This document shows, piece after piece, positions 1 to 34,381 of a stretch of DNA of 34,381 nt. Made by a program: the position numbers and the translations under genes. A model generated the notes under the pieces. The model made no database searches. It had not been told where the DNA came from and worked only from the letters and a program-made list of their open reading frames with translations. Every line of letters starts with the position of its first letter. Position 1 is the stretch's first letter. Origin of the DNA: an uncultured Granulicella sp. (GTDB lineage Bacteria; Acidobacteriota; Terriglobia; Terriglobales; Acidobacteriaceae); NCBI GenBank assembly GCA_937873265.1, contig CALMVL010000242.1, forward strand, positions 1-34,381. The letters run 5' to 3'.

Positions 1-585
1 CACCAACCCCGTCCCCAGCAGCACAAAACTCGAAGGCTCCGGCGTCGCCGCGGCCGTCGAAGGCCCACTCCAAGTCCCCGGATCGTTGTCCACCTCCCCA
101 TAACTCAGCACGCCCGCGGACGGGTTGTAATACTCCCCAAAATCATCCACAAGCGGCGCAGGAACGGTGTACGTACTCACCGCTGTATACACGCCCGCAC
201 CAACAAAGCTTTCCAGATAAAAACCCCACTGCACCACCTGCCCCTGCCCGTTCACCCCCACAAACGCATTCACATTGTCATCCGCATTCTGAAAGGTGTA
301 GTCGAAAACACCATCCGTCACGCTATAGCCAGTGAGGTCGTCGTAGTTCGTCAGATTCGTCGAGGAATCAAAGGAGTGCGCGTCCCCAAAGGTAAGAGAA
401 CCGTGCAGAAAATCGCCGGTCGAGTAGAGGCTTCCATCGATGTAAGTAAAGTGGTTGCCCGTATACGTATACGTCACGTCGGCCCGCGCCATCCGGGGGA
501 GGCTCAGGAGCAGAAGAACTGCGGAAACAACAGGCCAAGAAGTCATCGCGACCGCCAGGAGAGGTGTTCTATGCCGCATAAGCAT
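1..585 (-). CDS. PEP-CTERM sorting-domain secreted protein (partial, C-terminus off the left edge)
   Basis: An open minus-strand frame runs off the window at base 1, leaving 195 codons. The N-terminus is a signal peptide: basic residues, a long hydrophobic run, then a cleavage site after ARA, before DVTYTYTG. The middle is Gly/Tyr/Asp-rich and beta-like, with no recognised enzyme motif. The visible end reads ATPEPSSFVLLGTGLV, a PEP motif (bases 34-42) followed by the start of a hydrophobic helix. That is the PEP-CTERM signal processed by exosortases; the basic tail lies outside the window. No exosortase gene is visible here. The start is uncertain: ATG at 585, 579 or 546 are all in frame, and the first two retain the basic n-region. 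Its function beyond being a surface or secreted protein is unknown. Confidence 0.8.
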   Translation of the reverse strand, partial: MLMRHRTPLLAVAMTSWPVVSAVLLLLSLPRMARADVTYTYTGNHFTYIDGSLYSTGDFLHGSLTFGDAHSFDSSTNLTNYDDLTGYSVTDGVFDYTFQNADDNVNAFVGVNGQGQVVQWGFYLESFVGAGVYTAVSTYTVPAPLVDDFGEYYNPSAGVLSYGEVDNDPGTWSGPSTAAATPEPSSFVLLGTGLV

Positions 586-717
586 ACAGCACACCTGCCC
601 AGGCTTGGCGCACGGAAAATCCAAACTGCGCGGCACGTCCACGACATCCTCCCGCCCCAAGGGCCGGACTGACCTCCCGAAGGCAGATGGAAACCATGCA
701 AGCCACCCGGCTGCCGC

Positions 718-1896
718 CTACGAGATTGTCTCCAGACGGCCGCTGCGCAGGCGAAAGCGCTCGCCGCGCCAGACGACCGTGTCGCCGGCATAGCTCCACA
801 GCCACAGCAGCAGCCCCCAGCAGTCGCGCAGCGGCAGCAGCCCCATGTCGCGCAGCACCTGCCCGTCGCGAAGCACGCCAATCCCAACACTCAGCGCCAG
901 GGCCAGCCGCGCCACCAGAACCACGCTCAGCAGGCTGAGACTCCACAGCGCCACGCCGCTCGCGACCACGGTAAGCAGCGCCCACGGGACACAGTACGTG
1001 AGGCCGAGACCGACGTAGCCCCATCGCCGCGAGTCCCGCGTCGACCGCGCCCATCGCAGCTGATGCAGGGCAAATCCGCGCCAGCTGTAGGCCGGCACCG
1101 TTGTCTCGACCACCTCTCCCGAAAGCGCCACGCGAAATCCCGCTGCGGCGATCCGCGCTCCAAGCTGGTAGTCGTCGGCCAGGGTTTCGAGCAGCGGAGC
1201 GAAGCCGCCGGAGCGGTCGAGCGCCTCGCGACGCATCGCCAGCGTCGACCCCAGCCCGAAGCGCAACCCGCCCTCAAGGTAGCGCGCCGTCAGCACCCCC
1301 GGAAAAAATTCGGTCGAGATACCCAACGCCTCCAGCCGCGCCCAGATTCGCGGCGCCTCGCCGATGCGCCCCATCGCCTGACCGCGATACGGCGCCGTCA
1401 CCATCCCCACGATCGGATCCGCGAAGCTCGCCATCACGCGCTCCAGGTACCGCGACGAGACCAGGATGTCACTGTCGTTGACCACAACAAAGGCGTACTT
1501 CGCCCGCGGTAACAGCTGGAGCAGCGTGCTTACCTTGCCCGAGCTGCCCAGCCGCTCCGGGCACAGGATCAGCTCCACGTCCATCGCCGGGAACTCGAGC
1601 CGCAGCCGTTCCACTTCGTGCACCGCCGGATCATCGAGGTCGGCGACGCCGAACAGCAGCTGCACTCGTCCGGTGTAGTGCTGGATGCAGTGGCTCCGCA
1701 GGGCAGCGTACATGCGCGCATCGACGCCCTTGATCGGCTTCAGCAGCGTCACGTCCGGGGCGAACTCGGCGACGTGGCCGCGGTGCCCACGCAACTCATG
1801 CGCAAACTTGCGCGCGCTCCAAAGCGCCAGCACGGTGTACAGCAGCCCGGCCATGGTCAGGGCGGCCATGGCCGTCTCTATCGATATCGCCAGCAC
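718..1896 (-). CDS. hpnI: HpnI-like family 2/21 glycosyltransferase (ceramide glucosyltransferase-like)
   Basis: This is a 392-residue membrane-associated glycosyltransferase. It has an N-terminal membrane helix (about 8-27), a GT-A catalytic domain and hydrophobic C-terminal segments (about 295-345). Visible catalytic signatures are ADLDD (86-89), the metal-binding NDSDI (140-144), LADDYQLG with the catalytic Asp pair (241-242), and HQLRW (278-282), the Q-x-x-R-W motif of processive and ceramide-type enzymes. The family includes HpnI, which adds N-acetylglucosamine to bacteriohopanetetrol, and ceramide glucosyltransferases. The HpnI assignment rests on overall resemblance; no other hopanoid gene is adjacent, so a different lipid acceptor is possible. 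The start is GTG at 1896 with a weak ribosome-binding site; an internal ATG at codon 10 is an alternative. It lies 48 bases downstream of a MacB-type permease on the same strand and may be cotranscribed with it. Confidence 0.8.
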   Translation of the reverse strand: MLAISIETAMAALTMAGLLYTVLALWSARKFAHELRGHRGHVAEFAPDVTLLKPIKGVDARMYAALRSHCIQHYTGRVQLLFGVADLDDPAVHEVERLRLEFPAMDVELILCPERLGSSGKVSTLLQLLPRAKYAFVVVNDSDILVSSRYLERVMASFADPIVGMVTAPYRGQAMGRIGEAPRIWARLEALGISTEFFPGVLTARYLEGGLRFGLGSTLAMRREALDRSGGFAPLLETLADDYQLGARIAAAGFRVALSGEVVETTVPAYSWRGFALHQLRWARSTRDSRRWGYVGLGLTYCVPWALLTVVASGVALWSLSLLSVVLVARLALALSVGIGVLRDGQVLRDMGLLPLRDCWGLLLWLWSYAGDTVVWRGERFRLRSGRLETIS

Positions 1897-1944
1897 CGTT
1901 CTACTTTACCGAAAGTCGGCGAAACTGCTGTTCGGTAAGCCACG

Positions 1945-3192
1945 CTACTCATACCGCAGGGCCTCGATCGGGTTGAGATTGGCCGCCTTCCACGCCGGAT
2001 AGATGCCGAAGACGAGACCGATTACGCACGAGCTGATGAACGCGAAAACGATCCACCCGATCGAAAGATACGACGAGATAACGTAGCGGAGCCCCAGGCC
2101 GAAGAGGCTGCCAAGAAAGATGCCGACGACCCCGCCGATTGCGCACAGCGTGATCGCCTCCGTGGTGAACTGCATCAGGATCGTCTGTTTGGTCGCGCCG
2201 ATCGCCTTCCGAACGCCGATCTCCCGCGTCCGCTCCGTCACCGAAACCAGCATGATATTCATGACGCCGACGCCGCCGACCATCAGGCCCACGGCCGAAA
2301 GCCCAAACATCAGCAGAAACAGCGAGCTTGTGATCTGCGTCCATAGCCGCGTGATCGAGTCCGCGCCAAAGATGGCAAAGTTGTCTTCCTGATCGTTGTG
2401 CACCTTGCGCCGCCGACGCAGCATCTCGCGTATCTCGTCCTCCACCAGACCCTTGTTGGCCTGGTCGTCAAACTTGGCGGAGATCCAGTAGTCGAGGATC
2501 TCGGGGTGAAGGTGGTGGAAGGTGGTAATGGGCATGTGCACCATGTTGTCTTCAGAGTTCTTGCCTCCGCCAAAGGCCGTCTTCTCCTTGTCCTGCACGC
2601 CGACCACGGTAAAGGGCTTGCCTTCGACCGTGATCTCCTTGCCCACGGCGTCTCCCCCGCCGAACAGGTCGTCGGCCGTGTCGTGCCCGAGCACGGCGAC
2701 ATTGGCCGAGCGCTGCTCTTCGCCATCGTTGAAGTATCGTCCCTGCAGCAGGTTGAAGTCGTACACGCGTGTGTTCGAGGCGGTGACGCCCTCTTCCGAA
2801 ACGTTCTCGGATTTTTTGTTGCCGTACTTCACCGTCACCGATCCGCCGTTGAACTCAAAGTTCTGGTAGCGCAGCGACGGAACCACGTCGACCACGTGCG
2901 GCAGTTGCTTGATCGACTCAGCGTCGTCGAAGGTCAGCTGCTTACGCGTCAACATCTCCGTCGTCGGGCGAACGCCGATCACCGGGAACCGGAAGATCCA
3001 AAGGACGTTGGTTCCCAGCGCCGAGACCATGCCGCTGACGTTATTGTTCAATCCGTTGATAACCGACGAAATGGTAATTACGGTCATCACGCCGATCACA
3101 ATGCCCAGTACGGTCAGCCCCGACCGCAGCTTGTTGGTGCGCAAGGTGTCGAGGGCCATGCGGACGGACTCTCGTTGATCGCTGATCTTCAT
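1945..3192 (-). CDS. MacB/FtsX-family ABC transporter permease
   Basis: This 415-residue protein has the MacB permease plan. A cytoplasmic N-terminal helix and first membrane segment (about 24-47, SGLTVLGIVIGVMTVITISS) are followed by a roughly 230-residue periplasmic core domain and a C-terminal FtsX domain with three membrane helices. The family hallmark ERTREIGVRKAIGAT sits between TM2 and TM3. Such permeases are mechanotransmission subunits that work with a cytoplasmic ATPase and usually a periplasmic adaptor, acting on lipoproteins, peptides or export substrates. No ATPase or adaptor gene is present here, so the partners must be encoded elsewhere. ATG at 3192 was chosen because AGGAG lies 6 bases upstream; an upstream in-frame start at 3216 lacks such a site. 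It is a paralogue of the next permease, about 205 bases away on the same strand. Confidence 0.9.
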   Translation of the reverse strand: MKISDQRESVRMALDTLRTNKLRSGLTVLGIVIGVMTVITISSVINGLNNNVSGMVSALGTNVLWIFRFPVIGVRPTTEMLTRKQLTFDDAESIKQLPHVVDVVPSLRYQNFEFNGGSVTVKYGNKKSENVSEEGVTASNTRVYDFNLLQGRYFNDGEEQRSANVAVLGHDTADDLFGGGDAVGKEITVEGKPFTVVGVQDKEKTAFGGGKNSEDNMVHMPITTFHHLHPEILDYWISAKFDDQANKGLVEDEIREMLRRRRKVHNDQEDNFAIFGADSITRLWTQITSSLFLLMFGLSAVGLMVGGVGVMNIMLVSVTERTREIGVRKAIGATKQTILMQFTTEAITLCAIGGVVGIFLGSLFGLGLRYVISSYLSIGWIVFAFISSCVIGLVFGIYPAWKAANLNPIEALRYE

Positions 3193-3397
3193 AGCGTGCT
3201 CCTGAATCTCAGGCAACTATGACCCAGTGTAGCTCCCGCGTCCAACCCTTACCTGGGCGAGCTTTCGTGACGAACGGCTTCGCCCGCGGCAGCGCAAGGC
3301 GCACCGCCTTCTCGATTGCGACCGCGCCTTCGACGCCTTTCATCCACACTTCGGCCTGCGGGGCGCGTCCAGGCGATCCGCTACGCAGCTGTTCTGC

Positions 3398-4621
<1,224 letters not shown>

Positions 4622-4750
4622 CGCGGTCGGTCGTGCTCCTGCCTGTTCCCCTGATCTTACGCGGTGCTCCGCCACGCGGTTCCCTGTTCAGTCTGCCGAT
4701 CGGCCCAATGGCGGGTCAACGCCAACCGATCCGCTCCTGCCGTCTCACGG

Positions 4751-4756
4751 TAGACT
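4751..4756 (+). promoter_or_regulatory. Candidate -10 element of rnpB
   Basis: TAGACT lies 7 bases upstream of base 4763, the first paired base of the RNase P RNA P1 helix, which is the right distance for a sigma-70-type -10 element. No convincing -35 hexamer is visible 16-18 bases upstream, so this is a tentative call based on position. Confidence 0.3.
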
Positions 4757-4762
4757 AGGACG

Positions 4763-5210
<448 letters not shown>

Positions 5211-5252
5211 ACTCTGTTCCGCACCGGCGAGAGCCTCGGCGCAGATGGCCGA

Positions 5253-5858
5253 TCAGCGCATGGAAGCCATCGAAGCCCGAAACAGCGCTTCAAACTCCCC
5301 CGCGACCGAGCGGTCCTTCTCGATCGCCAGCTCAATGGCCCGCTGCGCCGCCGGCCGCGCATACCCAAGGTTCACAAGGGCCGAAAGCGCATCGTCGCCC
5401 GCCGGTCCCAGCCGAAGCCCGGCGACAGCCCGCGGCATCGGGGACTCCGCCGCCAGATCCTCCAGCTTGTCTTTGAGCTCCAAGACCACTCGCTCCGCTG
5501 TCTTCTTACCGATCCCCGGGATCCTGGTGAGCATGGCGTGATCGCCCGACCGGATCGCCATCACCAGGCGATCGGCATCTATCCCACTCAGGACAGTGAT
5601 AGCAAGCTTGGGGCCGATCCCGGAGATCGTCAGCAGCTTCTCAAACAAAGACTTCTCCCGCCGATCCGCAAAACCGAACAGCGCAAGCTGGTCCTCGCGG
5701 ACATGCGTAAAAATGTGCAGCATCGCCTCGCCCGACTCCGCCGGCAGGGCCGAGTACGTCGCCACCGAGATCGTCGCTTCATACCCCACGCCGCTGCACT
5801 CGATGACAACATGGTTGGGGGACTTGTGCAGCAGGCGGCCGCGAAGGTGGGCGATCAT
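5253..5858 (-). CDS. ruvA: Holliday junction branch migration protein RuvA
   Basis: RuvA is a tetrameric DNA-binding protein that holds four-way junctions and directs the RuvB motor during recombinational repair. The 201-residue length is normal. Domain I is an OB fold beginning MIAHLRGRLL. Domain II carries the two helix-hairpin-helix motifs: LLTISGIGPKLAITVL (75-90) and RIPGIGKKTAERVV (112-125). A short acidic linker leads to domain III, the RuvB-contacting three-helix bundle (about 150-201, with DALSALVNLGY). Neither ruvB nor ruvC is adjacent. The start is ATG at 5858; no strong Shine-Dalgarno sequence is visible upstream. The gene is divergent from the GH5 gene, with about 296 non-coding bases between them. 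Confidence 0.97.
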   Translation of the reverse strand: MIAHLRGRLLHKSPNHVVIECSGVGYEATISVATYSALPAESGEAMLHIFTHVREDQLALFGFADRREKSLFEKLLTISGIGPKLAITVLSGIDADRLVMAIRSGDHAMLTRIPGIGKKTAERVVLELKDKLEDLAAESPMPRAVAGLRLGPAGDDALSALVNLGYARPAAQRAIELAIEKDRSVAGEFEALFRASMASMR

Positions 5859-5989
5859 TGCTGCTGATTGTAGCGGCCGACCCTTTCTGTCGACACATGT
5901 CCTGTTCTGAAACAGCCTGAAGATTTCGCCGGCGCAGCCGATAAAGCATGTGGGAGTCGAGAGGCACTGAGCAGCCGGTAAGAAGGCAT

Positions 5990-6001
5990 CCAGCTTTCCC
6001 G
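5990..6001 (+). repeat. 12-base element CCAGCTTTCCCG, copy 1 (upstream of GH5 gene)
   Basis: The element CCAGCTTTCCCG is preceded by GCAT and followed by ATTTGGGAA, giving a small inverted repeat TTCCC-GATTT-GGGAA. An identical 12-mer occurs at 7920-7931 upstream of the LPHTA surface-protein gene. Both copies are in leader regions on the same strand, about 130-165 bases before their genes, which suggests a shared regulatory site. No known regulator is recognised. Confidence 0.35.
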
Positions 6002-6040
6002 ATTTGGGAACGCAGCAATGAACTTCTTTTTGGCTGCAAA

Positions 6041-6064
6041 AGGATGCACATCCTTGTGCATCCT
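6041..6064 (+). promoter_or_regulatory. Perfect 10-bp inverted repeat with TCCT loop upstream of the GH5 gene
   Basis: AGGATGCACA at 6041-6050 and TGTGCATCCT at 6055-6064 are exact reverse complements separated by TCCT. The element lies about 90 bases before the GH5 start codon. It could be a dimeric regulator operator or an RNA hairpin in the leader. No T-tract follows, so an intrinsic terminator is unlikely. The rest of the 296-base spacer with ruvA holds no gene that I can see. Confidence 0.5.
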
Positions 6065-6154
6065 AACCACAGTGGCAGGATCCGACACAGCGCCGCCAGA
6101 TCGAAACACCTGGTCGTGCCATCGCTCCACAGTTGCTGGACCACGGAGACACCG

Positions 6155-7783
6155 ATGAGAAACAAACTCCTCCACTGCTTTTCCGCTCCATCCAGGGTGC
6201 TTGTCCACGGCGTAGCGATCGCAGCGGTGGCCAGCCTGGCTTTGATGTTCCCCGCCGGAGCCAGTTCGGTCCAGAAAGGCGAAAAGCTGCTTCAACATGC
6301 AGTCGAGATTGCCCCCAAGCTGCCGGCGCTCCGCCGCGGCGGCGAGTTCTGGCATACAGATCGGAACCGGGTCCTCGACGCGCACAATCGCGAGATTCGC
6401 ATTGCCGGCGTCAACTGGAGCGGCTTCGAGACGCGGCGCGCCGTTCCCGGCGGCCTCACCGTTCAGGACTACCGGACAATTCTGCATACGATCAGGGCGC
6501 AGGGCTACAACACCGTCCGGCTGCCGCTCTCAAACGAGATGATCGAGTCTCCGACGGTTCCAAGCGACATCGCCTACACCGCGAACGGAGAGGCGATCAA
6601 CGGGGACTTGGACGGGCTGAACTCCCTGCAGATCCTGGATAAGATCGTTGCCGCGGCCGGCACGGCTGGCCTAAAGGTCATCCTTGATAACCATCGCTCC
6701 GAGGCCGGCGACAGCGCCGAGCCGAACGGCCTGTGGTTTACGCCGGAGTACCCGGAGGCGGCGTGGATCGCCGATTGGGTGATGCTGGCCAAACGCTTCC
6801 GGAACGATGCGACCGTGATCGGCATGGACCTGCGTAACGAGCCGCACAACGCCGCCACCACCGGCGCCTGCTGGGATTGCGGGGGAGACCGCGACTGGCA
6901 CCTCGCGGCCGAGCGCGCCGGCAACGCGGTCTTGCACGAGAATCCGCAGCTTCTCATCTTTGTGGAAGGCGTTGACACCTACGCCGGCGAGAGCTCGTGG
7001 TGGGGCGGCAACTTGATCGGGGTTCGCCGTTCGCCCGTTCGCCTGGCTCTGCCGAACCGCCTGGTCTACTCCGCTCATGTGTACGGCCCGGTGGAGTACA
7101 AGCAGGCGTGGTTCAACGAATCCACCTCGGCCGCATCGCTGCGGGCTGTGTGGCGGCGACAGTGGGCCTACATCAGCGAGGGCGGGATCGCGCCGGTCTG
7201 GATCGGCGAGTTTGGCACGCCCAACACGGACGCAGATGTGCGCAGCGCTGACCCCGGCTCCGAGGGCCAGTGGTTCTCCGAACTTGTGCGCTTCCTCCAC
7301 GAGGAGCCCAGCCTGCAATGGACCTACTGGGATATCAATGGGGAAGACCGATACGGCCTGCTGGACACTCGGTACGGCACGCAGCCGGTGAATGCGCTCA
7401 AGGCCGAGGTTCTGGCCAGCATTTTGCCCGGTCACCTGGATCCACGCGGCGCATCCGCGCCGGTACCCGACGCCGCGCGCGCATCGCAGCCGGTGACGGT
7501 CATGCCCGTGGCCGTCTCACCGTCGGTCGCGCCCGGTCCTCCTCCTGCAGCCTTCGATCCGTATGCCGCGGCGGCCCGGGAGGAGGTTGAGCGGAATTTA
7601 TTCTCCTCTGAGGGTGCAAAACTCACGCCAGAGCCGCGCGAGCCCAGGCCTGCTCTTCGTCAACTTCCCCCACCAGCAGCCGCGCCGGGACCAGAGACCC
7701 ATGTAAAGACTGCGGTGGCCAATGACGTGCAGCAGGCAATTGCCGCGGCGATGCAGGCTGCACCTGTCCCGAAATCTCGCTAA
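6155..7783 (+). CDS. Secreted GH5-family glycoside hydrolase (cellulase-like)
   Basis: This is a 542-residue retaining glycoside hydrolase of the GH5 fold, probably an endo-beta-glucanase or mannanase; the substrate cannot be fixed from sequence. An N-terminal signal or anchor segment (about 14-36) is followed by the catalytic TIM barrel (about 60-425). Visible active-site residues are Arg123 in VRLPLS, His180 in LDNHRS, acid/base Glu229 in DLRNEP, His308 and Tyr310 in SAHVYGP, and nucleophile Glu352 in VWIGEFGTPN. The last roughly 115 residues are Pro/Ala-rich with an acidic helical patch, probably a linker or disordered tail; no carbohydrate-binding module is recognised. ATG at 6155 was chosen because GGAGA lies 7 bases upstream and a signal sequence follows; longer in-frame starts reach into the leader hairpin. 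Confidence 0.9.
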   Translation: MRNKLLHCFSAPSRVLVHGVAIAAVASLALMFPAGASSVQKGEKLLQHAVEIAPKLPALRRGGEFWHTDRNRVLDAHNREIRIAGVNWSGFETRRAVPGGLTVQDYRTILHTIRAQGYNTVRLPLSNEMIESPTVPSDIAYTANGEAINGDLDGLNSLQILDKIVAAAGTAGLKVILDNHRSEAGDSAEPNGLWFTPEYPEAAWIADWVMLAKRFRNDATVIGMDLRNEPHNAATTGACWDCGGDRDWHLAAERAGNAVLHENPQLLIFVEGVDTYAGESSWWGGNLIGVRRSPVRLALPNRLVYSAHVYGPVEYKQAWFNESTSAASLRAVWRRQWAYISEGGIAPVWIGEFGTPNTDADVRSADPGSEGQWFSELVRFLHEEPSLQWTYWDINGEDRYGLLDTRYGTQPVNALKAEVLASILPGHLDPRGASAPVPDAARASQPVTVMPVAVSPSVAPGPPPAAFDPYAAAAREEVERNLFSSEGAKLTPEPREPRPALRQLPPPAAAPGPETHVKTAVANDVQQAIAAAMQAAPVPKSR

Positions 7784-7919
7784 GGGCGCGCCGCGTGCTA
7801 CGCAAAAGGACGCCGTGCCTGTCGATCAGCGCAGCGCGCCTGGCAATCTGACCCAGATCTGACGCAAACGTAACGGGGATACCGAACGGAGCGGAACTCT
7901 GAACTTTTCCCGGCACTTC

Positions 7920-7931
7920 CCAGCTTTCCCG
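7920..7931 (+). repeat. 12-base element CCAGCTTTCCCG, copy 2 (upstream of LPHTA-protein gene)
   Basis: This is an exact copy of the 12-mer at 5990-6001. Just downstream comes GCATCCAAGCATCCAGCTT, in which GCATCCA is repeated, echoing the GCATCCAGCTT that surrounds copy 1. The 271-base spacer 7784-8054 otherwise contains the inverted and tandem repeats listed separately and no gene. Confidence 0.35.
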
Positions 7932-7946
7932 TGAGAACGAGCATCC

Positions 7947-8005
7947 AAGCATCCAGCTTAAACGTCTCCCTTCTGGGAAGATGCTTCGAGAACACGGGAA
8001 CACGG
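7947..8005 (+). promoter_or_regulatory. Nested inverted repeat and 8-bp tandem repeat upstream of the LPHTA-protein gene
   Basis: AAGCATC (7947-7953) pairs with GATGCTT (7980-7986), enclosing an inner TCCC-TTCT-GGGA hairpin. Directly after comes GAACACGG twice in tandem (7990-7997 and 7998-8005). This dense repeat structure lies 50-108 bases before the start codon and may be a regulator site or a leader RNA fold. The function is inferred only from position. Confidence 0.35.
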
Positions 8006-8054
8006 GCCCTCTTTGGAATTCTGATTGCTGAAGAGCCACTTAGGAGAACACCTG

Positions 8055-8873
8055 ATGCTGAAGAGATTGATCTGTGCTGTTTTTGTCCTCGGCGCACCAT
8101 TGGCCGCCCGCGCCGTCGACCCGACCGGCGCTTCCGCAACGTTCACTGTCACTCAGCAGACCAAGGTTCCCGGCGAAACGTTGAAGCCCGGCGACTACAC
8201 AATCCGCATCGTGGATCATCTCTCTGATCGTCTGATAGTGCGCGTCGACTCGGCGAATGGAAAAACTCACTCCACCTTTCTCGGGCTGCAGGGCTCCGAC
8301 GTGAGCCGGCCGTCGGCTCCGGGTGCGGTCGCTTGGGAAAACACCTCACAAAAGGCGACCTACCTGAAGGGGTTTCTCTTTCCGAACATGAACTCCGTAG
8401 TGGAGTTCGTGTACCCCAAGGAAGATGCCGTGGCCATTGCCAAGTCAAACCAGAGCAAGGTGCCGGCGATCGATCCGGCGTCGGAGGGCAAAGTCGCTGA
8501 CAAGGGTCTGTCGAAAGACGACATGGAAGTCGTGACGCTCTGGCTGCTCTCGGCGACCACCGTGGGACCGAATGACTCGGTTCCGGCGATCAAGGCCGAG
8601 AAGTATCAGCAGGTGGCCAGCAACGAGCCGCCCCCGCAGCCTGCGCAGCAGGTCCAGCAAGCCAACCAGGGTGCGAACTACGCCGCCGGTTCAACGCCGA
8701 CCGACACGGCAAGTGCGGCGCCGGTCCGAGCGCCTCGCGCGCATAAGCCGGTTGTCGCCGCCCTGCCGCACACCGCGAGCGCCATGCCCATAGTCTGGCT
8801 TCTCGGTGTTCTCTCTTTGTTCGGCGCGCTGACGATGCGGTTCGCGCGACTTCAACGAGCGAGCCAGCGGTAA
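8055..8873 (+). CDS. Surface protein with LPHTA sortase-type sorting signal
   Basis: This 272-residue secreted protein has a signal peptide (1-20, cleavage after AARA). A beta-rich N-terminal domain (about 21-170) contains a GDYTIRIVD-type strand pattern common in acidobacterial secreted proteins. A Pro/Gln/Ala-rich stalk (about 190-235) follows. The C-terminus has the three parts of a cell-wall sorting signal: the pentapeptide LPHTA (237-241), a hydrophobic segment (about 244-261) and the basic tail RFARLQRASQR. A sortase would cleave between Thr and Ala. The sortase gene begins 1 base after its stop codon, so this is very likely its dedicated substrate. The start at 8055 is fixed by AGGAG at 8042-8046, 8 bases upstream. 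The molecular role of the exposed domain is unknown. Confidence 0.85.
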   Translation: MLKRLICAVFVLGAPLAARAVDPTGASATFTVTQQTKVPGETLKPGDYTIRIVDHLSDRLIVRVDSANGKTHSTFLGLQGSDVSRPSAPGAVAWENTSQKATYLKGFLFPNMNSVVEFVYPKEDAVAIAKSNQSKVPAIDPASEGKVADKGLSKDDMEVVTLWLLSATTVGPNDSVPAIKAEKYQQVASNEPPPQPAQQVQQANQGANYAAGSTPTDTASAAPVRAPRAHKPVVAALPHTASAMPIVWLLGVLSLFGALTMRFARLQRASQR

Positions 8874-8874
8874 G

Positions 8875-9501
8875 GTGAAACGCAGAGGAACGGTTCGGCA
8901 AGCAGCCACTCGTCTGGAGTGGCTGCTTTGGGTCGTAGCCATCGCTTCGGTTGGCTACACCTGTCTCTGGAGCGGAGAGGTTTACGCCGCGCGATGGCAC
9001 GCCCAGAGTATCGGGCAGGCTATGCCCGAAGGTGGCCCGGCTGCCTCCGCCGCCACTGCGCCGGATGCACCGAAACAAGCCTCCTCAGTCATGGGTCGAT
9101 TGGAAATCCCTGGAATCGGCCTGGCCGTTCCGGTGATGGCGGACTTCGATCCGGCAAGTCTCCGGCGCGGCGTTGGGCATATCCAAGGAACGGCGCTGCC
9201 GGGTGGCCTGGGCACCCTTGGCCTGGCCGGACATCGCGACACCTTCTTCCGCCCGCTGGCCCACATCGCCAAAGGCATGGACATCCGCGTAACCGACGCA
9301 AGTGGCACCTACCACTACCGTGTGGATGGCACCGAGATCGTCACCCCGGACCAGGTGCAGGTGCTGGATATCCGGAACGAACCGAAGCTAACCCTAATTA
9401 CCTGCTACCCATTCGACTTCATTGGACAAGCGCCCAAGCGGTTCATCGTGCACGCGAATCTCGTATCTCTGGAACCGGATGCTCCGGCGCACACGCACTA
9501 A
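8875..9501 (+). CDS. Sortase (class D-like transpeptidase)
   Basis: Sortases are membrane-bound cysteine transpeptidases that cleave a C-terminal sorting signal and attach the protein to an amine acceptor. This 208-residue protein has an N-terminal anchor helix (about 14-32), a Pro/Ala-rich linker and a sortase beta-barrel (about 70-200). The catalytic triad is visible: His120 in LAGHRDTFF, Cys177 in TLITCYPF and Arg189 in PKRFIV. The single N-terminal anchor, the TLxTC signature and the LPHTA substrate next door fit class D best, but class assignment needs a tree. The GTG start at 8875 lies 1 base after the substrate stop codon, indicating translational coupling. In a probable diderm the acceptor is unclear, which makes the pair notable. 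Confidence 0.9.
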   Translation: MKRRGTVRQAATRLEWLLWVVAIASVGYTCLWSGEVYAARWHAQSIGQAMPEGGPAASAATAPDAPKQASSVMGRLEIPGIGLAVPVMADFDPASLRRGVGHIQGTALPGGLGTLGLAGHRDTFFRPLAHIAKGMDIRVTDASGTYHYRVDGTEIVTPDQVQVLDIRNEPKLTLITCYPFDFIGQAPKRFIVHANLVSLEPDAPAHTH

Positions 9502-9648
9502 CTCTTTCTGCGCGCCGCGCGGGTCGACGCAATGCTGAGCAGACCACGCAACTAACGCCTGTGGCCAGTTCGACGCGCACACGATCGAGCACGGGACAAC
9601 TGCTTGGAGCGATCGGTTAGCGAATCCATGTACGGGAAACGGGTGGGG

Positions 9649-9665
9649 CGATCCGACCAGGATCG
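9649..9665 (+). repeat. Short inverted repeat CGATCC-GACCA-GGATCG upstream of the MFS gene
   Basis: A perfect 6-bp inverted repeat with a 5-base centre lies about 110 bases before the MFS start. The 273-base gap 9502-9774 has no convincing gene. The repeat could be an operator, since DHA2 exporters are often repressor-controlled, but it is short enough to arise by chance in GC-rich DNA. Confidence 0.2.
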
Positions 9666-9774
9666 GAGGTGTCGCGCACCGGCTGCCGTTGCCGAACAGC
9701 CCGCGCTGCCGTCGGATCGAAACTTCGTGAGCCGACTGGAGTGCGGCGGCATCCCTTAAGGCGATAGGCATGCT

Positions 9775-11199
9775 GTGACCGCGAAGATCCTAGACAAACA
9801 AGCAACTCACCCCAATCTGATTCTCGGGATCTGCTGCATGAGCCTGCTCATTGTGGGCATGGACGTCACGATCGTGAATGTGGCGTTGCCCGCGATCCAG
9901 CGTGATCTCCATGCCACGCTTTCCGGCCTGCAGTGGGTCGTTGATGCGTACACGCTGGTCGTGGCCAGTTTGCTGATGTTTTCCGGGGCAGTGAGCGATC
10001 GTGTCGGACGGCGACGTGTCTTTCAGATTGGGCTGGTGATGTTTACGGCAGGATCTGTGCTCTGCTCGCTGGCGCACAGCATTGGGCAGCTGGTGGCTTT
10101 TCGCGCGATTCAGGGGCTGGGTGCATCCATGCTGAATCCCGTGGCGCTGTCGATCATTGCGAACGCCTTTCCGCAACCGAAGGACCGGGCGAGGGCGGTG
10201 GGGATCTGGGGCGCCGTTGCTGGAGTGTCGCTGGCATTGGGACCGCCACTGGGCGGAGCGTTGACGCAAAGTATCGGCTGGCGGGCGATCTTCTGGATCA
10301 ATCTGCCGATCGGGCTGATGGCCGTGGTGCTGGCGGCGCTGTTTGTGCCGGAGTCGAAGGCGGCGAAGGCGAGGACTTTTGATCCCGTCGGGCAGGCGCT
10401 GGTCTTCCTTTTTCTGGTTGCCGCGACCTATGCGGTGATCGATGGACCGCATGCGGGCTGGCGGTCAGCGCAGACGGTCGCACTTTTTGCGCTCGCGGCG
10501 GCGAGCCTCTGCGGCTTTCTCCTCTATGAGGGACGGCGACGGGAGCCGTTGCTGGACTTGCGTTTTTTTCAGAGTGTGCCGTTCAGCACGGCGGCGGTGC
10601 TGGCGATGTGTGCCTTTGCGTCGTTTGCGGGATTTTTGTTCCTGAATGCGTTGTACCTGCAACAGGTGCGCGGCTTCTCGGCATTTCGGACGGGACTGTA
10701 CACGCTGCCGCTTGCGCTGATGCTGATGGTGTGCGCGCCGATCTCCGGGAGAATGGTGGGCAGCCTGGGGACGCGGCTGCCCTTGTTGCTCTCCGGCGGC
10801 GGCTTTCTGTTCAGCACTCTGCTGCTGACGCGATTGCACGAGGGAACGCCGATTCCGGTGCTGATGATTTCCTATGTGCTGTTTGGCGTGGGGCTCGGGA
10901 TGGTAAACCCGGCGATCACCAACAGCGCCGTGGCGGGCATGCCGCTGTCCCAGGCCGGGGTGGCGGCGGCGATCGCGTCCACCAGTAGACAGGTTGGGGC
11001 AGCGCTGGGCGTGGCGGTGGCGGGAACGGTCGTGAATGCCAGCCGCGCCCACGGGACAGACTTTGCGCGGGCCACACACCCCATCTGGTGGGCGATGGCG
11101 GCGGCTGGCGCGGTCGTGCTCGGGGCCGGCTTCGTCTCCAACACGGCTTGGGCCAAGAGGAGCGCGGAACAGGTAGCGGGATTGTTGACGGCGACTTGA
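9775..11199 (+). CDS. MFS transporter, DHA2 (14-TM EmrB/QacA-type) drug/proton antiporter
   Basis: This 474-residue multi-pass inner-membrane exporter should use the proton gradient to extrude drugs, metabolites or other small molecules. Family motifs are clear: MDVTIVNVALPAI in TM1 (29-41, the D1 motif of 14-TM exporters), GAVSDRVGRRRV (71-82, motif A), RAIQGLGASML (110-120, motif B) and GAVAGVSLALGPPLGG (146-161, motif C antiporter signature). The length fits the DHA2 subfamily. No membrane-fusion (EmrA) partner is adjacent, so it probably acts alone. The start is GTG at 9775; an overlapping ATG two codons earlier stops immediately in its own frame. It is convergent with the cupredoxin gene; the 220-base gap 11200-11419 shows no clear terminator or gene. 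Confidence 0.93.
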   Translation: MTAKILDKQATHPNLILGICCMSLLIVGMDVTIVNVALPAIQRDLHATLSGLQWVVDAYTLVVASLLMFSGAVSDRVGRRRVFQIGLVMFTAGSVLCSLAHSIGQLVAFRAIQGLGASMLNPVALSIIANAFPQPKDRARAVGIWGAVAGVSLALGPPLGGALTQSIGWRAIFWINLPIGLMAVVLAALFVPESKAAKARTFDPVGQALVFLFLVAATYAVIDGPHAGWRSAQTVALFALAAASLCGFLLYEGRRREPLLDLRFFQSVPFSTAAVLAMCAFASFAGFLFLNALYLQQVRGFSAFRTGLYTLPLALMLMVCAPISGRMVGSLGTRLPLLLSGGGFLFSTLLLTRLHEGTPIPVLMISYVLFGVGLGMVNPAITNSAVAGMPLSQAGVAAAIASTSRQVGAALGVAVAGTVVNASRAHGTDFARATHPIWWAMAAAGAVVLGAGFVSNTAWAKRSAEQVAGLLTAT

Positions 11200-11419
11200 G
11201 CGGCCCTTGGAGCTGCGAGCGGTAGCGCCTGAAGCGAAGATCTCTCCGATTCGCCGACGCAAGACCACCCTTGGCAACAGCACGGTGTCGGCAGACCCCC
11301 GTGAAGTATTGGTAGAGCCATCGACATCGTCCCGAAGCCTCCCCAGCCGGGTCCTACGGCATACAGTCCGCAACGACACACGGCTGCGTGGCTGTCCCCC
11401 ATCCAAGGAGGCTGTCGCG

Positions 11420-12145
11420 TCAATAAGCGGGATCCCGCTCAGGCCCGTACGGCTCGCCGAACTTGTTCGTGTGCGGCTGCCGAGGTCCGGTGGATGCCGG
11501 GATGAGAAAGGGGCCGAGGCGCTGGTTGGTGCTAGAAAGATGCACCGTGTGAACCCATCGAGCGAGGTTCGACTCGGTCTGCCCTTCCACCCAAAGATGG
11601 ATCTCGTACTCTCCCGGAGGCACATCGGGGATCAGGAACTGCCCGGAGGCGTTGGCGATGCTGAAGAGCGGTGTTGTGAGCGAGAGGACGACCGCGCTCA
11701 TCTCCGGGTGGATGTTACAGAAGATGTACGACACGCCTTCGCGGGAGAAGACGACATTCTTGGTCTTCCCGGCCTCGTAGAGTCCCAGGTCGAAGCGCTT
11801 GCCGTCGAAGAGCGAGAACACGTTGTGAAAGAAAGGGTCGTGGTTGGGGAAGGCGACGGACGCACCCACGGGCACGACCAGCACGTGCGGGGAGAACGTC
11901 TTATTTTTTTGCGAAAGGACATAGCTGCCCTGGGGACTGAAGGCCACGACACCAAGGCTGCCCATCGGCTTCAGCCAGAGCACCGCAGGAGGAAGGTGTT
12001 GCGCGTGGCCGTGCGGCGGGGAAGGCGGCTGCTGTTGCAACTCCGCGGAAACGGCCAAGGTGGTTTGCGCGGGCAACCGTACTGCGGGCGCCATCCACAC
12101 TCCGACTCCGGCGAGCCCACAGAAGAAGCTTCGCCGCGCGCTCAA
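11420..12145 (-). CDS. Periplasmic cupredoxin (plastocyanin/MauL-like) with carboxypeptidase-regulatory-like C-domain
   Basis: This 241-residue exported protein is the last gene of an eight-gene operon. The N-terminus (MSARRSFFCGLAGVGVWMAP) looks like a signal peptide. A cupredoxin domain (about 53-155) carries a complete type-1 copper ligand set: His107 in FFHNVFS, then Cys143, His146 and Met149 in FCNIHPEM. This should make it a mononuclear blue copper electron carrier. Residues about 158-215 form a small beta-sandwich of the carboxypeptidase-regulatory type (FLIPDVPPGEYEIHLWVEG). A histidine-containing stretch, PPHGHAQHLPP, lies just before the cupredoxin domain. The start is TTG at 12145, overlapping the upstream stop codon as TTGA. 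The electron donor and acceptor are unknown; the operon context suggests a periplasmic redox or copper-responsive role. Confidence 0.85.
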   Translation of the reverse strand: MSARRSFFCGLAGVGVWMAPAVRLPAQTTLAVSAELQQQPPSPPHGHAQHLPPAVLWLKPMGSLGVVAFSPQGSYVLSQKNKTFSPHVLVVPVGASVAFPNHDPFFHNVFSLFDGKRFDLGLYEAGKTKNVVFSREGVSYIFCNIHPEMSAVVLSLTTPLFSIANASGQFLIPDVPPGEYEIHLWVEGQTESNLARWVHTVHLSSTNQRLGPFLIPASTGPRQPHTNKFGEPYGPERDPAY

Positions 12146-13668
12146 AATCTGTACCCCGCCGCAGCGCCGAAGATGTTGCTGTTGGCCGCCGGTGCGCCTG
12201 TCGAGAACGAAGCGATGCGGCGATACTCGAAGGAGAAGACGAGGTAAGCGCTCGGGCTCCAGATGGTGTTTCCGACGAGGGTACGGTTGCGTGCCAGGTC
12301 CGCATAGAGAGCGGAGTTGCTGGTGGGAAAGGCGCGGAGCTCCTTCGCGAAGGCCTGGTCAAGACCCAGTGCGGCATTGAACTCCAGCCGTTCCCCGGCG
12401 CGTCGCTTCAACTGCGCCCAGCCGCCGACGTCGTCCAGCGGACGAATCAGCAGAGAGGTCCCTTGCTGTCGCGAGACCACGTCCTTGTACGCTCCGGCGC
12501 CCAGGCCGCCCAGCGCCAGGCCTCGGTAGACGCTGCCAGTCAGCTGCAGGCCTGCCCACTGAGGGGTACGGAAGTCGAGCGTAGTGGCCCACGCGTCATA
12601 GTTGGGCAGGCCGGCCCGTCGATGAGGGCTGAAATAGCCGCCAACCCCCAGGGCGCCGTCCGTCGGTGTTTTCCCGTTCGCCAAGCCAATGTGGAGTTCG
12701 GTTCCAGGCCAGCGGCTCCCCTCTGCCAGGCTGGCATTGCCGGATGTGGTGTAGGCGAGGGCCGGAGGGTCCGGCACGTCGATCAGGGCAGCGCTGATCG
12801 CCAGCAGGTGCGACCCGAGTGAGACGTCGTGCGAGATGCCGGCCTGCGGCGTCCACTGCCAAAGATTGCCCGACCAGGCCAGCGCCGGCTCTGCGACGGC
12901 CACGAGCGATGTGGGTGCGTTGGGGCTCAGGATCGGCCGATCAAACTCGACAAATGCTGCCGTGTGCTGCCAATCAAGAATCGCATGCGCGGTTCGCAGG
13001 CGCAGCAGCCCAGGAACGTCGGCATTGACGCCCTGGGAGGAGCTGCCGAGGAAGTCCATCGTGAAGTCGGCGTGGCTCTGGCCGCCGCCAAGGGTCGGCC
13101 CGCGTGCGTCGATGCCGATGGAGGTCTGCCGCAGCGAGGCACCCGTGCTGCCCGGACCACCCAGCGCGACTGCGGGGCCGGCCGGGATGTCCACGCCACC
13201 CGTGTTCACAAATCCGTTCAGCAGAACCAGACCACGCAAAGTGACGGGATACTTCGAACTGCTCTCAACTTTGGCCTGATTCAGAGTTGCGAGTTCACTG
13301 TCCTGTACGGCCTCATGCTCGGTCCGCTGCTCGCTGGTCTGTGCTGCCGTTTGATCACGCGGGCCAGCGAGCTCCTGTGCCGAGCTGCTCGCGTCTTCAG
13401 AAGGCGCGGCCGTCCCCAGGTGCTGCTCGAGCGCGGCGAGGGACCGTCTCAGATCCGAAAGATCTTTCTGCGACTGATCGATCTGTGCCTGCGCCTGCGC
13501 GATGGCAGCCGCGATCCGCTGGATCTCCTGCTGCGGTGCGGCTGCAGCCTGCTGCGCGCCCGCGTGTGCAGCGAGGAGCAACAGCAACGGCAACGTCTGG
13601 CCGAGCGTCCTGACGCGGGCGCCCGCGCGGCGAAGCATCCGGCGGGGCAGAAGGGGTAGGCGGATCAT
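12142..13668 (-). CDS. Outer-membrane beta-barrel (porin-like) with N-terminal coiled coil
   Basis: This 508-residue exported protein has a signal peptide (about 1-38, ending AHAGAQ). A predicted coiled coil (about 46-87, QQEIQRIAAAIAQAQ onward) and a Gln/Glu/Ser-rich spacer follow. From about 140 to the end come amphipathic beta-strands rich in aromatic and Gly residues, and the protein ends GAAAGYRF, with the terminal Phe typical of outer-membrane barrels. Coiled coil plus barrel is the plan of trimeric porins such as the OprP/DcaP type, where the coiled coil binds the periplasmic face. The substrate is not identifiable. ATG at 13668 has GGAGG 7 bases upstream and overlaps the kinase stop by 4 bases (ATGA). 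It is cotranscribed with the two-component system and the cupredoxin. Confidence 0.75.
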   Translation of the reverse strand: MIRLPLLPRRMLRRAGARVRTLGQTLPLLLLLAAHAGAQQAAAAPQQEIQRIAAAIAQAQAQIDQSQKDLSDLRRSLAALEQHLGTAAPSEDASSSAQELAGPRDQTAAQTSEQRTEHEAVQDSELATLNQAKVESSSKYPVTLRGLVLLNGFVNTGGVDIPAGPAVALGGPGSTGASLRQTSIGIDARGPTLGGGQSHADFTMDFLGSSSQGVNADVPGLLRLRTAHAILDWQHTAAFVEFDRPILSPNAPTSLVAVAEPALAWSGNLWQWTPQAGISHDVSLGSHLLAISAALIDVPDPPALAYTTSGNASLAEGSRWPGTELHIGLANGKTPTDGALGVGGYFSPHRRAGLPNYDAWATTLDFRTPQWAGLQLTGSVYRGLALGGLGAGAYKDVVSRQQGTSLLIRPLDDVGGWAQLKRRAGERLEFNAALGLDQAFAKELRAFPTSNSALYADLARNRTLVGNTIWSPSAYLVFSFEYRRIASFSTGAPAANSNIFGAAAGYRF

Positions 13669-15458
13669 TTCAGTGCCTCCAGGGCGCTCTTGCTGTTGAG
13701 AGTTCGATCGGTCGCGGACGCGCGTGCGATGGAAAGCACAAAAACCGTTTCTCCTGGCCGGCTGCGAACTAGCTTCACCGATCCACCGTGCTCCTGCGCG
13801 ACGACGTGAGCCATGGTCAGGCCGAGCCCCGTTCCGTTCTGCTTTCCCTCGCTCACGAAGGGCTCGAAGAGGCTCTGGCGGATGCCGTCCGCGACGCCGA
13901 CACCGTCATCCATGATGCGAACGTCTACCGTCTCTGCCGAGGCGGCGATCTCTGCGGTGACCCGCCGATTGCCCACGCCGCCACGCGCTGCCTGGCACGC
14001 ATTGAGCAACAGGTTGTAGAGCGCGCGTTCCACCTGGCGGGCATCGACCATCGCCGAGGTCTGGCCGGGGTCGCACGATTCCGGGGCAAAGACCTGAACG
14101 GACTCGGCGTCCGGATGGGCACGCACCAGAATGAGCGCACGCTCCAGAATGTGGGCCAGCAGCTCCGGAGTACGCGGCACGGCGCCGCTGGATCGGCTGA
14201 AGATCAGCAGCGATTCGATGAGGTCGGTGGTTCCGTGCACCGCTGTGCGAATCTCCGCGAACAGTTCCCCGCGTTCGTCCTCGGAGAGCCTGGAATCGAC
14301 GAGGAACTCCGCGTTCGCGTAGACGGCAGCCAGGTAGTGACGCAGATCGTGCGAGACCGAGCTGGCCATGCGGCCGATGGTCGCCAGGCGCTCCGCCTCC
14401 AGCAGGGCTTGGCTCTTTTCACGAATCTGGCTGCTCATGGCCAGAAATGCATCGCTGAGCTCACGCACCTCGCGGGTTCCCTGCGGTCTCGGTGCGAGCG
14501 GTTTGGCGCTTTTTCCGTACTCGAGCACCGTACGAGTCAAGGCTTCGAGCGGACCGGTAATAAGGCCGGAGACGGCAAGCATCAACAGGGTGCCGACGCC
14601 GAGAGCGCACGCGCCAACAATCACCAGCAAACGATTCAGCTCATGATGTGCCTGCTCGGCATGGGCAAAGGACTTCATCACCACCAGGTGCAGCGGCTCG
14701 GATGCGACATTGGAAAGGTCGATGGAGGAGAGGAGATACCGCTGTCCGGCAAAGGTAACCGTAAGAGGTGAGTGGGAACCCGCGGCGCCCAGGTCAGGTT
14801 GAAGGTGGTCCCAGAGTGCCGGGTCGAGCGTGCTGGTAATGATGCGCTGTGCTGAAAGAAAGGCGACTTCCGCGGCAGACGTGTGCTGCGTCTGCCGAAC
14901 AAAGGAGGCGTCGACGGCATAACCGCTGAGAACGTAGCCGAGCAGAGTGCCGGCCTCATCGCTTCCGAAGTACAGCGGTCGCACGGAATACTCGTACAGC
15001 CGGCCGTCGCCGGTCAGGAGGAAGCGCCGGTCCGGCTCGCCCAGAGCGCGCGTCAGGCTGGCGCGCAGGTCGGGGCCGAAGGGTCCGCCGCGCGTGTAGG
15101 CCGCCACGATGTTGCCGTCACTTGCGGCGAGGGCGAAGAGATCGCTGTCGCTGACCGTCCAGAAGCGAACCCCGCCATCGGAGATGGTTCGGGGATCCCT
15201 GGTTGTCATCAAAGCCTTCAAGCTCGGCAGATCCGCAAGCAGCGCGTTCTCGCGGCGGAGCGCGGCGAGCCGTTGCGCGTCCACGGCTCGGAAGATCTCG
15301 ACCGAGCGGATCAGATCTCCGGAGAAGTCTTGGAGCACCTGGCGCTCGAGGCGATTGCGCACCACCCACAGGCTGGAGATGGTGATGCTGGTGATGACCA
15401 GAACCATCGCCGCGATCAGAACGGAGCGCGTCGGGAGTCCCTTCCACTGCTGCGTCAC
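13665..15458 (-). CDS. Sensor histidine kinase with large periplasmic domain
   Basis: This 597-residue membrane kinase has TM1 (about 13-33), a periplasmic sensor of about 240 residues (cache-like, with a helical start and mixed alpha/beta core), TM2 (about 277-300) and a HAMP-like linker (about 300-352). The dimerisation helix contains the phospho-acceptor His370 in SSVSHDLRHYLA. The ATPase domain has an N-box NLLLNACQA (Asn486), G1 MDDGVGVADG (Asp517), an F-box FEPFVSEGKQ and G2 GTGLGL (542-547). The ligand is unknown. The GTG start at 15458 is preceded by a G-rich ribosome-binding site. It lies 10 bases after the cognate response regulator, and its stop overlaps the porin start. It should phosphorylate that regulator in response to an envelope signal. 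Confidence 0.93.
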   Translation of the reverse strand: MTQQWKGLPTRSVLIAAMVLVITSITISSLWVVRNRLERQVLQDFSGDLIRSVEIFRAVDAQRLAALRRENALLADLPSLKALMTTRDPRTISDGGVRFWTVSDSDLFALAASDGNIVAAYTRGGPFGPDLRASLTRALGEPDRRFLLTGDGRLYEYSVRPLYFGSDEAGTLLGYVLSGYAVDASFVRQTQHTSAAEVAFLSAQRIITSTLDPALWDHLQPDLGAAGSHSPLTVTFAGQRYLLSSIDLSNVASEPLHLVVMKSFAHAEQAHHELNRLLVIVGACALGVGTLLMLAVSGLITGPLEALTRTVLEYGKSAKPLAPRPQGTREVRELSDAFLAMSSQIREKSQALLEAERLATIGRMASSVSHDLRHYLAAVYANAEFLVDSRLSEDERGELFAEIRTAVHGTTDLIESLLIFSRSSGAVPRTPELLAHILERALILVRAHPDAESVQVFAPESCDPGQTSAMVDARQVERALYNLLLNACQAARGGVGNRRVTAEIAASAETVDVRIMDDGVGVADGIRQSLFEPFVSEGKQNGTGLGLTMAHVVAQEHGGSVKLVRSRPGETVFVLSIARASATDRTLNSKSALEALK

Positions 15459-15468
15459 CGGACCCCCC

Positions 15469-16209
15469 TTAGGGTGTGAACTTATAGCCTGCGCCGTGGA
15501 CCGTGAGCAGGTGCCTGGGATTGGCGGGCTCCTGCTCGAGCTTCTGCCGCAGCTTCAGGATGAGGTTATCGACGGTGCGTGTCGTCGGGTAGGAGGTGTA
15601 GCCCCACACATGGTTCAGCAACGCCTCGCGTGTCAGCACGTGCTCCGCGTTTGCGGTTAGAAAGCGGAGCAGCTTGAACTCCAGTGCGGTGAGCGGGACG
15701 TCGACGCCGGCGCGCGCGGCGGTCATCTTGGAAAAATCCACGGTGCAAGCGCCGAAGTGGAAGGTTTCCGCAACAGCGGTTCCTTTCCGGCTGCGACGGA
15801 TGCTGGCTTGGGCTCGCGCCATAAGCTCGCGAGGGCTGAAGGGCTTGGTCACGTAGTCGTCCGCGCCCAGTTCCAGCAGCAAAACCTTGTCCACCACATC
15901 GGAGATGGCGCTCAGAATGATCACCGGTGTGGCATGGGAGATCGCTTTGAATTGACGGCACAGGTCCCGCCCCGAAATCTCCGGCAGAATCAGATCCAGG
16001 ATCACGAGCACCGGTTTTGCATGCTCGAAGCCTTCGAGCGCGGCGCTGCCGTCGCCGGCCAGAACGACCCCGTAGCCTTCCTCGGCGAACAAACGTCGCA
16101 ACACCCGCTGCATACGCGGATCGTCCTCGACGATGAGAACTCTCTCGGAGGGCTTCGCTGTGACGGGACGGCGGTCGGCCGAGAGGGGATTGGCAGGGGT
16201 GGGCAACAT
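15469..16209 (-). CDS. OmpR/PhoB-family response regulator
   Basis: This is a 246-residue transcription factor. The receiver domain (about 22-138) has the acidic pair Asp29-Asp30, phospho-acceptor Asp72 in VILDLILPE, Ser100 in ILSA and Lys122 in VTKPFSP. The C-terminal winged-helix domain (about 150-245) contains LTALEFKLLRFL, the recognition region TRTVDNLILKLRQKLE and the terminal GAGYKF hairpin. Family members bind tandem direct repeats with an 11-bp period. Just such repeats lie upstream of this operon at 21790-21819, so autoregulation is plausible. The first about 20 residues are a Pro-rich extension, and an internal start cannot be excluded. The ATG at 16209 lies 8 bases after the antiporter stop. 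Confidence 0.95.
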   Translation of the reverse strand: MLPTPANPLSADRRPVTAKPSERVLIVEDDPRMQRVLRRLFAEEGYGVVLAGDGSAALEGFEHAKPVLVILDLILPEISGRDLCRQFKAISHATPVIILSAISDVVDKVLLLELGADDYVTKPFSPRELMARAQASIRRSRKGTAVAETFHFGACTVDFSKMTAARAGVDVPLTALEFKLLRFLTANAEHVLTREALLNHVWGYTSYPTTRTVDNLILKLRQKLEQEPANPRHLLTVHGAGYKFTP

Positions 16210-16217
16210 CGCCTCGA

Positions 16218-17459
16218 TTATCTCGCCGACTCAAGGGCGACGCCAGCAGATGCGGCCATGACCTCGGGGGCGAGGCTCGGGGCGCGTGCTTTCAGCTTTG
16301 CCTTCACCATGGGGTTTGTCAGCATCGTGCTCGCTACGGCCATCAGCAGCAGAGCGGTAAAGGTTTCCGGCGTCAGGATTCGTTTTTCCAACAGTATTTC
16401 AGCAAAAATGATCATGATGAGCGCCTTGGTTTGCAGCAGCCATCCCACCAGGGGACCGTCCCGCTTCTCCCATCCAAGCATAGCGGCGGCAACGCGCGTG
16501 CCGAGCAGTTTGCCACCCACCGACGCGAGCAGCAGAACCGCCGCGGCAGCACAAACGCCGGCCCCGTGCAGGGCCCAGCTGGTCTTCAGGCCGGTGCTCA
16601 AGAAGAAGACGGGCATCAAGGCAAGCAGCACGCAGTCGCGAAAGAAAACCAGTCTCTGGCGATCGAACCATTCGGCATCGAGCACGGCGCCGGAGAGGTA
16701 AGCGCCTACCATGAAGTGCAGGCCAGCCCAATCTGCGGCAAAGGCCGTTCCCGTGAGCCAGATCAGGCTGATGTACCAGCGGTCTGTTCCGGGCGGGAGC
16801 CAGCGCATCAGTTTGCGGATGCCGGAACTCGCGATCGAAAAGGCCGCCAGAAAGAGAACCTGCCGGGTGATGCGCCGCCAATCCAGCAGAACGATCGCGA
16901 GCACACCCCAGATGGCGACGTCATCCAGGCTGGCGTAGCGCAGAACGCGTTGACCCAGCGGTTGGCGCAGCATCCCCAGTTGATCCAGAAAGAGCACCAG
17001 GATGGGCAGCGCCGTGACGGAGCAGGCCATGCCGACGCCGAGCACGAACTGCCATGGCCGGGCTGCGGAACCTGCCCAGCCGCCCGCGCGCAGCAGGCCA
17101 AGGGCGGCTATGCATCCGAAGAGCAGCGGCGTCCCCAGTGCCAGGCCGGCGGTCAGGCCTGTGTCGCGGCGGTGCCTCCAGGTGTCGCGCAGGTTGAGCT
17201 CAAGGCCCGCCAGCCACACAAACAACATAACCGCCCACCACGCGATACCGTTGAGCGCGCCCAGCACCTGCGGTTGGAAGAGCCCGCGATACACGTCCGG
17301 TAATCGGGCGCCGAGCACGCCCGGGCCGAGGACGATTCCGATCACGATCTGGACGACCACCAGTGGCGCGAAAGACTCGGTACGGCCCAGCCGCCAGATC
17401 AGGTACGGCACGGTGAACGTAAGCAACAGTGCAAGCAGGTAAAGCTCGGACGTTTTCAT
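16218..17459 (-). CDS. Cation:proton antiporter (CPA2/KefB-NapA-like)
   Basis: This 413-residue polytopic inner-membrane protein exchanges Na+ or K+ for protons. CPA2 marks are VWLAGLELNLRDTW in an early helix (81-94), the TM4 unwound motif TALPI (149-153) and the ion-binding Asp-Asp pair in TM5, SLDDVAIW (Asp179-Asp180), typical of electrogenic exchangers. There is no C-terminal NAD-binding (RCK/TrkA-N) domain, so it is a membrane-only type. ATG at 17459 was chosen because AGGA lies 8 bases upstream and the sequence goes straight into TM1; longer in-frame starts add a hydrophilic, unconserved-looking extension. It lies 100 bases after the P450 gene and 8 bases before the response regulator. 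Sitting inside a redox operon is unusual. Confidence 0.88.
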   Translation of the reverse strand: MKTSELYLLALLLTFTVPYLIWRLGRTESFAPLVVVQIVIGIVLGPGVLGARLPDVYRGLFQPQVLGALNGIAWWAVMLFVWLAGLELNLRDTWRHRRDTGLTAGLALGTPLLFGCIAALGLLRAGGWAGSAARPWQFVLGVGMACSVTALPILVLFLDQLGMLRQPLGQRVLRYASLDDVAIWGVLAIVLLDWRRITRQVLFLAAFSIASSGIRKLMRWLPPGTDRWYISLIWLTGTAFAADWAGLHFMVGAYLSGAVLDAEWFDRQRLVFFRDCVLLALMPVFFLSTGLKTSWALHGAGVCAAAAVLLLASVGGKLLGTRVAAAMLGWEKRDGPLVGWLLQTKALIMIIFAEILLEKRILTPETFTALLLMAVASTMLTNPMVKAKLKARAPSLAPEVMAASAGVALESAR

Positions 17460-17542
17460 CTGCCAGGTCCTGACGGTGTATTTGAGTTCGAGGCCAAGGT
17501 TCGCCGGCGAGCGCGCAATGCGGGACCGATTGGACGAATCAC
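17456..17542 (-). CDS. Possible 28-residue leader peptide before the antiporter
   Basis: Within the 100-base gap between the P450 and the antiporter there is a GTG start at 17542 with GGAG 8 bases upstream. It opens a 28-codon frame rich in Arg, Pro and Ser (begins MIRPIGPALRARRR). Its TGA stop overlaps the antiporter ATG as ATGA, the arrangement used for translational coupling. It may be a real leader peptide or chance; no homologue is recognised and codon statistics cannot decide at this length. Confidence 0.25.
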   Translation of the reverse strand: MIRPIGPALRARRRTLASNSNTPSGPGR

Positions 17543-17559
17543 GCTGCGCTCTCCGAAAC

Positions 17560-18939
17560 TCAGACGCTCGGTGATTGGTGCTTGAACGGGCAGGCCTGCC
17601 CGGCGAAGTGCCGCTCAGCGAGGCGCAGGTGTCGCGCGTGCAGAACCATCCCTGTGCCGAGAACCAGTTGCGTGAGACTGCGCGTGACGTCTTCCACACG
17701 ATCGCGCGCCCAGAGGAACGAAAGGAGAAATCTTCGCCGTCGCACGCTCGTGCCGATGTGTCTGGGCTCAAGCAGGCACGGACCGCGATGTGGAATGGAG
17801 CGCGTGTGCGAAACCGAAGAGTGCACGGTGAAGTGCCGCAGGAACTCGCGCGCCGCCGCTCGCATGGTCACGAGCGAGATCGCTTGGGCCGGGCACGGCC
17901 GGTTCGCAGCGACACCGAACGGGATGTACGTCGAATCGCGCGCGGCATGGTCCTTCCATCGATCCGGGTCGAAGCGATCCGGATCGCGGAAGCCTGTTCT
18001 CTGGTAGTCGGCGTAGTGGAAGCAGAGGACCGAGCCCTTGTCCAAGACCGTCTGCTCATCGACGACGATCTCCTCCGTCGTGATGCGATGGGCGATACCG
18101 AAGAGCGGGTACTGCCGAAGTGTCTCGGCGATGACGCGGTCATACGCGCGGTCGTCCGGTTCGGCCAGCAGCTCCTGTTGTACGGCGGGGTTCTGCGCTA
18201 GCACCAGCAGCAGGTGCGTCATGGCTTCCGACATCTGCACGATAGCGGTATTGAAGAAGACACCCTGAAGATACAAGGCCTGCTCCTTCTGCGACAGGCC
18301 GGAAGGCAGGGCATGAATCGGCTCTCCGCTGCGGATCTGCTGCAGCAGATAGGCGGTCAGCCGGTCGCGCCTGCCCATGTGGCGCAGACCGGAGCACTTC
18401 AGGGCGGTCACCACGTCGTTGGCGTTCCCGATGATGAGTCGCTGTGCCTCGTTTGTGCCGGGGTTGCCAAACACCACCTCGTGGTAGAACCTCGCCCACA
18501 CCCGCATCATCGTGTCCCGCAGACGGATGAGGCTGGTGCGGTTGCGTTGGAGGTCGCCGCAGACATCCGCCATACACCGCGCTGCCATCTGTTCCGCTTT
18601 GCTGTTGGGAATGGAGAGGACCTGCCGTGTTACTTTTGCCACCTCGTCGTACCGATCGCCTGCTTCCAGGTGCTCCTGATGCACCTCCGCGCCGGGCGAG
18701 AGCCAATACCAGAAAAGATCGGAGAGCGCGGCGCCCTCGCTGCGTCCGTTTGCGGCAGGGTGCGCATAGACGCGCTTGAACTGGGACGCGTCCACCAGCT
18801 TGCCCGGAATGGCGATCCCTTCCGGTCCATTGACGCCCTCGAAGATGCGTTCTCGCAACGCCAGCACAGCCTGCGGAAGCCAGAACGGCGAACTCCCAAG
18901 AGCGGCGGCGCCGCCGCAGATCGCCATCAGTTCCACCAT
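17560..18939 (-). CDS. Atypical cytochrome P450
   Basis: This 459-residue soluble heme monooxygenase-like protein lacks a membrane anchor. It has the K-helix motif AETLRQYP (Glu272, Arg275), a PERF-like segment DPDRFDPDRW (about 319-328) and a heme-ligand loop FGVAANRPCPA with Cys349. Two positions of the usual FGxGxxRxCxG are changed: both glycines flanking the Arg/Cys core are Ala. The I-helix (about 226-240, GVFFNTAIVQMSEAM) lacks the oxygen-activating acid-Thr pair. A C-terminal tail of about 110 residues follows the Cys, longer than usual. It may therefore do non-standard chemistry. ATG at 18939 (GGAGGA just upstream) overlaps the oxidase gene by 13 bases; ATG at 18927, in a TGATG overlap, is the alternative. 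Confidence 0.8.
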   Translation of the reverse strand: MVELMAICGGAAALGSSPFWLPQAVLALRERIFEGVNGPEGIAIPGKLVDASQFKRVYAHPAANGRSEGAALSDLFWYWLSPGAEVHQEHLEAGDRYDEVAKVTRQVLSIPNSKAEQMAARCMADVCGDLQRNRTSLIRLRDTMMRVWARFYHEVVFGNPGTNEAQRLIIGNANDVVTALKCSGLRHMGRRDRLTAYLLQQIRSGEPIHALPSGLSQKEQALYLQGVFFNTAIVQMSEAMTHLLLVLAQNPAVQQELLAEPDDRAYDRVIAETLRQYPLFGIAHRITTEEIVVDEQTVLDKGSVLCFHYADYQRTGFRDPDRFDPDRWKDHAARDSTYIPFGVAANRPCPAQAISLVTMRAAAREFLRHFTVHSSVSHTRSIPHRGPCLLEPRHIGTSVRRRRFLLSFLWARDRVEDVTRSLTQLVLGTGMVLHARHLRLAERHFAGQACPFKHQSPSV

Positions 18940-19997
18940 GGCTCCTCCGCAGGTTGCATCCGCAGAATGCCGGTGTTGAGCTGGCCGGGGCAGCGGAAAC
19001 CGGTGAGGGCCAAGGCGCGTTCGGTTTCGGCGCGCAGCGTTTCGAGCATGTCGAGCACACCCTGCTCGCCGTCCATGGCCAACGCCCAAAGTACCGGCCG
19101 GCCGACCCCCACGGCGGTCGCACCCAACGCAAGCGCTTTCACCACGTCGGTCCCGCGCCGTATCCCTCCATCTAAAAAGACTGGGATGGCGCCGTCGACC
19201 GCCTCCACGATCGGTGGTAATAAATCAAGCGTGGACGGCACGGTGTCCAGCTGACGTCCACCGTGGTTCGAGACGAGGATGCCGTCGACGCCACACGCGA
19301 CGGCCAGCTTCGCGTCTGCCGGATGCGCTAAGCCCTTCAGCACGAGCTTCAACGCGGTGCGCTCCCGCAACCAGGAGAGTTCCTTCCAGGAAAGCTCCGG
19401 CGAGAACACGATGCTTCTCACCCGGCTGGTGGACCCCACTGTTTCGCGCAGGTTTTCGCAGCGCATGCCGGCCGGCAGGTCATTGAAGCCGTTGCGGGCA
19501 TCCCGCGAGCGATGTCCGAAGACGGGCGAATCGACCGTGATCACGAGCGCGGTGCAGCCGGCTGCTTCGGCCCGCCGCACCAGATCTTCGGTCCACCCCA
19601 GATCCGGTTGCAGGTACAGTTGGAACCACGTTTTTCCAGCAGCGGCGGCCACCTGCTCCAGCGCCACTGTGGAGGCCATGCTGGCGATCAGGATCACGCC
19701 AGCCCTGCGCGCGGCACGTGCCGTGGCGCATTCGCCCTCCTCGTGCGCCAGCTTGTGGAATGCCGTCGGCGAAATCAGCACGGGCATGGAAGCAGTCTGC
19801 CCGAACAGAGTGACGCGGAGGTCTGGTTGCCCGGCTCCGGTCAGCACGCGGGGCACAAGACCGACACGGGCGTATGCCGCTCGGTTTGCTCGCACAGTCA
19901 GCTCATCATCCGCGCCTCCTGCGATGTAGTCGGCAATTTTGGGATCGAGGCATCGCTTCGCCTCAGCTTCCAGTTCTTGCAATGCGAGATGTTCCAT
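18927..19997 (-). CDS. FMN-dependent alpha-hydroxy-acid oxidase/dehydrogenase (glycolate/lactate oxidase family)
   Basis: This 356-residue TIM-barrel flavoenzyme oxidises (S)-2-hydroxy acids to 2-oxo acids. Its residue pattern matches plant glycolate oxidase closely: Tyr24 in ADYIAGGADDE, Gln127 and Tyr129 in WFQLYLQ, Thr155 in VITVDSP, Arg164, Lys221, catalytic His245 with Arg248 in SNHGGRQLD, and the FMN phosphate loop DGGIRRGTD (277-285). All catalytic positions are retained, so it should be active. The substrate (lactate, glycolate, mandelate or a peptide/cofactor precursor as in MftD) cannot be told from sequence. No membrane insert is evident, unlike LldD. The ATG at 19997 has AGGGAG 7 bases upstream. 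It sits between the FAD enzyme (60-base gap) and the P450 (overlap), implying a shared pathway. Confidence 0.92.
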   Translation of the reverse strand: MEHLALQELEAEAKRCLDPKIADYIAGGADDELTVRANRAAYARVGLVPRVLTGAGQPDLRVTLFGQTASMPVLISPTAFHKLAHEEGECATARAARRAGVILIASMASTVALEQVAAAAGKTWFQLYLQPDLGWTEDLVRRAEAAGCTALVITVDSPVFGHRSRDARNGFNDLPAGMRCENLRETVGSTSRVRSIVFSPELSWKELSWLRERTALKLVLKGLAHPADAKLAVACGVDGILVSNHGGRQLDTVPSTLDLLPPIVEAVDGAIPVFLDGGIRRGTDVVKALALGATAVGVGRPVLWALAMDGEQGVLDMLETLRAETERALALTGFRCPGQLNTGILRMQPAEEPWWN

Positions 19998-20057
19998 TCC
20001 TGCGCTCCCTGGCGTTGCTGCGTGCGCGACGTTCTGCGGAAGTCCCGGCTCCAGCCT

Positions 20058-21677
20058 TTATGCCAGGGACAACGTCCTGTCCGTCGGTGAAGTCGGATCT
20101 TGCATGAAGCCCATCCTGCTCGCAACACTTGCCTGCTTGCCTCCGCTGAGCGCCCGTGCGAAGAACGCCTGCAAAGGCCGGTGGTGCGCAGGGCCGTTCC
20201 ACTCGTTCTCGAGGTTCTCGCTCACGTGGTGCGTGGCGACCAGTTGGCCGCTCGCGTACCAGCGCACCACGGGATGCAGATATTGCGCCTCATGCGCCTC
20301 CTCCGCGCTGTTCTGCGCGATACGTCTCACGGAGATGTCGAAGGGGTCGACCTGATCGTGGTTGGGGCCATACTCCAGTGTGATCAGGAAACAGCAGTCG
20401 GCCTTGCCCAGGTCAGTCGTCGTCACGAGATCGACCGGAAGCTCCTGCAGGTACGTCGCCGCGCCGTCCGTCGAAATTGACACCATGTCGCAGAGAAAGC
20501 CGAACTGCTGCCAAAGCGCGGAGGTTCGGTTGGCACGCGCCAAGACCGCTTCGGTGAGAGAGCCGGGGTCAGCAGGGAGAGAAACGCTGGGCCACGAGAC
20601 GCCTTCGTACCGCTGTTCCAGAATGTGGTGGAGCGCGCGTACCCCATATCGAAATCCATGCACAAACCCGCTGGTGGACCGCTTGTAGTCCCGCGCCTGC
20701 ATCAGCGTTCCGGCGAAGTACAGGTCGGGAATGTTGGTGGACTCCCAGGCGGCTGTTTGCGCCGGAAATCGGTCGTTGATCGTCAGCTCCGGACGAAGCG
20801 TTTCTTCGAAGATGGACGACGCAAATCGGAAGCCGGCGCACAGAATCACACGGTCGTAGACCAGCTCTTTTTCTGTCTCGTCGGCGCGAGAGAAGCGGAA
20901 GGTCACGCGATAGCTCTGCTCGTTCGTGCGTTCGATCCGCACGACCGTTCCGTCGAGCAGCGCGTTCTGCGACTTCAGCTGATAGCTGTCGAGAAAGTTG
21001 TTGTTCACGGCGCGCAGATGCCCGACGAAGTGGGTCCGCCAAGCCAGTCGGATGGCGCTCGGCCCCGCTACATGAATCACCGCCGCAGATTCCATCAGGT
21101 TGTCGGCGGTCTCGAATGCGGAGTTGCCCTTGCCGATAATCAGAACGCGCTGATTGACAAAGCCGGCTGGATCGACCGGCATGTCGGAGTACCGCTCTGC
21201 GAACTCGATTCCTGGAATGGCTGGAACGTTGATTTCAGAAACGCCGGTCGCCAGGATCAAGCGCTTCGCCGTGTAACTCTGGCCGTGCTCGTCGGTGACC
21301 ACGAAATTCTTCTCGCGGCTGATGCGGTGCACCCGCGTGTTGTATTGAATGCGAAGGCGCGAGACAGAAGCGAAGTCGGCGAGGTAGCGCACCATCTCCG
21401 CAGCCGGTGGAAAGTACTTTGCACTGTACTGGGTAAACCGAAGCGAAGGGTCGTCACTCAACAGCGAATTCCAATCCATGCGGAGGTTCATCTCCGGATC
21501 ATCCACGCCCGTGTGCGGCTTGTTGATGGAGATCAGCGTGCGATGCCGTGGGTATTGGGTAAAGAAGGTTCCGGGCTGAGCGCCGGCCTCCAGAATGAGG
21601 TAGTCTCTCCCTGCCTGTTCGAGGAAATAGCCCAGCTGCAGACCCGCTGGTCCGGCGCCGATGATGAGATAGTCCAT
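20058..21677 (-). CDS. FAD-dependent oxidoreductase, FOXRED2/flavin-monooxygenase-like
   Basis: This 539-residue two-dinucleotide-binding flavoprotein is the first gene of the eight-gene operon. An FAD-binding GxGxxG (GAGPAG, 7-12) starts the protein. A second Rossmann motif, GKGNSA (182-187), should bind NAD(P)H. The ATG loop ILATGV (141-146) and a second FAD contact, IPDLYFAGTLMQARDY (316-331), are present. The C-terminal about 190 residues have no motif I recognise. The overall plan resembles FOXRED2 and bacterial FMO-like proteins, which oxygenate or reduce small substrates. ATG at 21677 was chosen because AGGAGG lies 4 bases upstream and the FAD motif starts at once; the upstream in-frame extension runs through a promoter-like region. 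Substrate unknown. Confidence 0.85.
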   Translation of the reverse strand: MDYLIIGAGPAGLQLGYFLEQAGRDYLILEAGAQPGTFFTQYPRHRTLISINKPHTGVDDPEMNLRMDWNSLLSDDPSLRFTQYSAKYFPPAAEMVRYLADFASVSRLRIQYNTRVHRISREKNFVVTDEHGQSYTAKRLILATGVSEINVPAIPGIEFAERYSDMPVDPAGFVNQRVLIIGKGNSAFETADNLMESAAVIHVAGPSAIRLAWRTHFVGHLRAVNNNFLDSYQLKSQNALLDGTVVRIERTNEQSYRVTFRFSRADETEKELVYDRVILCAGFRFASSIFEETLRPELTINDRFPAQTAAWESTNIPDLYFAGTLMQARDYKRSTSGFVHGFRYGVRALHHILEQRYEGVSWPSVSLPADPGSLTEAVLARANRTSALWQQFGFLCDMVSISTDGAATYLQELPVDLVTTTDLGKADCCFLITLEYGPNHDQVDPFDISVRRIAQNSAEEAHEAQYLHPVVRWYASGQLVATHHVSENLENEWNGPAHHRPLQAFFARALSGGKQASVASRMGFMQDPTSPTDRTLSLA

Positions 21678-22088
21678 GGTCCCTCCTGCTGTGCCGCTGC
21701 CGGTTGACGACTCTTGAACTCTGGTCCTGAGGTCGAATCCCGCCGGAACGGCTTCTGTTCTCTGTTTGTAGGGCATCGGTACGCAGCATTTGTCACCAGG
21801 TTGTCACCCGGAGGTCATCCTTCATCGACCTGCTCGAAAAGAACCTCCGCCCCGCAGGAAGTAAGGGGAACGGGTCGAACTGCGGCAGGTGTGAGATGGG
21901 GAGCTGCGGCAACTCCGGCCCGCCGGAGCGGAGAGCATCGGAGCGGAGCTGACCTGAGCGAATGTCAGCGCGAAGACGCTGTTTCACACCACGAAGTTGT
22001 GAGGACATCAGCGTCGCTGAGGCGTTCTGCTCGCAACCTGGAACGCTAGTCGGAGAGGGTGCGACGTGGTTGCGCTTCGGAAATCGAT
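21678..22088. other. Intergenic region upstream of the eight-gene operon
   Basis: This 411-base region separates the FAD-enzyme start from the end of the winged-helix/propeller gene. It contains the 11-bp-period repeats at 21790-21819 and, on the minus strand, a TACAAA (-10-like) at 21770-21765, about 88 bases before the ATG. I see no convincing protein or RNA gene. Open frames here lack ribosome-binding sites and family resemblance. Confidence 0.6.
21790..21819. promoter_or_regulatory. Tandem 11-bp-period direct repeats: candidate response-regulator box
   Basis: TTGTCACC occurs at 21790-21797 and again at 21801-21808, and a degenerate copy AGGTCATC follows at 21812-21819, each offset by exactly 11 bp. 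PhoB/OmpR-type regulators bind adjacent direct repeats at this period, and the Escherichia coli Pho box is built from CTGTCAT units. The repeats cover the expected -35 position of the TACAAA at 21770-21765 on the minus strand. They lie 113 bases before the first gene of the operon that encodes such a regulator. One caveat is that the TGTCA orientation is opposite to the direction of operon transcription. Confidence 0.5.
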
Positions 22089-24440
22089 CTATGGCGTTGC
22101 TAGATCCAGGGTATAAAGGTTTCCGGTTCCGACCCGAGGTTGAACCAGGGGCTCGCCTCGCGACGTGAGGCCCCCGAAAAAGTAATTGGCAGCTTCTCCG
22201 TCGTGAAAGTTTCCAAGGTCAGCCACGGTTTGCATCGCTCCACTCGGAACGTCTACCCGTAAAATCGGTTCACGGTCTGCGAGAAACGCATGAAGATAGA
22301 CCGCTTTGCTGTCCGCGCTCCAGACTGGGTCGGCGGCGCTTGTGGAAGCCAGACGCTGCCACTGACGAAGGGCGACATCGTAGAGCATCACGCTCTTTTG
22401 GTCTAACGTAAGCGCCACGATCCAATGTCCATCGGGCGACCATCGCGGGCTAAAAAGATTCTCAGAGTTTGGAATCTGCTCCATCCGACGCGTAGAAAGA
22501 TCAATGATCTGGAGGGTGTGAGAGCCGCTCTCCTTCCCCATCAGATCCGGCTCACGGCCAAACACCAGACGGCTGCCGTCAGGGGACCACCCCGGGTCAG
22601 CGGCGTTGCGCGCTTCGTCCAGCAAGGCCTCGGCCTTGCCTCCGCTTGCGTCCACAAGGTAGATCTGCCAGACGCCTCCAGACCGCCTCGCCATCACAGC
22701 CAGTCGTCTTCCGTCCGGCGACCAGTGCGCAAGAAAAACCTCCAGCGCATCCGAGGTAAGCCGAACCTTGTCGGAGCCATCCGCACGTGCGCGCCAGAGC
22801 TTTTCGTGAATGTCGGTCCATGCGACCCACTTGCCGTCTCTGGAAAATTCGATACGGTTGGCGTCCGCAAGGAACGACGGCGCGGAGCGAAACTCTTTCC
22901 GATCGGGATCGAACTGCTGCAGACCAGAGGGAGCCTCCAACCCAACGAAGAAGATGCGGTTGCCGCTTCGCGCGGCGACGGGAGAAAGGGAGCGCAGAGG
23001 TCCGTTTGTGAGTTGAACGACCTTCGCGCGACCCCCAAAACCTTTGAGCTGCCACAGATTGTCGTTTGCCTGGAAGACATAGGACTTCCCGTCCGGCAGC
23101 CACACGCCACAACACGCCGAAAGATGTTCAGAGCCCTCAAATTTGACAGGTCGGGGCGTGTGGCTTCCGCTTTCCATCTCCCAGAGAGCCGCCGCATGGG
23201 TAACGGGGTCGAACAGGGTGAAGCGCAGCAACTTCCCGTCGGGGGACCAGCGCAACCAAAACGCTCGGCCAGGAAGTTTGGCATATGTCGCTGAAGAGTC
23301 TTCATTCGGACCAATCTCAGCCAAATCGTTGCCGGTGGCGTACAGGATGCTGGCGCCGTCGGGCATCCAGGCGGCATCATGGGCGAGCACCCCTGGGATC
23401 CGCCGTCCGCTGCCGCCCGCGGAGGGAACAACCCACAGCGGCTGCTCCGATTCGGTCGACTGCTGGCTCCGCAGAAGTAGCGTCGATCCGTCCTTTGAAA
23501 TATCGGTCAGCGAATTGGATGCAATCTCATCGGGCACGGCAATTCCCTGCACCTCGCCGGTATCCACGTCAATGTCGGACAGACGGGGACGGCCGTTCAC
23601 CATCACCGAAGTCAACAAACGGTCTCCGTCCATTGCCATGGTCAGAAAGCTTTCCGGGTTCGGCGGACCAAGCGAGATCGGAACGTAGTGGGTCACCTGG
23701 TCGACCCGAAAGGGGGCCGCCTTGGACGCGTGCGGGAAGAGAAAGCGACCGCCGAGGGCACCGGCCAGAAGCGCTCCCGCGGGGAGGGTCAGATACCAGA
23801 GTGTGGCGTGGGAACGGTTGGCCACAGGTCGGTCCGCAATGAGATTCGGCCGTCCCTCGTACGGTAGAGGTGCGTGGTCGAGAACGTCCTGCTGGGCTGT
23901 CGACTCCGCTTTGTGTCCGTGCGCGGTAAGCGATATCGGCGCCGGTGCAGGTGATTGTCTCTGCGTCTCCGCTCGTTCCATTCCGACCACATCCGTCCAC
24001 CCGTCAGTGACAAGTGTCGAAGTCGGAGTCACCTCCTGCGCCGGCCCATCTGGTGCGCGGTTAACAGGGGAGGTCTGGATAACGGTGACGGGAGCAATAA
24101 ATCGGTACCCGCGCTTTGTGAGAGTCTGCACAAACCGTGGATTCTCGGCAGAGTCCCCTAACGCCTCTCGAATTTTATTGATGGCCGCGGCGATCGCCTG
24201 GTCGAAATCGACGTTGGTGTTGACCCCCCAGATTTCGAGCTGCAGCTCTCTCCGGGTAACGATGTCGCCAGGTCGTTCCAGCAGCGTGGCAAGCACCCGG
24301 AACGGCTGCCTCGGCAGTTTAATCTTGTGACCGCCCTTCCAGAGCTCCCCGGAATGCAGGTCTGCTTCAAAAAGGCCGAACGCTACACGGTCCGCGTTCT
24401 CTCTGGTCGTCAAGCGCATCTCCTTCTTGCGACATTCCAT
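22089..24440 (-). CDS. Winged-helix (CadC/ToxR-type) membrane regulator with TolB-like beta-propeller
   Basis: This 783-residue fusion protein is typical of Acidobacteriota. The N-terminal OmpR-type winged helix (about 18-116) includes KLPRQPFRVLATLLERPG, AIAAAINKIREALGD and the hairpin TKRGYRFIAPV. There is no receiver domain. A Pro/Ser/Thr linker leads to one membrane helix (about 213-235). The remaining about 540 residues are repeated WD40/PD40 (TolB) blades with motifs such as WSPDG, FSRDGKWVAW and WSPDGSRLVFGRE, forming a periplasmic propeller. It is probably a one-component sensor acting from the membrane. ATG at 24440 lacks a ribosome-binding site and overlaps a 12-bp palindrome. A TTG at 24413 with AAGGAG 6 bases upstream would remove nine residues and is a good alternative. 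It is divergent from the TonB-dependent receptor. Confidence 0.9.
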   Translation of the reverse strand: MECRKKEMRLTTRENADRVAFGLFEADLHSGELWKGGHKIKLPRQPFRVLATLLERPGDIVTRRELQLEIWGVNTNVDFDQAIAAAINKIREALGDSAENPRFVQTLTKRGYRFIAPVTVIQTSPVNRAPDGPAQEVTPTSTLVTDGWTDVVGMERAETQRQSPAPAPISLTAHGHKAESTAQQDVLDHAPLPYEGRPNLIADRPVANRSHATLWYLTLPAGALLAGALGGRFLFPHASKAAPFRVDQVTHYVPISLGPPNPESFLTMAMDGDRLLTSVMVNGRPRLSDIDVDTGEVQGIAVPDEIASNSLTDISKDGSTLLLRSQQSTESEQPLWVVPSAGGSGRRIPGVLAHDAAWMPDGASILYATGNDLAEIGPNEDSSATYAKLPGRAFWLRWSPDGKLLRFTLFDPVTHAAALWEMESGSHTPRPVKFEGSEHLSACCGVWLPDGKSYVFQANDNLWQLKGFGGRAKVVQLTNGPLRSLSPVAARSGNRIFFVGLEAPSGLQQFDPDRKEFRSAPSFLADANRIEFSRDGKWVAWTDIHEKLWRARADGSDKVRLTSDALEVFLAHWSPDGRRLAVMARRSGGVWQIYLVDASGGKAEALLDEARNAADPGWSPDGSRLVFGREPDLMGKESGSHTLQIIDLSTRRMEQIPNSENLFSPRWSPDGHWIVALTLDQKSVMLYDVALRQWQRLASTSAADPVWSADSKAVYLHAFLADREPILRVDVPSGAMQTVADLGNFHDGEAANYFFGGLTSRGEPLVQPRVGTGNLYTLDLATP

Positions 24441-24450
24441 CGTATACGAT
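24439..24450. promoter_or_regulatory. Perfect 12-bp palindrome ATCGTATACGAT
   Basis: ATCGTATACGAT is its own reverse complement and lies at the 5' end of the regulator gene. If translation starts at the TTG at 24413, the palindrome sits 26-37 bases before it, in a promoter or operator position. If ATG 24440 is used, it overlaps the start codon. Confidence 0.4.
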
Positions 24451-24487
24451 CTGCGCGAAGCGATAAATGGAAGACCGCAAACTACTG

Positions 24488-24587
24488 AGCCGTAACGGCT
24501 AACGAATGAATAAGAAATCTAGAGAAAGAGAAGCCAACGACTATTGCGTAAATTCGAGCCGTGAGAGGAGGGTGACCATCGAGCCGT
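24488..24587. promoter_or_regulatory. Cluster of AGCCGT motifs between regulator and receptor genes
   Basis: AGCCGT-A-ACGGCT (24488-24500) is a perfect inverted repeat. The same hexamer recurs as TCGAGCCGT at 24554-24562 and TCGAGCCGT at 24579-24587, 25 bp apart. Four half-sites in 100 bases of a divergent promoter region suggest binding sites for a local regulator, most simply the winged-helix protein encoded alongside. Confidence 0.4.
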
Positions 24588-24639
24588 CACTGCGGGCGCG
24601 GAGCGATGCAGCACAGAACACTTTCCCGGAGAAGAAGCA

Positions 24640-27600
24640 ATGATCATCCAGTCCTTATCGACACCGTTCACAAGATCGCCACGAACTGCACGCCTCGTCC
24701 TTATCCTGGGCATTCTTGCCACCGCCGTCCTTCCGCACGCCCGCGGGCAGTCTGACTCGGGGCGGGTGGTCGGGACGGTAACGGACCCGACCGGCGCGGT
24801 CATCCCGCAGGCCAGCATCACGCTGCTGAACCAAACGACGGGGCTGAAGCTGACCGGCACCTCCAATGCCAGTGGTGAGCTCAACGTTTCAGCTGTACCT
24901 GCGGGTGACTACGTTGCCACGGTCACCGCGCCCGGGTTCCAGACGCAGACCCAGGCGCTCACCGTCCGAGTGACCACAAGCCTGACGGTCAACTTCTCCC
25001 TGAAGCCTGGAGCGGAGACAACGACCGTCGAGGTGACCGGAGCCGTATCCCTGGTCAATACGTCCGATCCGACACTTGGCGAGACGATCGAAGAAAAGCA
25101 GATCACTGAGTTGCCTCTGAACGGCCGCAACGCACTCAACCTTGCCCTGCTGACCCCGGGGGTGACGCAGGGGGCCTACGCCGAACAAGGCCAGGACACC
25201 GCAGGCCGTCACGGGGACACCGGCGGAAGCGCCATCTCCATCAACGCAACGCGTCCTCAGGCCAACAACTTCATCCTGGACGGTGTTGACAACAACGACA
25301 GCCTTCAGAACGTCATTCTCTTCTTCCCACCTGTGGATGCCACGCAGGAGTTCAAGGTCAACACGAGCGTCGCCCCCGCGCAGTACGGACGTGCCGGTGG
25401 AGCCCTGGTGGTGAGCTCGATCAAATCCGGCACCAATCAGCTGCACGGGTCGGCGTTCGACTTCTACCGCAGCAATAAATGGGCGGCTAATCCAAACTAC
25501 GAATTCCCCTACAACGACTTACCCGCCGGGGCAAAGCCCCCCTACAACCGGAACCAGTTCGGCGGTTCCGCTGGGATGCCCCTGATCAAAAATAAGCTTT
25601 TCATCTTCGGCGATTACGAAGGCACACGCTATCACCAGCCAGCGGGTAGCGGCTACGATACGGTGCCGACAGCGCTGATGCGTCAAGGCAACTTCCAGGA
25701 ACTGCTTGACCCGGTCCTTGCAAGTGCGGGTCTGACAAATGGCGGCCCCCCTGTGTACACAACGTATTTTCCGCGCTGCTACCCGAACTCCGGCACCTTG
25801 GACGCCAACGGTGTTCCTGCTTCCAGCAAAGGTCAGATCTACGATCCCCTGACCTGCGCACCCTTCGCAAATAACATCATTCCGGCGAGCCGGTTGAACC
25901 CCGTCTCAGTGAACTATCTCAATGCCTTTCCGCTGCCCACGCGCACGGATCGCCTTATCGGCAACTACTTCTTTCAGCAAAACCAGATTGGGAAGTACAA
26001 CACCTTCGATACGCGTCTGGACTGGACCGCCTCCGGCAGCGACCTGTTCTTCTTCCGGTTTTCGTACGACAACACCTCTTCCGACCAGAACTCGCAACTC
26101 GCCCCAAATGGCAATGGCCCACTTCTGAATGCTTCGGGTCAACTGAACTACCTCCACGCCCGCGGCTACGACCTGGGATATACGCATACTTTTTCTCCCC
26201 GCGCCGTCAACGAAGCCCGTATCGCCTACAACCGTGATAACTATGGCTATCTGCCTCCCAATGTTGGGACTTCGGTGGGAGCGGAACTGGGCATCAACGA
26301 TACAACCTTAGGTGACGCGGTAAACACGGGCGGACCTTTGACCGGAGGCTATGGAACCGATCTGACCTACACGGGCGATTACGGCGTGTTTGAGGTGCCG
26401 CAGAATATCTACGAGGTCACGGATACCCTAAGCCTCAACCTTCATAGTCATCAACTCAGCATGGGCGGAACGCTGCTTCGGCGTGTAACAAACTACTACC
26501 GGCCCATTGAGGGGAAGGGAGGCCTATTCTACAGCCCCGAACTGTTCACCGGGTACGACGAAAGTGAGTACCTCGTAGGTGGCGTCAATCAATATCAGAT
26601 CGGCGCGCAGAACGGGTTCTTCTCAAACATCAACCAGGAAGATGCTCTGTTTGCCCAGGATAACTGGCGCGCTACCAAACGGCTCACGCTCAACCTTGGG
26701 CTCCGCTATGACCTGCTCACCTGGCCGTTCGAGGCGCATAACCGGCAGAGCTCGTTCAACGTGGCGAACGGTCAGGTGCTGGAGGCCGGTGTAGATGGCG
26801 TCTCCAAAACCATTGTCAAGCAGGATTACCTGAACTTCGCACCCCGCGTCGGGTTTGCCTATGATCTGAGCGGAGACGGCAGAACGGCTATCCACGGCGG
26901 ATACGGCATCTTCTACTTCCCAGACTACGGTGGCATCAATAATCAACTGGGACAGAACGGTCCCTTCAGTGGGAATAACTACTTCAACGCACAGGATGGA
27001 TATTGCATCACCTTGAGCGGTCAGACGGCGACCCGGCAGGCGCCCTTCTCCTGCGCCGGCTATACAAGTCCGGCGGCCGTAACCACACAACTGCCGACAC
27101 CGCCTACCGTCGCTTCCTTCGACCCCACAAACCCTCCTGCGGGTCTCGCCGGCACCGCAATCAACGTCAACAACAAGCACAGTCAAATCCAGCAATACAA
27201 CCTGCAGCTCCAGCAGCAGCTCTCACCCCGAGATGTATTCAGTGCTGCCTATGTCGGCACGGTGGGGAACCGGCTATCCACCTTTTACAACCTGACTCAA
27301 TACCACATCGGTGCGACGACGCTGCCATACCCAAACCAGGATGGTGGAATTACGTATAACTGGTACAACGGAAGCTCTAACTACAACGGGTTGCAATTGC
27401 ATTATGAGCATCGCGCCGCGAATTTCCTGGCGACTGCCTCCTATGCCTGGTCCCATGCGCTCGACAACACAAACAGCCCCTACGGCGGAACTCCCGTGGC
27501 CGTTCTGCTGTACTACGATCAGCCTGCTAACTACGGCAACTCCAGCCAGGATGAACGACACATCTTCAGTTCGTCTTTTGTCTACTCCCTGCCGTTTGGA

Positions 27601-28125
27601 CGCGGGCAGCGATTTGGAACAGGCGTCAATCGTGCCGTGGATCTGCTGATTGGAGGATGGCAGATCAACGATATCGTTCAGCTATCAACCGGACAACCGA
27701 TCGACATCCAAGCCTCCGGCGCCGGTCAACAGACGGTTACAAACCGGCCGGACCTCGTCGCCCCAATCGAGTATCCCAAAAAGCTGACCGAGTGGTTCAA
27801 TCCCGCCTCGTTCAACTCCACAGAGCTTCCATACCAGCAGGCAACAGATGGCACGGGAAATCTGGTGTACACGCGCGTGGGAACCCTCGGCCGCAACGCA
27901 GTCTACGGACCGGGATTCCGGGACATGGACCTTGGACTCCAGAAGAACCTTCATATCGCGGAAGGCAAGCAACTGGAACTCCATGGCGATGCCTTCAATG
28001 TGACGAATACACCCAGCTTCGCAAATCCGGCAAATACGGACGCTCAAAATGCTAACTTCGGCGCCATCACGGGTCTTCGCAGTTCATCACGCAAGATCCA
28101 GTTAGCCGCTCGCCTGGTGTTCTAA
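24640..28125 (+). CDS. TonB-dependent receptor, Oar-like, with carboxypeptidase-regulatory-like N-domain
   Basis: This 1161-residue outer-membrane transporter has a signal peptide (about 1-36, ending HARGQ). A carboxypeptidase-regulatory-like beta-sandwich (about 38-125) contains GTVTDPTGAVIPQASITL and VPAGDYVATVTAPGF. The TonB plug (about 130-265) contains TELPLNGRNALNLALLTPGV and FILDGVDNND, and the large beta-barrel ends with a terminal Phe (LAARLVF). This architecture is greatly expanded in Acidobacteriota and often linked to import of glycans or their fragments. The start is ATG at 24640 with a purine-rich GAGAAGAAG upstream. It is divergent from the membrane regulator and followed by a GH13 enzyme and a TonB gene, which suggests alpha-glucan uptake. 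No SusD-like lipoprotein is present. A hairpin follows 13 bases after the stop. Confidence 0.93.
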   Translation: MIIQSLSTPFTRSPRTARLVLILGILATAVLPHARGQSDSGRVVGTVTDPTGAVIPQASITLLNQTTGLKLTGTSNASGELNVSAVPAGDYVATVTAPGFQTQTQALTVRVTTSLTVNFSLKPGAETTTVEVTGAVSLVNTSDPTLGETIEEKQITELPLNGRNALNLALLTPGVTQGAYAEQGQDTAGRHGDTGGSAISINATRPQANNFILDGVDNNDSLQNVILFFPPVDATQEFKVNTSVAPAQYGRAGGALVVSSIKSGTNQLHGSAFDFYRSNKWAANPNYEFPYNDLPAGAKPPYNRNQFGGSAGMPLIKNKLFIFGDYEGTRYHQPAGSGYDTVPTALMRQGNFQELLDPVLASAGLTNGGPPVYTTYFPRCYPNSGTLDANGVPASSKGQIYDPLTCAPFANNIIPASRLNPVSVNYLNAFPLPTRTDRLIGNYFFQQNQIGKYNTFDTRLDWTASGSDLFFFRFSYDNTSSDQNSQLAPNGNGPLLNASGQLNYLHARGYDLGYTHTFSPRAVNEARIAYNRDNYGYLPPNVGTSVGAELGINDTTLGDAVNTGGPLTGGYGTDLTYTGDYGVFEVPQNIYEVTDTLSLNLHSHQLSMGGTLLRRVTNYYRPIEGKGGLFYSPELFTGYDESEYLVGGVNQYQIGAQNGFFSNINQEDALFAQDNWRATKRLTLNLGLRYDLLTWPFEAHNRQSSFNVANGQVLEAGVDGVSKTIVKQDYLNFAPRVGFAYDLSGDGRTAIHGGYGIFYFPDYGGINNQLGQNGPFSGNNYFNAQDGYCITLSGQTATRQAPFSCAGYTSPAAVTTQLPTPPTVASFDPTNPPAGLAGTAINVNNKHSQIQQYNLQLQQQLSPRDVFSAAYVGTVGNRLSTFYNLTQYHIGATTLPYPNQDGGITYNWYNGSSNYNGLQLHYEHRAANFLATASYAWSHALDNTNSPYGGTPVAVLLYYDQPANYGNSSQDERHIFSSSFVYSLPFGRGQRFGTGVNRAVDLLIGGWQINDIVQLSTGQPIDIQASGAGQQTVTNRPDLVAPIEYPKKLTEWFNPASFNSTELPYQQATDGTGNLVYTRVGTLGRNAVYGPGFRDMDLGLQKNLHIAEGKQLELHGDAFNVTNTPSFANPANTDAQNANFGAITGLRSSSRKIQLAARLVF

Positions 28126-28138
28126 TCGTCTCGGAGAT

Positions 28139-28162
28139 CGCGCCGCTCGCGAGAGCGGCGCG
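28139..28162 (+). terminator. Strong GC hairpin after the TonB-dependent receptor gene
   Basis: A perfect 10-bp stem (CGCGCCGCTC at 28139-28148 with GAGCGGCGCG at 28153-28162) is closed by a GCGA tetraloop of the GNRA type, 13 bases after the stop codon. Only a short run (CTTCC) follows, so it is not a classical U-tract terminator. It may attenuate or stabilise the upstream mRNA and separate receptor from amylase expression. Confidence 0.5.
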
Positions 28163-28225
28163 CTTCCGAGCGCGCATCTTGTTCCGAGTCGATGTACCTC
28201 TGTAACCTTCCATGTCGGAGCATTC

Positions 28226-29704
28226 ATGCTGGCGGCTTTGCGTTCACCCTGCAAACGGACCCCAAGAGTAGGGGCGAACCGTATCATTTTTGGCTCAGTG
28301 TTGGGCCTGCTTCTCTTGCTGTCGTCAGCCCGCGGCACAGCCCTGGGTTGGTCGGACGCCGAGTCCGCGGGCGATGCGCGGAACGTGCCTTCGTGGATCG
28401 ATCAGGCCGTCTTTTACGAGATCTTTCCGCGAGCTTTTTCGTCTGCCGGAACATTGAACGGCGTGACCGCGAAGCTTGACGCCCTGCAGACGCTCGGAGT
28501 CAACGTCCTCTGGCTCATGCCGATCCATCCAATCGGAAAAATGCATCGCCTGGGCACGTACGGCAGCATGTACGCCGTGAGCGATTACTATGCGATCGAC
28601 CCGGATCTTGGAACCAAGGCTGACCTCCTTCACCTTGTACAAGCCGCTCATCAGCGGCACATGCGCGTCATCCTTGATGAGGTGCCGGACCACACGGCGT
28701 GGGACAGTGTGATGATGTCGCATCCTGCGTTTTACAAACAGGATGCTGCAGGAAAGATTGTTTATCCCCATAACTGGACAGATGTCGCGGCGCTGAACTA
28801 TGCCGATCCGGCTCTGCGCCAGTACATGGTTGACATGTTTGCTTACTGGTTGAAGACCTTTGATCTGGATGGGTTTCGTTGCGACGACGCGGGCGACGTA
28901 CCCCTCTCGTTCTGGGACCAGGTAAGTGCTGAACTTCGTGCCATCCGGCCGGATCTGCTCCTGCTCGCGGAGGCATCTGAACCCGATCTGCTGCGTCAGG
29001 ACTTTAGCCTCGACTATGCTTGGCCTCTGTTGGAACGAATGAATCAGATCATCCTGCAGGGTAAACCGGCGTCCTCACTTCGAGACGAGATCAATGCACA
29101 GGCATCCCGCTTTTCCCCGGGGGGATGGCACATGCTGATCAGCGACGACCATGACACGCGTCGGGCAGTCGTTCGCTACGGCGCACAAGCGGCGCTTGCG
29201 GCTTCCGCTCTGGTATTCACCCTGCCCGGGGCTCCCATGCTCTATAACGGCATGGAGGTCGGCGACGCAACGCCCTCCACCGGGCCGGCACTCTTTGAGA
29301 AAGAGCCAATCTTCTGGCAATCCGGTTTGCTGGAGCCTGCGTTTCCGGAGTTCTACAAGGTGATGATTCCCCTGCGGGAGACCTCGCCTGCGTTGCGCCA
29401 CGGCGAGCTCGTCTGGATCCACAACTCCGATGAAAATCATGTTGTGACTTACCTGCGGCGTTCAAAGGAAGAAACGGTCCTCGTCGCGGTAAACCTCGCG
29501 AACGTGTCTTTTGCCGGAAGCATAGAGGTAGGTACGGGGTCGTGGAAGGAAGTCGCCCTGAGCGATGCCAGGCGCCATGGGGAAGCAGGCATGCCGACAT
29601 CGCAGGCGCCCACTCCGCCGCCGGCTGTGGCTTTGCCGGCACTTTCTTTGCCTCCGTTTGGGGTACGTATCTTTCGCAACTTGCAAACCGTCGCCGCGCC
29701 ATAA
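28226..29704 (+). CDS. Secreted GH13 alpha-amylase-family glycoside hydrolase
   Basis: This 492-residue enzyme should cleave alpha-glucosidic linkages by the retaining mechanism. An N-terminal signal or anchor segment (about 18-38) precedes a TIM barrel starting VFYEIFPRAF (62-71). Conserved regions are I DEVPDHT (Asp151, His156), II GFRCDDA (Arg218, nucleophile Asp220), III LLAEASEP (acid/base Glu249) and IV SDDHD (His309, Asp310). The three catalytic acids are present. In regions I and IV the usual Asn before His is Asp (Asp155, Asp308), which may mark a distinct subfamily or specificity. A beta-sandwich C domain (about 400-492) contains a Pro/Ala-rich insert. The ATG at 28226 has GGAG 7 bases upstream. 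It is about 100 bases after the receptor gene on the same strand. Confidence 0.88.
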   Translation: MLAALRSPCKRTPRVGANRIIFGSVLGLLLLLSSARGTALGWSDAESAGDARNVPSWIDQAVFYEIFPRAFSSAGTLNGVTAKLDALQTLGVNVLWLMPIHPIGKMHRLGTYGSMYAVSDYYAIDPDLGTKADLLHLVQAAHQRHMRVILDEVPDHTAWDSVMMSHPAFYKQDAAGKIVYPHNWTDVAALNYADPALRQYMVDMFAYWLKTFDLDGFRCDDAGDVPLSFWDQVSAELRAIRPDLLLLAEASEPDLLRQDFSLDYAWPLLERMNQIILQGKPASSLRDEINAQASRFSPGGWHMLISDDHDTRRAVVRYGAQAALAASALVFTLPGAPMLYNGMEVGDATPSTGPALFEKEPIFWQSGLLEPAFPEFYKVMIPLRETSPALRHGELVWIHNSDENHVVTYLRRSKEETVLVAVNLANVSFAGSIEVGTGSWKEVALSDARRHGEAGMPTSQAPTPPPAVALPALSLPPFGVRIFRNLQTVAAP

Positions 29705-29882
29705 GCGGAACCATCTAAGTTCACGCTGCTCGGGCGTGCCGTGGCTAGGTGCGACTCATCCGCGCAAGAACGGGCCTAAGCGGGACAGACCGTTGGCTGG
29801 CGCAGACGTGACGTCTATGTGAGTGCAAGGCAAGGCAGGGCGCTCGGCGCAGACCGCGAGCCGTAGTCGCTGGCCAGTTGAA

Positions 29883-31985
29883 TCATGGAAGGTGGTAGTT
29901 GAGTGTGATACGGGTTGCGACCTCGACCGGTCGGCCGTGGAGAAGAAACGGACGATACCGACGCCACGTAGCAGCAGCAATCGCGGAGTTGATCAGTGTC
30001 GGCGGGCCGTTGACGACGTCGACGCGGCGGACCGAACCGTCGGTATCAACAACGGCATTGAGGACGACCGTGCCTTCGAGGTGTTCATCGAGCGCGGCTG
30101 GGGGATACACCGGCTTGCGGGCAGCGACGATGTGTTGGTCCATGGTGGACTCGGGAACGGGCAGCGGCCTTTGCGGGGATGCGGACGGGGTGTCGGGAGA
30201 GGTCGCGGCCGCCGGAGTGGAAGAGGTGCTCGTTGCGCGGCCGCCAGCCTCCGGATGTTCGGTCCGGGACACATGCGGGCTGCGAGAGGGCAGCTTTGCA
30301 GTCGGAGGCGCATCGGGCGCGGGCGCGGTTGCTTCGGTTCGTTCACTCACTGTGGGCGCAGAGCTTCCGGGTTGGTCCACGGCCGGGGCTTCCGGATTGG
30401 CGGTGGCGACCTCCTGTGGCGACGGCGTGGTGGACTGCGGCGGCGCGGGGGGCTTTGTGTGCAGGACCTCAGAATCAGAAGTGGCGTGTAAGGAAACGGG
30501 TTTGGCGGAGGAGCGGTGGTGAAGGTAGGCAAAGCCGGCGATGGCCAGAAGAAGAAGGGCGGCAACGGTAGAGAAGGTGGTTAGCTGGCGGCGAGGCGCA
30601 GCAGCTACCCCTTCGGAGCGAAGGTCTGAAGAGGGCTGAGGTCGCGTGGCGTGGCGCGGGGCGGCACTGGCGGTTTCGGGAACGTGGGTTGCGGGTGTGG
30701 GCTCTTCCGGCTCGTCTGCGGCTCCGGCCTGGATGACGGCGGAGGCGGCGTAGGAGAAGCGGGCGCGCCCCGGCGAGCTCAGGATAGGCTCTTCATCCGC
30801 CTGGGCTTCAGGTGCGGGAACAGGGTTGGGCACGCTTGATGCGACGGCGCCCTCGCCTGCGCCGGTTCGGTTTGCACCAAGCTCGCTGAGCGTCGCCATT
30901 GGCATGGCCGGACCAGGTGCTGCGGAGGGCGACGGGACACCCGGGTCTTCCGGCGCAACCGTGCGAGCTGCGGAGCCGACAAAGGTGGATGGACTGGATT
31001 CCACAGCGTTCGCAGCGAGGGAGACCGGCGGCACGTCAGGCGGTTGCGGCCTGGGCTCGACGGGAAACTCTTGCTCGGGCTGTGGGGCGGATGCGCGTGG
31101 CCCTAAGTACTGGCGAGCGGGGGGGGGCAGATGCGGCCCCTGCCGCGGCTCAAGCTCCGCAATGCGTCGATCCATCTGCTGCAGCTGAAGCGTCAGTCCT
31201 TGGAGGGCCTGTTCGAGGCGTTGCTCCATGGCGGGGCTGGGTTGGGGTTCGGGCCTGGCTTCGATTGGAGCAGCAGGGGGCTGGACGAGACCGCTGCCCG
31301 ATTCAGCTAGGGGAACTGGCTGGGAGTCGTGGTGGGAGGCGGAAAGGTCAAGGCGTTCTTGCGGAGAAGCGACGACGGCGGCTGGGGATGGACGGACAAT
31401 CTCGCTGAGCGGTTCGCGGCGGAGCCGGAGGGGTAGGGAAGGGAGCTCGGCTGAGCGAACAAAGGCGCGGACGTCCACACCGGAGTTTGGCTGATCAGTC
31501 GGCACCGCATTGGGTGTGCGGCGGTCGACCAATTGGGTTGCGGACGTGAGTTCCTGCGGATGGGGGTCGCCTGGCAGCTCGGGCGGATTAAGAGCCGAGT
31601 GCTCAGCAAGGTTGGCGGCGTATCCGTCGGAGTTTGGTTCGGACCAGCCGCCAATACCGCTCAGCAGTAACTGGAGCAGGAGGATGGAGCGTGTCGTCAG
31701 GGGCGAGAGTGCCGGATCGACAGCGGTGATGTCGCCGCTGATGGAAACAACGAGAACGGCGAGCATGTCGTCAGCGGTCAGTTGAGGTTCGAGGTCGCGA
31801 GTGCTGCGGATCAGTCCGGACAGATCGGCGCGGAGAGGCTTGCTTGCCTCAAGTTTGTTGGCGAGACCTCCAAGATGCCGAGGCGCGCCACAGCTGAGGC
31901 CGTGGAAGACGAACAAACGGCGGAGGTCATCGATGTAGCGCCCATAACGCACGCTGATCTCGCGTGGATCGTAAAAAAGTTCCAT
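29883..31985 (-). CDS. TonB energy-transducer protein with long N-terminal cytoplasmic region
   Basis: This 700-residue protein has a C-terminal TonB domain (about 621-700: PVYPPAALDEHLEGTVVLNA, then WRRYRPFLLHG) that contacts outer-membrane receptors. The only clear membrane helix is at about 469-488, so some 465 residues precede it in the cytoplasm, whereas ordinary TonB begins with its membrane helix. The N-terminal about 115 residues look folded (MELFYDPREISVRYGRYIDD, hydrophobic SILLLQLLLSGIGGW). A Pro-rich disordered stretch and a coiled coil (about 253-281) follow. The periplasmic linker (490-615) is Pro/Ser/Thr-rich. ATG at 31985 has AGGAG 7 bases upstream. No ExbB/ExbD genes are in the window. 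It is convergent with the GH13 gene and divergent from the M3 peptidase gene. Confidence 0.87.
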   Translation of the reverse strand: MELFYDPREISVRYGRYIDDLRRLFVFHGLSCGAPRHLGGLANKLEASKPLRADLSGLIRSTRDLEPQLTADDMLAVLVVSISGDITAVDPALSPLTTRSILLLQLLLSGIGGWSEPNSDGYAANLAEHSALNPPELPGDPHPQELTSATQLVDRRTPNAVPTDQPNSGVDVRAFVRSAELPSLPLRLRREPLSEIVRPSPAAVVASPQERLDLSASHHDSQPVPLAESGSGLVQPPAAPIEARPEPQPSPAMEQRLEQALQGLTLQLQQMDRRIAELEPRQGPHLPPPARQYLGPRASAPQPEQEFPVEPRPQPPDVPPVSLAANAVESSPSTFVGSAARTVAPEDPGVPSPSAAPGPAMPMATLSELGANRTGAGEGAVASSVPNPVPAPEAQADEEPILSSPGRARFSYAASAVIQAGAADEPEEPTPATHVPETASAAPRHATRPQPSSDLRSEGVAAAPRRQLTTFSTVAALLLLAIAGFAYLHHRSSAKPVSLHATSDSEVLHTKPPAPPQSTTPSPQEVATANPEAPAVDQPGSSAPTVSERTEATAPAPDAPPTAKLPSRSPHVSRTEHPEAGGRATSTSSTPAAATSPDTPSASPQRPLPVPESTMDQHIVAARKPVYPPAALDEHLEGTVVLNAVVDTDGSVRRVDVVNGPPTLINSAIAAATWRRYRPFLLHGRPVEVATRITLNYHLP

Positions 31986-32156
31986 GGCGCTGCTCCTGGC
32001 TGGTGCTGGTTCGGCGATGCTGTGCGGCGAAACCGAGGCATACCGGCGCAAAGGTTCGCACATCGAGGGTAGCGTATTCGATGGCTCGATGGGCAAACGG
32101 GCGGCCACGACAGGGGGTGTCACGGATGGATCGGGGGCGGGAAACACGGTCCACCC

Positions 32157-32162
32157 TACAAT
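32157..32162 (+). promoter_or_regulatory. Candidate -10 element of the M3 peptidase gene
   Basis: TACAAT matches the sigma-70 -10 consensus at five of six positions and lies 23 bases before the TTG start, which would give a short leader. No good -35 hexamer is visible at the standard spacing, so confidence is limited. Confidence 0.35.
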
Positions 32163-32185
32163 CGAGAGAGACGGAGGGCTAGCCC

Positions 32186-34351
32186 TTGGCAATCTCGAAA
32201 CGCGTGATGACGGGAGCGATGGTTCTGATGGGAACGATGGGCACGACGAAGTTGGTGGGGGAAATGCAAACGGATGCGTTCGGGCCGAGCAGTCCGTTCT
32301 ATGCAAAGAGCACGTTGCCCTTTCAGGCTCCGCCGTTTGATCGCATCAAGGATGCTGACTTCCAGCCGGCGATCGAGGCGGGCATGATCGCGCAGCGGCA
32401 GGAGATGGATGCGATTGCGAACGATCCGGCAAAGCCGACCTTTGCAAATACCTTCGAGGCGATGGAGCGCTCGGGTGCTCTGCTGAACCGGGCGATGCGG
32501 GCGTTCAGCGCGGTTGCGGGAGCGAATACGAATCCGGGCATTCAGGCTGTGCAACAGGAGGAGGCCCCGAAGCTGGCGGCGCATGCGGATGCGATCCATC
32601 TAAACCCGAAGCTGTGGGCGCGGGTGAAATCGGTGTACGACGAGCGGGCGATGCTCGGACTCAAACCGGAGCAGATGCGGCTGGTCGAGGTGGTGTACCG
32701 GGAGTTTGTGCATGCGGGGGCGCCGCTGCCGGAGGCGGAAAAAGCTCGGCTGAAGCAGATGAACGAGGAGGAGTCCACCCTGTCAAACGCCTTCAGCACG
32801 AAGCTTCTGGCAGCCACCAAAGCGGGAGCGTTTACGACGGCAGACGGGGCAGCGCTTGCTGGATTGAGCGAGGCGCAGATTGCCGCGGCAGCAAGCGCGG
32901 CGAAGAGTCGGGGAGTGGACGGGTATGTGCTTCCGCTGCAAAATACGACACAGCAGCCGGCTCTCAGCGGCATGAGCGATCGGGGAGCACGCAAGGCGCT
33001 CTTCAACGACAGCTGGACGCGGGCGGAGCGTGGCGGCGACACCGATACGCGCGCGACGGTCGCCCGGCTGGCGCAGCTGCGGGCGCAAAAGGCGAAGCTG
33101 CTCGGCTACCCGACCTACGCGGCCTGGAAGCTCGAAGACCAGATGGCGAAGACGCCGGAGGCGGCGCGTCAATTCATGGATGCGCTTGTCCCGGCGGCTA
33201 CGGAGCAGGCGCGGAGCGAGGCTGCGGAGATCCAGAAAGTCATCGATGCACATCAGAGTGGGTTCCCGTTGGAAGCGTGGGACTGGAACTTCTATGCGGA
33301 GCAGGTGCGGAAAGCGCAATACGACCTGGATGAAGACGAGGTCAAGCCCTACTTCGAGGTCGATACGGTGCTTGAGAACGGTGTCTTCCATGCGGCTCAT
33401 CTGCTGTATGGCATCTCGTTCCGAGAGCGCAAGGACATCCCCGTGTATCAGCCGGATGTGCGTGTGTTCGAGGTTTCGGACGCGGACGGCAAGCCGCTCG
33501 CGCTGTTCTACTGCGATTACTGGAAGCGCGACAACAAGCAGGGCGGCGCGTGGATGAGCGAGTTTGTCGGGCAGTCGAAGCTTGAAGGGACGCTGCCGGT
33601 CGTCTACAACGTGGCCAACTTCACCAAGCCTGCCGCGGGGCAGCCGGCCCTGATCACGTTTGACGATGTGACGACCATGTTTCACGAGTTTGGGCACGCG
33701 CTGCACGGGATGTTTGCCGATGCAGAGTACCCAACGCTGAGCGGGACTTCAGTGCCGCGGGATTTTGTCGAGTTTCCGTCGCAGTTCAATGAGCACTGGG
33801 CGACCTATCCGGAGGTCTTCTCCCACTATGCCAGGCATTACAAGACCGGTGCGCCGATGCCGGAGGCGCTCAAGGCGAAGCTGCTGCGCGCGGGGAAGTT
33901 CAACGAGGGATACAAGGTCACGGAGCTGCTGGCCGCGGCGGAGCTGGATATGCAGTGGCACACCCTGTCTGCGGATTCGCCGATCGAGGATCCGGATGCA
34001 TTCGAGCGCGCTGCGCTCGAGCGGACGAAGCTCGCGATGCGCGAGGTTCCGCCGCGCTACCGGTCGACGTACTTTGCTCATATCTGGGGTGGCGGGTACG
34101 CGGCAGGCTACTACGCCTACCTGTGGAGCGAGATGCTGGATGATGATGCCTTCCAATGGTTTGTGGATCACGGCGGGCTGACGCGGGCCAATGGCGACCG
34201 GTTCCGGCGCATGGTGCTCTCGCGGGGCAACACCGAGGATCTCGGGGCGATGTACAAGGCATGGCTTGGCGCGGAACCAGGCACCGGACCGATGCTGAAA
34301 TTTCGCGGACTGCCGGATACGGCGGTCAAGGGGGCTGCCGCTCCCAAGTAA
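32186..34351 (+). CDS. dcp: M3-family zinc metallopeptidase (peptidyl-dipeptidase Dcp-like)
   Basis: This 721-residue oligopeptidase should remove C-terminal dipeptides or cut short peptides. The zinc site is clear: HEFGHALHG with His500, Glu501 and His504, and the third ligand Glu529 in DFVEFPSQ. The substrate-binding C-terminal region contains FAHIWGGGYAAGYYAYLWSEM, typical of the Dcp/oligopeptidase A group. The length fits Dcp (about 680-720). The N-terminal 27 residues include a hydrophobic Met/Gly-rich stretch (GAMVLMGTMG) that could be a weak export signal; Dcp enzymes occur in both cytoplasm and periplasm. The TTG start at 32186 is supported by GGAGGG 7 bases upstream. It ends 30 bases before the window edge, and no further gene can be called there. 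Confidence 0.94.
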   Translation: MAISKRVMTGAMVLMGTMGTTKLVGEMQTDAFGPSSPFYAKSTLPFQAPPFDRIKDADFQPAIEAGMIAQRQEMDAIANDPAKPTFANTFEAMERSGALLNRAMRAFSAVAGANTNPGIQAVQQEEAPKLAAHADAIHLNPKLWARVKSVYDERAMLGLKPEQMRLVEVVYREFVHAGAPLPEAEKARLKQMNEEESTLSNAFSTKLLAATKAGAFTTADGAALAGLSEAQIAAAASAAKSRGVDGYVLPLQNTTQQPALSGMSDRGARKALFNDSWTRAERGGDTDTRATVARLAQLRAQKAKLLGYPTYAAWKLEDQMAKTPEAARQFMDALVPAATEQARSEAAEIQKVIDAHQSGFPLEAWDWNFYAEQVRKAQYDLDEDEVKPYFEVDTVLENGVFHAAHLLYGISFRERKDIPVYQPDVRVFEVSDADGKPLALFYCDYWKRDNKQGGAWMSEFVGQSKLEGTLPVVYNVANFTKPAAGQPALITFDDVTTMFHEFGHALHGMFADAEYPTLSGTSVPRDFVEFPSQFNEHWATYPEVFSHYARHYKTGAPMPEALKAKLLRAGKFNEGYKVTELLAAAELDMQWHTLSADSPIEDPDAFERAALERTKLAMREVPPRYRSTYFAHIWGGGYAAGYYAYLWSEMLDDDAFQWFVDHGGLTRANGDRFRRMVLSRGNTEDLGAMYKAWLGAEPGTGPMLKFRGLPDTAVKGAAAPK

Positions 34352-34381
34352 TCGGAGGACCGCTGTATGCCCGATCGGGCG

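Follow-up and report, generated by a model that had tools for sequence, protein, structure and literature searches.

The window analyzed here is a stretch of 34,381 nucleotides from an uncultured Granulicella sp. (GenBank assembly GCA_937873265.1, contig CALMVL010000242.1). It corresponds to contig C242 of the assembly, herein referred to as G000, which has a size of 3.6 Mb and is 73% complete. The window contains a gene for a protein with a C-terminal sorting signal, adjoined by a gene for a sortase. The following features of this two-gene cassette were identified:

8055..8873, + strand: gene for the sortase substrate, 272 aa (ORF and translation; 55 of the 200 genomes examined from the order have matches at E <= 0.001)
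8055..8114, + strand: predicted Sec-type N-terminal signal peptide, residues 1-20 (hydropathy windows at residues 1-5; sequence reading)
8118..8612, + strand: mature beta-rich domain, residues 22-186 (AlphaFold2 model of residues 22-187)
8403..8420, + strand: EFVYPK patch, residues 117-122; no highly conserved stretch of the substrate domain is longer (alignment)
8613..8762, + strand: Pro/Ala/Gln-rich, low-confidence linker of 50 residues, residues 187-236 (model pLDDT)
8763..8780, + strand: sorting motif LPHTAS, residues 237-242 (sequence, alignment)
8787..8837, + strand: helical, hydrophobic part of the sorting signal, approximately residues 245-261 (hydropathy; the model has a helix at 241-271)
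8838..8870, + strand: basic tail RFARLQRASQR (translation)
8875..9501, + strand: gene for a class-D-like sortase, 208 aa, GTG start (PF04203, 102.6 bits; NF058671, 132 against a cut-off of 140)
8914..8973, + strand: signal anchor at the N-terminus of the sortase, approximately residues 14-33 (hydropathy)
9232..9234, + strand: codon of the catalytic His120 (invariant in 110 of 110 sortases)
9403..9405, + strand: codon of the catalytic Cys177, in TLITCYPF (invariant in 110 of 110 sortases)
9439..9441, + strand: codon of the catalytic Arg189 (invariant in 110 of 110 sortases)

The substrate ORF begins with the ATG at 8055 and its stop codon ends at 8873. The signal peptide is predicted to be cleaved after ARA. 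The C-terminus of the protein, LPHTASAMPIVWLLGVLSLFGALTMRFARLQRASQR, combines an LPxT[AG] motif with a hydrophobic helix and a basic tail; thus, the complete LPxTA-type signal reported in the first-pass annotation is present. A conserved Pro (P245) lies three residues beyond LPHTAS, and the pattern LPxT[AG][SG]xxP is found in all 21 aligned substrates of related cassettes. As a weak test, the last 45 residues were shuffled, and LPxT[AG] arose in 503 of 100,000 shuffles. No model from Pfam or from NCBIfam (searched to E <= 1) matches the substrate, which is likewise unmatched by the sorting-signal models TIGR01167 (LPXTG_anchor) and PF00746.

The AlphaFold2 model of residues 22-187 has a mean pLDDT of 88.8 and a pTM of 0.85. 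In the linker, the block means of pLDDT are 44-57 for residues 191 to 240, and most of the linker is absent from many of the aligned relatives. Searches of the PDB with the whole substrate and with the domain alone (Foldseek, VIA-align) gave no convincing match, the best for the mature domain having a Foldseek E of 0.42 and a VIA-align Z of 3.7; a new fold is not claimed. Kinship with DUF2911 (PF11138) was considered because of a shared LPAGTY motif and is not supported by the scores: two of four distant relatives of the substrate score 17.1 and 16.7 against the gathering cut-off of 27 bits, and the protein from the window is unmatched.

Among the flanking genes, those for a GH5 glycosidase (5948-7783) upstream and for an MFS transporter (9775-11199) encode proteins in which no sorting signal was found by reading. 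The former, located directly upstream of the cassette, is a cellulase-type GH5 enzyme with a weak match to endoglycoceramidase (31.8 of 700 bits). A gene on the opposite strand (11420-12145) encodes a secreted-looking protein with only an fn3_3-like fragment (21.4 of 24.4 bits); by reading, this protein resembles periplasmic proteins of the cupredoxin type.

The GTG start codon of the sortase gene, at 8875, lies one base past the stop codon of the substrate gene. Residues 76-197 of its product match the Pfam Sortase model (PF04203) with 102.6 bits against a cut-off of 26.6. The superfamily model TIGR01076 is matched with 77.1 against 39.35, which places the protein in the sortase superfamily. 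In an alignment of 110 distinct acidobacterial sortases, G113, H120, R121, T176, C177, P179, P187, and R189 are invariant. The position of the sortase one base downstream and its catalytic His120, Cys177, and Arg189, all recorded before from the sequence, are thus borne out.

The nearest NCBIfam class is class D, with scores of 132 against 140 (NF058671) and 126.3 against 165 (NF033746). As both scores are below the cut-offs, the enzyme is herein referred to as class-D-like. In a quick maximum-likelihood tree of the 110 sortases, a branch with an SH-aLRT of 99 separates the 27 sortases of the cassettes from all the others. Six neighborhood labels, assigned by hand, required 14 changes on this tree vs. 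62.5 in shuffles, a clustering inflated by near-copies. A neighbor from a recognized cluster of signals was found for 76 of the 110 sortases. The other 34 were labeled as having none; at some of these (L125, L138, L155, and L189), a single signal ORF outside any cluster is present, and the scan of neighbors missed the class GN target adjoining the sortase at L184.

Cassettes of the same structure were found in 24 loci (L002-L025). In all 24 of them, the motif, the helix, the tail, and the gene pairing are repeated, and a possible start codon of the sortase is located from -20 to +13 nt from the stop codon of the substrate. Some of the loci are near-copies of each other, such as L007 and L008 or L010 and L011. 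At the level of sequence, this recurrence in 24 of 24 loci is strong evidence against a chance arrangement. For 19 loci, wider flanks were available, some of them ending at a contig edge. Only the substrate and the sortase are common to all 19 (ORFs of at least 130 aa); the next most widespread cluster of flanking genes was found in 11 of the 19 loci and is absent from the window.

The two genes are also inherited together. Among the 40 counted relatives from the genus, 19 have both genes, 3 have only the sortase, and 18 are listed with neither. Thus, the presence of the substrate agrees with that of the sortase in 37 of the 40 genomes (Fisher p 1.2e-8, with kinship ignored). Of 200 genomes examined from the order, 55 have a match to the substrate (E <= 0.001) and 83 have a sortase. 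A sortase is located within 5 kb of 46 of the 58 order-wide substrate matches, with a tail-only match (G073) and repeat matches of one gene excluded. In a sample of the phylum, sortases were found in 59 of 297 genomes; of the 43 matches to the substrate domain, 29 have a sortase no more than 5 kb away, and 31 of the 35 domain-bearing genomes have a sortase. Excluding the eight genomes that are also in the sample of the order leaves 20 of 34 matches near a sortase and 23 of 27 domain-bearing genomes with one.

In total, 70 distinct ORFs with the substrate domain were collected. The sorting signal is carried by 56 of the 57 ORFs located within 4 kb of a sortase vs. 3 of the 13 located elsewhere; because the presence of a sortase was the reason for including many of the loci, this set is not a random sample. 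At L082, a sortase lies nearby and the domain ORF has a coiled-coil-like tail instead of the signal. At L085, L204, and L192, signal-bearing ORFs were found with no sortase within 4 kb, L204 being close to a contig end. The copy at L192 (4050-4757, the same gene as in L031) is split by an in-frame stop codon and was counted as two pieces. Domain copies unlinked to a sortase are mostly secreted-looking frames of 158-210 aa. Short secreted-looking copies with neither a sorting signal nor a sortase in the stretch examined were found at L195-L198 and L200-L203.

The substrate had been proposed to be the only one of its sortase, a proposal that a genome scan for other LPxTA proteins could have overturned. 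A profile built from 36 sorting signals was searched against 40 genomes, among them 23 of the 24 cassette genomes (G050 was left out). In G000, 73% complete, one sortase and one strong signal were found. Each of the 23 cassette genomes, that is, G000 and 22 relatives, has one strong signal, with E from 1.5e-17 to 9e-11; the next best match in any of these 23 genomes has an E of 0.005. Because some of the scanned genomes contributed signals to the profile, finding those signals again is expected; the test lies in the absence of a second strong signal. Six runner-ups read in frame proved to be ordinary helices or internal stretches, none of them a substrate. Three members of the genus with another sortase gave E of 3.6e-8, 0.002, and 0.012, and the best E among fourteen members without a sortase was 0.019. 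As a check on signals left out of the model, a profile built from 22 cassette signals was tried on 14 signals from other groups. All 14 scored between 16.5 and 38.7 bits, and the highest score among 3728 decoys was 18.6; thus, the lowest-scoring true signals overlap in score with the highest-scoring decoys.

Only one sortase was found in 20 of the 22 cassette relatives. The other two, G052 and G148, have two sortases each; downstream of the second one lies a separate substrate whose tail is divergent (L122 and L123). Dedication is therefore a matter of each sortase rather than of each genome. In the scan, these second substrates gave E of only 0.05 and 0.024, so a divergent second substrate could escape it in other genomes as well. 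Searches of G000 at the DNA level gave a strict sorting pattern at 3 places vs. 4 in the reversed control, and a looser pattern, which proved uninformative, at 288 places vs. 278. Both places of the strict pattern outside the cassette, read in frame, have no helix after the motif. TIGR01167 gave six matches in G000, of which one exceeds the cut-off (17.0 vs. 15.9 bits) and is a 62-aa frame without LPxT. This model misses the cassette in G000 yet has matches in all 14 control genomes (above the cut-off in 9), and is therefore uninformative for counting substrates. From these scans, with no second substrate detected, the substrate-sortase pair looks dedicated.

The description of the host as a probable Gram-negative can be made more precise. 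LptD was found in G000 and in all three relatives examined for it; of the 14 control genomes, E. coli and Caulobacter alone gave a match. The window itself contains a gene for an outer-membrane beta-barrel protein (24640-28125, Pfam). By these sequence markers, the host is confirmed as a diderm acidobacterium, a relative of Granulicella and Edaphobacter. MurE with a DNPR motif, which we take to be a mark of the addition of meso-diaminopimelate (meso-DAP), was found in all three relatives and was not found in G000, which is 73% complete. The LPHTA substrate next to its sortase, together with the DNPR-type MurE of the relatives, would be consistent with the action of a class D enzyme on LPxTA with meso-DAP.

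We consider it probable that the two genes form a dedicated sortase system, in which the substrate domain is linked in the periplasm to an amine of peptidoglycan, most likely that of meso-DAP. The substrate would be exported by Sec and its signal peptide removed, after which the C-terminal helix and the basic tail would hold it in the inner membrane. The membrane-anchored sortase would then cut LPHT|A, forming an acyl-enzyme on Cys177. The carboxylate of Thr would be passed to an amine of a peptidoglycan precursor; the best candidate is the amine on the side chain of meso-DAP. The mature domain would end covalently attached to peptidoglycan in the periplasm. No route across the outer membrane is known for the product, which is therefore expected to remain periplasmic. 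The closest tested precedent is SrtC of Bacillus anthracis, which is reported to cut LPNTA between T and A with meso-DAP as the nucleophile (PMC3297441) and is assigned to class D (PMC3208642). Since the class D scores of the sortase from the window are below the cut-offs, a mechanism with meso-DAP is proposed for it by analogy.

The sortase might alternatively act mainly as a processing protease: LPHT|A would be cut, water or a small amine would resolve the acyl-enzyme, and the domain would be freed into the periplasm. Most members of the substrate family located away from sortases look plainly secreted and have no membrane tag, so a free domain is evidently useful. However, a signal peptide alone gives a free periplasmic protein, and by this argument a tag with a dedicated sortase would be a costly way to the same end; the catalytic His, Cys, and Arg are, moreover, all retained. 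Release is therefore regarded as unlikely.

The Thr of LPHT could also be joined to Lys122 in the EFVYPK patch of the next subunit, giving a fiber, periplasmic or on the surface, made of one protein by one enzyme. Five residues of the patch (E117, F118, Y120, P121, and K122) are invariant in the 21 aligned cassette substrates, and Lys is kept at position 122 in 54 of 59 signal-bearing domain ORFs. Pilin-specific sortases use the lysine of YPK(N), and the lysine of YPKN is described as the nucleophile in Gram-positive pili (PMC3297441). However, Arg or Gln replaces Lys122 in 5 of the 59 signal-bearing ORFs, and Lys is also kept in 5 of the 9 ORFs without a signal that have a residue at this position. 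The classical pilin motif includes a Trp and a first Val, neither of which is aligned in the substrate. The score for the pilin-polymerizing class C (NF033745) is 76.8 of the required 160 bits, and hydropathy indicated no C-terminal hydrophobic stretch in the sortase. A lid motif of the DPW type, a feature of the class C (pilin) sortases, is absent from its sequence. In addition, a pilus would need to traverse the outer membrane. Because Lys122 is replaced in some signal-bearing members and kept in some members without a signal, such a polymer is considered very unlikely, less likely than release.

Assignment of the cassette to the described class GN system, composed of a TIGR03784 sortase and a TIGR03788 target with VIT and VWA domains, is hardly credible. 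The layout is the same, a dedicated sortase beside a single target in a Gram-negative bacterium (PMC3237569). All 110 sortases match TIGR03784 at E <= 1e-5, just as they match most of the sortase classes, and a sortase from the same bacterial family, at L184, passes this model with a TIGR03788 target beside it. The assignment is contradicted by the score of the sortase from the window (83.7 vs. the cut-off of 158.25) and by the substrate, which matches no NCBIfam model; in the tree, a different branch, marked with a star, carries the sortases of L184, L185, and L187. Finally, a decayed or unused gene pair, suggested by the patchy distribution in the genus, where the 18 listed members without a sortase also lack the substrate, is just as implausible, as both frames are open, the sorting signal is complete, all catalytic residues are retained, and the two genes agree in presence in 37 of the 40 counted relatives from the genus.

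The first-pass annotation regarded sortase substrates of diderms as poorly described, and this view holds in part. Gram-negative sortases dedicated to a single neighboring target have already been published as class GN (PMC3237569); the enzyme from the window, on the other side, scores far below that class. The cassette adds to this known kind a variant whose sortase is class-D-like and whose substrate family is new. Having one sortase and one detected substrate in a genome removes the usual redundancy and thus provides a clean handle on the function of diderm sortases, on the amine that they use, and on the location of the product. If the linkage to peptidoglycan is true, it would add a further route, beside the L,D-transpeptidases, for attaching proteins to diderm peptidoglycan. 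Similar pairs are kept by relatives across the phylum, which gives the system a reach beyond one genome.

Among the known systems, the most similar are those of class D with LPxTA-type signals, in B. anthracis (SrtC) and Bacillus cellulosilyticus (sortase D, subfamily 4), which share with the cassette the best-scoring class and the type of signal. The genes for BasI and SrtC form one operon (PMC3208642) and Bcell_0651 and Bcell_0652 are adjoining substrate and sortase genes (PMC3617157), as in the window. In contrast to the one substrate detected in G000, SrtC is described with two substrates, BasI and BasH (PMC3208642), and B. cellulosilyticus with 27 LPXTA proteins and four sortases (PMC3617157). 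Unlike these class D systems, the cassette has a diderm host, a sortase with scores under the class D cut-offs, and a substrate domain with no family match. Class GN, described as strictly Gram-negative (TIGR03784), resembles the cassette in its one-to-one pairing (PMC3237569). Its target, as seen at L184, is a large VIT/VWA protein, unlike the substrate in the window, and the sortase in the window falls outside the class. The rhombosortase/GlyGly-CTERM and exosortase/PEP-CTERM systems (the latter described in PMC1569441) also combine a tripartite C-terminal signal with a processing enzyme, the term "dedicated system" being taken from PMC3237569, but their enzymes and motifs are unrelated. Braun's lipoprotein and outer-membrane proteins linked by L,D-transpeptidases are proteins covalently bound to diderm peptidoglycan (PMC8263019), as the substrate would be; unlike the cassette, they depend on L,D-transpeptidase chemistry and have no sorting signal. 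A table in the paper on the Solibacter genome gives Sortase with the figure 6 (PMC3174227). No description of acidobacterial LPxTA cassettes was found in the open-license literature by title and opening of the abstract.

Sortases in other genomic contexts were also found in the analyzed loci. A three-gene form, present in other acidobacterial genera (L141, L142, L150, L154, L178, and others), consists of a gene for a related LPxTA substrate with the same domain, a gene for an acidobact_VWFA protein, and then a sortase gene, with about 1 kb between the first and the last gene. The VWFA protein belongs to TIGR03436, as checked in L141, L150, and L178. The class GN pair at L184 (1249-3971) was found in the same bacterial family as the window; its target scores 623.2 vs. 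551.65 bits for TIGR03788 and its sortase 170.9 vs. 158.25 for TIGR03784. The sortases of L185 and L187 group with that of L184 in the tree.

A second substrate family, mostly with LPKTGS-type signals, is encoded directly downstream of a sortase in 18 loci, two of which are the same place: L060 (= L148), L119, L121-L123, L151, L160, L163, L165-L167, L169, L172, L174, L182, L186, and L188. The signals at L121 and L122 are divergent (AGTNLPLFG-like), with no canonical LPxT at that place. A large separate branch of the sortase tree comprises 27 rows, of which 23 are without a recognized substrate. It includes the sortases of L124 and L131, which are followed by ORFs named by reading as FAD-oxidoreductase-like and sensor-kinase-like.
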